DNA of 30,215 nucleotides from a virus: the IMG/VR virus record IMGVR_UViG_3300046011_004881, positions 1 through 30,215 of that record. One strand, written 5' to 3'. The translations under genes and the position numbers were made by a program. The notes under the pieces were generated by a model. That model saw nothing but the letters and a program-made list of their open reading frames with translations. It did no database searches and was not told the DNA's origin. This document shows, in pieces, positions 1 to 30,215 of this stretch (the first letter of the stretch is position 1; the number at the start of each line of letters is the position of its first letter).

Positions 1-111
1 TTTCTCCAATCCATCATTACATGTACTACACATTATATTTTGTGAGTGACGTCCAACTTCTTTATTATTTTTGTCAAATATTGTGTATTCTATTGTATTT
101 GCTGATGTCAT
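1..111 (-). CDS. Hypothetical protein, N-terminal 37 codons (runs off window)
   Basis: An ATG at 111 opens a frame that stays open to the window edge. The product starts MTSANTIEYTIFDK and carries a CxxC pair (MCSTC) near residues 28-31, which may bind zinc. Its ATG overlaps the stop of the upstream gene as ATGA (108-111), so translation is probably coupled. Family not recognised; the C-terminus is missing. Confidence 0.6.
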   Translation of the reverse strand, partial: MTSANTIEYTIFDKNNKEVGRHSQNIMCSTCNDGLEK

Positions 112-557
112 ATCAAATTATTTAAAATGTAATCAAATGCTGCTGAATAGGCTTCTTGTGGGTTAATAAAATAAACAATGTTCTTGTTTTTATCTCTACC
201 TATCTGACAATGTAAATTTGCACCATTCACTGGTGTGAATATTGAATAGGTGTATTTCCTTAAAATTAATCGTGATTGACTACTTGAATCAGGTATTACA
301 ACTATTTCAATACCATGATTGATTCTTAGCCATTCTACAACTTCCCATTGTTCAGGTGCTGAACATAAAAATGGTTCACCTTGATAGTCACGCCCTTCAT
401 AGTAGTTTTGTCCATTTTTTACAGGCTCTTGACCCCCTTGATGATAATACTTTTTACCAGATTCAGAATATCCAATGTTTGTATATGAGTCAAACCCAAT
501 CTTTTTAAGTTTTTTAGCTTGTTCAAAGGTTGCGTATGATGGTTGTATTTGTGTCAT
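108..557 (-). CDS. Small phage protein, paralogue of the 1369-1755 gene
   Basis: A 149-residue soluble protein of unknown function. The N-terminus (SYATFEQAKKLKKIGF), the centre (SAPEQWEVVEWLRINHGI) and the C-terminus (EAYSAAFDYILNNLI) match the product of 1369-1755 almost residue for residue, while the middle differs, so the two are diverged paralogues. I remember proteins of this layout from Bacteroidota phages, always unassigned. It overlaps both neighbours by ATGA. The base composition is A/T-richer and poorer in CpG than the genes at 4145-8885, which suggests a different source. Confidence 0.8.
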   Translation of the reverse strand: MTQIQPSYATFEQAKKLKKIGFDSYTNIGYSESGKKYYHQGGQEPVKNGQNYYEGRDYQGEPFLCSAPEQWEVVEWLRINHGIEIVVIPDSSSQSRLILRKYTYSIFTPVNGANLHCQIGRDKNKNIVYFINPQEAYSAAFDYILNNLI

Positions 558-718
558 ATGATTTTAGATATATAAACTTCAATAAAAGAAGTTTGTTTTA
601 AAAGATTAGATCTAAGTCTATTTGCTTTTTCTTCAGTAGAGCATTTTTGAAACTTATATATAGCTCTCCACTCAGGATTATTTCTATTCCAAATTATCCA
701 GGAAACTAAGTATTTCAT
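554..718 (-). CDS. 54-residue hypothetical protein with ATGA overlaps at both ends
   Basis: An open frame of 55 codons, starting MKYLVSWIIWNRNNPEWRA and ending YISKII. Its ATG (716-718) overlaps the TGA of the upstream gene, and its own TGA (554-556) overlaps the ATG of the downstream gene, so it exactly fills the gap between 557 and 715. That double ATGA junction is the main argument that it is real. It is basic and aromatic-rich with no recognisable domain. Function unknown. Confidence 0.72.
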   Translation of the reverse strand: MKYLVSWIIWNRNNPEWRAIYKFQKCSTEEKANRLRSNLLKQTSFIEVYISKII

Positions 719-1092
719 ATCCATTCTCTTAATACATGAATAAATGCAGCACGTAATGCTTCTTGTTTTGTTGGATAGTTTTTATCTGAACCTAAGAAGT
801 CTCCTTTATATCTACTAGTGATAGAATACCTCCATCCAGGTATCAGTTGAAGAGTTAATACAAGTATTCCAAATTCTTCAAAAAGTATATTAGCTATGTT
901 TTTATACTCTTCAACAACTCTTTCATCATCTAAAGGGAGATTATCAAGCTGTTCTAAAGAGAACTCTGGTGTAATGGGTTCATAACCATATTTACCCAAT
1001 TGTTTAAATAACCCTCTATTCTTTCTTGCGTTACTTAAGGCAATTAATAGCCATATTAAAATTATTGCTGTAAAAATTGTAATCACTATCAT
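715..1092 (-). CDS. Single-pass membrane protein with an EALRAAF C-terminal motif
   Basis: 125 residues. Residues 2-21 (IVITIFTAIILIWLLIALS) form one strong membrane helix, followed by a positive stretch (NARKNRG), predicting N-out/C-in topology. The end (KQEALRAAFIHVLREWI) resembles the EAYSAAFDYILNNLI end of the two neighbouring paralogues, so it may share a C-terminal domain with a membrane anchor in place of the ATFEQAKK head. It lies in the ATGA-coupled run 1-1755. Function unknown. Confidence 0.75.
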   Translation of the reverse strand: MIVITIFTAIILIWLLIALSNARKNRGLFKQLGKYGYEPITPEFSLEQLDNLPLDDERVVEEYKNIANILFEEFGILVLTLQLIPGWRYSITSRYKGDFLGSDKNYPTKQEALRAAFIHVLREWI

Positions 1093-1093
1093 A

Positions 1094-1372
1094 TTAAATA
1101 CTATTATTTAAATAGATTATTTCTTTAGATAAAGTTTCACCATCTTCTGATAAGAAATATCCTTTAACTAAATACTCTGAAATGTTAGTGTCATCTTCTA
1201 CATAAATGTATTCATCACCAACTTGATCTCCATCTAAACCAGCGTCAACAGCTTTCACTACTTGAACTTTATTTAATCTTTCACCGCCTTCGCAATATCC
1301 ATTATCTGATACCCAAACTTCCATATCATCAGGAAAATTTTTGAGTAATTCTTGTAGTTCTTTATTTTTCAT
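1094..1372 (-). CDS. Acidic hypothetical protein (92 aa)
   Basis: A small acidic protein starting MKNKELQELLKNFPDDMEVW. The sequence DDMEVWVSDNGYCEGG recalls a widespread short phage/prophage family (a PDD.EVW motif), which has no known function. Its ATG overlaps the stop of 1369-1755 as ATGA, and its own stop lies 1 nt before the next ATG. No membrane segment or catalytic motif is visible. Confidence 0.75.
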   Translation of the reverse strand: MKNKELQELLKNFPDDMEVWVSDNGYCEGGERLNKVQVVKAVDAGLDGDQVGDEYIYVEDDTNISEYLVKGYFLSEDGETLSKEIIYLNNSI

Positions 1373-1755
1373 ATTAAATTATTTAAAATGTAATCAAATG
1401 CTGCACTATATGCTTCTTGTTTTGATTTATGTTGATTATTAAATTTGCGATGTGCAGTTAATATCTTATGTCTTTTATCCAAATCATCCCAAACTTCTTT
1501 TGAACACACCTCTAATTTAACAAACCATAATTCTCCATAAACATCACAAGATACTTCTAAGTGAATACCATGATTAACCCTTAACCATTCTACTACTTGC
1601 CATTGTTCTGGTGCTTTAAAATCCATTTCAGCTGCTCCATAAAGTATTCTATCACCTACATCTGAATACCATGAAAAACAGATTTCATTAAATCTTTTCT
1701 CTTTAAGCTTTTTAGCTTGTTCAAATGTAGCGTATGCTGGTCGTATTTGTTCCAT
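1369..1755 (-). CDS. Small phage protein, paralogue of the 108-557 gene
   Basis: 128 residues. It shares with the 108-557 product the head (AYATFEQAKKLKEKRF), the centre (KAPEQWQVVEWLRVNHGI) and an identical end (EAYSAAFDYILNNLI). The variable middle is shorter here. Two copies within 1.7 kb point to tandem duplication or repeated acquisition. It is first in the ATGA-coupled run that ends at the window edge. Function unknown. Confidence 0.8.
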   Translation of the reverse strand: MEQIRPAYATFEQAKKLKEKRFNEICFSWYSDVGDRILYGAAEMDFKAPEQWQVVEWLRVNHGIHLEVSCDVYGELWFVKLEVCSKEVWDDLDKRHKILTAHRKFNNQHKSKQEAYSAAFDYILNNLI

Positions 1756-1776
1756 AGTTATTTTTTTATTAATGTG

Positions 1777-2145
1777 TTAATCGCATGATGGATCCGCCTT
1801 ATCCAATTCCCAAGGATCTATGCTCTCTTCTTCTACTTCCACAGGGTACTCTACGCACATCGATTCGTCGAACTTGTACCATTTATTTGAGTACTCGTCC
1901 CACGTCATCTCTCCGTCGTAATACATGGCCTCATCTATCCTCATGTTCTTCGGCTGCGTAGCGATAAAACTTTTTCCGTCTTGGTAAGATATAGTCACTC
2001 CACAATCTGGGTACAGATCACAGAACTTTATGCTCGCTCGATATGCCCAATCTCCCATTTCGTTTAGCGTGAATGGCTTATTTACAGTTTCGTCTTTCAC
2101 TACCTCGTTAGTTAAGTAATTTACAATTTTAATTTTTGCTATCAT
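1777..2145 (-). CDS. Hypothetical acidic protein (122 aa)
   Basis: 122 residues starting MIAKIKIVNYLTNEVVKDET, with a mixed alpha/beta pattern and a very acidic tail (EVEEESIDPWELDKADPSCD). Its codons are visibly richer in CpG and in GTA/CTC/TCG than those of the 1-1755 genes. The preceding small ORF ends 1 nt upstream of its ATG. I do not recognise the family. Confidence 0.72.
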   Translation of the reverse strand: MIAKIKIVNYLTNEVVKDETVNKPFTLNEMGDWAYRASIKFCDLYPDCGVTISYQDGKSFIATQPKNMRIDEAMYYDGEMTWDEYSNKWYKFDESMCVEYPVEVEEESIDPWELDKADPSCD

Positions 2146-2146
2146 A

Positions 2147-2299
2147 CTATATTTTTTTGGTGGATTTTGAATTTCTTGCCCAATTTTTTTGGGCCAATTT
2201 TTTCTTGTTTGGTATCACTTTTGATTTGTACCTACCATCGTACGCACCGTCTCTGATTTGATCTAGCCTCTTTTCGTTTTGTAGTTTAGCTTTGTGCAT
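2147..2299 (-). CDS. 50-residue basic hypothetical protein
   Basis: ATG at 2299, TAG at 2147-2149, with no internal stop. The product is strongly basic (RDGAYDGRYKSKVIPNKKK) and may bind nucleic acid. Small basic proteins with a DGxYxxKVVPxKK core occur in other phages in my memory, function unknown. The stop lies 1 nt upstream of the next start (2145), which supports a real gene. It was too short for a 60-codon cut-off. Confidence 0.6.
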   Translation of the reverse strand: MHKAKLQNEKRLDQIRDGAYDGRYKSKVIPNKKKLAQKNWARNSKSTKKI

Positions 2300-2328
2300 A
2301 TATAGTAAGTTTACGATTATGTAAAATA

Positions 2329-2712
2329 TTATTTTTCGTACCCAATCATTAGAACGTCCAACTGTCTAACGTAGTCCAACTTAACCAAATCTTGGTATAT
2401 TTCGTTTAACCAGTAATTTTGTACGTTATCTAACTCCTTACAAGCCTCTGAGTATATATCGTCTATACTGTAAGATGAGCCGAATCCATAACCACACAAA
2501 GACTTTGCTACGTATCTCAATTTATTTTCTGCTTCGTGTTCCAATTGGATTTGCAAATTGCTATTACATTGATTATATGCAGCGGTGAGGGCCGTGAATA
2601 TATTTTCCTTCATGAAGTCGGCTACGGTGTCGTTGTGTTCGTACATCTCTTTGCTCCACGGTTTAGTGATCGTAACTCCGTACTTTTGTCCTAAGATTTT
2701 GTAATTTTGCAT
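2329..2712 (-). CDS. Hypothetical protein (127 aa)
   Basis: A mostly helical 127-residue protein (MQNYKILGQKYGVTITKPWS start), with cysteines at about 49 and 73 that form no metal-binding pattern. It uses the more CpG-rich codon style of 1777-2299. Its start lies 4 nt downstream of the stop of 2717-3019. Family not recognised. Confidence 0.7.
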   Translation of the reverse strand: MQNYKILGQKYGVTITKPWSKEMYEHNDTVADFMKENIFTALTAAYNQCNSNLQIQLEHEAENKLRYVAKSLCGYGFGSSYSIDDIYSEACKELDNVQNYWLNEIYQDLVKLDYVRQLDVLMIGYEK

Positions 2713-2716
2713 ACTT

Positions 2717-3019
2717 TTATTTTTTAATAATCACTCCTTGTTTATATAAAGATTTCATAATAAAGGGTGTTTGGAGTATTAAAGATTGTGAATCATTTTC
2801 TACATTTTCTATTACTTTATACCAACTTTCTTCAACAGGAAGTATTGTTGCTGAAGATAGTATTTCTTTATATATCTCTATTCCTTGTTCAAATTGATAG
2901 TCATAATCAGAACCAGTCATTTTGCAATGTTGTATATGATTTTCCAAATCAATTTCAAGTTCAGCTATCTTAGCTTCAATCTCTTTCTTAGCTTCTTCGG
3001 TTAGGTATATTCCTTTCAT
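2717..3019 (-). CDS. Hypothetical helical protein (100 aa)
   Basis: Residues 8-45 look like a long amphipathic helix (EEAKKEIEAKIAELEIDLEN), possibly a coiled coil. The rest is mixed. The composition is the AT-rich, CpG-poor style. It is co-directional with close neighbours on both sides. Function unknown. Confidence 0.7.
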   Translation of the reverse strand: MKGIYLTEEAKKEIEAKIAELEIDLENHIQHCKMTGSDYDYQFEQGIEIYKEILSSATILPVEESWYKVIENVENDSQSLILQTPFIMKSLYKQGVIIKK

Positions 3020-3031
3020 AGTGTGTTTGTT

Positions 3032-3199
3032 TTATTTAGCATCATCTAAATCTATTGCGTTTATTAATGTTATGCAAATGCAAAACAATGGCAGCAATAT
3101 TTTCCAATCATCACCGTGTGATATCCAAAGAGATTTTATAATAGCTCCTGTTAAAAAGCAAGAAACAAAATGTAATATTCCTTTAATAATTTTTTTCAT
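3032..3199 (-). CDS. 55-residue membrane protein
   Basis: ATG at 3197-3199 and TAA at 3032-3034, 55 codons with no internal stop. There are two hydrophobic stretches, residues about 4-27 (GILHFVSCFLTGAIIKSL) and about 34-49 (ILLPLFCICITLINAI), joined by a short polar turn with two Asp, so a hairpin membrane protein is likely. Such small two-helix proteins in early phage regions may act on the host envelope or in superinfection exclusion, but nothing here decides it. Confidence 0.6.
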   Translation of the reverse strand: MKKIIKGILHFVSCFLTGAIIKSLWISHGDDWKILLPLFCICITLINAIDLDDAK

Positions 3200-3229
3200 A
3201 TTGAAGTTTTATTTTAATAAATGTATTTA

Positions 3230-3385
3230 CTAAATACTTTTTGGCTCATAAAATGTTATCGTGATATTTTGGTGAACATAAGCACCAATTGCAAAAGGTT
3301 CCACTTTAATTTCTTTAACATTTGTGAGACCGTTTTCAGCTAAGAAATCAGTAATTTGTTTGATTGTTTTTGTTGTGTTTTCCAT
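3230..3385 (-). CDS. 51-residue hypothetical protein
   Basis: ATG at 3383-3385, TAG at 3230-3232, no internal stop. Starts MENTTKTIKQITDFLAENGL and ends ITITFYEPKSI; an alpha-then-beta pattern suggests a small folded domain. It fills the gap between its neighbours in the same direction. Function unknown. Confidence 0.6.
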   Translation of the reverse strand: MENTTKTIKQITDFLAENGLTNVKEIKVEPFAIGAYVHQNITITFYEPKSI

Positions 3386-3400
3386 AAATTATGGTTTTTA

Positions 3401-3586
3401 TTAATGATAGATGGGTAGAATCGTATAGTTGCCTCTCACTAATAATGAATCTACAATCTTTTTTTCGGCTTCCTCAAGCGTATCAAAATCAATATCCCAT
3501 ATTGCTCTTAATACCGCCCTCGTTTTATAAACGCCCGTAATCATAACTTTATCTTCTTCGATTTCGTAAACCCTGTACTTTGGCAT
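3401..3586 (-). CDS. Hypothetical protein (61 aa)
   Basis: 61 residues, MPKYRVYEIEEDKVMITGVY start, beta-strand-rich N-terminus followed by a helix (FDTLEEAEKKIVDSLL) and a final strand (YTILPIYH). This looks like a small ferredoxin-like or SPOR-like fold, but I cannot name a family. CpG-rich codon style. Confidence 0.7.
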   Translation of the reverse strand: MPKYRVYEIEEDKVMITGVYKTRAVLRAIWDIDFDTLEEAEKKIVDSLLVRGNYTILPIYH

Positions 3587-3601
3587 AGTTTGTGTTTGTT
3601 A

Positions 3602-4120
3602 TCAATAAATGTATTTACCTACTAATTGTGTTAATCCCTGTGAGTTGGTGATTGTTTTGGGTTCTAATTTTTGATTCCAAAATGGCTCTCCAGTAATATC
3701 ATCACCAATCCAGTCTTCTTCACCTTTATCTATCATTTCACACTCAAAAGCAACAGGATATTTTGGTTGTTGGAGGGCTTTGGCTTTGTTGTATTCTTTT
3801 GCTTCTATCCATTCATCAAAATTAGGGTAGGTAGCTTTACAAATATTATAAAACATTTCAGCAAAATCATATCTCACTATTTCTAATGGTGGCAACAAAG
3901 GCACTCCTTCAAGTATGGGGGCATTTAGTGGTAGGTGATAGATGATTTTTTGATAGAATGGTTTGTGTTCATTTACGTTTGTATTTTTGCCATTCATTCT
4001 ATCATATTTACATACAATATCCTCTCCAAAATGTTTATAGTAAATCCAATTTGTATCTTTAATCTCTGATTCATCTACAACAAGTAGATAGTTTTCTGTT
4101 TTAATTACTGAGTGTGTCAT
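3602..4120 (-). CDS. Phage protein with AKALQQPKYPVAFECEM motif
   Basis: 172 residues. The core WIEAKEYNKAKALQQPKYPV followed by AFECEM is a signature I have seen in many unassigned Bacteroidota phage/prophage proteins. The N-terminal half (LPLNAPILEGVPLLPPLE) looks like a separate beta-rich unit. The AT-rich composition matches the ATFEQAKK and RELSLEER genes of this window, which suggests a shared origin. No catalytic motif is evident. Confidence 0.75.
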   Translation of the reverse strand: MTHSVIKTENYLLVVDESEIKDTNWIYYKHFGEDIVCKYDRMNGKNTNVNEHKPFYQKIIYHLPLNAPILEGVPLLPPLEIVRYDFAEMFYNICKATYPNFDEWIEAKEYNKAKALQQPKYPVAFECEMIDKGEEDWIGDDITGEPFWNQKLEPKTITNSQGLTQLVGKYIY

Positions 4121-4144
4121 TTTGTTTTTGTTTTGTTTTTTTAA

Positions 4145-4339
4145 TTATTTATTTTCTTTAACTTCGTAACCGAACGCAGATGCCATTCTTTTAATGTCTG
4201 CGTAATGCGTGTGATTGACTCTCATGTTTATCCACACGTTCTCAATCAACTCCCGTTTCCACCTACTAAACAAGTTGTTAAAAGTTGGGTTGTTGTATAA
4301 TTTACCGAACTTTACATCGATACTTTTTACATTCTTCAT
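4145..4339 (-). CDS. Hypothetical basic protein (64 aa)
   Basis: 64 residues, basic (FSRWKRELIENVWINMRVNH), helical, no recognised domain. It is the first gene after promoter 4386-4427 with a leader of about 40 nt, so it heads the unit 4339-1. Confidence 0.68.
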   Translation of the reverse strand: MKNVKSIDVKFGKLYNNPTFNNLFSRWKRELIENVWINMRVNHTHYADIKRMASAFGYEVKENK

Positions 4340-4385
4340 ATATAAAATTTAATTAATATTAATACTTACGATTGGCCCTTACAGG

Positions 4386-4427
4386 GTAAATGTACGAAAA
4401 CTATTTGAAACGAAAAAATATTTCAAA
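4386..4427 (-). promoter_or_regulatory. Phage promoter (conserved early-type), for 4339 leftward
   Basis: Reading the minus strand: an A/T box (ATATTTTTTCGTTT), then CAAATAGTTTTCG, then a -7 box TACATTTA at 4394-4387. The same arrangement recurs at 4953, 5600, 8913, 16546, 16637 and 22196. The -7 box fits the Bacteroidota pattern TAnnTTTG with the last base changed. Confidence 0.6.
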
Positions 4428-4438
4428 AAAATTCTCCA

Positions 4439-4497
4439 TTGGAAATCAATGAGTTATAGATATTCTTTTTTATAATGTGTAACTGATTGGTTATCAA
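4439..4497 (-). repeat. AACTGATTGG hairpin, copy 1 (transcript end)
   Basis: Arms 4439-4461 and 4475-4497 pair over 23 positions (17 Watson-Crick, 3 G-T, 3 mismatches) around a 13-nt loop. The right arm holds TGTAACTGATTGGTTATCAA. On the minus strand a run of seven T follows about 10 nt after the stem, so it can act as a terminator for leftward transcripts. Related hairpins lie at 8972-9020 and 16697-16746, each just upstream of a promoter. Confidence 0.55.
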
Positions 4498-4519
4498 CGC
4501 GTTAATATCATTCATTAGG

Positions 4520-4590
4520 AGCTCACCATCAGCGCGTAATAATCATGCTAATGTTTATTAACGTATACAAAAAATGTTAAATGGCGAGCT
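4520..4590. other. Structured intergenic element
   Basis: The outer arms AGCTCACCAT (4520-4529) and ATGGCGAGCT (4581-4590) pair at 9 of 10 positions. Inside, CGTAATAA (4535-4542) pairs with TTATTAACG (4555-4563) with one bulge. No coding frame fits. It sits between the terminator of the HTH gene and the next promoter; it may be a small RNA, a regulatory site or part of an origin. Confidence 0.45.
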
Positions 4591-4611
4591 TGTGGTAAGT
4601 ACGTATAAACG

Positions 4612-4639
4612 AAAAAAGGACACCGATTAAGGTGTCCTT
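4612..4639 (-). terminator. Rho-independent terminator of the HTH gene
   Basis: A perfect 9-bp stem AAGGACACC (4616-4624) / GGTGTCCTT (4631-4639) with a 6-nt loop; on the minus strand it runs into a T tract (complement of 4612-4617). It lies 30 nt after the stop of 4669-4917. Confidence 0.85.
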
Positions 4640-4668
4640 GATAACTAACCAAAAATAAACTTAAAAAA

Positions 4669-4917
4669 TTAAGCTTCAAATTCGGCCAAACGTACCGCGT
4701 TGGATTTTCTACCGCGAGTCATGTCGAAAGCTCGGTTCAAAATTGTGTAATTGAACTGCTTACCTGAAATCACATCGCTCACGTGAGTTGTTGAATAACC
4801 CACCGATTCTGCGATCTTGGTGATGTCACCTTGACGGAGTTTACGGTTAACGATCGCCGCCTTTTGAAGGTAGCTACGCTTTTCGTAATTGCTCGGTCTG
4901 TTGCTGCTTGTTTTCAT
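4669..4917 (-). CDS. Small HTH DNA-binding regulator
   Basis: 82 residues. A helix-turn-helix is visible at residues about 31-54: DITKIAESVGYSTTHVSDVI, followed by SGK. This is the pattern of Cro/CI-like or AsnC-like short HTH domains (A..VGYS..HVS.VI.G). The tail is basic (TRGRKSNAVRLAEF). It is a monocistronic unit: promoter at 4953 upstream, strong terminator at 4612-4639 downstream. An inverted repeat CTTCAAT...ATTGAAG straddles its own -7 box, so it may be autoregulated; that link is inference. It could control the early promoters. Confidence 0.75.
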   Translation of the reverse strand: MKTSSNRPSNYEKRSYLQKAAIVNRKLRQGDITKIAESVGYSTTHVSDVISGKQFNYTILNRAFDMTRGRKSNAVRLAEFEA

Positions 4918-4934
4918 GGTGTAACCTGCATTTA

Positions 4935-4992
4935 ATTGTTAAACAATACTTCAATATTATACGAATTATTGAAGATAAAAAAATTTAATTAT
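4935..4992 (-). promoter_or_regulatory. Promoter of the HTH gene with overlapping operator-like repeats
   Basis: On the minus strand an A/T box (TAAATTTTTTTATC) is followed 15-20 nt on by CGTATAATAT (4963-4954). CTTCAAT (4949-4955) and ATTGAAG (4968-4974) form an inverted repeat that brackets the -7 box. A second perfect palindrome ATTGTT-A-AACAAT lies at 4935-4947, in the leader. Both are good operator candidates. Confidence 0.55.
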
Positions 4993-4999
4993 TTGGTCA

Positions 5000-5596
5000 C
5001 TATACTTGTTGCGCTCTAAACACTTCGATTATTTTCTCTGGCGCGTTTAGGTAATTAGACACAAATCTTTTAGGCATCGCTTTTACTATAACATTGTTCT
5101 TGTACGGAGAGTTACTTGGTTTGCTCCACTTTCTGGTCTCAATCAAATAACCGTAAAAGTACAAGTAAGCATTTGCTTTTTGTTTGTACTTTGTAATATT
5201 GACTGGCAAATTATATTTTTTAATGATATTGACGGATCTCTTTTCGTTGTCCAATTCTAAGTTGATGCAATTCTTAACGTGATACCTAATTCTTAGCACA
5301 TCTTCTCCCATTAACCAAGATTGTAAACGAATTATAGAAGTTAAACCTTTTCTCCAAGGTTCACAATTTTCCAACCATTGGGTCATGTGAGCGTATTCGT
5401 GCACAAGTATCTCTAAGCTGTCTTTTCTATTCATTGAAACTACTAGTTCTCTGCCAGTTTCGTCGAAGTACCCGCTACACTTAATGTCTCCTTCTAACTT
5501 CACGTAAGAAGTATTTTTTAACTTACACTTTATGCCGTGCTTTTTACACTCGTCTTTTACTAGAGCTATAAACTCGGTAGCATTCTTATTCATCAT
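5000..5596 (-). CDS. Putative HExxH zinc metallopeptidase
   Basis: About 198 residues from the ATG at 5596; the longer frame to 5602 would need TTG inside the promoter. The zinc motif HEYAH (in SLEILVHEYAHMTQW, about residues 65-69) is clear, and the later glutamates in INLELDNEKRSV are candidates for the third ligand. I recall related unassigned HExxH proteins in T4-like and marine phages with the same LELDNE.R and QKANAYLYFYGYLIETRKW segments. The substrate is unknown. The promoter -7 box ends only 3 nt before the ATG, so the mRNA is probably leaderless. Confidence 0.78.
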   Translation of the reverse strand: MMNKNATEFIALVKDECKKHGIKCKLKNTSYVKLEGDIKCSGYFDETGRELVVSMNRKDSLEILVHEYAHMTQWLENCEPWRKGLTSIIRLQSWLMGEDVLRIRYHVKNCINLELDNEKRSVNIIKKYNLPVNITKYKQKANAYLYFYGYLIETRKWSKPSNSPYKNNVIVKAMPKRFVSNYLNAPEKIIEVFRAQQV

Positions 5597-5599
5597 AAT

Positions 5600-5640
5600 C
5601 AAATATACTCAATGTTTACCGAAAATAAAAATTTATCTTT
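5600..5640 (-). promoter_or_regulatory. Phage promoter, likely giving a leaderless mRNA
   Basis: Minus strand: ATAAATTTTTATTTTC, a 12-nt spacer, then TATATTTG (5607-5600), a perfect TAnnTTTG box. The ATG of the metallopeptidase starts 3 nt downstream, at or near the expected start of transcription. Confidence 0.6.
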
Positions 5641-5656
5641 TCACTCAATCCGAACA

Positions 5657-5854
5657 CTAGTCTTCATCTATATCTTCCTCGTACTCCAAGTCTAGTAAGT
5701 GTTCGTATTCTTTTGATATACTGATACACAATTCGAGTAGTTGTTTTCTCTTGTAAAACTCCCGTTGACTAACATCGTCGGAGTCCATGTTTTGGTAGCA
5801 ATCTCGTAAATCGTTTAGTGTGTTTTCGAATCTACAATAACTCATGTTTGGCAT
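5657..5854 (-). CDS. MSYCRFENT-type small phage protein
   Basis: 65 residues starting MPNMSYCRFENTLNDLRDCY. The head MSYCRF.NT..DL.DC is a familiar signature of a small, widespread, uncharacterised phage protein family. The second half is helical with a very acidic end (EYEEDIDED). Cys7 and Cys19 are the only conserved-looking reactive residues. No function is known to me. Confidence 0.8.
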   Translation of the reverse strand: MPNMSYCRFENTLNDLRDCYQNMDSDDVSQREFYKRKQLLELCISISKEYEHLLDLEYEEDIDED

Positions 5855-5856
5855 AA

Positions 5857-6006
5857 CTATAGTTTTTTCTTTTTAGTAATATTTGGGTGAGCACTCATGA
5901 ACCATTCACAAACTTTTTTGTTTAGTATGTAAAGTTCTAAATAAGAAGTCCATACGCCGAAATTATATCCGGGTGGTTCTTTTAATCTGACTTTAAAATT
6001 TATCAC
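5857..6006 (-). CDS. 49-residue hypothetical protein, GTG start
   Basis: Open frame from GTG (6004-6006) to TAG (5857-5859), no internal stop: VINFKVRLKEPPGYNFGVWT... with a basic end (NITKKKKL). It ends 3 nt before the ATG of the next gene and starts just after the stop of 6028-6270, so it fits the operon. There is no ATG alternative except an internal one near residue 37. Function unknown. Confidence 0.5.
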   Translation of the reverse strand: MINFKVRLKEPPGYNFGVWTSYLELYILNKKVCEWFMSAHPNITKKKKL

Positions 6007-6027
6007 TCTTGATTTATTTTTAAATTA

Positions 6028-6270
6028 TTACCAATCTCCGGTGGCTCCACCGCCTCCGCTATCTCCGCCTCCGAATCCGTCAAAACTGCTGTCACTTGAC
6101 GAAAAGCTATCGCTTGACGAAGAACTGTCAGAATTACTAAACATACTGCCGATCAATGAACCAGCAATATCTCCAAGGATATCCGAATCTGTTACGGTCG
6201 ATACGGCGGTTGATGTAAAAAATTTTCTTACGTTTTGTTTTGTTGTTTTTTTTCTAGATGGAATGTTCAT
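6028..6270 (-). CDS. Small Ser/Gly-rich protein
   Basis: 80 residues. A basic head (MNIPSRKKTTKQNVRKFF) is followed by a low-complexity Ser/Asp stretch (about 46-64) and a Gly-rich end (GGGDSGGGGATGDW). Tails of this Ser-run plus GGG..GDW type occur on several small phage and bacterial proteins; the role is unknown, possibly a disordered binding tail. It is a real gene, though the plus-strand mirror frame is also open because the repeat is biased. Confidence 0.7.
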   Translation of the reverse strand: MNIPSRKKTTKQNVRKFFTSTAVSTVTDSDILGDIAGSLIGSMFSNSDSSSSSDSFSSSDSSFDGFGGGDSGGGGATGDW

Positions 6271-6274
6271 ATAC

Positions 6275-6547
6275 TTATTTTATTTTTTCTGCGTTGAAAC
6301 AAAGGATTGGGTTGCCGCTATTTTTAACGACTCTAAATCTGGTTGCGCCCAGTTTTTTAAGCTTATATTTGTAATCGTCCACTTTATCTTTCGGTATTCC
6401 GTATATCGCGTGAGATTGAGTGTGATCGTATATATCTTGCCAATAAACTCCGCTATCGTAGGTAGAATAGATAAGTTCATTAATTATCTTCCCAATTTCT
6501 TTTTTCCGCTCATTAGTTATTCTATTAGTTATTATATGATAATTCAT
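6275..6547 (-). CDS. Hypothetical protein (90 aa)
   Basis: 90 residues starting MNYHIITNRITNERKKEIGK; a helical N-terminal half, then a strand-rich C-terminal half ending LCFNAEKIK. It starts right after 6559-6888 and ends 4 nt before the next ATG. Family not recognised. Confidence 0.7.
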   Translation of the reverse strand: MNYHIITNRITNERKKEIGKIINELIYSTYDSGVYWQDIYDHTQSHAIYGIPKDKVDDYKYKLKKLGATRFRVVKNSGNPILCFNAEKIK

Positions 6548-6558
6548 AATTTATATTT

Positions 6559-6888
6559 TTACCAATTGATCGGATATTTTTCTAACGTTTCTTTAGTGTA
6601 GAGATACGAACCGTGGTTGTAAGATACTACGTCTTCCCACCACCTAATACCCATCTGTAGGCGAGGAATAGCAAATTTTGCCACGTCTTCGTCGTGTACA
6701 AAGAAAAACAAATCGTTTCTGCCTCCGGATTGTTCTAAGGTTTCTCCGAGTTCTGGATTCGTTTTCACTTCTTCGCTGTACTTAACTCTAACGTTCATCT
6801 CTTTCAAAAAGAAAGATTCAAAGTCTTCAATATTTTCTTGACCTACTACGGTACCAGGCCAAACGCACAACTGATTAAAATTACTCAT
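6559..6888 (-). CDS. Hypothetical phage protein (109 aa)
   Basis: 109 residues. The pattern CVWPGTVVGQENIEDFESFF, then FFFVHDEDVAKFAIPRLQMG and a WWEDVVSYN segment look like a compact conserved alpha/beta domain that I have met in phage genomes without a function. No catalytic triad or metal motif is apparent. Same operon as its neighbours. Confidence 0.72.
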   Translation of the reverse strand: MSNFNQLCVWPGTVVGQENIEDFESFFLKEMNVRVKYSEEVKTNPELGETLEQSGGRNDLFFFVHDEDVAKFAIPRLQMGIRWWEDVVSYNHGSYLYTKETLEKYPINW

Positions 6889-6893
6889 GGTTT

Positions 6894-7139
6894 TTATTTT
6901 GAATTGTTTAACATATATTTTCTAATGTCATCTCCTATAACGTAACGATTTGCGCTATCAACAAAATCGATTGGACCGTCGAAATGGTTGCTCGTTCTAT
7001 ACGTATATTCCGCTAAATTTGGATTTGATATTATCAACGACTTTTGAATTATTGTGTAATCGCGTTCGTTTGTGCATGAAGAAGCAATAAAAGATAGCAG
7101 CGCAATAAGAGTTACCGATTTTATAAATTTTTGTATCAT
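6894..7139 (-). CDS. Putative phage lipoprotein
   Basis: 81 residues. Residues 1-22 form a lipoprotein signal: MIQKF/K positive head, hydrophobic VTLIALLSFIAS, and lipobox IASSC with Cys22. Signal peptidase II processing would leave a mature protein of about 60 residues (SCTNERDYTIIQKS...) in the host envelope. Phage lipoproteins often act in superinfection exclusion or as outer-membrane spanins; here no lysis cassette is adjacent, so exclusion is the more likely guess. Confidence 0.7.
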   Translation of the reverse strand: MIQKFIKSVTLIALLSFIASSCTNERDYTIIQKSLIISNPNLAEYTYRTSNHFDGPIDFVDSANRYVIGDDIRKYMLNNSK

Positions 7140-7164
7140 AATTATTTATTGTATTTTAATACGT

Positions 7165-7983
7165 TTATCTTACTGCGACTTTAATTTGCATAAAGTTATT
7201 ATCGCTTGGCAATAGATCTTTGTGCATACCGTGTGTTGGATACACAAAATGCTTTGGATTCTCAATCTTATAGACGTCGCAGAATTTTTTTACGAATTCA
7301 AAAACTTCAAAAGTCCATTCCGTGTTTGCAGAAGGAAGAGGCACGTTAACTATGTATTCGCGAGTACCTCCTATACGCGCGATGGAAATGTCTCCTCGTC
7401 TCGCTAAGTTAATAAGATGTATAAAATATAGCTTAGCGCCAGAGTCTGATAAAACTTTATCTACGACTTTTTGAATTAATTGCGTATCGTTCATAAATAA
7501 ATGCGGAAACTCGTTTTCTATGTTCTTTTTCCACGCTGAGCACGCAGCTTCATGCGCTCTCTTAACGAATTCTACGGACACTTCTACTTTATCGATTGGG
7601 TCGACTTTTATTTTATTTGCTGATTTGTCTACGAAGAACTTCACTCCGTCGATGTTCACTTCCGCTTTTTCTTTACCCTCTAAAAATTGAAACAGCACTA
7701 ACACCAATCTAGTTAGAGCTTCGTAATCATTTGCTGCAGCTGGAGGCCATGTTCCATTACTCGGCGTATATCCGTACGCTAAGTTTGCTAATTTACGGAT
7801 TAGACGCGCCGTGGAAAAGCCGGCATCTACGAACGGTCTATCGTTGCTTACCGCAGTAGTTCTTGAAGAAAGAAACGATCCGCGATTGGTGGGAGCGAAA
7901 TAGTTATTTCCATTAAATACGACAATGTCCCCTTCTGCGAGAGTGTTACCGTTTAATTCGTTAAATGACTTGTAAGTTTTCAT
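7165..7983 (-). CDS. Hypothetical protein (272 aa)
   Basis: The longest gene of the early block. The N-terminus (MKTYKSFNELNGNTLAEGDI) looks like a small beta-barrel (GDIVVFNGNNYFAPTNRG), followed by a helical region and an alpha/beta C-terminal half. No signal peptide, membrane helix or catalytic motif is apparent. The CpG-rich codon style matches its neighbours. I do not recognise the family. Confidence 0.72.
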   Translation of the reverse strand: MKTYKSFNELNGNTLAEGDIVVFNGNNYFAPTNRGSFLSSRTTAVSNDRPFVDAGFSTARLIRKLANLAYGYTPSNGTWPPAAANDYEALTRLVLVLFQFLEGKEKAEVNIDGVKFFVDKSANKIKVDPIDKVEVSVEFVKRAHEAACSAWKKNIENEFPHLFMNDTQLIQKVVDKVLSDSGAKLYFIHLINLARRGDISIARIGGTREYIVNVPLPSANTEWTFEVFEFVKKFCDVYKIENPKHFVYPTHGMHKDLLPSDNNFMQIKVAVR

Positions 7984-7998
7984 AACTGTTTTGTTTTT

Positions 7999-8319
7999 TT
8001 ATTTGTGTGTTGAATTTAATTTATATTCTAAGCTTTGCAGCATATTAGTTTCTATTCGATGAGCTTCTGATTTTCCCCTCACTACGCACACTACGTATAT
8101 ATCGTACACGTCTGGTCCAAATTTTCTCATGTCTTTATATAAAGCCCAATCGTAAGATTCTTTGTTGGCTCTAAACACGTGTTTTTGAAACCTTCTGATA
8201 GCTGTGTATTTGTAAGCTCGACCAATACATACTGTTACACCAACATACTTTTTATTATTAATTGTGTTAACTAATTCGTATATTAAGTGATTCCTATCTG
8301 ATCTTTTTCTTTTCCTCAT
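7999..8319 (-). CDS. Single-domain GIY-YIG nuclease
   Basis: 106 residues comprising just the catalytic domain. The GIY motif appears as LIY (HLIYELVNT) and YIG as YVG (NKKYVGVT), spaced as in the family; RRFQKH supplies the conserved Arg region and RIETNML the metal-binding Glu. There is no C-terminal DNA-binding domain, unlike the Seg-like genes in the tRNA array. It could be a stand-alone nuclease acting on host DNA or a remnant of a homing endonuclease. Confidence 0.75.
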   Translation of the reverse strand: MRKRKRSDRNHLIYELVNTINNKKYVGVTVCIGRAYKYTAIRRFQKHVFRANKESYDWALYKDMRKFGPDVYDIYVVCVVRGKSEAHRIETNMLQSLEYKLNSTHK

Positions 8320-8364
8320 TATTAATGTAATTGCGTTAATACTTTTTTTATAATTGTGCGAGTG

Positions 8365-8640
8365 TTAATCCCACCCCCGGCACCCGTCGTAGTGAGAATT
8401 AACTATCCACAACTCTTCTTTGTTGCCGAAAGGAAAAATTACTATGTTCGTTTGAGAAAATGCAACTTCTTGCTTGCTTAATTTAGCGCAGTAACAACAG
8501 TGGAAACCTTCCGATCTTTTATCTACGACCGTCCTCTTATTCAGCTCTCTGAGGAAGTTTAATCGATACTTGTCTACGGTAACCTCTTTAAAGTACAGCG
8601 ATTTAGCTAATTTCGATAAATCTAATTGTGTCGTATTCAT
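8365..8640 (-). CDS. Cys-rich hypothetical protein (91 aa)
   Basis: 91 residues. HCCYC at about 47-51, and His83 and Cys87 in NSHYDGCRGWD, could form a zinc site. The HYDGCRGWD end is distinctive, and I have a weak memory of it in other phage proteins. Start 3 nt after the stop of 8643-8885. Function unknown. Confidence 0.7.
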   Translation of the reverse strand: MNTTQLDLSKLAKSLYFKEVTVDKYRLNFLRELNKRTVVDKRSEGFHCCYCAKLSKQEVAFSQTNIVIFPFGNKEELWIVNSHYDGCRGWD

Positions 8641-8642
8641 AA

Positions 8643-8885
8643 CTATTGATTGTTTTTTTGGTTAATAAAGGTCATCAAAAGCTTGTCAAGTTCCGATTCT
8701 GCTATTTTAGTATCTAAGGCAACTTGTATTTTTAACGTTAAAGCTTCCATTCTCGGTAATATTTCAGTAAAATAACCACCGTAAGTTTTCGACAATTCCC
8801 GGGTGGTCGCGGTTTCATTTGATATCGCTTGATACAAATCGTTAAGCTCAAATAGAGATAATTCATTCGTATTCATAATAATCAT
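8643..8885 (-). CDS. Small helical hypothetical protein
   Basis: 80 residues from 8885; an ATG three codons in (8876) is an equally good start. All helical, with a NELSLFELNDLYQAI head. It is the first gene after promoter 8913-8955, with a short leader containing a hairpin. Function unknown. Confidence 0.68.
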   Translation of the reverse strand: MIIMNTNELSLFELNDLYQAISNETATTRELSKTYGGYFTEILPRMEALTLKIQVALDTKIAESELDKLLMTFINQKNNQ

Positions 8886-8889
8886 AACG

Positions 8890-8955
8890 TGACTGTTTTG
8901 TCAGTCATCAATAGTAAAATTACAACAACCATTTGATATAAAAAAATTTATTTTA
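8890..8955 (-). promoter_or_regulatory. Phage promoter with inverted repeat at the start site
   Basis: Minus strand: AATAAATTTTTTTATATC, then AAATGGTTGTTG, then TAATTTTA (8922-8915). Downstream, TGACTG (8890-8895) and CAGTCA (8902-8907) form an inverted repeat covering the expected +1 to +18, either an operator or a 5' hairpin on the mRNA of 8643-8885. Confidence 0.6.
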
Positions 8956-8971
8956 AAAAATGCAAATTAAA

Positions 8972-9020
8972 AACCAACCAGTTACATATATATTTTTAAT
9001 TAATGTGTAACTGATTGGTT
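8972..9020 (-). terminator. AACTGATTGG hairpin, copy 2 (transcript end)
   Basis: Arms 8972-8989 and 9003-9020 pair at 16 of 18 positions plus one G-T; loop 13 nt. On the minus strand TTTAATTTGCATTTTTT follows directly, as in a terminator. It ends the unit of 9110-9568 and lies just upstream of the 8913 promoter. Confidence 0.65.
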
Positions 9021-9055
9021 TCCAATAAAGAATTTTGGTCAATAAAACCAACGCT

Positions 9056-9096
9056 TTATATATATAATTTAATCATATATATAACTGATTGATAAA
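9056..9096 (-). repeat. AT hairpin plus further AACTGATTG repeat
   Basis: TTATATATAT (9056-9065) pairs with ATATATATAA (9075-9084); the right arm runs into AACTGATTGATAAATCG, a third partial copy of the intergenic repeat. It lies between the stop of 9110-9568 and hairpin 8972-9020, probably a secondary transcript end. Confidence 0.4.
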
Positions 9097-9109
9097 TCGT
9101 AACAACTAT

Positions 9110-9568
9110 CTATTTCACTAAATTATCAGCAGCATAAGTCATAATTGGTGAATTTCCTTTATGTCTTACAGAATATCCCATTCCTGTCACTATACCAACT
9201 GCACTAGTTAGAGCGGCATTTGATTTATATTTTGGGTCGGGATTTAAATCTATATCTATCCACGTAGCTTTAACGTTAGTGGTTTTTCTAATCTCTTCTG
9301 CTATCTCTACACTATACCACACTTCATTTAACAATCTATTGGTATTATCCCGCTCTCTAATCGTATTGAATTTAGAATAAAGTACGTGAGCTCCCTTACC
9401 AGGTCTGTAAAGACCAATTACGATCGCATAGAGAGTCTCTTTTTTTCTATTTTGAGAATCACATCCTATTAAGATTTCTACGTCTTGGTGAGCATTTAAA
9501 TAAGCTTGGATATAATCTATAACCTCTATCGCTTCGTTGCTTATCAAAGTCTTGTATACTTTTTTCAT
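9110..9568 (-). CDS. YkuK/DUF458-like RNase H-fold protein
   Basis: 152 residues. IGCDSQNRKKETLYAIVIGL is the first strand pair of an RNase H-like fold with a catalytic-type Asp; ATWIDIDLNPD and the end TYAADNLVK supply further acidic residues. The order matches the DUF458 (YkuK) family, which is a single-domain RNase H-like protein of unknown physiological role; the length is also typical. It lies directly after the tRNA array and may be co-transcribed with it, so an RNA-processing role is tempting but unproven. Confidence 0.78.
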   Translation of the reverse strand: MKKVYKTLISNEAIEVIDYIQAYLNAHQDVEILIGCDSQNRKKETLYAIVIGLYRPGKGAHVLYSKFNTIRERDNTNRLLNEVWYSVEIAEEIRKTTNVKATWIDIDLNPDPKYKSNAALTSAVGIVTGMGYSVRHKGNSPIMTYAADNLVK

Positions 9569-9604
9569 AAAATGTTATTTGCAGTTATTGATAAATTAAC
9601 CCAG

Positions 9605-9685
9605 TGCCCCAAGAGAGACTCGAACTCTCACTGCCGAAGCGCCGCATCCTAAGTGCGGTGTGTCTACCAATTCCACCATCGGGGC
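9605..9685 (-). tRNA. tRNA-Leu(TAG)
   Basis: 81 nt class II. Acceptor GCCCCGA/TTGGGGC, loop CTTAGGA with anticodon TAG, long variable arm, T-loop TTCGAGT, discriminator A. No encoded CCA. Last tRNA of the array. Confidence 0.92.
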
Positions 9686-9690
9686 ATAAA

Positions 9691-9813
9691 GTGGGCCTTT
9701 CCCCACGGTCAAACAAGCTTGAAATTTACCTACGCACAAGTGAGGTACTTGTTATGTTCATTCACAGAGCCTGTTCAGTGTCGACCCGTTCCAGGTTGTC
9801 GTGCGTGTCATCG
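9691..9813 (-). other. Spacer with two hairpins
   Basis: No gene. GTGGG (9691-9695)/CCCAC (9702-9706) and ACAAGT/ACTTGT (9736-9752) are clear stems. It resembles the other structured spacers of the array but lacks a single convincing closing stem. Confidence 0.35.
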
Positions 9814-9896
9814 TAGTCAGGACAGGATTCGAACCTGTAAGTGATAAGTGGATTTTACTTGCCCACACATTGCGCATACCATTCCGCCACCTGACT
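9814..9896 (-). tRNA. Class II tRNA with aberrant anticodon arm (isotype unclear)
   Basis: Acceptor AGTCAGG/CCTGACT and T-arm ACAGG-TTCGAAT-CCTGT are perfect, discriminator A, total 83 nt. The anticodon arm is odd: the best stem GTGGG/TCCAC encloses a 9-nt loop CAAGTAAAA instead of 7, centred on GTA and also containing TAA. It may be a mutated Leu(TAA) or Tyr-like tRNA. Isotype not assignable by eye. Confidence 0.6.
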
Positions 9897-9902
9897 ATTT
9901 TA

Positions 9903-10070
9903 TTATGGGTAGTAGTCTGTATTATAATCGTCATTCTTTTTTTGTCTATCACTTTGTCCTGAAAAATCATCACCATCTTTCTCTCTATAAATTATAGAAC
10001 AGATTATAAACCATACTATAAATAAAATAAACAAAATAAAAATAACATTTACAATATATGTTACTACCAT
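9903..10070 (-). CDS. 55-residue single-pass membrane protein in the tRNA array
   Basis: ATG at 10070 is the correct start, because the longer frame (to 10175) would run through tRNA-Arg. Residues about 3-29 (YIVNVIFILFILFIVWFIIC) are one membrane helix; the tail is highly charged (REKDGDDFSGQSDRQKKNDD). The stop lies 6 nt before the next tRNA. Function unknown; a small envelope effector is possible. Confidence 0.6.
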   Translation of the reverse strand: MVVTYIVNVIFILFILFIVWFIICSIIYREKDGDDFSGQSDRQKKNDDYNTDYYP

Positions 10071-10084
10071 AATATTAATTTTTG

Positions 10085-10156
10085 TAGTCTCGGAGGAATT
10101 CGAATCCCCAACGTTCTCCTTAGAAGGGAGACATTCTTCCATTGAATTACGAGACC
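10085..10156 (-). tRNA. tRNA-Arg(TCT)
   Basis: 72 nt. Acceptor GGTCTCG/CGAGACT (G1-T72 wobble), anticodon stem TCTCC/GGAGA, loop CTTCTAA, T-loop TTCGAAT, discriminator A. Confidence 0.9.
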
Positions 10157-10168
10157 AAATAATAACAG

Positions 10169-10236
10169 CAATCATGTCTCCTCGAGTCTTGAAGTCTGAC
10201 AGGCGGCATGATGTTCAATACATGTTTCGACGATTG
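10169..10236 (-). ncRNA. tRNA-sized structured spacer A (68 nt)
   Basis: A 7-bp closing stem CAATCGT/ATGATTG (one G-T) encloses 54 nt without a recognisable T-loop or anticodon arm. The length and the acceptor-like stem match a tRNA. One of at least six such elements between real tRNAs. Confidence 0.4.
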
Positions 10237-10267
10237 CAACTCCACACACATATTCAGCTGTATATCG

Positions 10268-10340
10268 AGCGGAAGACCGAGTACGATTCGGCAACCTCTA
10301 CTTTGGCAAAGTAACGCTCTACCGATTGAGCTACTTCCGC
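10268..10340 (-). tRNA. tRNA-Gly(GCC)
   Basis: 73 nt. Acceptor GCGGAAG/CTTCCGC, loop TTGCCAA, discriminator T. The T-arm is unusual: stem GCCGA/TCGGT and loop ATCGTAC, so positions 54 and 58 read A and T instead of T and A. Confidence 0.85.
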
Positions 10341-10343
10341 ATT

Positions 10344-10505
10344 AAAATAGGAGTGTGTTGTTACACCAAGATACGAGGCTCGTTACGACCTACGTGCGAT
10401 ATCCCATAACGATTTCCTAGGATATTGACTTTTTGTCTGTACGCTCCCACAGGGGGGACAACTCTTTAAAGGATGGCTACTTCCAAGCCCACCTCCTCCT
10501 ATTTT
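10344..10505 (-). ncRNA. Closed structured RNA containing a 23S GTPase-centre-like segment
   Basis: A perfect 10-bp terminal stem, AAAATAGGAG (10344-10353) / CTCCTATTTT (10496-10505), closes 162 nt. On the minus strand the segment 10496-10463 agrees at 29 of 34 positions with E. coli 23S rRNA in helices 42-43 (about 1054-1088), including GGCTT.GAAG.AGCCATC and TTTAAAGA. Further stems are ATATCC/GGATAT, TCCC/GGGA, GTGT/ACAC and GAC/GTC. The second GTPase-centre hairpin (about 1082-1096) is replaced. It lies between tRNA-Gly and tRNA-Thr, as T4's stable RNAs of unknown function lie in its tRNA cluster. Confidence 0.6.
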
Positions 10506-10507
10506 TG

Positions 10508-10581
10508 AGGTCGATCTCGGATTCGAACCGAGGTTTCATGATTACAAATCAAGTGTTCTAGACCAGCTGAACTAATCGACC
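10508..10581 (-). tRNA. tRNA-Thr(TGT)
   Basis: 74 nt. Acceptor GGTCGAT/ATCGACC, loop TTTGTAA, anticodon stem with one T-T mismatch, T-arm CTCGG-TTCGAAT-CCGAG, discriminator T. Confidence 0.9.
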
Positions 10582-10586
10582 TTGTG

Positions 10587-10658
10587 TAGCACTAGAGAAT
10601 TCTGAGATCTCAACTTCCTCGATATGAATGAGGCGCTCTGCCTTTGAGCTATAGTGCC
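10587..10658 (-). tRNA. tRNA-Met or Ile2 (CAT), non-canonical T-loop
   Basis: 72 nt. Acceptor GGCACTA/TAGTGCT, D-arm normal, loop TTCATAT gives CAT, anticodon stem has one A-C mismatch at its base. The T-arm reads GAGAT-CTCAGAA-TTCTC, so positions 54/58 are C/G. CAT may be elongator Met or Ile(k2CAU). Confidence 0.75.
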
Positions 10659-10663
10659 AAATT

Positions 10664-10797
10664 AAACACTGTTGGGATACCCGTCTCGTCCCAATCTTAA
10701 CGGCTTTATTGAAGTTTTACGATGCATCGGCCGAGGGTGCTACTGCTTTTTTCTCATTCGGTTTGTCGACAACCAGCCTGAGAGTCAGTCAGTGTTT
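10664..10797 (-). ncRNA. Closed structured RNA (134 nt)
   Basis: A perfect 8-bp terminal stem, AAACACTG (10664-10671) / CAGTGTTT (10790-10797). Inside, TTGGGA/TCCCAA, GGTT/AACC around GTCGAC, and a GATGCATC palindrome are seen. No coding frame. It sits between two CAT tRNAs; function unknown. Confidence 0.5.
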
Positions 10798-10799
10798 TG

Positions 10800-10873
10800 T
10801 TGCGGTGGGCTAGATTCGAACTAGCGATTTTGACCTTATGAGAGTCACGAGATGACCACTTCTCTACCCCGCA
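10800..10873 (-). tRNA. tRNA-Met(CAT), second CAT tRNA
   Basis: 74 nt. Acceptor TGCGGGG pairs with CCACCGCA with one bulged A; D stem GAGA/TCTC; anticodon stem TGACT/GGTCA, loop CTCATAA; T-arm GCTAG-TTCGAAT-CTAGC. The TGCGGGGTAGAG start resembles initiator tRNA, but the three G-C pairs of an initiator anticodon stem are absent. Confidence 0.8.
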
Positions 10874-10878
10874 ATGTA

Positions 10879-11505
10879 TTAATTTCTTCCTTTATACCAA
10901 TTTTCTGGTATTTTAGAATCTTTTTTTATTTTTTGATCCTCAACTCCATTTGTGATCCACATCGTTCCATGTTGAGAGTTAGATGATCCACTTTGTTTTA
11001 ATGCATTTGCGTTACCTATTTTTGTTTTTGTTTCTTCTGAATGGGTCTTATTAGTGAACGTATCATATTTAATTTTACCCTCTTTATGTAATCTTTTAAA
11101 TGTCTGAGATCCTAGTACTACAAACTTATCTCTATAATCTTTAGATTTCCACATTAATTTAAGTCGCTTAGAAGCACCTTTTTTCATTTTTTCATGATGA
11201 TCTTCATTAAAAATACCACCTACTCCGCCGGGAGCCAAATTCATACACATCGGGTCTTTTAGTAAACCTTCATTCACCAATTCTCTTTCTCTTTTAGCTA
11301 ACGATTCTCTATCGTTAAATAATTCTAAGATCTCTAATTTAAAATTCTCTCTACCATATTTTCTTATAGATCTTCTAAGTTTGTCTCCGCTTCCTAAATA
11401 ACCATCATTAAAATTAGAAGTCGAATGCATTCCTATGTAGTACTTTCCATTATTAAGATTTGTTGTCTTGTAAATGAAATGGTACTTGTGTTTTTGTCTT
11501 GGCAT
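10879..11505 (-). CDS. Seg-like GIY-YIG homing endonuclease
   Basis: 208 residues. The N-terminal catalytic domain has HFIYKTTNLNNGKYYIGMHS (GIY as FIY, YIG exact), then YLGSG and SIRKYGRENFKLEILE, all typical of phage Seg proteins. The C-terminal end MWITNGVEDQKIKKD and PENWYKGRN is the WITNG...GW.KGR DNA-binding tail shared by many phage homing endonucleases. It presumably cuts near tRNA-Met and spreads its own cassette. The stop lies 5 nt from the 5' end of tRNA-Met(CAT). A CATATTTAT box precedes it. Confidence 0.88.
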   Translation of the reverse strand: MPRQKHKYHFIYKTTNLNNGKYYIGMHSTSNFNDGYLGSGDKLRRSIRKYGRENFKLEILELFNDRESLAKRERELVNEGLLKDPMCMNLAPGGVGGIFNEDHHEKMKKGASKRLKLMWKSKDYRDKFVVLGSQTFKRLHKEGKIKYDTFTNKTHSEETKTKIGNANALKQSGSSNSQHGTMWITNGVEDQKIKKDSKIPENWYKGRN

Positions 11506-11519
11506 ATCTATTATTTATT

Positions 11520-11528
11520 ATAAATATG
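11520..11528 (-). promoter_or_regulatory. CATATTTAT box (candidate late promoter)
   Basis: On the minus strand CATATTTAT, 14 nt before the ATG of the GIY-YIG gene. The same box precedes the other two homing endonucleases and genes at 15577, 20937, 21760 and 24071. Confidence 0.5.
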
Positions 11529-11552
11529 TTCAAGGTACAAAAAGTGACCCGG

Positions 11553-11625
11553 TAGTGATGACGAGACTCGAACTCGTAACCTCGATGGTATAAGCATCTT
11601 GCGCTAACCATTGCGCCACACCACT
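11553..11625 (-). tRNA. tRNA-Ile(TAT)
   Basis: 73 nt. Acceptor AGTGGTG/CATCACT, loop CTTATAC gives TAT, T-arm ACGAG-TTCGAGT-CTCGT, discriminator A. TAT is a rare bacterial anticodon that reads AUA directly. Confidence 0.87.
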
Positions 11626-11628
11626 AAA

Positions 11629-12069
11629 TTATATTCTTTTTATATTCTTTGCTCGATATGTATCAGTTTGTGAATGACAATTAGGACATAATATTCTTAA
11701 ATTTTCCAATTTATGATTGGTCCTATTCCCATCAATATGGTCTAATTCCATATTTAATTTCTTACCATTCCATTCTTCAATATCACACACAGAACATTTA
11801 TTTTCGATTATTTTTTCTTTTAATAATCTATTTTTCAATTTGAACGTTTGAAAATGTGGATGTTTACCTTCCAAAATTTCTTGTAAATCAATTTTAGGTG
11901 GAACGATTTTTGTCATTCCCTTTCCTGATTGATTTGTCATATAACAATCAAATTTAATTGCGTACCTTTTAAAGGTATTAAAATGTAAATCTAATTTAAC
12001 TGCAGCTTCTGCCATAGAATTAGATTCTTGACAAACTTGTCTAAAATGTTTTTCATCTATTTGTTTCAT
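11629..12069 (-). CDS. HNH homing endonuclease with N-terminal HTH
   Basis: 146 residues. N-terminal HTH-like part (AEAAVKLDLHFNTFKRYAIKF) and a NQSGKG linker are followed by a zinc-ribbon HNH domain: CSVC, then LELDH-type MELDHIDGNRTNHKLENLRI, then CPNCHSQ. The pattern is that of small free-standing phage HNH homing enzymes. The stop lies 3 nt from the 5' end of tRNA-Ile(TAT), and a CATATTTAT box lies 4 nt before the ATG. The head resembles the protein at 22246-23016. Confidence 0.88.
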   Translation of the reverse strand: MKQIDEKHFRQVCQESNSMAEAAVKLDLHFNTFKRYAIKFDCYMTNQSGKGMTKIVPPKIDLQEILEGKHPHFQTFKLKNRLLKEKIIENKCSVCDIEEWNGKKLNMELDHIDGNRTNHKLENLRILCPNCHSQTDTYRAKNIKRI

Positions 12070-12073
12070 ACTA

Positions 12074-12082
12074 ATAAATATG
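12074..12082 (-). promoter_or_regulatory. CATATTTAT box (candidate late promoter)
   Basis: Minus-strand CATATTTAT ending 4 nt before the ATG of the HNH gene. If it is a -7/-10 element, the message would be almost leaderless. Confidence 0.5.
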
Positions 12083-12124
12083 AGACATTTAAGAAAAACA
12101 CTCCAACGTGTCTATCTTTTTTTG

Positions 12125-12210
12125 TACCCCCAGTCAGACTCGAACTGACACGGACCTTACGGCCCACTTGATCTTAAGCCAAGCGTGACTCCCAATTCCA
12201 CCATGAGGGT
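12125..12210 (-). tRNA. tRNA-Leu(TAA)
   Basis: 86 nt class II. Acceptor ACCCTCA/TGGGGGT, anticodon stem CTTGG/TCAAG, loop CTTAAGA, variable arm GGGCCGTAAGGTCC, T-loop TTCGAGT, discriminator A. Confidence 0.92.
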
Positions 12211-12218
12211 ATTAAAAT

Positions 12219-12279
12219 ACTACCTACTCTCCACTGTAGTCACCATCCACGTCATGCGCTGGTTGAACTAGCAGGTAGT
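12219..12279 (-). ncRNA. tRNA-sized structured spacer B (61 nt)
   Basis: A perfect 7-bp closing stem ACTACCT/AGGTAGT flanked by A and T runs; an inner hairpin GCT-AGTTCAACC-AGC sits where a D-arm would be. There is no T-loop or clear anticodon arm. Confidence 0.42.
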
Positions 12280-12285
12280 TTTTAG

Positions 12286-12359
12286 CGGTCTATCACGGAC
12301 TCGAACCGAGACGTCTTCTCATAGACAGTGAGACATGTTAACCATTACACCAATAGACC
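12286..12359 (-). tRNA. tRNA-Asp(GTC)
   Basis: 74 nt. Acceptor GGTCTAT/ATAGACC, discriminator G as usual for Asp, anticodon stem TCTCA/TGAGA, loop CTGTCTA, T-loop TTCGAGT with one T-T in the T-stem. Confidence 0.92.
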
Positions 12360-12364
12360 GATTG

Positions 12365-12436
12365 TACTCCCGACGAGAATCGAACTCGCATTTTCAGATC
12401 GAAAATCTGACATCCTAACCATTAGATGACAGGAGC
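12365..12436 (-). tRNA. tRNA-Glu(TTC)
   Basis: 72 nt. Acceptor GCTCCTG/CGGGAGT (two wobbles), anticodon stem TCAGA/TCTGA, loop TTTTCGA, T-arm GCGAG-TTCGATT-CTCGT, discriminator A. Confidence 0.92.
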
Positions 12437-12453
12437 ATTTGTTTATTGTATAG

Positions 12454-12490
12454 TAAATATAATCTATAAAATTGACTATATGCACTATAT
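12454..12490 (-). promoter_or_regulatory. Possible internal promoter of the tRNA array
   Basis: Minus-strand TATATTTACTATACAAT (-7-like TATATTTA at 12461-12454) closely matches TATATTTACTATATAAC of the 16546 promoter, preceded by an A/T-rich stretch. It lies in the 62-nt gap before tRNA-Glu. The upstream box is poorly aligned, so it is tentative. Confidence 0.3.
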
Positions 12491-12498
12491 ATTTTCTG

Positions 12499-12580
12499 TG
12501 CCGCCGGTAGGACTCGAACCTACGAACTCTTACGAGGAGGAATTTACAGTCCCTTGCAATTGCCACTATGCGACGTCGGC
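12499..12580 (-). tRNA. tRNA-Tyr(GTA)
   Basis: 82 nt class II. Acceptor GCCGACG/CGGCGGC (one A-G), anticodon stem AGGGA/TTCCT, loop CTGTAAA, T-arm GTAGG-TTCGAGT-CCTAC, discriminator A. Confidence 0.92.
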
Positions 12581-12587
12581 TTATTTG

Positions 12588-12660
12588 CGCTTTCGGAGAA
12601 TTACGATATCTCGACCTTGAACTTAACAGGTTCCTGCTCTGCCTCTGAGCTACGAAAGCG
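12588..12660 (-). tRNA. tRNA-Asn(GTT), non-canonical T-loop
   Basis: Acceptor GCTTTCG/CGAAAGC perfect, discriminator G, D-arm normal, loop CTGTTAA gives GTT. T-arm GAGAT-ATCGTAA-TTCTC: positions 54/58 are A/T and 53/61 a T-T mismatch. Ends are accurate to about 1 nt. Confidence 0.85.
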
Positions 12661-12665
12661 TATTG

Positions 12666-12738
12666 TGCTTATGGGAAGACTCGAACTTCCAACTTCACGC
12701 GTATCAGGCGTGTGCTCTGACCATTGAACTACATAAGC
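12666..12738 (-). tRNA. tRNA-Ile(GAT)
   Basis: 73 nt. Acceptor GCTTATG/CATAAGC, anticodon stem CACGC/GCGTG, loop CTGATAC, T-arm GGAAG-TTCGAGT-CTTCC, discriminator A. All stems perfect. Confidence 0.94.
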
Positions 12739-12746
12739 ATATAGTG

Positions 12747-12832
12747 CGGAGAGCATTGCATCGAAGCAAATACCTTTTTAGGGTACCACACGCTTAGCAG
12801 GCGGTGACAGCAACCTCACTGTTTTACTCTCC
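12747..12832 (-). tRNA. tRNA-Ser(GCT), degenerate T-arm
   Basis: 86 nt class II. Acceptor GGAGAGT/GCTCTCC, discriminator G, D stem ACAG/CTGT, loop CTGCTAA, anticodon stem with a bulged T, variable stem TACC/GGTA. The T-stem carries a bulge (ATtTGC/GCAAT) and the loop is TTCGAT, 6 nt. It may be functional or decaying. Confidence 0.72.
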
Positions 12833-12837
12833 AGATT

Positions 12838-12906
12838 TGATAAAAGCAAAACCAGTCTAACCGAGACATAATCTTCTATCTGCCTGTTACGTACCAGGTC
12901 TTATCA
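12838..12906 (-). ncRNA. tRNA-sized structured spacer C (69 nt)
   Basis: Closing stem TGATAAG/TTTATCA (7 bp, one G-T), D-like hairpin CCTG-GTACGTAA-CAGG and anticodon-like stem AGATA/TGTCT with an 8-nt loop, but no T-arm. The best candidate for a decayed or divergent tRNA among the spacers. Confidence 0.45.
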
Positions 12907-12914
12907 TGGGGCCG

Positions 12915-12986
12915 GGGTCTATCACGGTATCGAACCGAGTTCTTAAGTGCCACAAACTTACGCTTCACCTTAAAGCTTATAGACCC
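12915..12986 (-). tRNA. tRNA-His(GTG)
   Basis: 72 nt including G-1. Acceptor GGTCTAT/ATAGACC with G-1 opposite C73, the His identity pair. D stem GCTT/AAGC, anticodon stem TAAGT/ACTTA, loop TTGTGGC, T-loop TTCGATA. Confidence 0.93.
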
Positions 12987-12994
12987 ATGTAAAA

Positions 12995-13074
12995 AAATCT
13001 CCTATGTGCTACCCCTACCGGTCCCAGGTTCGGCGGTTAAAAGTCAGGTACGTCTTTTAGTCACCCAGAGATTT
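12995..13074 (-). ncRNA. tRNA-sized structured spacer D (80 nt)
   Basis: A perfect 7-bp closing stem AAATCTC/GAGATTT; an inner stem AAAAG/CTTTT. No T-loop or anticodon arm. Lies between tRNA-His and tRNA-Ser(TGA). Confidence 0.42.
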
Positions 13075-13076
13075 AG

Positions 13077-13160
13077 CGGAGAGTGACGGACTCGAACCCC
13101 CACGCCGTGTTACCGACTTCACTGTTTTCAAGACAGCTAACTACTCCTTTAGGACTCTCC
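13077..13160 (-). tRNA. tRNA-Ser(TGA)
   Basis: 84 nt class II. Acceptor GGAGAGT/ACTCTCC, discriminator G, anticodon stem GCTGT/ACAGT, loop CTTGAAA, long variable arm, T-loop TTCGAGT with an imperfect T-stem. Confidence 0.9.
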
Positions 13161-13204
13161 AATTTATTGATGCTACAGAAGGGGTCGAATTAATATAGAT
13201 ATGG

Positions 13205-13276
13205 TTGTCCCGGAAGGAATCGAACCTTCATCTCCAGAGCCAAAATCTGGCATAATAACCGTTCTACTACGGGACA
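13205..13276 (-). tRNA. tRNA-Gln(TTG)
   Basis: 72 nt. Acceptor TGTCCCG/CGGGACA, anticodon stem CCAGA/TCTGG, loop TTTTGGC, T-arm GAAGG-TTCGATT-CCTTC, discriminator A. The stop codon of the upstream GIY-YIG gene lies inside its first 10 nt. Confidence 0.93.
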
Positions 13277-13929
13277 ATTTTACAATTATTGAAATGCCAC
13301 CTTTTCATAGTATTCATCGATCCTTCTTTATTACAAAAAGGACACTTTATTTTTTCTCTTTTTAAACCTTTATTGTGAGATATATAATCAGCTTTTCTTG
13401 TCTTAATAAGTATAGCATTTCTTATCTTCTCTTTTGTTTCTGCAGAAAGACCGTCTTTAATATTCTTTCTAGATCTTGAGGCCTTTTTTGCTATTTCCCT
13501 ATGTGCTTCTTGATCTTTTTTAGAAAAATGATTTTTAGACATTTTTAATTTAACTTGTTCGCTGAGCTTTTTTCCTTTGCGCTTTTCTTGTATTTTTTTT
13601 CTTGATTCTTTACTATGTTTCTTATTAATAAAAGTTAGACCATTTTTTTCTCTACTACCATATCCTCCGCCTACCATAATATTATAAACATCATTATTTT
13701 GTATAAATTCTTTAGTGACAATTTCTTCTTCTCTCTTTAACATTTCTTCTTCACTTTGTAATTCTTCTAAAATTTCTTTAGTAAAATTTTCTTTACCATA
13801 TTCTCTTATTGCCTTTCTTATAAGAGTACCAGAGCCTAAATACGTATCATTTATATTTTTAGTTTTGTGCACTCCAATATAAAAAGTTCCAGTTATAATA
13901 TTAGTGATGCGATATATTATAAAGTGCAT
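13267..13929 (-). CDS. Seg-like GIY-YIG homing endonuclease with C-terminal zinc finger
   Basis: 220 residues. N-terminal GIY-YIG domain: FIIYRITNIITGTFYIGVHK, YLGSG, AIREYGKENFTKEILEEL. The middle is lysine-rich with KKHSKESRKKI and SAETKEKIRNAI repeats, the NUMOD-like DNA-binding modules. A zinc finger ends it: CPFCNKEGSMNTMKRWHFNNC (C2HC-type). The TAG (13267-13269) lies within tRNA-Gln. A likely 5' half of a second tRNA-Gln lies just upstream (13951-13975), as if the cassette had entered a tRNA-Gln gene. Confidence 0.88.
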   Translation of the reverse strand: MHFIIYRITNIITGTFYIGVHKTKNINDTYLGSGTLIRKAIREYGKENFTKEILEELQSEEEMLKREEEIVTKEFIQNNDVYNIMVGGGYGSREKNGLTFINKKHSKESRKKIQEKRKGKKLSEQVKLKMSKNHFSKKDQEAHREIAKKASRSRKNIKDGLSAETKEKIRNAILIKTRKADYISHNKGLKREKIKCPFCNKEGSMNTMKRWHFNNCKIVP

Positions 13930-13946
13930 ATAAGTCTATTTTTTAT

Positions 13947-13955
13947 ATAAATATG
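13947..13955 (-). promoter_or_regulatory. CATATTTAT box (candidate late promoter)
   Basis: Minus-strand CATATTTAT, 17 nt before the ATG of the GIY-YIG gene, placed at the point where the tRNA-Gln-like fragment ends. Confidence 0.5.
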
Positions 13956-13975
13956 TTACCATTACACTATGTAGC
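13951..13975 (-). pseudogene. Orphan tRNA 5' half (Gln-like)
   Basis: Minus strand TGCTACATAGTGTAATGGTA then ACATA: a 7-nt acceptor strand, TA, and a D-arm GTGT-AATGGTA-ACAT, the common bacterial tRNA-Gln pattern. The sequence then switches to the homing-endonuclease leader. No anticodon arm follows. Confidence 0.45.
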
Positions 13976-13982
13976 AGTTTAA

Positions 13983-14053
13983 AACTACGCTAAACCAATC
14001 CTTCGTTAGTGGGAACGGCGGGATTTGAACCCTCATATTAGCCCATCGTAGTT
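13983..14053 (-). ncRNA. tRNA-sized structured spacer E with internal T-arm-like hairpin (71 nt)
   Basis: A perfect 7-bp closing stem AACTACG/CGTAGTT. Inside is a T-arm-like hairpin GAGGG-TTCAAAT-CCCGC, not at the tRNA position but in the 5' half, and a second hairpin CTAAC/GTTTAG. The order (T-arm before a GGATTGGTTTAG D-like loop) recalls circular permutation, but no matching acceptor strand is found. Confidence 0.45.
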
Positions 14054-14064
14054 AAAAGTTAAGT

Positions 14065-14136
14065 GGCAGGTAGTCAGAATCGAACTGACATCTCGAGTTT
14101 GGAAAACTAGAGCACTAACCGTTGTGCTATACCCGC
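14065..14136 (-). tRNA. tRNA-Gly(TCC)
   Basis: 72 nt. Acceptor GCGGGTA/TACCTGC, loop TTTCCAA, anticodon stem CTAGT/ACTCG with one mismatch, T-arm GTCAG-TTCGATT-CTGAC. The discriminator reads C. Confidence 0.88.
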
Positions 14137-14144
14137 AATTGTTG

Positions 14145-14216
14145 TAGAAGATGGGAATTTTGAAATCCCGACCCTCGCCATGTAAGGGCGATGCTCTGCC
14201 TCTGAGCTAATCTTCT
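14145..14216 (-). tRNA. tRNA-Val(TAC)
   Basis: 72 nt. Acceptor AGAAGAT/ATCTTCT, anticodon stem TCGCC/GGCGA, loop CTTACAT, T-arm GGGAT-TTCAAAA-TTCCC (T-T at 53/61), discriminator A. Confidence 0.92.
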
Positions 14217-14289
14217 AATTGTCAGCTGTTTAAGGTACAGCTGCGACTCAAACCTGAAAGTTAGTTTATATGGAAACCTACTTACAATT
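14217..14289 (-). ncRNA. tRNA-sized structured spacer F (73 nt)
   Basis: Closing stem AATTGT/ACAATT (6 bp). The 3' hairpin CAGCTGT-ACCTTAA-ACAGCTG has a 7-nt loop in the T-arm position; TAGGTTT/AAACTA forms another stem with one bulge. Exactly tRNA length, but no standard anticodon arm. Confidence 0.45.
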
Positions 14290-14297
14290 TACCGGCG

Positions 14298-14370
14298 TGG
14301 AGAAGGTGGAACTCGAATCCACAACCTCATGCTTGCAAAGCACGTGCTCATCCACTAGAGCTTCATCCCC
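14298..14370 (-). tRNA. tRNA-Ala(TGC)
   Basis: 73 nt. Acceptor GGGGATG/CTTCTCC with G3-T70, the Ala identity pair; anticodon stem CGTGC/GCATG, loop TTTGCAA, T-arm GTGGA-TTCGAGT-TCCAC, discriminator A. Confidence 0.93.
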
Positions 14371-14377
14371 ATTTCAG

Positions 14378-14449
14378 TCGAAAAGCCCGGACTCGAACCG
14401 AGATCCCATGGTCCCAAACCACAGATACTAACCATTGTACTACTTCTCG
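14378..14449 (-). tRNA. tRNA-Pro(TGG)
   Basis: 72 nt. Acceptor CGAGAAG/CTTTTCG, loop TTTGGGA, anticodon stem TGTGG/CCATG with two wobbles, T-arm CTCGG-TTCGAGT-CCGGG, discriminator A. Confidence 0.9.
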
Positions 14450-14458
14450 ATAATTAAG

Positions 14459-14528
14459 AGGTCAAGGTGAGAATTGAACTCACGCCATAGATTTTGCAGA
14501 TCTATCGGCCGCCACGACCAACTCGACC
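14459..14528 (-). tRNA. tRNA-Cys(GCA)
   Basis: 70 nt. Acceptor GGTCGAG/CTTGACC, anticodon stem TAGAT/ATCTA, loop CTGCAAA, T-arm GTGAG-TTCAATT-CTCAC, discriminator T as expected for Cys. Confidence 0.93.
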
Positions 14529-14535
14529 TTATTCG

Positions 14536-14610
14536 TACTCTCGGAGAGACTCGAACTCCCAACCCCTTCATCCGTAGTGAAGTGTTCTAATTCCATTGAA
14601 CTACGAGAGC
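14536..14610 (-). tRNA. tRNA-Arg(ACG)
   Basis: 75 nt. Acceptor GCTCTCG/CGAGAGT, anticodon stem CTTCA/TGAAG, loop CTACGGA, T-loop TTCGAGT, discriminator A. A34 needs deamination to inosine by a TadA-type enzyme, presumably the host's. Confidence 0.92.
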
Positions 14611-14616
14611 AAGGTG

Positions 14617-14687
14617 CACGGGTAGTAGGATTCGAACCCACAATAGCGCTTTTGGAGAGCGACGTGATACCATTTCACTATACCCGC
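14617..14687 (-). tRNA. tRNA-Trp(CCA)
   Basis: 71 nt. Acceptor GCGGGTA/TACCCGT, discriminator G (Trp-typical), loop CTCCAAA, T-arm GTGGG-TTCGAAT-CCTAC. Confidence 0.92.
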
Positions 14688-14711
14688 ATATAATACCAAT
14701 ATGTCAATGAT

Positions 14712-15023
14712 CTATTTTGGCCTAATTTTATTATGCCATTTAATGTTAATCCAGTAAGTCCAACGACCATGGGAATTTGTAACATTTTCAAAAATCAGTG
14801 TTTTTTTCATCCACTGTTTTTTATTTTTAGAAACTAATTTCCAATTAGGATATTTTTCTTTAGCTTTGCCGTTGTAGTCACTTTTGTAATAACATTTCCA
14901 ACTATCATTCTCTGAATGTGGACCATGCCATTTGCAATATGAGCAACGAGCGTGTCTTTCTTTGTGTACCTTGTTATAAACACTTCTGTTTACAGTAGTG
15001 GTATACTCTTGAATAGATTTCAT
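14712..15023 (-). CDS. Small Cys/Trp-rich protein in the tRNA array
   Basis: 103 residues. CSYC (about 27-30) with nearby His and KC at about 43-44 suggest a zinc site: RHARCSYCKWHGPHSEND. The second half has the pattern KYPNWKLVSKNKKQWMKK, which I recall from small unassigned proteins of several large phages; function unknown. Basic, so RNA or DNA binding is plausible. A 7-bp hairpin lies directly before the ATG. Confidence 0.72.
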   Translation of the reverse strand: MKSIQEYTTTVNRSVYNKVHKERHARCSYCKWHGPHSENDSWKCYYKSDYNGKAKEKYPNWKLVSKNKKQWMKKTLIFENVTNSHGRWTYWINIKWHNKIRPK

Positions 15024-15046
15024 TTGTAAGGGTTTTAGTCTTACAA
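15024..15046 (-). promoter_or_regulatory. Hairpin abutting the start codon of the 14712-15023 gene
   Basis: TTGTAAG (15024-15030) pairs with CTTACAA (15040-15046), loop 9 nt, ending at the base before the ATG. It may control initiation or mark an RNA-processing site. Confidence 0.45.
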
Positions 15047-15096
15047 GGCATCAAATATTTTTTTCATTTTAATTTAGTTTTATTTTATCTATTATG

Positions 15097-15170
15097 TACC
15101 CCCGGTGGGACTCGAACCCGACAACCCCATGGTTAAAAGCCACGTACTCTACCAATTGAGCTACGAGGGT
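15097..15170 (-). tRNA. tRNA-Lys(TTT)
   Basis: 74 nt. Acceptor ACCCTCG/CGGGGGT, anticodon stem CGTGG/CCATG, loop CTTTTAA, T-loop TTCGAGT, discriminator A. Confidence 0.93.
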
Positions 15171-15182
15171 ATCTACTTTTAG

Positions 15183-15256
15183 TACCCCCACCGAGACTCG
15201 AACTCGGAACCCACTGATTAAGAGTCAGCTACTCTAGCCAATTGAGCTATGGAGGT
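15183..15256 (-). tRNA. tRNA-Lys(CTT)
   Basis: 74 nt. Acceptor ACCTCCA/TGGGGGT, anticodon stem GCTGA/TCAGT, loop CTCTTAA, T-arm CCGAG-TTCGAGT-CTCGG, discriminator A. Confidence 0.92.
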
Positions 15257-15301
15257 AATTAATATGTTTTCGTTTTCGTTTCATTGTTTTTATAATTTGT
15301 G

Positions 15302-15374
15302 TGGTACCCCTCGGTTCCGACCCGAGTCCTGAAGATTTTCAGTCTTCCGCTTCTACCAAGTTAGCTTGAGCACC
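15302..15374 (-). tRNA. tRNA-Phe(GAA), non-canonical T-loop
   Basis: 73 nt. Acceptor GGTGCTC/GGGTACC, anticodon stem GAAGA/TCTTC, loop CTGAAAA, T-arm CTCGG-GTCGGAA-CCGAG with G54 and G58 in place of T54 and A58. Discriminator A. Its 5' end directly follows a terminator. Confidence 0.88.
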
Positions 15375-15375
15375 A

Positions 15376-15411
15376 ATAAAAAAAGCCCTGATTTTTTGAA
15401 CCAGGGCTTTT
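15376..15411 (-). terminator. Rho-independent terminator before tRNA-Phe
   Basis: A perfect 10-bp stem AAAAGCCCTG (15381-15390) / CAGGGCTTTT (15402-15411), loop 11 nt, followed on the minus strand by a T tract that ends 2 nt before tRNA-Phe. It would end the giant-RNA transcript, with the tRNAs fed by read-through. Confidence 0.85.
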
Positions 15412-15433
15412 GTAATTTCTTTTTATTTAGAGT

Positions 15434-15577
15434 TTATCCTAAATTAGTATCACATAGCCCTGGTATTTTCGGTTTGCCTTGCACGTCCGCATTAATCGAA
15501 CTAAAGCAATACCCCACCAGCAACGTACTTCTACGTTCGTTTTGCCAAGTTGCTGTATGTGTTAATATTCGTGCCAT
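15434..15577 (-). CDS. 47-residue hypothetical protein
   Basis: ATG at 15577, TAA at 15434-15436: MARILTHTATWQNERRSTLL... It lies between the giant RNA and its terminator, with a CATATTTAT box 16 nt before the ATG, the same arrangement as the homing endonucleases. No domain seen. It could also be chance coding within an RNA. Confidence 0.45.
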   Translation of the reverse strand: MARILTHTATWQNERRSTLLVGYCFSSINADVQGKPKIPGLCDTNLG

Positions 15578-15593
15578 GATTAATTTTACGTTT

Positions 15594-15602
15594 ATAAATA
15601 TG
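15594..15602 (-). promoter_or_regulatory. CATATTTAT box (candidate late promoter)
   Basis: Minus-strand CATATTTAT upstream of the 47-codon ORF. Confidence 0.42.
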
Positions 15603-15613
15603 CGTAATTATGC

Positions 15614-15653
15614 TACATTCGTGGGAATCGAACCCACACTAACCTTTAATGTA
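15614..15653 (-). ncRNA. tRNA-like minihelix (acceptor plus T-arm only)
   Basis: TACATT pairs with AATGTA, enclosing a perfect T-arm GTGGG-TTCGATT-CCCAC; D-arm and anticodon arm are absent (40 nt in all). It is at the 3' end of the giant RNA region. Acceptor/T-arm minihelices can be RNase P substrates, so it may be a processing signal; otherwise a tRNA remnant. Confidence 0.55.
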
Positions 15654-16539
15654 AAAATAAAAGCCTGAGACTATAGCTTTGTGTGTCGAATCTTTGCGAG
15701 GATTATGTTTGTTTCCCCCTTTGTCCAGTTTCTTTTGAAAACTATTCCGACAATGCCGATTAGTTAGACTAATCACCCCTTGAGCTACTTTTATTTGGAC
15801 TACTCTCTTCTTACTCTAATCGTTCAACACTGCCGCGCTGACTAATCCTTGCGAGATTACGACCTTTTCGGAAAACTACTAATTGGCTTGCGACCTCTTA
15901 GTGCAACGAACAACTCGTTACTGTGTAGGCATCTTTCGTCCGTAGCTGGTGAGCGCTTTGGCTTTGTTTAATTTGATTTGCGTCAAAAAGCAAAGTTTAG
16001 CTTGTGGATTGTAAAGGTAGTGGCTCACCGCTGAACCGGCCCCGATTTTGTCAGGGTAGATATTCAACTACCTTATGAAGTATCCCTACCTCGATGTTGT
16101 TAGTAATCTTCGATACCGCGCTTTGGTAAGCAACTGTATAGGATAACAACAGCACCACCTGTTTTTTATCATGCCTTTCGGCTTTAAGACTACGTTCCAA
16201 CAATGAGCAACGCAATGATTTGATCGGATAACCAAACTTTTTGCATGTACCCGTACGGATTATTCTTATTGTTTTTCCAAGCTCAACTCAATGACCCACA
16301 GTCACCGAGTCTATCAACCACTTTCTCTACAGTGTTACCCTCGATAATCAAGGTTGATAGATATTCCGTGTGCATACTCGACCTCTTTTACAAGGCGCAA
16401 GATCATTTTAGCAATTGATCTCACTTTATACCGGTTTCCCGGTTTATTTAACGACTATATGCAGCCGAATGTTATTTATAACTTAGCCGAAGCCTCGTTA
16501 ATGGATAACAGTATGTTCAAAGATCTGTTTGTTAATGTT
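15654..16539 (-). ncRNA. Giant structured non-coding RNA candidate (about 890 nt)
   Basis: About 890 nt with no plausible gene on either strand but dense pairing. Examples in minus-strand reading: CCGG-GAAA-CCGG (16431-16442) and GCC-GAAA-GGC (16173-16182), both GNRA hairpins; a 10-bp long-range stem TCTATCAACC/GGTTGATAGA (16352-16361 with 16310-16319); a 7-bp stem GGTGAGC/GCTCACC across 70 nt (16023-16029 with 15948-15954); AGATCA/TGATCT; AACGA/TCGTT; GATTAG/CTAATC. Two tandem phage promoters lie upstream and a tRNA array downstream. Size, ornateness and tRNA proximity recall the GOLLD and ROOL RNA classes; I cannot confirm membership. Confidence 0.6.
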
Positions 16540-16545
16540 ATATAG

Positions 16546-16590
16546 TAAATATACGATAGCTAAATGAAATAAAAAAATTTAATTTTTTGG
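16546..16590 (-). promoter_or_regulatory. Phage promoter (proximal) of the giant RNA and tRNA array
   Basis: Minus strand: TTAAATTTTTTTATTTC, ATTTAGCTATCG, then TATATTTA (16553-16546). Transcription would start near 16539. Confidence 0.62.
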
Positions 16591-16636
16591 TGCTAAAGTT
16601 TATTTTAAAATAACATTTTTTGATTGTGATATAAGT

Positions 16637-16682
16637 TAAAATTACGACAACTATTTGATATAAAAAAATTTATTTTTTAAGT
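16637..16682 (-). promoter_or_regulatory. Phage promoter (distal) of the giant RNA and tRNA array
   Basis: Minus strand: AATAAATTTTTTTATATC, AAATAGTTGTCG, then TAATTTTA (16644-16637). Nearly identical over 35 nt to the 8913 promoter. In tandem with 16546. Confidence 0.62.
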
Positions 16683-16696
16683 GATATCGTTAATTT

Positions 16697-16754
16697 CCAA
16701 TTAGTTGTGTGCAACTGATTGATTACCAATGTGCGCAACTGATTGGTTATCAAT
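16697..16754 (-). repeat. AACTGATTGG hairpin, copy 3 (double)
   Basis: CCAATTAGTTGTGTGC (16697-16712) pairs over 16 positions with GTGCGCAACTGATTGG (16731-16746), four of them wobble pairs. The loop holds a further direct copy (GCAACTGATTGATTACCAAT). It separates the thyA unit from the tandem promoters. No T tract follows, so termination is less certain. Confidence 0.5.
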
Positions 16755-16771
16755 AAAGAATTTTCTGGCCA

Positions 16772-16924
16772 CTAAAATCTTTTAGCCATTTTAACGATAT
16801 CGTTACGTTCTTGAGTGGTCAATAGCAAATAGTTATTTAATAGATTTAAGATCGAAGTTCTAAATTCTTCGTAATCGTAGCCTCTACCGCTTAAATTTTT
16901 TGTCGATTGTTTTTGTTTTGCCAT
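16772..16924 (-). CDS. 50-residue basic hypothetical protein
   Basis: ATG 16924, TAG 16772-16774, no internal stop. MAKQKQSTKNLSGRGYDYEE head, helical remainder (LNLLNNYLLLTTQERNDIVK). Lies 28 nt after thyA in the same direction, with the A-rich AGTTATG start context common here. Function unknown. Confidence 0.6.
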   Translation of the reverse strand: MAKQKQSTKNLSGRGYDYEEFRTSILNLLNNYLLLTTQERNDIVKMAKRF

Positions 16925-16952
16925 AACTGTTGTTTTTATTTTATGATTTATA

Positions 16953-18242
16953 TTAATTACTTAAAGGTGCTTTAATTGCTGGATGTGATTGATAGTTTCC
17001 TAACTGTATATCTTCTTCTAATAAACATTTTATAAAAGCATCATTAGATAAGGCTGAAATAAATCCGTCTGTACTAAGTAGTCCTATACCACATTCACCA
17101 CTTTCTGTTTGCCAAAATTCAGTGTTGATATTTAATGATGGTAATTCATAAGGTTCTCTTGTTCTAGTTAGGATATTATAATCATCCAACATTTCAATAT
17201 CGTAAGGATGTGAACCATTGTTTTGTTTTATGAACAATTCAACTCGTTCTTCCAAACTCAACTCTCTACCAATCTGTTCTTTTGCTTGTTCAATGTGGTT
17301 ATTGTAAAGGTGTACGTCGCCTAAGTTGCCAATCAATTCATCAGGTACCATATTAACTACCTTAGCTATAATTTCTAATAGTAGTCCATAAGATGCTATG
17401 TTGAATGGTAAACCAAGGAATGTATCAACACTGCGTTGGTTCCACATTAGAGAGATTGCTCGTGTTGGGGTATTAGTGTAATCTAGGTATTTTTTTATAA
17501 TGTCTCTACTATCTTTTTTAATAGCTTCATCAATATCTGTATCAATATCTACATTACACAACTTAAGCCTCTCTTCCAAACTCAACTCTCTTGTATAAAC
17601 TTGAAATCCATAATGACATGGTGGTAACGTCATTTTTTCTAAATAACCTACATTCCACGCATTAACCATTAAACGTCTTGAATCAGGATTTGTTTTGATG
17701 TCATTAATTAGGTTTGCGATTTGGTCAATTGGTTGTTGCGATGGTTTAGGGTCACCGATAGTTTTAATTGGTTTTTTCCAATTTCTCCACTGCTTACCGT
17801 AAATCGGTCCTAAATCACCCCACTTCTTAGCAAACTCATCATCTGTTTTGATTTTGTTGATGAATTCTTCCTGATTAAAATTAGTTGATTCATATTTTGT
17901 TGGTGATTTATACTCATTAGAACTAAATATACCATCACCTGGAATACTTTTATTCCATTCAGTATAGTACTTCTTATAGCAATCTCCGTTCCAAATATGA
18001 CAACCATTATCCACTAAGAATTTGATGTTAGTATCACCTCGTAAGAACCATAGTAGTTCTGTTACGATTGACTTCCAAGCCATCTTTTTTGTTGTTAGGA
18101 GTGGAAACCCCTCACTCATCTTATGACGGATCTGTCTACCAAATACTGATAGCGTACCAGTACCAGTACGATCGCTTTTAGTGATACCCTTGTCAAGTAT
18201 ATCTTGGAGGAGTGATTGGTATTGACGGTCTATATTATTCAT
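16953..18242 (-). CDS. thyA: Thymidylate synthase ThyA with inserted segments
   Basis: Makes dTMP from dUMP with methylene-tetrahydrofolate. 429 residues from the ATG at 18242 (the frame to 18254 needs TTG). Motifs in order: DRTGTGTLSVFGRQ, FPLLTTKK, GPIYGKQWRNW, DSRRLMVNAWN, catalytic PPC at Cys209, QRSVDTFLGLPFNIASYGLL, GDVHLYNNHIEQ, C-terminal SHPAIKAP. Usual length is about 265-290, so about 140 residues are extra: near 85-140 (NGDCYKKYYTEWN...), after FQVYT (218-260) and after EQIG (326-361). The last two both begin RELSLEER. The catalytic residues are intact, so activity is expected. Overlaps the upstream stop by 8 nt (ATGAATAA). Confidence 0.95.
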   Translation of the reverse strand: MNNIDRQYQSLLQDILDKGITKSDRTGTGTLSVFGRQIRHKMSEGFPLLTTKKMAWKSIVTELLWFLRGDTNIKFLVDNGCHIWNGDCYKKYYTEWNKSIPGDGIFSSNEYKSPTKYESTNFNQEEFINKIKTDDEFAKKWGDLGPIYGKQWRNWKKPIKTIGDPKPSQQPIDQIANLINDIKTNPDSRRLMVNAWNVGYLEKMTLPPCHYGFQVYTRELSLEERLKLCNVDIDTDIDEAIKKDSRDIIKKYLDYTNTPTRAISLMWNQRSVDTFLGLPFNIASYGLLLEIIAKVVNMVPDELIGNLGDVHLYNNHIEQAKEQIGRELSLEERVELFIKQNNGSHPYDIEMLDDYNILTRTREPYELPSLNINTEFWQTESGECGIGLLSTDGFISALSNDAFIKCLLEEDIQLGNYQSHPAIKAPLSN

Positions 18243-18450
18243 ATTCAATTTCAAATGTATCAGGGTTAATGTATTTTATTCTTCTACCATCAGTTAAATC
18301 AACAATCTTATCATCAGGTATTCTATTCTCAATGATAATATCTTTTATCTCTTGTGGCATATTAGGATCATTTAGAATTTGATCACGTAGCTCTTCGTGT
18401 TTACGTGCTAATTTAGCTCCTTCTTTTATTCGTTCGTCTATATTATTCAT
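18235..18450 (-). CDS. Small hypothetical protein (71 aa)
   Basis: MNNIDERIKEGAKLARKHEE head, charged helix, then VDLTDGRRIKYINPDTFEIEYE. The last part resembles the end of the 18947-19348 product (TLTYNNETIESYE). Both ends overlap neighbours through ATGAATAA, as at thyA. Function unknown. Confidence 0.72.
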   Translation of the reverse strand: MNNIDERIKEGAKLARKHEELRDQILNDPNMPQEIKDIIIENRIPDDKIVDLTDGRRIKYINPDTFEIEYE

Positions 18451-18727
18451 TTTCGTTTTGTTTTAATTTATGTTCAAAATATCTCTCTCTATAATCCTTA
18501 TGAAGATTAAAGAAAAATTGAGAGTAATAAAAGTTTATACTAACATCGCCACGTTTTCCAATCATTACAGCATACATTGTATGCAGTTTAAGATACATTG
18601 CGGAAATTTTTCCATAGTTATCTGGATCGTTTTTTAAAGTGCTGATATGATCAATAATCTTTTCTAACTCGGTTTTTGGTATTATGATACGAATTAGATT
18701 CATAAACAAATTTGATATCTTATTCAT
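18443..18727 (-). CDS. Hypothetical protein (94 aa)
   Basis: 94 residues, helical, rich in aromatic residues (SINFYYSQFFFNLHKDYRER). A partly hydrophobic head (LFMNLIRIIIP) may be a weak membrane-binding helix. ATGA overlap with the upstream gene. Not recognised. Confidence 0.68.
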   Translation of the reverse strand: MNKISNLFMNLIRIIIPKTELEKIIDHISTLKNDPDNYGKISAMYLKLHTMYAVMIGKRGDVSINFYYSQFFFNLHKDYRERYFEHKLKQNENE

Positions 18728-18954
18728 TTTGCTTTAATTTTAATAGATTGATAATATTTTGCAGAGACTTTTTTATTTGCGTAAATTTCTAATTTTTTAA
18801 GGGCTTCTGGTTTATAAAAAAAGAATTTTATTTTTAACCAGAAATTAATAAATTTATTACTGTGCCAAACAGTCGTACCATTAATAGAAGTACTAATTAT
18901 TTTTGTAATATAGGGAAGGTATACTATTCCTGATTTAAACTCTTGCTTATTCAT
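18724..18954 (-). CDS. Hypothetical basic protein (76 aa)
   Basis: 76 residues starting MNKQEFKSGIVYLPYITKII; strongly basic second half (FWLKIKFFFYKPEALKKLE). Short phage proteins with VYLPYI and KFFYKP elements seem familiar from Bacteroidota phages but are unassigned. Overlaps 18947-19348 through ATGAATAA. Confidence 0.68.
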   Translation of the reverse strand: MNKQEFKSGIVYLPYITKIISTSINGTTVWHSNKFINFWLKIKFFFYKPEALKKLEIYANKKVSAKYYQSIKIKAK

Positions 18955-19348
18955 AACTTTCTATTGTTTCGTTGTTATATGTTAGTGTGATTAGTTTAGT
19001 TGGGATACCAGCTTCATTATATGAATCTTCTTTACTACCGAGTAATGGAACAACTTTACCTCTTGCCAATTGAGTTCGTTCTTCCAAACTCAATTCTCGC
19101 TCCTCAATCTTCAATCCAAACTCTTGAGAAAACTCTGAATCGATTTTACATTTGTTGATGAATTCTTCTTTTGTTAAATGACGAGTTGGATGCGGAGATA
19201 TCATAGAACGACCATTCAACATACACCAACCTTTATGACTATTTTTATAAAGAAGATTTGTACGATGATCGTATCTTGTTGCTAATGGGTATTTTTGGTA
19301 ATTCTTGTACGCTTCATCAATAATCTGCTCGTATCTTTCGTTATTCAT
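18947..19348 (-). CDS. RELSLEER-module protein
   Basis: 133 residues. The centre EEFINKCKIDSEFSQEFGLK followed by IEERELSLEER repeats, in one block, two separate segments of ThyA (EEFINKIKTDDEFAKKWG and RELSLEER). The head (YEQIIDEAYKNYQKYPLATR) and the region around GRSMISPHPTR are its own. I have seen this EEFINK...RELSLEER module in other Bacteroidota phage proteins, with no function known. First gene of the overlapping run that ends in thyA. Confidence 0.75.
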   Translation of the reverse strand: MNNERYEQIIDEAYKNYQKYPLATRYDHRTNLLYKNSHKGWCMLNGRSMISPHPTRHLTKEEFINKCKIDSEFSQEFGLKIEERELSLEERTQLARGKVVPLLGSKEDSYNEAGIPTKLITLTYNNETIESYE

Positions 19349-19417
19349 AAACTTCTATTGTATAAACATTATTTGTACTTTTGATAAAAATAAGTAAAAT
19401 AATTTATACAATTAATT

Positions 19418-19777
19418 TTAATTCTTAGGTGCCCTTTCCTTCAATCTTTTTTCTATAATCTCTATATCGTTTTGGGTCGGTATATAATCGCCCATCAATT
19501 TTTCAGGTACGTCGGCCCACGAAGTGCCGTAATACGTGACATTGAATCCTCGATTGATGCACTCTTCGAAGAGCTCTTCGTATCTGTTCCTTAGATACTT
19601 TAACTTATCGTAAAAAAACTTAACGTGACCCCTACCGAGGGTAAACTGTTTAGGTATGTCCGAGAAATGCGTTCTTCTTTTTGCCAGCGTAGGTACCCTG
19701 ACTATTTCTCGGTGTTCGGCCAATAAGTGTTTATAATGTAACTCTTTTACTGGAATTCCTATATTTATTCTGGTCAC
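19418..19777 (-). CDS. denV: T4 endonuclease V-type pyrimidine-dimer DNA glycosylase
   Basis: 119 residues, T4 DenV has 138. It cuts the glycosyl bond at cyclobutane pyrimidine dimers and nicks the abasic site, using the N-terminal Thr2 amine as nucleophile. Visible matches: MTRIN start with Thr2, HLLAEHRE with Glu24 (T4 Glu23), the TLGRGHVKFFYDKLKYLRNR segment, ECINRGFNV and GDYIP. The C-terminal aromatic tail of T4 DenV (WYKYYGKAIYA) is absent; the chain ends ERAPKN, which may reduce dimer binding. Points to UV repair of the phage's own genome, common in sunlit-water phages. Confidence 0.92.
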   Translation of the reverse strand: MTRINIGIPVKELHYKHLLAEHREIVRVPTLAKRRTHFSDIPKQFTLGRGHVKFFYDKLKYLRNRYEELFEECINRGFNVTYYGTSWADVPEKLMGDYIPTQNDIEIIEKRLKERAPKN

Positions 19778-19805
19778 AACCTTTATTTAATTATGAATGT
19801 TAAAT

Positions 19806-20366
19806 CTAATTAGGTATACCGTAGATTCTTTTTACAATTCGTTTATTTACTTTCGAAAGATTACGAGTATAATATCCATCTCCTATAAAGTCAAGCTCTT
19901 TATCATTACCTAAAATATCTATAATTTTCTTTTCGTCTGTAACTGCGGGTGCACCAGATGATTTCATAATATCCTCCATCTTTGCACTTGCTTCAATAAA
20001 CCAACCTGGAGTTTTACATAATTTAATTGCATGATTAACTAAATCTCTTTTGGCTTCTGGTTTTCCGTTTGTGGCAAGTAATGCAATTTTATTACCAAAT
20101 GTACTTGGTTTATAGATGATAAATGCATCTGGTATCTTATCATTATCTATATCTTTTAAACGAACTGCTTTATATTTTGATCGCATTTCAGAAGCTGAAT
20201 TAGCAGATAAATCCATGCCTTGTTTAAGATATGAAGTTTGGTACATATTCCATATATTATTCATACCGTCATTATCTACTTTACCCAAGTCATAATCTAT
20301 CCATATATTGGATGGTATTTCAAGTTCTTGTAATACTTCTTTTAATATGGTTTTTAATTTTATCAT
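19806..20366 (-). CDS. Conserved phage protein of unknown function (186 aa)
   Basis: 186 residues. Key segments WIDYDLGKVDNDGMNNIW, DNDKIPDAFIIYKPSTFGNK, LLATNGKPEAKRDLVNH and GWFIEASAKMEDIMKSSG. I recall an unassigned family in T4-like marine phages with the same string of motifs (PDAFI.YK..., GWFIEAS.KMEDI). The final KRIYGIPN is also typical. Intracellular, no signal. Function unknown. Confidence 0.78.
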   Translation of the reverse strand: MIKLKTILKEVLQELEIPSNIWIDYDLGKVDNDGMNNIWNMYQTSYLKQGMDLSANSASEMRSKYKAVRLKDIDNDKIPDAFIIYKPSTFGNKIALLATNGKPEAKRDLVNHAIKLCKTPGWFIEASAKMEDIMKSSGAPAVTDEKKIIDILGNDKELDFIGDGYYTRNLSKVNKRIVKRIYGIPN

Positions 20367-20371
20367 GAATC

Positions 20372-20737
20372 TTAATCTGCTATTTTAGTACTGTCCTCAT
20401 TATTAAGTGATCCAGTAAATTCAGCATTAGTTGCGATGACATCAGCAGAATCTTTAGGCTGAAAGTGTTCATTTACGAACCATACTTCTCCTGTAGAAGG
20501 ATTGATAGGTAAAGATTCAATCTTCTGTGATTTTTGGACATATATATGTGAAGCGAGCGATGGAATTGCTTTACGTTTATCGATTACGTATTTCCATATA
20601 GAATTATCTGTATCTAATAAACCAGATAATATTTGAAGTCTCTCTTTTTCTAGTCTTTTTTTGTAGAATGTAAGGTAATACAAATTTAAAATGTACTTTT
20701 TAACATTCGTATACCAATGCTTTTTTGTTTTTTTCAT
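20372..20737 (-). CDS. Hypothetical protein (121 aa)
   Basis: A basic N-terminal half (MKKTKKHWYTNVKKYILNLY) that could lie along a membrane, then a mostly polar C-terminal half (NPSTGEVWFVNEHFQPKDSA). Ends 5 nt before the next gene. Not recognised. Confidence 0.7.
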   Translation of the reverse strand: MKKTKKHWYTNVKKYILNLYYLTFYKKRLEKERLQILSGLLDTDNSIWKYVIDKRKAIPSLASHIYVQKSQKIESLPINPSTGEVWFVNEHFQPKDSADVIATNAEFTGSLNNEDSTKIAD

Positions 20738-20751
20738 AACGATTTATTTTA

Positions 20752-20937
20752 TTATTTTATAGGCAATGATTTACCCATCATATTGCCTCCAACCTCTTTC
20801 ATTGATTTGCTTTTCGCTGATTTTATTATTTCAGACATCGCCTTTCGTATCTCTTTTAAAGAATCTGCATACTCTTTTAATTGTTGTCTATCTTCTGGAG
20901 ACATGTTTTTAAGCATCTCTTTTAATTGGGGCTTCAT
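20752..20937 (-). CDS. Small helical protein (61 aa)
   Basis: ATG at 20937 preferred; the longer frame to 20949 needs TTG and would overlap the ATATTTAT box. MKPQLKEMLKNMSPEDRQQL then a long charged helix; probably a coiled coil. Unknown. Confidence 0.68.
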   Translation of the reverse strand: MKPQLKEMLKNMSPEDRQQLKEYADSLKEIRKAMSEIIKSAKSKSMKEVGGNMMGKSLPIK

Positions 20938-20948
20938 GGTATTTTTCA

Positions 20949-20956
20949 ATAAATAT
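20949..20956 (-). promoter_or_regulatory. ATATTTAT box (candidate late promoter)
   Basis: Minus-strand ATATTTAT, 11 nt before the ATG at 20937; belongs to the same motif set as the homing-endonuclease leaders. Confidence 0.4.
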
Positions 20957-21180
20957 TAGTCTGAATATCTAGAATTTGCTAAGTTGACCATCCTCTTTGC
21001 CAATTCTGGATCTTTGATAATTTGCATTTCATAAGTTTCTGTGTTTCCTACCGAAGATATTATACCTGTATACTTCTGAGACGTGGAATGCTCTACGCAC
21101 GTGTCTGTGTATCCCAATTTTACCCTAAGCCTATGTATTTCTTTCTTACAGACTTTGCAAATGTGCTTCTTTTCTTTCAT
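20956..21180 (-). CDS. Small zinc-ribbon-like protein (74 aa)
   Basis: CKVC at 8-11 and TCVEH at about 27-31 suggest a Cys/His zinc site. The remainder (YTGIISSVGNTETYEMQIIK, DPELAK) is a beta-rich segment and a short helix. Similar small proteins with a CxxC head and an IVKDPE..K tail are in my memory for marine phages; function unknown. Confidence 0.72.
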   Translation of the reverse strand: MKEKKHICKVCKKEIHRLRVKLGYTDTCVEHSTSQKYTGIISSVGNTETYEMQIIKDPELAKRMVNLANSRYSD

Positions 21181-21203
21181 AACTTATTTTTATATGTGTT
21201 TGA

Positions 21204-21548
21204 TTATTCCTCTTTATTGCTCGTGAGGTGGTTTGGTATCGATATTTGCGCTGCTACTAAAGTTTGATATATCAAGTTCTGTAAACTTATTAAAGCTTGA
21301 GTATTTTCTTTAACTAATTGTGACATTCTCTCACGTTCTTCAACTAAAAGCGTCATCATTTCATTTTGAAGTTTATCAACTTTTTTCTCAAGATCATCGT
21401 TTTTCTTAAGTAATCTTGTATACTGATTGTATGCAAAATATCCAAGGCAAACGGACAAAACTCCGAGTACACCATACTGTAACATTACGTCTTGTCCGGT
21501 TGTTACGTTTGGTTGTTGTAATAATGAGGTTAAAGCTAATTTTTCCAT
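21204..21548 (-). CDS. Membrane-anchored coiled-coil protein (holin/spanin-like candidate)
   Basis: 114 residues. A short N-terminal part, one membrane helix at about 25-42 (YGVLGVLSVCLGYFAYNQ), then a coiled coil (LLKKNDDLEKKVDKLQNEMM and onwards to about 85) and a hydrophobic-polar tail. This is the layout of BhlA/UviB-type holin-like proteins and of some inner-membrane spanins. No endolysin gene is visible nearby, so the lysis role is a guess; it could be a structural anchor. Confidence 0.65.
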   Translation of the reverse strand: MEKLALTSLLQQPNVTTGQDVMLQYGVLGVLSVCLGYFAYNQYTRLLKKNDDLEKKVDKLQNEMMTLLVEERERMSQLVKENTQALISLQNLIYQTLVAAQISIPNHLTSNKEE

Positions 21549-21760
21549 CAGTTCAATGAGCTATATTTTAGGTATAATAATGTTTCCCAGCCATTCGCTA
21601 ACTTTTTAATGTTTTGTGTAGTTGCAGGCATCATTCTTTTTTCTACCATATCAGACACTGTTTTAACCCATGCATCTCTACAATCTATGTGTAGGACTTC
21701 ATGTACACCTTCGGGTATTACCGAGTGGGCTATCGTCTCTAAAGCTTGTTCTAATACCAT
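21548..21760 (-). CDS. Hypothetical protein (70 aa)
   Basis: ATG at 21760 chosen; the frame to 21766 needs TTG. MVLEQALETIAHSVIPEGVH head, WVKTVSDMVEKRMM helix. The stop overlaps the next start by 1 nt, so it is coupled to the coiled-coil protein. An ATATTTAT box lies 12 nt upstream. Unknown. Confidence 0.68.
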   Translation of the reverse strand: MVLEQALETIAHSVIPEGVHEVLHIDCRDAWVKTVSDMVEKRMMPATTQNIKKLANGWETLLYLKYSSLN

Positions 21761-21772
21761 TGTCAACTGAAG

Positions 21773-21780
21773 ATAAATAT
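21773..21780 (-). promoter_or_regulatory. ATATTTAT box (candidate late promoter)
   Basis: Minus-strand ATATTTAT, 12 nt before the ATG at 21760. Confidence 0.4.
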
Positions 21781-21788
21781 TGTAAATA

Positions 21789-22190
21789 TTACTTAATTTT
21801 AAAAATTTGTCTCATGTGCAATAGACACTTTGTGTAATCTCTGTCTTCTATTTGATTTGCTTCTATTTCGTATGGATGATTATCATGAGTGAACTTTTCT
21901 GCTAGATCATAATACTTGTTCATATTATGAAATTTGTAATGTGAGTACTCATGAATTATCGTCCTAGCTAAGTCTTCTAAATTTTTAATATTCGGTGATT
22001 TACTATTTACGTATATTGTGTTTTCTAAGTCTTCGTAAAATCCGTCACCAGTGAATCCTTCGAGTTTGTTGGTATCTACATATTTTAAATTTGGGTATGT
22101 ACCGTTATACTTTGATCTACCATAATTTTTTACGCACCATTCAAATATTCGCTTAGCTGTACCTCTGTGCAGATTTTTATTTTTCTTCAT
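21789..22190 (-). CDS. Putative HExxH zinc metallopeptidase
   Basis: 133 residues. ARTIIHEYSHYKFH holds the HEYSH zinc motif (about residues 86-90); YEIEANQIEDRD about 23 residues on supplies the likely third ligand Glu. The arrangement resembles small SprT/ImmA-like phage peptidases. The substrate is unknown; it differs from the 5000-5596 enzyme outside the motif. The promoter -7 box ends 5 nt before the ATG. Confidence 0.76.
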   Translation of the reverse strand: MKKNKNLHRGTAKRIFEWCVKNYGRSKYNGTYPNLKYVDTNKLEGFTGDGFYEDLENTIYVNSKSPNIKNLEDLARTIIHEYSHYKFHNMNKYYDLAEKFTHDNHPYEIEANQIEDRDYTKCLLHMRQIFKIK

Positions 22191-22193
22191 ATA

Positions 22194-22233
22194 GGTAAAA
22201 TTATATGATATTTGACTAAAAATAAAATATTTA
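22194..22233 (-). promoter_or_regulatory. Phage promoter, likely giving a leaderless mRNA
   Basis: Minus strand: AAATATTTTATTTTTAG, TCAAATATCATA, then TAATTTTA (22203-22196). The spacer is about 2 nt shorter than at 16637. The ATG of the metallopeptidase begins 5 nt on. Confidence 0.5.
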
Positions 22234-22245
22234 GTTACGGTGAAG

Positions 22246-23016
22246 TCATGACCACAAATAACTCACCAAAGACATTTCTGATCCGTCGTCATCGTTGGAT
22301 TCGTCTTTACCTTCTTTTTCGTCTCTTGCTGCTCGCTCTGAAGCTTCGTTTAAGCCCTCTACAACATTAAGTGCGTCAACTACGCTATTTTCTAATTGGT
22401 AAAAAGTTCTTCTAGCAGAATTAGTTATTCCCTCGTCGAGTACACCGAAAGCATCTATGTTTCTCATAACAGACTTACTAAACTCGTCCAATCCCTTATC
22501 AAAAGCGCAATTGTAACACAGCAAAGTAATGTTATCTTGCGACCAATTAGATCTATCGAAATCTTTAAAGTGTAAAAGTAAAGGAGACCTATTGTCCAAT
22601 TTTCTAACTTTATCGTATCCACAACAAGAACATGCTTGACCCAACCTACCGTCTGCGAGTAGTTTAATTTTTAGAGATGCTATTCTTTTTTCTGTCGCCG
22701 TCTGATTGGGACGCAATAATTCATCTAAAGATTCTTCTTTAAAGCTGCTTAAGTTGGGCCTAGATGTACCCAATCCACTCTGGTTTAGGTGAGTTTCCCA
22801 AAGAGTTTTTCCGGTGATGGGATCTACGAACGCCTTAGCGTATTTTTTGTAGGTTGGATAAGATATACCTAAGTACTTAGCTGCTTCGTTATTGGACTTC
22901 GTGTACTTCATCGCCTCAAGTATGTCCTCTTCCCTAAGAGACAATCCTGCATACTTCCAAGTTCCTGTATATATTTTTCTAGTTAGATGTAAACCTGTTC
23001 TCTTTTTCGGGATCAT
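22246..23016 (-). CDS. HTH plus zinc-ribbon HNH-like protein
   Basis: 256 residues. HTH-like region about 26-62 (LREEDILEAMKYTKSNNEAA, KYLGISYPTYKKYAKAF), then ITGKTLWETHLNQSGLG, a basic linker, and a zinc-ribbon unit CSCC...LLLHFKDFDRSNWSQDN...LLCYNC (about 128-170). His/Asp/Asn placement fits an HNH-like fold, but DH is absent, so nuclease activity is uncertain. The same HTH plus NQSGxG plus zinc-Cys design is seen in the HNH homing enzyme at 11629-12069, so this may be a domesticated relative. The C-terminus is acidic and disordered (DEKEGKDESNDDDGS). ATGA overlap with the upstream gene. Confidence 0.75.
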   Translation of the reverse strand: MIPKKRTGLHLTRKIYTGTWKYAGLSLREEDILEAMKYTKSNNEAAKYLGISYPTYKKYAKAFVDPITGKTLWETHLNQSGLGTSRPNLSSFKEESLDELLRPNQTATEKRIASLKIKLLADGRLGQACSCCGYDKVRKLDNRSPLLLHFKDFDRSNWSQDNITLLCYNCAFDKGLDEFSKSVMRNIDAFGVLDEGITNSARRTFYQLENSVVDALNVVEGLNEASERAARDEKEGKDESNDDDGSEMSLVSYLWS

Positions 23017-23417
23017 TGATCGTGAACTTTCATGTCATTTAATACGTTCCACAACTGATAAGGAGTTTCTATGTATACTTCTGTTCCGTTCTTATCTATT
23101 ATGGGATTGATCGATCCGTCTTCGTTTATTCTTTCATACAAATAATAGGATATAAGATCTGATCCCGATTGACCGAAATTTATGTAAAACAATGCGTCTA
23201 TAACTTGCATAAATTTTTCATCGTATTCAAAAAAATCTAACTGCATGTCTACGCTCATTATCTGAGATCTCACTATAATCTCTTCTAATCTAGATATAAC
23301 GTTAACAAAGAGCTCCATTCGCTTCTCTGTTTGATTTCTTTTTTTCCTCTTTACATGAGTCTTTACATTCAGTATGCTTTCTACAGCAGCTTGTATTTCT
23401 TTGTAATCTTCTGCCAT
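23013..23417 (-). CDS. Conserved phage protein of unknown function (134 aa)
   Basis: 134 residues. A basic segment (KTHVKRKKRNQTEKR) near the head is followed by FFEYDEKFMQVIDALFYINF, SDLISYYLYERINEDGSINP and a final WNVLNDM. The YDEKF..VIDAL and YLYER...DG....I...G pattern is familiar from T4-like phages, where it is an unnamed protein near morphogenesis genes. Helical, cytoplasmic. Function unknown. Confidence 0.75.
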   Translation of the reverse strand: MAEDYKEIQAAVESILNVKTHVKRKKRNQTEKRMELFVNVISRLEEIIVRSQIMSVDMQLDFFEYDEKFMQVIDALFYINFGQSGSDLISYYLYERINEDGSINPIIDKNGTEVYIETPYQLWNVLNDMKVHDQ

Positions 23418-23419
23418 TG

Positions 23420-23734
23420 TTAAGGTGTTAATTTTTCTATAATAGATTTTATTTCAGAGCAAGTTTTATAGTCTTCTAACTCCACGTAATGTGGTAAACA
23501 CCAATCTAATGCCTTCGCCCAATATTCTTTTTTTATCTCTAAGTAATTACTTGAATTATTTATTTCGAATACGAGCGCTGAATTTCTTCTGTTATGAACT
23601 GCGTCAAATATCGCTAATGGTATTTCTTTATTTAGCAGAGTTTTCAACTGCTCCGAATCTTTATAATCTTCGGCCTTTACGTTTAAGGCGTCGTAGAATA
23701 TGGCTCTTGGAGGCCTTCTTTTTTTCGAAACCAT
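23420..23734 (-). CDS. Hypothetical protein (104 aa)
   Basis: Basic head (MVSKKRRPPRAIFYDALNVK), remainder helical with two Cys near the end (CSEIKSIIEKLTP). Two nt separate it from the next ATG. Family not recognised. Confidence 0.7.
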   Translation of the reverse strand: MVSKKRRPPRAIFYDALNVKAEDYKDSEQLKTLLNKEIPLAIFDAVHNRRNSALVFEINNSSNYLEIKKEYWAKALDWCLPHYVELEDYKTCSEIKSIIEKLTP

Positions 23735-23744
23735 AATTTATAAT

Positions 23745-24071
23745 TTATGAAGCTGTACCGCTTCCCTTTAAACTTCTTACTAAAAGATCTACCATAGAAG
23801 CCATCGGTACTATGAACGATATTGTGTTTTTAGAATACGCATTACGGTCGTTATAAGTAACCATCAATTCTTGATCGGCAAATTTCTTTTGCAACCAAGT
23901 GCTTATCTTATTAGTTAACTCTTGTAAATCTCTCGGATCTTGTATGTTTTCTTCCAATATAAAGTATATTACTATACCCTTTTTTGTTTCGCTTGTATTT
24001 AAGTCGAAAGCGACAGGTAAATTTTTACCGCTAACGCTAACTCTTAATTTTGGCTTAAAAACGTCTGACAT
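23745..24071 (-). CDS. Hypothetical beta-rich protein (108 aa)
   Basis: MSDVFKPKLRVSVSGKNLPV head, alternating strands and one helix (DPRDLQELTNKISTWLQKKF), end SMVDLLVRSLKGSGTAS. It could be a virion or chaperone component, given its place after a candidate late promoter, but no homologue is recognised. Confidence 0.7.
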   Translation of the reverse strand: MSDVFKPKLRVSVSGKNLPVAFDLNTSETKKGIVIYFILEENIQDPRDLQELTNKISTWLQKKFADQELMVTYNDRNAYSKNTISFIVPMASMVDLLVRSLKGSGTAS

Positions 24072-24091
24072 TTTATGTTGTTATTTTAAAA

Positions 24092-24100
24092 ATAAATATG
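24092..24100 (-). promoter_or_regulatory. CATATTTAT box (candidate late promoter)
   Basis: Minus-strand CATATTTAT, 20 nt before the ATG at 24071, in the only real gap between the glycosyltransferase block and the downstream genes. Confidence 0.48.
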
Positions 24101-24102
24101 TA

Positions 24103-25344
24103 TTAAAATACATTTTTTATCACCGGCTTTACGCACTGATACAGTCCATCGTTAATGTAGTATTTTCTCTTTGTTTCTGAAGACACTATTGTAGTTAGCT
24201 TGGATTTGTACTCATTAATCTTTATTTCAGCACTTCCTAAATTAAACGATTGTGGAACTGGTTCGTTGCTTAATTGTTTTTCTGCAAGTAGTTTATGTAT
24301 GTTAAATATCCCATTCACAGTAACGCTATTCATGTTTTTTGCGTCTATAGTGATTTCTACTTCTGTGTTTAGTGGTACTCCAATTTGTTTAATCTTCTCT
24401 GACAAATCGTAAGGAGTTTCTCCCTGCTCTCCGTCTTCTGCAATGTAATACGAATAATCCATATCTACTCTAACCGCATCGAATCTTGGTTCTAGCGCGT
24501 ATAAGTCATCTTGATTACAATTTTTAATCACTATGCCTATTTCGTATCGAGGGGTTAAAATGGGGTGGTGATACTCATCGTTCTGTATCCAAGATCCCCA
24601 CTTTCTTAAATAATTTCTCATAGATCGTTGGTTTGCTGCCACGAAGTAATCGTCATCTTTACCAACCTTTTCTACAAATCTATGGCCTCTGCAAGTTAAG
24701 TGGTAAACAAAAGCGTCTCTAGATTGTATTAACCTATAACCACTTAACATCCACCTTTGGAATATATCTGAATCTTCGTAAGGAAACGGAGAAAACAAAG
24801 CATCGTGTCCTCCCATAGAAGCGAAATCTTCTTTGTAGATTATCCACGGAGCGAACATTCCGTAAGTGATTTGATTTTCGTATTGAGTTTGGGCTTGCGT
24901 AGCATACTTGTAGAACGAATCGACATTCAAGTCGTCAAAGTCCATACCAAAATCCATGATAATCTTCTCTTGGCCTGGTGGATGGAGAGGTGGTTCAACT
25001 CTAGTTCCACACACAACTGTTTTTGGTTTTAAGTGTTTTAATAAGTTTTCCATATAATTCGGACCGACGATCATGTCAGCATGAAGGATTCCCACTATGT
25101 CTTCTTTTGATATGGAAATTCCCACATCGTACAACACTGTATGACCAACCCTTTGTTCTGTTCTATAGGGCTCGTATACGTTTTCGTCTTTTGCTGAAAT
25201 CTCTTTTAGCCATTCATAAGTTCCATCAGTTGACGCATCGTCTAAAAATACGAGTTTTGCATTTGGAGCATTTGTCTTTATGGAATCGTATAGGTTTTTT
25301 AAGTGTCTTAAATTGTTGTGCGAGGGTATTACGAATGTTACCAT
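24103..25344 (-). CDS. Family 2 glycosyltransferase
   Basis: 413 residues. GT-A nucleotide-sugar fold at the N-terminus: VTFVIPSHNNLRHLKNLYDS, VFLDDASTDGTYEWL (DDAS), and the metal-site region VGILHADMIVGPNY (HAD for DxD). PFPYEDSDIFQRWMLSGYRL is the acceptor-side ED motif. Residues about 250-413 form an extra domain (YEIGIVIKNCNQDD...) shared with the adjacent GT2, so the two are paralogues. Sugar and acceptor unknown. It overlaps 25338-26492 by 7 nt. Confidence 0.88.
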   Translation of the reverse strand: MVTFVIPSHNNLRHLKNLYDSIKTNAPNAKLVFLDDASTDGTYEWLKEISAKDENVYEPYRTEQRVGHTVLYDVGISISKEDIVGILHADMIVGPNYMENLLKHLKPKTVVCGTRVEPPLHPPGQEKIIMDFGMDFDDLNVDSFYKYATQAQTQYENQITYGMFAPWIIYKEDFASMGGHDALFSPFPYEDSDIFQRWMLSGYRLIQSRDAFVYHLTCRGHRFVEKVGKDDDYFVAANQRSMRNYLRKWGSWIQNDEYHHPILTPRYEIGIVIKNCNQDDLYALEPRFDAVRVDMDYSYYIAEDGEQGETPYDLSEKIKQIGVPLNTEVEITIDAKNMNSVTVNGIFNIHKLLAEKQLSNEPVPQSFNLGSAEIKINEYKSKLTTIVSSETKRKYYINDGLYQCVKPVIKNVF

Positions 25345-26492
25345 AAATCTATTTTTATGTTTTGAGGAATTTTATCTTTTACTTTTATTGTTAATAAAAT
25401 TCCGTCGTTGGCTAATTGATAAGTCTCGTTGGGTTCTGTCGAACTTAGTAAATCCTCTATGTTTTGAATCGCATAATCAAAAGACTCTAATTGGGTCTTA
25501 GAAGAACAGTCCAACTCCACAATAATGTCATTGGTTAATTCTTCTACGAATTTAGCTTTTATATCAAACTTAGAATTAAGTTGCGCGCTTTCGATATATT
25601 TCTGTGTATCGATGTCGACTTGCATCGAATTGAAATAAGGTTCGTAACCCAAAATCTCTGGTATGTGTCTAGCATTGGTTACCTTTAATCCTATGTCATA
25701 TTTTATATTTGGTCTTGGTTCGCAAGGTCCGTACTCTTTAAACATTCCTCCCCACTTCCTCACGTATTCCAACATAGATATTTGGTTATTTCTCAACCAG
25801 TTTTCGTCTTTCTTTTTGAAGTCTTCCATCTTCGTTGCGCCGCTAAACTGGCCGCCTCTGCAAGTTAAGTGATATACCAAACTATCCCAAGACTGCACAA
25901 GTTCGTATCCAGCAAGCACAAACCTTCTAAATAGATCTGCATCTTCGTAAACTGATAAGAACAAGGGATCGTGACCCAAGTGATTCCTGCGATCGATCAA
26001 CCACGGTGCGAACATGGACTTTGTTGTCACCCCGAAGTTTAAGTTCGAATAGTGTTTAACGTAAGCATCGAATTCTTTCCACTTAATTTCTTCTGGCCAT
26101 AGACCGAAATCCATTGTCATCTTTTCTGGTCCGTGCGGATGTAGCGGTGGCTCTATTCTAGTTGAACAAACTACTTTACCTATTGAGTGGTGTTTGATCA
26201 TGTTTAGATCAGCGTCTTTACCTAATATCATGTCAGCGTGGAAAGCTACAACTTTATCGAATCTTGCTTGCTTAAACATAGTATCGTAAGCGTGTCCTAT
26301 GCCCAATGGAGCTCCTGATTGGTTGACAAAGTATTTAATGTTATTTTCTATTAACCAAGATTCGGTACCGTCGTTGTCTTGATCCACAAAAACTATTACT
26401 TCGTTATCGTAGTGAGAATTCTCTCTTATCGATTTTATACAGGGTATTAAATAGCGAAGATTATTCTTAGACGGAATACAGTAGCTTATCAT
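25338..26492 (-). CDS. Family 2 glycosyltransferase, paralogue of 24103-25344
   Basis: 384 residues. ISYCIPSKNNLRYLIPCIKS, VIVFVDQDNDGTESWL and VVAFHADMILGKD match the GT2 landmarks; VCSTRIEPPLHPHGPEK and SVYEDADLFRRFVLAGYELV are near-identical in the neighbour. C-terminal domain YDIGLKVTNARHIPE... as in the paralogue. Tandem duplication with divergence suggests two successive or alternative sugar additions. Confidence 0.88.
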   Translation of the reverse strand: MISYCIPSKNNLRYLIPCIKSIRENSHYDNEVIVFVDQDNDGTESWLIENNIKYFVNQSGAPLGIGHAYDTMFKQARFDKVVAFHADMILGKDADLNMIKHHSIGKVVCSTRIEPPLHPHGPEKMTMDFGLWPEEIKWKEFDAYVKHYSNLNFGVTTKSMFAPWLIDRRNHLGHDPLFLSVYEDADLFRRFVLAGYELVQSWDSLVYHLTCRGGQFSGATKMEDFKKKDENWLRNNQISMLEYVRKWGGMFKEYGPCEPRPNIKYDIGLKVTNARHIPEILGYEPYFNSMQVDIDTQKYIESAQLNSKFDIKAKFVEELTNDIIVELDCSSKTQLESFDYAIQNIEDLLSSTEPNETYQLANDGILLTIKVKDKIPQNIKIDLW

Positions 26493-27346
26493 TTAAAAAA
26501 TTGTTTGTATTTTTCTTTGTTATCTAACACATACTGTGGTAAATTTACATCATCTTGCCAAAAAGTAAAATTATTTCTTCCAAGTACGTCTTGATTATTT
26601 TTTAATAAATTCTCAACATTATTAATTACAGATTCATTATTAAATTCTTGGTGACCATAAGATTGAATTTTGTGTTTAATCTGTTCTGGGCCGCCCATAA
26701 AAGTAAAATGCCAACCTGCATTATCTATATAAACATAGTTGGTTTTTGAAGCTGTTCTTAAATGATTAAGACATGCATTTTTTATATTCTTATATCGAGT
26801 AACAAGTGTACCTGCCCATTCTTCATTAGATCTAACGTTCATATATCCAGAATAGACAAGTTGTTTAAGTTTATATATGCTAACATCATCTATAAAATTA
26901 TAATCATATTCAGGATTCCAGATTTCATCTAAATCTCCTACCATAATAATATCTTGATCAGAAGCATCTGCATCTAGTAATGCTTTTCTTATAAATTCTT
27001 TTTGATAAAATTCATTTAACCAATGAAGTTCTCCAGGAGGAACATTAGTACTTGTTAACGCTTGCATACAAATATGTCTCTCTAAATCTGTAGTTTGTGG
27101 ATTTTCTATTCTTGATTGAAGATCTTCGTAAGACTCGGGAGGAAATCTAGTCACATGATGATGTATCTTATGCAAATACTTTTTATATCTTATCATATTC
27201 TCTTCAAAGTGTAGAGGTTTTGGTTTTCTTGAGAATGTGCTAACACATTCTACAATTACAAACATATCAACGTAAGGATCTAACATTTCTAATCTAAGCT
27301 CTAGAAGATCTAGCTCATTATTCATTGTAAAAACATCAAATATCAT
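26489..27346 (-). CDS. Family 17-like glycosyltransferase
   Basis: 285 residues from the ATG at 27346; the longer frame to 27376 overlaps the upstream gene by 41 nt. MIFDVFTMNNELDLLELRLE, DPYVDMFVIVECVSTFS, and IMVGDLDEIWNPE (DLDEI metal-binding motif) are the GT17 landmarks (the family of eukaryotic beta-1,4-GlcNAc transferase MGAT3; phage and bacterial members have unknown specificity). HFTFMGGPEQIKHKIQSYGH is the conserved C-terminal block. ATGA overlap with the next gene. Confidence 0.85.
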   Translation of the reverse strand: MIFDVFTMNNELDLLELRLEMLDPYVDMFVIVECVSTFSRKPKPLHFEENMIRYKKYLHKIHHHVTRFPPESYEDLQSRIENPQTTDLERHICMQALTSTNVPPGELHWLNEFYQKEFIRKALLDADASDQDIIMVGDLDEIWNPEYDYNFIDDVSIYKLKQLVYSGYMNVRSNEEWAGTLVTRYKNIKNACLNHLRTASKTNYVYIDNAGWHFTFMGGPEQIKHKIQSYGHQEFNNESVINNVENLLKNNQDVLGRNNFTFWQDDVNLPQYVLDNKEKYKQFFK

Positions 27347-28229
27347 ATATTTTGGTTTCTTGTTTATATATTTCAAATTCTCTAATTACTTCGTCATATG
27401 TTTGTAGTGTTCTTGCTCTATCCATGTAGGTAAACTTTCTAGATATATTATAACCACATGCCCAATAGCCATCAGATACATTATGTCTAGCCCAATACTT
27501 TGGTGCTATTATAAGGTTAGCATCGCTACAGAACGCTGGGAAATATGCAAAGCTAGAATTTGACAATATAAGCCATTTTGCATTCTTTACTATAGAATAA
27601 TCTTTTGCTAAATCGAAGTGATAACAATTATCTGCTAATTCTGGTAACTGTCGCTTTGCAACTTCTGGATTTTCTGTGATAACGACAAACTTCATTTTTG
27701 GATTAATGCTTCTCATATGAGTAATAGCAGCTAACCAATAATCTCTTTGTAGGAATAGCGTTGGATCTCCTTCATAGTCTCTAATATTTAATACACAGAT
27801 ATTATCATCTCTATAGTCTATGCAATCAAATTCAGGTTTTACTTTCAACCAGTCTTTAACTTCTTCTTTATAATCCCAAAAGTAATCCTCTCCTTGCATG
27901 ATACCCATAATCTTTGTATTATCTAATACATTGATTAAATCATTGTCTATTAATCTAACATCACAACCTATTGTAGAATCGTGGTGGGAATGAGTAAACT
28001 TTATTCTTCTTTCTCTTTCTGTATAGGTTCTTTCTATTCTGCTTACGGGAATTCCCATATCCATATTCATGAAGTATACACCTCGATCATTATATCTCTT
28101 ATCTCCAAAGTTTTCTTGTCCTTCATATCCAAATTCATAACCATTTCTTTTAGCAATTGCTCTCGTTGTTACATAGCATGCTAATTGGTTTCCAAATCCT
28201 TGGCCAAATACAAATTCTGTGGCTATCAT
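27336..28229 (-). CDS. GT11-like fucosyltransferase family protein
   Basis: 297 residues. VFGQGFGNQLACYVTTRAIA corresponds to the GGLGNQ motif of alpha-1,2-fucosyltransferases; VLNIRDYEGDP stands where HxRxGDY is found, with His and one Gly lost; LILSNSSFAYFPAFCSDANL and IIAPKYW match the NSSFSWWGA...APKxW end. Probably a divergent GT11 enzyme; the lost His makes the donor or activity uncertain. Confidence 0.8.
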   Translation of the reverse strand: MIATEFVFGQGFGNQLACYVTTRAIAKRNGYEFGYEGQENFGDKRYNDRGVYFMNMDMGIPVSRIERTYTERERRIKFTHSHHDSTIGCDVRLIDNDLINVLDNTKIMGIMQGEDYFWDYKEEVKDWLKVKPEFDCIDYRDDNICVLNIRDYEGDPTLFLQRDYWLAAITHMRSINPKMKFVVITENPEVAKRQLPELADNCYHFDLAKDYSIVKNAKWLILSNSSFAYFPAFCSDANLIIAPKYWARHNVSDGYWACGYNISRKFTYMDRARTLQTYDEVIREFEIYKQETKIYDI

Positions 28230-28232
28230 TTT

Positions 28233-29615
28233 TTATACTGTATTTAATAGTTGCCTATGTACACTATTCTTTCCATGAAATGCGAAAGGGGCTATACCAA
28301 TAGTTTCAGGAATTTCAGTCTCGTGAGAGAAATATTTGGCAATATTTAAATCGGCAAATTTACAACCATATTCTTTATATATGTGTCTATAATTTACTGC
28401 TATATAACCATCTTCACTATAATATCCATGAAAAGCTTTCCATTCTAAATTTAATTGATTTGGAAGATCTATTAATTTTTTACTTCTTAGTGATACGCTA
28501 TTTCCTACTCTTATTAATTCTCCATTAATATCTCTATAAGATACTTTGTCAGATGAATGTGGTATTGGCCAGGGGGCTCCTATATAATCATAATCAAAGA
28601 ATTCATTTTTCCAAGAACTAGGATTAATTACAAATCCATCATCATGAATCACCATAGCAAATTCAGTGTCTATGTACTTTCCTAATTTATATATCATAGA
28701 GTAGTTCCACTCATTTATATTATTCATCTTCTCTATATACTCGAACTGTATTTTATCAGGTAAGTTTTCTGGTTTTTCATGGGATACAAGCTTTATAGCT
28801 CCAAATTTTATATTTTTAGAACTATACATTAGTGCTTTTATGTGCTCTTGCAATCTTACAGAAGTGACGGCTATGAGTGTTACTTTAGATAAGTCTAAAT
28901 ATTTTTGATTATCATATCTCTCTATTACTCTTTTAACTTCTTCTATTTTTTCTTGCTCTGTAATCATAGTTGTAGTTCTTACTTCTGAATCCCTATTTAC
29001 TGCACATATATGCTGTATTATCACTGGAAGTCCATGATTGATGTATAATCTTTTATAGTAATCTACATCTACTAACCAATTTAAAGATTCATCAAATTCC
29101 ATTACGTTTTCATTCTTAATAGTAAGTACAGTAGGACACGATATTGTATTATAACCTTCGTGGATCCTATCGTGATACATGGGAAACATAGGGTCATAAC
29201 AAGTTACTGCATCTTTCGTATGTACACAAGCATTAACGAACCAATATTTTTCTGCATTATTTATTATATGTTTGTAAATAATTTCTAGAGACTCTTGGTC
29301 ATATAGAAAATCATCTTGAAATAAAATCTTAATGTATTTACCAGTAGCGTGCCTAATAGCATTATTTAGATTAGGAGAGATCTTTCCTCTACCGTGTGAA
29401 TTCTTTGTATATATTATATCAAGATAAGGTAACCATCTATCACATAAGTCTCTTATTTCATCATCTACACTATGATCTGATATAACTACTTCAAAATCTT
29501 TAAATGTTTGATTTGCAAGTATATTGAATGACCACTCTAAATAATCTACGCCTTTCCCTTTTATTTCCCAACACGGTATTACTACACTAAAAAATTTGTT
29601 TATTCTATTATCCAT
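28233..29615 (-). CDS. GT2 fused to a DUF5672-like domain
   Basis: 460 residues from the ATG at 29615; the frame to 29666 would overlap the upstream gene by 67 nt. N-terminal GT2 (FSVVIPCWEIKGKGVDYLEW, VVISDHSVDDE, YIKILFQDDFLYD with QDD as DxD). From about residue 240 a second domain: LIAVTSVRLQEHIKALMYSS, FAMVIHDDGFVINPSSWKNE, YDYIGAPWP, RVGNSVSLRSKKLID. That order matches DUF5672, a GT-A-like family. Two catalytic units in one chain suggest sequential sugar transfers. Confidence 0.85.
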   Translation of the reverse strand: MDNRINKFFSVVIPCWEIKGKGVDYLEWSFNILANQTFKDFEVVISDHSVDDEIRDLCDRWLPYLDIIYTKNSHGRGKISPNLNNAIRHATGKYIKILFQDDFLYDQESLEIIYKHIINNAEKYWFVNACVHTKDAVTCYDPMFPMYHDRIHEGYNTISCPTVLTIKNENVMEFDESLNWLVDVDYYKRLYINHGLPVIIQHICAVNRDSEVRTTTMITEQEKIEEVKRVIERYDNQKYLDLSKVTLIAVTSVRLQEHIKALMYSSKNIKFGAIKLVSHEKPENLPDKIQFEYIEKMNNINEWNYSMIYKLGKYIDTEFAMVIHDDGFVINPSSWKNEFFDYDYIGAPWPIPHSSDKVSYRDINGELIRVGNSVSLRSKKLIDLPNQLNLEWKAFHGYYSEDGYIAVNYRHIYKEYGCKFADLNIAKYFSHETEIPETIGIAPFAFHGKNSVHRQLLNTV

Positions 29616-30215
29616 GATTCTGGGTATAAATCTTTTGTATTGTGAGTATATGCAGGTCCAAACCATTTCTTTGGAGCGACCACTTTCTTATTTGGATTAT
29701 TATTTAACCATGCTCCCCACCAACTAAAAGAACTATTTGCAATAATATTATGATCACACATACTCATTAAGCAAAGATCTATTTCTGTGGGATTATTTTC
29801 CATATAGAGTACACAATCTCCTTCGCCTATTAATCTTTTTGCATAGTCTATATCGTCAGAAAATACTAAGAAGTATTTATCTGTCTCATAATTTTCATCA
29901 CAAAAATAATTCATCGCAGCTTGATAGTAATGAGAGTCCATTATTGGATGAAACTGTTGAAGAGCTGCATAATCTCCAACTCTTAAATGAATAGATACCT
30001 TTTCATTTTCTACATTTGGAAAAAGCTTTTTACTTTCTTCTATTATTGAATCTTGGAAAGTTAAAAGATATCTAATATACTCTTCACAATGTTTAAAATA
30101 CTTCTCCGTTTGATAGTATCCATTCAGATTGCTACCATCTGGAATTGAAAACATCTGTTCAAAAAAATGAAAATTAGGTTCTTGCACTTCTGCTGAATAC
30201 TTTATATTTTTTACC
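29600..30215 (-). CDS. GT11 alpha-1,2-fucosyltransferase-like, C-terminal part (runs off window)
   Basis: The frame is open to the window edge; a GTG at 30187 is internal, not the start. The visible part has VSIHLRVGDY (the HxRxGDY GDP-fucose motif), FLVFSDDIDYAKRLI, and NIIANSSFSWWGAWLN followed by VVAPKKWFGP, all diagnostic of GT11. The N-terminal GGLGNQ motif must lie beyond the edge. It is intact compared with the relative at 27336-28229. Overlaps the next gene by 16 nt. Confidence 0.9.
   Translation of the reverse strand, partial: VKNIKYSAEVQEPNFHFFEQMFSIPDGSNLNGYYQTEKYFKHCEEYIRYLLTFQDSIIEESKKLFPNVENEKVSIHLRVGDYAALQQFHPIMDSHYYQAAMNYFCDENYETDKYFLVFSDDIDYAKRLIGEGDCVLYMENNPTEIDLCLMSMCDHNIIANSSFSWWGAWLNNNPNKKVVAPKKWFGPAYTHNTKDLYPESWIIE

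Follow-up and report, generated by a model that had tools for sequence, protein, structure and literature searches.

The long spacers of this phage tRNA array are, with a probability of roughly two in three, mostly small structured non-coding RNA genes. As judged from the sequence, they would belong to several unrelated families and sit as cassettes in tRNA-sized slots. The array was analyzed within a window of 30,215 nucleotides, which is the whole stretch taken from the IMG/VR virus record IMGVR_UViG_3300046011_004881.

Spacers of the array and their end stems

Six spacers had been described as a family of tRNA-sized elements, each closed by a 6-7-bp stem like an acceptor stem. All six are present in the array (Table 1, element positions in brackets). 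Ordinary spacers were said to measure 4-30 nt; linkers between tRNAs in this array and its relatives are in fact mostly 0-10 nt, with a peak at 4-5 nt, and a distinct class of 50-200 nt does stand apart from them. No sequence or fold common to all six was detected and the family claim was dropped. A 7-bp stem is likewise not the rule, as the significant stems of related arrays are mostly 7-12 bp long (mode 10-11).

End stems were tested on the full spacers, each against 1000 dinucleotide shuffles. Four of the six beat the shuffles (p 0.002-0.032), while 14217-14289 and 10169-10236 did not. The list was also incomplete. Three longer spacers, at 10341-10506, 10659-10798 and 9686-9812, belong to this class as well, and the second of these, referred to as family B, is a better case than any of the six. 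Single-sequence folding gave weak MFE z-scores for single elements (+0.45 to -1.95). Folding energy is thus unremarkable, and the case for the elements rests on comparison.

Table 1. Features of the tRNA array, in window coordinates; end stems were compared with dinucleotide shuffles
Feature	Position	Strand	Stem or sequence	End-stem test	Evidence or context
Conserved 127-nt spacer	9686..9812	(-)	core GACACGCACG...TACCTCAC..GTGCGTAGGTAAATTTCAA	no simple end stem	
Spacer with element (10169-10236)	10157..10266	(-)		best stem a different 5-bp one, p=0.146; no significant closure	
166-nt spacer, not in original list	10341..10506	(-)	closure AAAATAGGAG/CTCCTATTTT	10 bp, p<0.001	
Family B RNA, 140 nt	10659..10798	(-)		8 bp, p=0.006	at least 119 viral stretches; covariation
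Family B parts		(-)	closing stem P1; hairpin with loop GTCGACA; P3 around palindrome CGATGCATCG; P4 hairpin		
Family A RNA (12219-12279)	12211..12284	(-)		10 bp, p=0.002	73 viral stretches; covarying core helices
Family A stem and core	within 12211..12284	(-)	10-bp closing stem ACTACCTGCT/AGTAGGTAGT; core AACCAGCGCATGACGTGGATGGTG		sequence
tRNA-Ser(GCT)	12747..12832	(-)			by eye and homology; not called by Aragorn or Rfam here
Structured spacer (12838-12906)	12833..12913	(-)	stem TGATAAGA/TTTTATCA	8 bp, p=0.032 (12837-12913)	between tRNA-His and tRNA-Ser(GCT)
Structured spacer (12995-13074)	12986..13075	(-)	stem AAATCTCT/GGAGATTT	8 bp, p=0.019	between tRNA-Ser(TGA) and tRNA-His
Homing-endonuclease-like ORF within array	13267..13929	(-)			68% nucleotide match to annotated homing endonucleases
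tRNA-Gln 5' half, stranded upstream of the ORF	13952..13977	(-)	TGCTACATAGTGTAATGGTAACATA		L021 match
Spacer (13983-14053)	13977..14062	(-)	stem AACTACG/CGTAGTT; internal T-arm GGGTTCAAATCCC	7 bp, p=0.029	
Structured spacer (14217-14289)	14217..14296	(-)	stem AATTGT/ACAATT	6 bp, p=0.125 (window-only test)	between tRNA-Ala and tRNA-Val
GOLLD RNA, upstream end of same array	15662..16075	(-)			Rfam RF02032, 236.5 bits

Two recurrent families, A and B

Family A was collected by pattern search from IMG/VR. Columns fixed by the search patterns are necessarily invariant and were therefore left out of the evidence. The core gave a covariation score of 0.487 versus 0.151. The pair closing a 7-nt loop, which the search pattern left unconstrained, occurs as AU, CG, GC and UA and is paired in all 35 distinct rows. 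The closing stem spans 7-14 bp in most sequences, with distinct 5' arms in 40 of 48, and 69% of these stems reach p<=0.05 against shuffled flanks. As the stem varies in length and is misaligned by MAFFT, it does not show up in RNAalifold and was tested separately. The copies assessed all lie on the same strand as their nearest tRNA (48/48). Family A is thus probably a real structured RNA.

Small self-cleaving RNAs, too, usually consist of a variable closing stem around a small conserved core. Family A could therefore be read as catalytic, with elements that cut the array themselves and a closing stem that corresponds to a ribozyme P1. We regard this as improbable: the array in the window gave no Rfam ribozyme match at E<=10, and no known core was recognised.

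In family B, 95.8% of the cells are paired, compared with 79.6% after shuffling and 33-60% when the pairing is slid. Double compensatory changes were found at 19 of the 26 pairs, and the covariation score was 0.478 versus 0.188 for shuffled alignments. This, too, is probably a real structured RNA. It has two self-complementary loops. The centre of the palindrome (columns 88-97 of alignment A2) varies between GGCC, UGCA, GAUC, CGCG and GCGC while staying palindromic. Pair 91-94 is standard in 52 of 53 sequences, with 17 double changes, and since its partners are only 2 nt apart, it cannot form within one strand. As a null model, a 14-mer of the same composition was shuffled, which gave a probability of 0.23 per sequence for a half-length of at least 4. 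Single palindromes are thus unremarkable, and it is the repeated change from palindrome to palindrome that is notable. A loop that changes and stays palindromic is the signature of RNA-RNA dimerisation, and self-pairing of the family B RNA through its two self-complementary loops, into a dimer or a higher assembly, is probable.

All 74 family B copies assessed share the strand of their nearest tRNA. Inside arrays they start 1-4 nt past a tRNA and mostly end 3-7 nt ahead of the next one; about half of the copies do not follow a tRNA directly. The slots vary (Arg-Pro, Tyr-Phe, Glu-Val, Glu-Ala, Met-Met and others).

Neither family matched Rfam, and blastn against 50,697 phage records gave nothing significant. 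The same was true of cmsearch with both models over 80 kb of the huge-phage records LR756501 and LR756502, and family B was absent from 84,980 prokaryote genomes scanned for its exact pattern. Both families are thus unnamed by comparison with Rfam and phage records; a 2017 list of 224 candidate structured RNAs (10.1093/nar/gkx699) may already contain them. A Bacteroidota host was considered on the basis of TAnnTTTG-like motifs. With 51 occurrences in the window versus 40.6 expected, the motif shows hardly any enrichment, and therefore no host is claimed.

Other elements, tRNA likeness and related arrays

For three of the six spacers, homologs were found in one to three further lineages. In L018, element 12838-12906 occupies the same position with 87% identity; it occurs in three viral stretches. 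Element 12995-13074 is 94% identical in L071/L089/L105 and is also present in L238 with the same tRNA neighbours. The third, 14217-14296, contains the hairpin CAGCTGT-ACCTTAA-ACAGCTG and a possible pseudoknot AGGT/ACCT; its 3' core is kept in L021, L237 and L091, with different neighbours in L237. Outside the original list, 9686-9812 is 85% identical in L021, which carries a second copy, and has distant matches in L182 and L138, while homologs of 10341-10506 were found in the same population only. Two of the six are without homologs beyond their own population: 13983-14053, and 10169-10236, which matches only the near-identical contigs L002/L082 and is also without a significant stem.

The last two are where an origin of the stems by chance, in filler or decaying sequence, would fit best. 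It suits 10169-10236 and perhaps 13983-14053, which adjoins the tRNA half left by the insertion of a homing endonuclease. For families A and B, covariation and retention of the closing stem refute it. Nor is it likely for 12838, 12995 and 14217, whose conservation in other lineages is 87-94%; the neighbouring protein is only 59% (L018) and 74% (L021) identical. As a general explanation, chance can hardly be credited.

We also asked how far the spacers resemble tRNAs. Other gaps of the array are filled by tRNAs that Aragorn missed and Rfam detected (9813-9896, 10586-10658 and 15301-15374). Segments of the tRNA-Ser(GCT) are 74-98% identical in related arrays, and Aragorn calls a Ser-GCT beside His in L018. 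The tRNA-Gln half matches the L021 tRNA-Gln at 5017-5043. Positions 13906-13976 reach 17.8 bits with R1, a tRNA covariance model that was trained on these phages and run with filters off. The adjacent ORF (13267-13929) had no Pfam match.

None of the six spacers, originally described as without a standard T-loop or anticodon arm, scored as a tRNA with Aragorn, Rfam (E<=10) or R1, except that 13983-14053 holds an isolated T-arm (14018-14036, 6.2 bits with R1). In none of the six does a T-arm adjoin the closing stem. The suggestion of strongly diverged tRNAs was not supported, as neither Rfam (E<=10) nor R1 gave a cloverleaf score. Taken more broadly, as diverged tRNAs, pseudo-tRNAs or decoys for anticodon nucleases, this reading draws on size, position and the T-arm in 13983-14053, and T4 rnaC likewise ends in a T-arm. 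We consider it very improbable, given that R1 returns no tRNA score for five of the six, that family A closes with 7-14 bp, that the folds of A and B are conserved and unrelated to each other, and that no anticodon arm is kept. These conserved, covarying architectures suggest a role beyond that of a spacer or tRNA mimic.

Homologous arrays without the stems had been named as a possible refutation. Arrays such as L005-L007 do lack several elements entirely, which makes the elements cassettes that are present in some arrays and absent from others; where A or B is present, its closing stem is generally kept by compensatory change. Among spacers of 35-60% GC in related arrays, 40-46% have end stems at p<=0.05, and the 3' linker of other spacers with strong closing stems peaks at 4-5 nt. 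Spacer sequences formed 57 clusters of at least three members, part of which are missed tRNAs or AT-rich promoter-like spacers; 31 of 55 passed a crude covariation test. In an Rfam search of 13 related loci, the best 150 of 241 matches were tRNAs and one tmRNA.

Proposed release and comparison with known systems

We propose that the cassettes and the same-strand tRNAs are transcribed together as one polycistronic phage RNA. Each cassette would be freed by tRNA maturation, with RNase P cutting at the next 5' end and with 3' trimming of the previous tRNA. The closing stem, which reaches both tRNA borders, would tie the ends together and protect the freed RNA. The conserved core would then work in trans during infection, and the family B RNA would pair with itself through its loops. 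Alternatively, the stems might be cis-acting elements for processing, anti-termination or spacing, with no life after cleavage. The elements are indeed on the same strand as the tRNAs and close to them, and their stems abut tRNA ends. This is nevertheless unlikely, because a strongly conserved core of 25-75 nt, several unrelated architectures and palindromes with double changes are superfluous for a cis-acting spacer, and many arrays manage without the elements (L005-L007).

For RNAs released in this manner, we conjecture that the most likely role is in host takeover or counter-defence, given that the cassettes are accessory, move between array positions and vary among close relatives. More tentatively, and with the odds somewhat against it, phage tRNA arrays could also serve as RNA islands. 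In these, dozens of unrelated structured RNAs, among them a 140-nt RNA that assembles with itself through palindromic loops, would form a shared, exchangeable store, to be freed by tRNA processing and to act in trans, for example against host defences. A precedent for a small structured phage RNA acting against a host defence is the antitoxin mimic of PhiTE against ToxIN (PMC3475682); the array elements showed neither the ToxI-like tandem repeats of such mimics nor a link to a toxin or a defence system.

RNAs without an assigned function have been known in phage tRNA clusters since T4 RNA C and RNA D, and GOLLD and ROOL are elaborate examples. This array and its relatives contain at least two widespread families that are unnamed and covary very strongly, together with many smaller ones, among tRNAs and often in tRNA slots. 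The old curiosity can thereby be studied comparatively, with ends that are defined, structures that can be tested and dimerisation open to a direct test, and the "spacers" of phage tRNA arrays deserve annotation.

Among the identities originally offered, position and context agree best with analogues of the T4 stable RNAs. RNA C and RNA D (species 1 and 2 RNAs) likewise lie in a phage tRNA cluster, on the same strand and a few nucleotides from tRNAs; they adjoin tRNA-Arg and a GIY-YIG endonuclease gene at 1-6 nt from their neighbours. They are expressed late and are visible on Northern blots (PMC9697503, PMC3014915). Homology was rejected, as blastn gave only T-arm-sized or marginal matches. 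The ends of RNA C and D are unclosed (p about 0.46), whereas this array and its relatives hold many families that are widespread and move between slots.

GOLLD and ROOL are ornate phage-encoded RNAs near tRNA islands, as here, and the window itself holds a GOLLD copy, which was the only GOLLD match of Rfam in the array; family B gave none. In contrast to the several hundred nucleotides of GOLLD and ROOL, family B measures 140 nt and lies inside the array in tRNA slots. In GOLLD and OLE, symmetric palindromic kissing contacts are supported by changes from palindrome to palindrome (PMC12286853). The same argument applies to family B, where a self-complementary loop changes but stays palindromic.

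The tRNA array and closing stems of its spacers

The window is a complete 30,215-nt virus record; the layout of its tRNA array is summarized in the table. Aragorn detected 24 tRNAs in the window. Further tRNAs at 9813-9896, 10586-10658 and 15301-15374 were recognized by Rfam and by a covariance model for which these arrays were the training set, and 12747-12832 was identified as tRNA-Ser(GCT) by sequence and homology. The tRNAs at 9813-9896 and 10586-10658 (minus strand), found only by Rfam and the covariance model, have seemingly enlarged anticodon loops of ~9 nt. Upstream of the homing-endonuclease-like ORF lies an L021-like tRNA-Gln 5' half (13952-13977, minus; L021 is a related locus), and a different, intact tRNA-Gln follows the ORF (13202-13276, minus). 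This looks like a tRNA swapped via endonuclease-driven recombination. Compared with the phrog_160 profile, a 433-aa thymidylate synthase ORF (16953-18254, minus) has additional sequence in its interior, residues 3-432 matching profile positions 27-307.

Features of the array region and end-closing stems of full spacers
Feature	Position	Strand	Location	Support
tRNA array	9604-15374	minus
GOLLD RNA	15662-16075		array's upstream end	Rfam, 236.5 bits
GIY-YIG endonuclease-like ORF	10879-11505		within array	Pfam
HNH-like endonuclease-like ORF	11629-12069		within array	Pfam
Homing-endonuclease-like ORF	13267-13929		within array	DNA match to annotated homing endonucleases
RNase-H-like gene	9110-9568		downstream of array
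End-closing stem	12211-12284			p = 0.002
End-closing stem	12986-13075			p = 0.019
End-closing stem	13977-14062			p = 0.029
End-closing stem	12837-12913			p = 0.032
End-closing stem	14217-14296			p = 0.125
End-closing stem	10157-10266			p = 0.146

The six tRNA-sized, stem-closed spacers of the original prediction are present. They had been described as lacking a standard T-loop or anticodon arm; with Rfam (E<=10) and the array-trained model, five gave no tRNA score, but 13983-14053 contained a lone T-arm. The end stems of the full spacers were compared with 1000 dinucleotide shuffles. Closure exceeded the shuffles in the first four spacers of the table, but not in the last two. Two longer, previously unlisted spacers were also closed, 10341-10506 by 10 bp (p<0.001) and 10659-10798 by 8 bp (p=0.006). 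Given these p-values the stem test alone is moderate, and comparison was therefore required.

Spacers in related arrays

We compared 48 related loci found through the RNase-H-like gene, most with tRNA arrays. The six elements proved mutually unrelated and not one family; across these sequences they behave as accessory cassettes. Recurrence was observed for 12838-12906 (L018, 87%), 12995-13074 (L071/L089/L105/L238, ~94%) and 14217-14289 (L021, L237, L091), and these three are likely conserved structured RNAs. The spacer 12219-12279 recurred in many related loci, and 9686-9812 had two copies in L021 and distant matches in L182 and L138. Among the related loci, 10169-10236 and 13983-14053 had homologs only in near-identical contigs, tRNA-sized pieces aside; 13983 is a tentative candidate for a conserved structured RNA and 10169 a doubtful one.

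Across the related arrays, tRNA-tRNA linkers were short, with a length peak at 4-5 nt; a separate, second class of spacers measured 50-200 nt. End stems at p<=0.05 occurred in 40-46% of its spacers of 35-60% GC; they were mostly 7-12 bp, with a 3' linker peak of 4-5 nt. When 635 unique spacer elements were roughly clustered, 57 clusters had three or more members; since some consist of missed tRNAs or AT-rich spacers, this number is a ceiling for the count of RNA families. A crude covariation test was passed by 31 of 55 tested clusters.

Several other elements were observed. L024 5773-5866 and ~30 relatives form another large spacer family (GGGTCGAGCCAC...GGTGGCCGTGACTACTCTGACCC). A further family, with an apparent AATCGCT/AGCGAT pseudoknot, lies between tRNA-Asn and tRNA-Leu (L024 7621-7695, L030 8058-8132, L047 7547-7621). 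Matches to the tRNA model of 37-58 bits over 124-128 nt look like large-insert tRNAs (L031 17312-17439, L047 14477-14600, L025 14931-15054, L023 15462-15585, L049 11201-11328). The tRNA-like RNAs at L006 5130-5259 and 6308-6461, L013 6418-6570 and L021 6150-6264 combine a T-arm close to the acceptor strand with a long insert that has the common motif GTTACTTCG; they are possibly tmRNA-like or tRNA-like structures. A phage tmRNA (L088 7072-7441, 84.5 bits) lies near tRNAs and an element of family A (described below). CTA-anticodon tRNAs (Aragorn: Pyl; L023 12045, L025 12060, L047 11596, L241 20586 and 20664) may indicate that these phages suppress amber codons or recode TAG.

Two RNA families and their possible release

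Family A (12219-12279) and the 140-nt family B (10659-10798) are conserved structured RNAs with a probability of about 95%. A degenerate core pattern matched family A in 73 viral stretches; one match, in L087, has no tRNA, resembles coding sequence and is probably chance. Covariation of the core helices was evident in an alignment of 35 distinct rows (score 0.487 versus 0.151 shuffled, and 0.134 or less in slid controls). The pair closing the 7-nt loop GCAUGAC, unconstrained in the search pattern, was AU, CG, GC or UA with zero mismatches. The outer stem was 7-14 bp in most sequences, with 40 distinct 5' arms among 48 sequences.

At least 119 viral stretches matched a pattern taken from the 3' hairpin of family B. 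Among 53 non-redundant sequences, pairing held in 95.8% of cells and double changes occurred in 19 of 26 pairs; slid controls fell to 33-60%. Its helix P3 encloses a loopless 10-nt palindrome. The inner pair 91-94 has two bases between partners, so intrastrand pairing is impossible, and it was standard in 52 of 53 sequences; 17 double changes were counted. At its centre the palindrome read GGCC, UGCA, GAUC, CGCG or GCGC, and a second hairpin loop carried GUCGAC in 50 of the 53 sequences and GUGCAC in one. Such palindrome-to-palindrome changes were evidence for symmetric intermolecular kissing contacts in cryo-EM of OLE, ROOL and GOLLD (PMC12286853), and from this match we strongly infer that family B probably self-associates. 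Neither family was found by blastn in 50,697 phage records, nor family B by exact pattern in 84,980 prokaryote genomes.

The nearest tRNA was on the same strand for 48/48 A and 74/74 B copies. Inside arrays, family B begins 1-4 nt past the upstream tRNA and mostly ends 3-7 nt ahead of the next, and it occurs between many different tRNA pairs. These copies fill tRNA slots and so may be freed as the tRNAs mature; excision by tRNA processing is somewhat more likely than not. About half of family B copies lie farther from any upstream tRNA, and additional expression routes must therefore exist. A counter-defence or takeover role is a low-confidence conjecture, raised by the accessory, swapping distribution and by the precedent of phage PhiTE, which mimics a toxin-antitoxin system with RNA (PMC3475682).

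Comparison with known systems

Analogy to the T4 stable RNAs had been proposed. T4 rnaC/rnaD, late RNAs on Northern blots (PMC9697503), share the setting (rnaD lies one nt from tRNA-Arg, with the GIY-YIG gene segB adjoining) and an unknown function (PMC3014915) with the window's elements, but neither sequence nor closed ends. The tRNA-island setting and the self-pairing logic are also found in GOLLD and ROOL. The setting is thus already known from T4 rnaC/rnaD, GOLLD and ROOL; new here are the RNA families, in quantity.

What the first reader, a model, noticed from the sequence alone, without database searches (positions are those of the whole stretch)
10344..10505. Phage RNA carrying a mimic of the 23S rRNA GTPase-associated centre
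Within the tRNA array, a 162-nt non-coding segment closed by a perfect 10-bp stem contains, on the transcribed strand, 34 nt that match E. coli 23S rRNA helices 42-43 at 29 positions (GGCTT.GAAG.AGCCATC, TTTAAAGA). In the ribosome this region binds L11 and EF-G/EF-Tu and is the thiostrepton target. The second hairpin of the centre is replaced by phage-specific sequence, and the rest folds into its own stems, so it looks like a built RNA and not a random rRNA fragment. It might titrate L11 or the L10-L12 stalk, bind translation factors, or evade a defence that senses or cuts this rRNA site. I compared with E. coli 23S from memory.
Basis: partly seen in the sequence, partly recalled or inferred. 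Interest (0 to 1): 0.9.

Follow-up and report, generated by a model that had tools for sequence, protein, structure and literature searches.

The report
Phage RNA mimicking ribosome's GTPase centre
Many large phages carry, usually among their tRNA genes, a small RNA that rebuilds the ribosome's GTPase-associated centre outside the ribosome; by inference it captures the host protein (uL11) that normally sits there, and I found no record of such an RNA in Rfam or in the papers I could search.

Summary
On the minus strand, 10505-10344 encodes a 162-nt RNA between phage tRNA-Thr and tRNA-Gly. It contains helix 43 of the 23S GTPase-associated centre (GAC). It is therefore a whole GAC domain: a phage-specific stem replaces the rRNA stem, and a variable 'insert' domain is grafted between positions 1090 and 1091. 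About 200 further viral loci and at least nine named phages (GAP32, CBB, BF, pf16, XacN1, ME3, UNO-G1W1, Milchi, Aeromonas 4_4572) have it. Across 139 non-redundant copies, the strongest co-varying column pairs are nearly all GAC contacts, including the tertiary triple 1072*(1092-1099), which switches from C*C-G to U*U-A (138/139). In 24 distinct bacterial 23S GACs these positions do not vary, so the phage RNAs have evolved independently while keeping the tertiary fold. No Rfam family covers them. No neighbouring protein is conserved, so they probably act in trans on a host component. The factor-contact loop (1067-1070) is relaxed while the junction is near-invariant; I infer uL11 binding, probably as a decoy. 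Fold: near certain. Ligand and purpose: inferred.

The parts
10344..10505 (-). complete GAC-mimic RNA (162 nt), 1 nt from tRNA-Thr and 3 nt from tRNA-Gly
   Evidence: homologues
10496..10505 (-). 5' arm of closing stem P1 (AAAATAGGAG); its last base is the G1055 equivalent
   Evidence: perfect 10 bp with 10353-10344; P1 covaries across the family
10470..10494 (-). helix 43 mimic (1057-1081 equivalents); A1067 equivalent is G at 10484, 1072 equivalent is U at 10479
   Evidence: cmscan; covariation 1057-1081, 1058-1080, 1064-1074
10461..10469 (-). GAC junction UUAAAGAGU (1082-1090), including the 1082-1086 tertiary pair, A1084, A1085, G1087, A1088
   Evidence: 1082-1086 covaries U-A/C-G/A-U; U1060 139/139 and A1088 138/139
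10367..10460 (-). inserted phage-specific domain plus the UCUUG linker (family: UUUG), between 1090 and 1091 equivalents
   Evidence: insert-closing helix pairs at 99/99/90% in register against 84/61/44% expected. In this member the register is off by one base because of one extra base in the linker
10354..10366 (-). helix 44 mimic, 1091-1103 equivalents (GUGUAACAACACA); U1092 (10365) pairs A1099 (10358); A1095 at 10362
   Evidence: triple with U1072
10344..10353 (-). 3' arm of closing stem P1 (CTCCTATTTT)
10507..10581 (-). tRNA-Thr (UGU), upstream neighbour
10267..10340 (-). tRNA-Gly (GCC), downstream neighbour

Best explanation
A family of phage trans-acting RNAs that fold as a free-standing 23S GTPase-associated centre. 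SHOWN computationally: secondary and tertiary contacts of the GAC are under selection in the phage RNAs; the RNAs usually sit in tRNA operons on the same strand, often a few bases from tRNAs; no protein gene travels with them. INFERRED: the RNA is cut out of the tRNA transcript by tRNA processing, folds like the GAC, and binds the host ribosomal protein uL11 (L11), the protein that recognises this fold. As a decoy it would withhold uL11 from new ribosomes or compete for it. That would weaken uL11-dependent functions, above all RelA activation (stringent response) and some factor-dependent steps, and favour phage translation. The variable insert would be a phage-specific attachment. My rough estimates: GAC fold 0.97; uL11 is the ligand about 0.6; decoy/titration as the purpose about 0.35.
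For: (2) MI-APC over all column pairs: the strongest 15 are P1 pairs, 1058-1080, 1092-1099, 1072-1099, 1072-1092, 1082-1086, 1057-1081 and 1064-1074 (z 5-15). Triple C*C-G 102, U*U-A 36, C*U-A 1; position 1072 was free in all search patterns. (3) On 23 diverse members 94.4% of cells pair, 17 of 21 pairs change on both sides, covariation score 0.695 against 0.178 shuffled and at most 0.154 slid. (4) In 24 distinct 23S GACs from two phyla, 1064-1074, 1067-1074, 1082-1086 and the triple do not vary, so the phage lineages diverged far from rRNA yet stayed compensated. (5) Junction positions 1059-1060, 1071, 1077, 1079, 1084-1085, 1087-1091, 1093-1095, 1098 are near-invariant, while 1067-1070 (factor/thiostrepton loop) are 72-88% conserved: the pattern expected for uL11 recognition more than for factor contact. 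(6) 69 of 69 loci with a tRNA on the held piece have the nearest tRNA on the same strand, 56 within 300 nt. (7) No conserved neighbouring protein in 159 loci. (8) uL11 is required for RelA activation (PMC4974054), so removing it has a known effect.
Against: No binding or expression data. Ribosome-bound uL11 is abundant, so a decoy would need high copy number or act on newly made uL11 only. Loss of (p)ppGpp helps about half of tested P. putida phages and hinders the others (PMC12814882), so blocking RelA is not a general gain. H44 loop bases G1093-U1094-A1095 and A1098 are also invariant, which fits a ligand at the loops as well. Search patterns fixed part of H44, so invariance there is partly imposed (H43-seeded loci show nearly the same sequences).
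Confidence: 0.5

Rival explanations
1. Counter-defence decoy: the RNA is a sacrificial substrate or competitive inhibitor for a host toxin that modifies or cuts the GAC of 23S rRNA, as phage tRNAs can replace or resist tRNA-targeting defences.
For: A GAC-targeting toxin exists: Tre23 ADP-ribosylates the 23S GTPase-associated site (PMC9990079; an interbacterial toxin, not a phage defence). Location in tRNA arrays. Invariant H44 loop bases.
Against: No phage-defence enzyme acting on the GAC was found in the papers searched. Ribosomes are in large excess. An enzyme reading loop bases would not explain conservation of the buried junction unless the whole fold is needed.
Confidence: 0.2
2. Recruitment device: GAC-uL11 (or a translation GTPase) is used as a handle to bring the variable insert, or the phage tRNAs, to ribosomes or to an RNP; no titration is meant.
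For: The insert is always at the same site, closed by a covarying helix, and has recurrent subfamilies. GOLLD, in the same array, has been reported to bind ribosomes (PMC12286853).
Against: Inserts vary from 19 to 362 nt and share no universal motif.
Confidence: 0.2
3. The GAC is only a robust structural module borrowed from rRNA; the functional part is the insert, and no GAC ligand is bound.
For: Tertiary fold conserved while the 1067-1070 loop is relaxed.
Against: Loop bases G1093, U1094, A1095, A1098 would not all be needed for a scaffold; the insert is the variable part, down to 19-22 nt in some members (L223, L262).
Confidence: 0.08
4. Fragment of host 23S rRNA captured by chance or contamination.
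For: Sequence identity to 23S.
Against: Compensatory evolution absent from the sampled 23S; unrelated flanks; complete named phage genomes. Only L065 and Pd_22F were true 23S among loci read in full.
Confidence: 0.01

Closest known systems
23S rRNA GTPase-associated centre (H43/H44, E. coli 1051-1108)
   Same: Sequence of H43, junction and H44 loop; the secondary pairs and known tertiary pairs or triples tested
   Different: Free-standing; phage-specific closing stem; 19-362 nt insert between 1090 and 1091, sometimes a second hairpin insert near 1078-1080; U1101 becomes A; loop 1067-1070 relaxed
GOLLD and ROOL RNAs (phage/prophage, near tRNA islands)
   Same: Large-phage ncRNAs in tRNA arrays, conserved core plus a variable part, function unknown; GOLLD lies in the same array here
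   Different: Unrelated sequence and fold; those are RNA-only nanocages (PMC12286853)
Autogenous r-protein leader mimics (uL1 on the L11-L1 operon mRNA)
   Same: RNA imitates an rRNA protein-binding site
   Different: Those are cis-acting mRNA leaders in cells (PMC10931766); this is a separate RNA in phage tRNA operons with no linked r-protein gene
OLE RNA, proposed to sequester RpsU
   Same: Idea of an ncRNA that sequesters a ribosomal protein (PMC12286853)
   Different: Different protein, bacterial not phage, no rRNA-like sequence reported there

Membership tests
LSU rRNA (RF02540/RF02541) | Score at or above the family gathering score over the rRNA length | tested here: not met
   21.8 bits against 50; only the GAC region aligns
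GAC fold | H43 and H44 hairpins around the conserved junction | tested here: met
GAC fold | Tertiary contacts 1072*(1092-1099), 1082-1086, U1060-A1088 | tested here: met
   Two covary; U1060 139/139 and A1088 138/139
GAC fold | Binds uL11 | not testable with these tools
   No RNA-protein binding tool
GAC fold | Invariant A1067 and A1095 (factor/thiostrepton contacts) | tested here: inconclusive
   A1095 138/139; A1067 only 100/139, and G in the window
GOLLD/ROOL | Match to the Rfam model | tested here: not met
   No match at 10344-10505; GOLLD is at 15662-16075
Any Rfam 15 ncRNA family | Match at gathering score | tested here: not met
   Window and nine homologous loci
r-protein operon leader (cis regulator) | Lies upstream of a conserved target gene | tested here: not met
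   tRNA neighbours; no protein family shared beyond close relatives or homing endonucleases

The most novel reading that the evidence does not exclude
A widespread phage RNA class reproduces an entire functional centre of the ribosome in trans to capture uL11 (and possibly GAC-acting enzymes), letting phages disconnect host stress signalling (RelA) or protect the ribosome's factor site: a viral mimic of an rRNA domain.
Probability: 0.35. Interest if true: 0.96.

Novelty: categorically new. Interest (0 to 1): 0.9.

Why it matters
Phage tRNA arrays are long-standing puzzles. An RNA in them that is demonstrably a free GAC gives a specific, testable ligand (uL11) and a route by which phages may handle the ribosome or the stringent response. 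It also provides a large natural library of GAC variants that evolved outside the ribosome, useful for separating what the fold needs from what factors need. If the ligand is not uL11, it points to an unknown host activity at the GAC.

Tried and rejected
Chance or contaminating rRNA fragment: rejected by compensatory changes and unrelated flanks. L10/L12 stalk as ligand: disfavoured, because the helix 42 stem is phage-specific. Conserved partner protein: all-against-all of 4113 neighbouring ORFs gave only homing endonucleases and genes shared by close relatives; small ORFs upstream of the RNA are homologous only within the GAP32/CBB/BF group; an RNA ligase gene (PF09414) adjoins the XacN1 RNA only, among the named phages looked at. 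Universal motif in the insert: none; a GCACCCCG...GGTAAGGC motif recurs in a subset (10-16 of 149 inserts). RNA folding energy of the single sequence: uninformative. Rfam identity: none. Literature on phage GAC or rRNA mimics in the held library: none found; preprints and most subscription journals could not be searched. No covariance model was built, since insert length made simple two-part matching more suitable. Pd_22F and L065 were recognised as true 23S and excluded.

Full report
WHAT IS THERE. The window is a 30,215-base virus record with a minus-strand tRNA array, about 26 tRNAs, homing endonucleases, a thymidylate synthase and a GOLLD RNA. Between tRNA-Thr and tRNA-Gly lies a 162-nt RNA gene (10505-10344). 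Reading 5' to 3': a 10-nt arm; GAGGUGGGCUUGGAAGUAGCCAUCCUUUAAAGAGU, equivalent to E. coli 23S 1056-1090; a phage-specific insert with its linker; GUGUAACAACACA, equivalent to 1091-1103; and the complementary 10-nt arm. The spacing to the two tRNAs is 1 and 3 nt.

Searching outward from the H43 core, the complement of the 5' arm is preceded in many homologues by CUUUgGCGUAAUAGCACA, at the same offset in nearly all members. It is the H44 hairpin of the GAC with U1101 changed to A, which restores a pair with U1090. So the RNA is not H43 plus foreign sequence; it is the complete GAC with a domain inserted between 1090 and 1091. The insert is closed by a helix that covaries in register (G-C, A-U, U-A at its first pair; 99%, 99% and 90% paired over three positions), followed by a UUUG linker. 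A subset carries a second hairpin inserted near 1078-1080 (for example L172, L139, L120).

HOW WIDESPREAD. About a dozen of those genome hits are real members; the four contigs examined carry phage-type genes. Requiring H43, H44 and closing stem gives 212 hits in 210 loci, 173 distinct, 163 after 90% clustering; the lowest-scoring few are chance. Named complete phages with the whole RNA: Cronobacter GAP32, Pectobacterium CBB, Serratia BF and the Erwinia SNUABM relatives, Pseudomonas pf16, UNO-G1W1 and Milchi, Xanthomonas XacN1 and XaC1, Acinetobacter ME3, Aeromonas 4_4572. None of the records examined annotates it as an RNA.

PROOF OF FOLD. Mutual information with APC over all column pairs of 139 non-redundant RNAs ranks GAC contacts first: eight P1 pairs, 1058-1080, 1057-1081, 1064-1074, 1092-1099, the tertiary 1082-1086 pair, and the base triple 1072*(1092-1099), which is C*C-G in 102, U*U-A in 36 and C*U-A in 1. 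Base 1072 was unconstrained in the search patterns; 1092-1099 was allowed as C-G or U-A only. On a diverse 23-sequence alignment the drawn structure scores 0.695 against 0.178 for shuffles and at most 0.154 when slid, with 17 of 21 pairs changed on both sides. In a sample of 24 distinct 23S GACs from two phyla these same tertiary positions are constant (the sample was drawn by similarity and is limited). The phage RNAs have therefore drifted far from rRNA while preserving its three-dimensional contacts. That the named contacts exist in the rRNA (1072 triple, 1082-1086, 1060-1088) is from my knowledge of the GAC crystal structures, not from a paper read here.

CONTEXT. Of 99 distinct loci, 69 have a tRNA on the held piece; in all 69 the nearest is on the same strand and in 56 it is within 300 nt, often 2-12 nt. 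In others (GAP32, BF, XacN1) the RNA occupies a gap between genes on the same strand. No protein family accompanies it except homing endonucleases and genes of close relatives. This argues for a trans-acting RNA with a host partner.

WHAT IT MOST LIKELY DOES. The near-invariant bases are the junction and the H44 loop; the H43 loop that contacts EF-G and thiostrepton is looser (A1067 is A in 100, G in 33, C in 4, U in 2). uL11 is the ribosomal protein known to recognise the folded GAC (knowledge; thiostrepton binds between the uL11 N-terminal domain and H43/H44, PMC9998046). I therefore infer uL11 binding. uL11 is required for RelA activation (PMC4974054); uL11 capture would make cells relaxed. 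The benefit is uncertain because (p)ppGpp helps some phages and hinders others (PMC12814882). Rivals are a decoy for GAC-attacking toxins (Tre23 is a precedent for the target, PMC9990079), a recruitment handle for the insert, or a scaffold only.

NOVELTY. No Rfam 15 family matches at its gathering score and none of the paper searches found a description; preprints and many journals were outside reach. Known relatives in concept are cis-acting leader mimics of rRNA protein sites and the tRNA-array RNAs GOLLD and ROOL, but none has this fold or arrangement.

Noticed in passing
window 15662-16075 (-): GOLLD RNA (236.5 bits) in the same tRNA array; the related contig L029 also has both RNAs.
   Followed up: partly
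window 10664-10800 (-): Another inter-tRNA segment closed by its own long terminal stem (AAACACUG / CAGUGUUU); no Rfam match and unremarkable folding energy. Could be a further array RNA.
   Followed up: partly
window 9814-9896 (-): A tRNA gene found by the Rfam model (38.5 bits) but missed by ARAGORN.
   Followed up: no
window 10879-11505 and 13267-13929 (-): Two homing endonucleases (PHROG 314) inside the tRNA array.
   Followed up: no
L298:829-1479: In XacN1 an RNA ligase gene (PF09414) lies directly upstream of the GAC RNA; not seen next to it in the other named phages looked at.
   Followed up: partly
inserts of L002, L004, L039, L041, L118, L150 and others: A recurrent insert motif GCACCCCG-(GNRA)-GGUAAGGC near the 3' end of the insert, defining a structured subfamily across unrelated phages.
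   Followed up: partly
phages record MZ092003 (Paenibacillus phage Pd_22F) and several short 'phage' records: Contain true bacterial 23S rRNA, apparently host contamination.
   Followed up: partly
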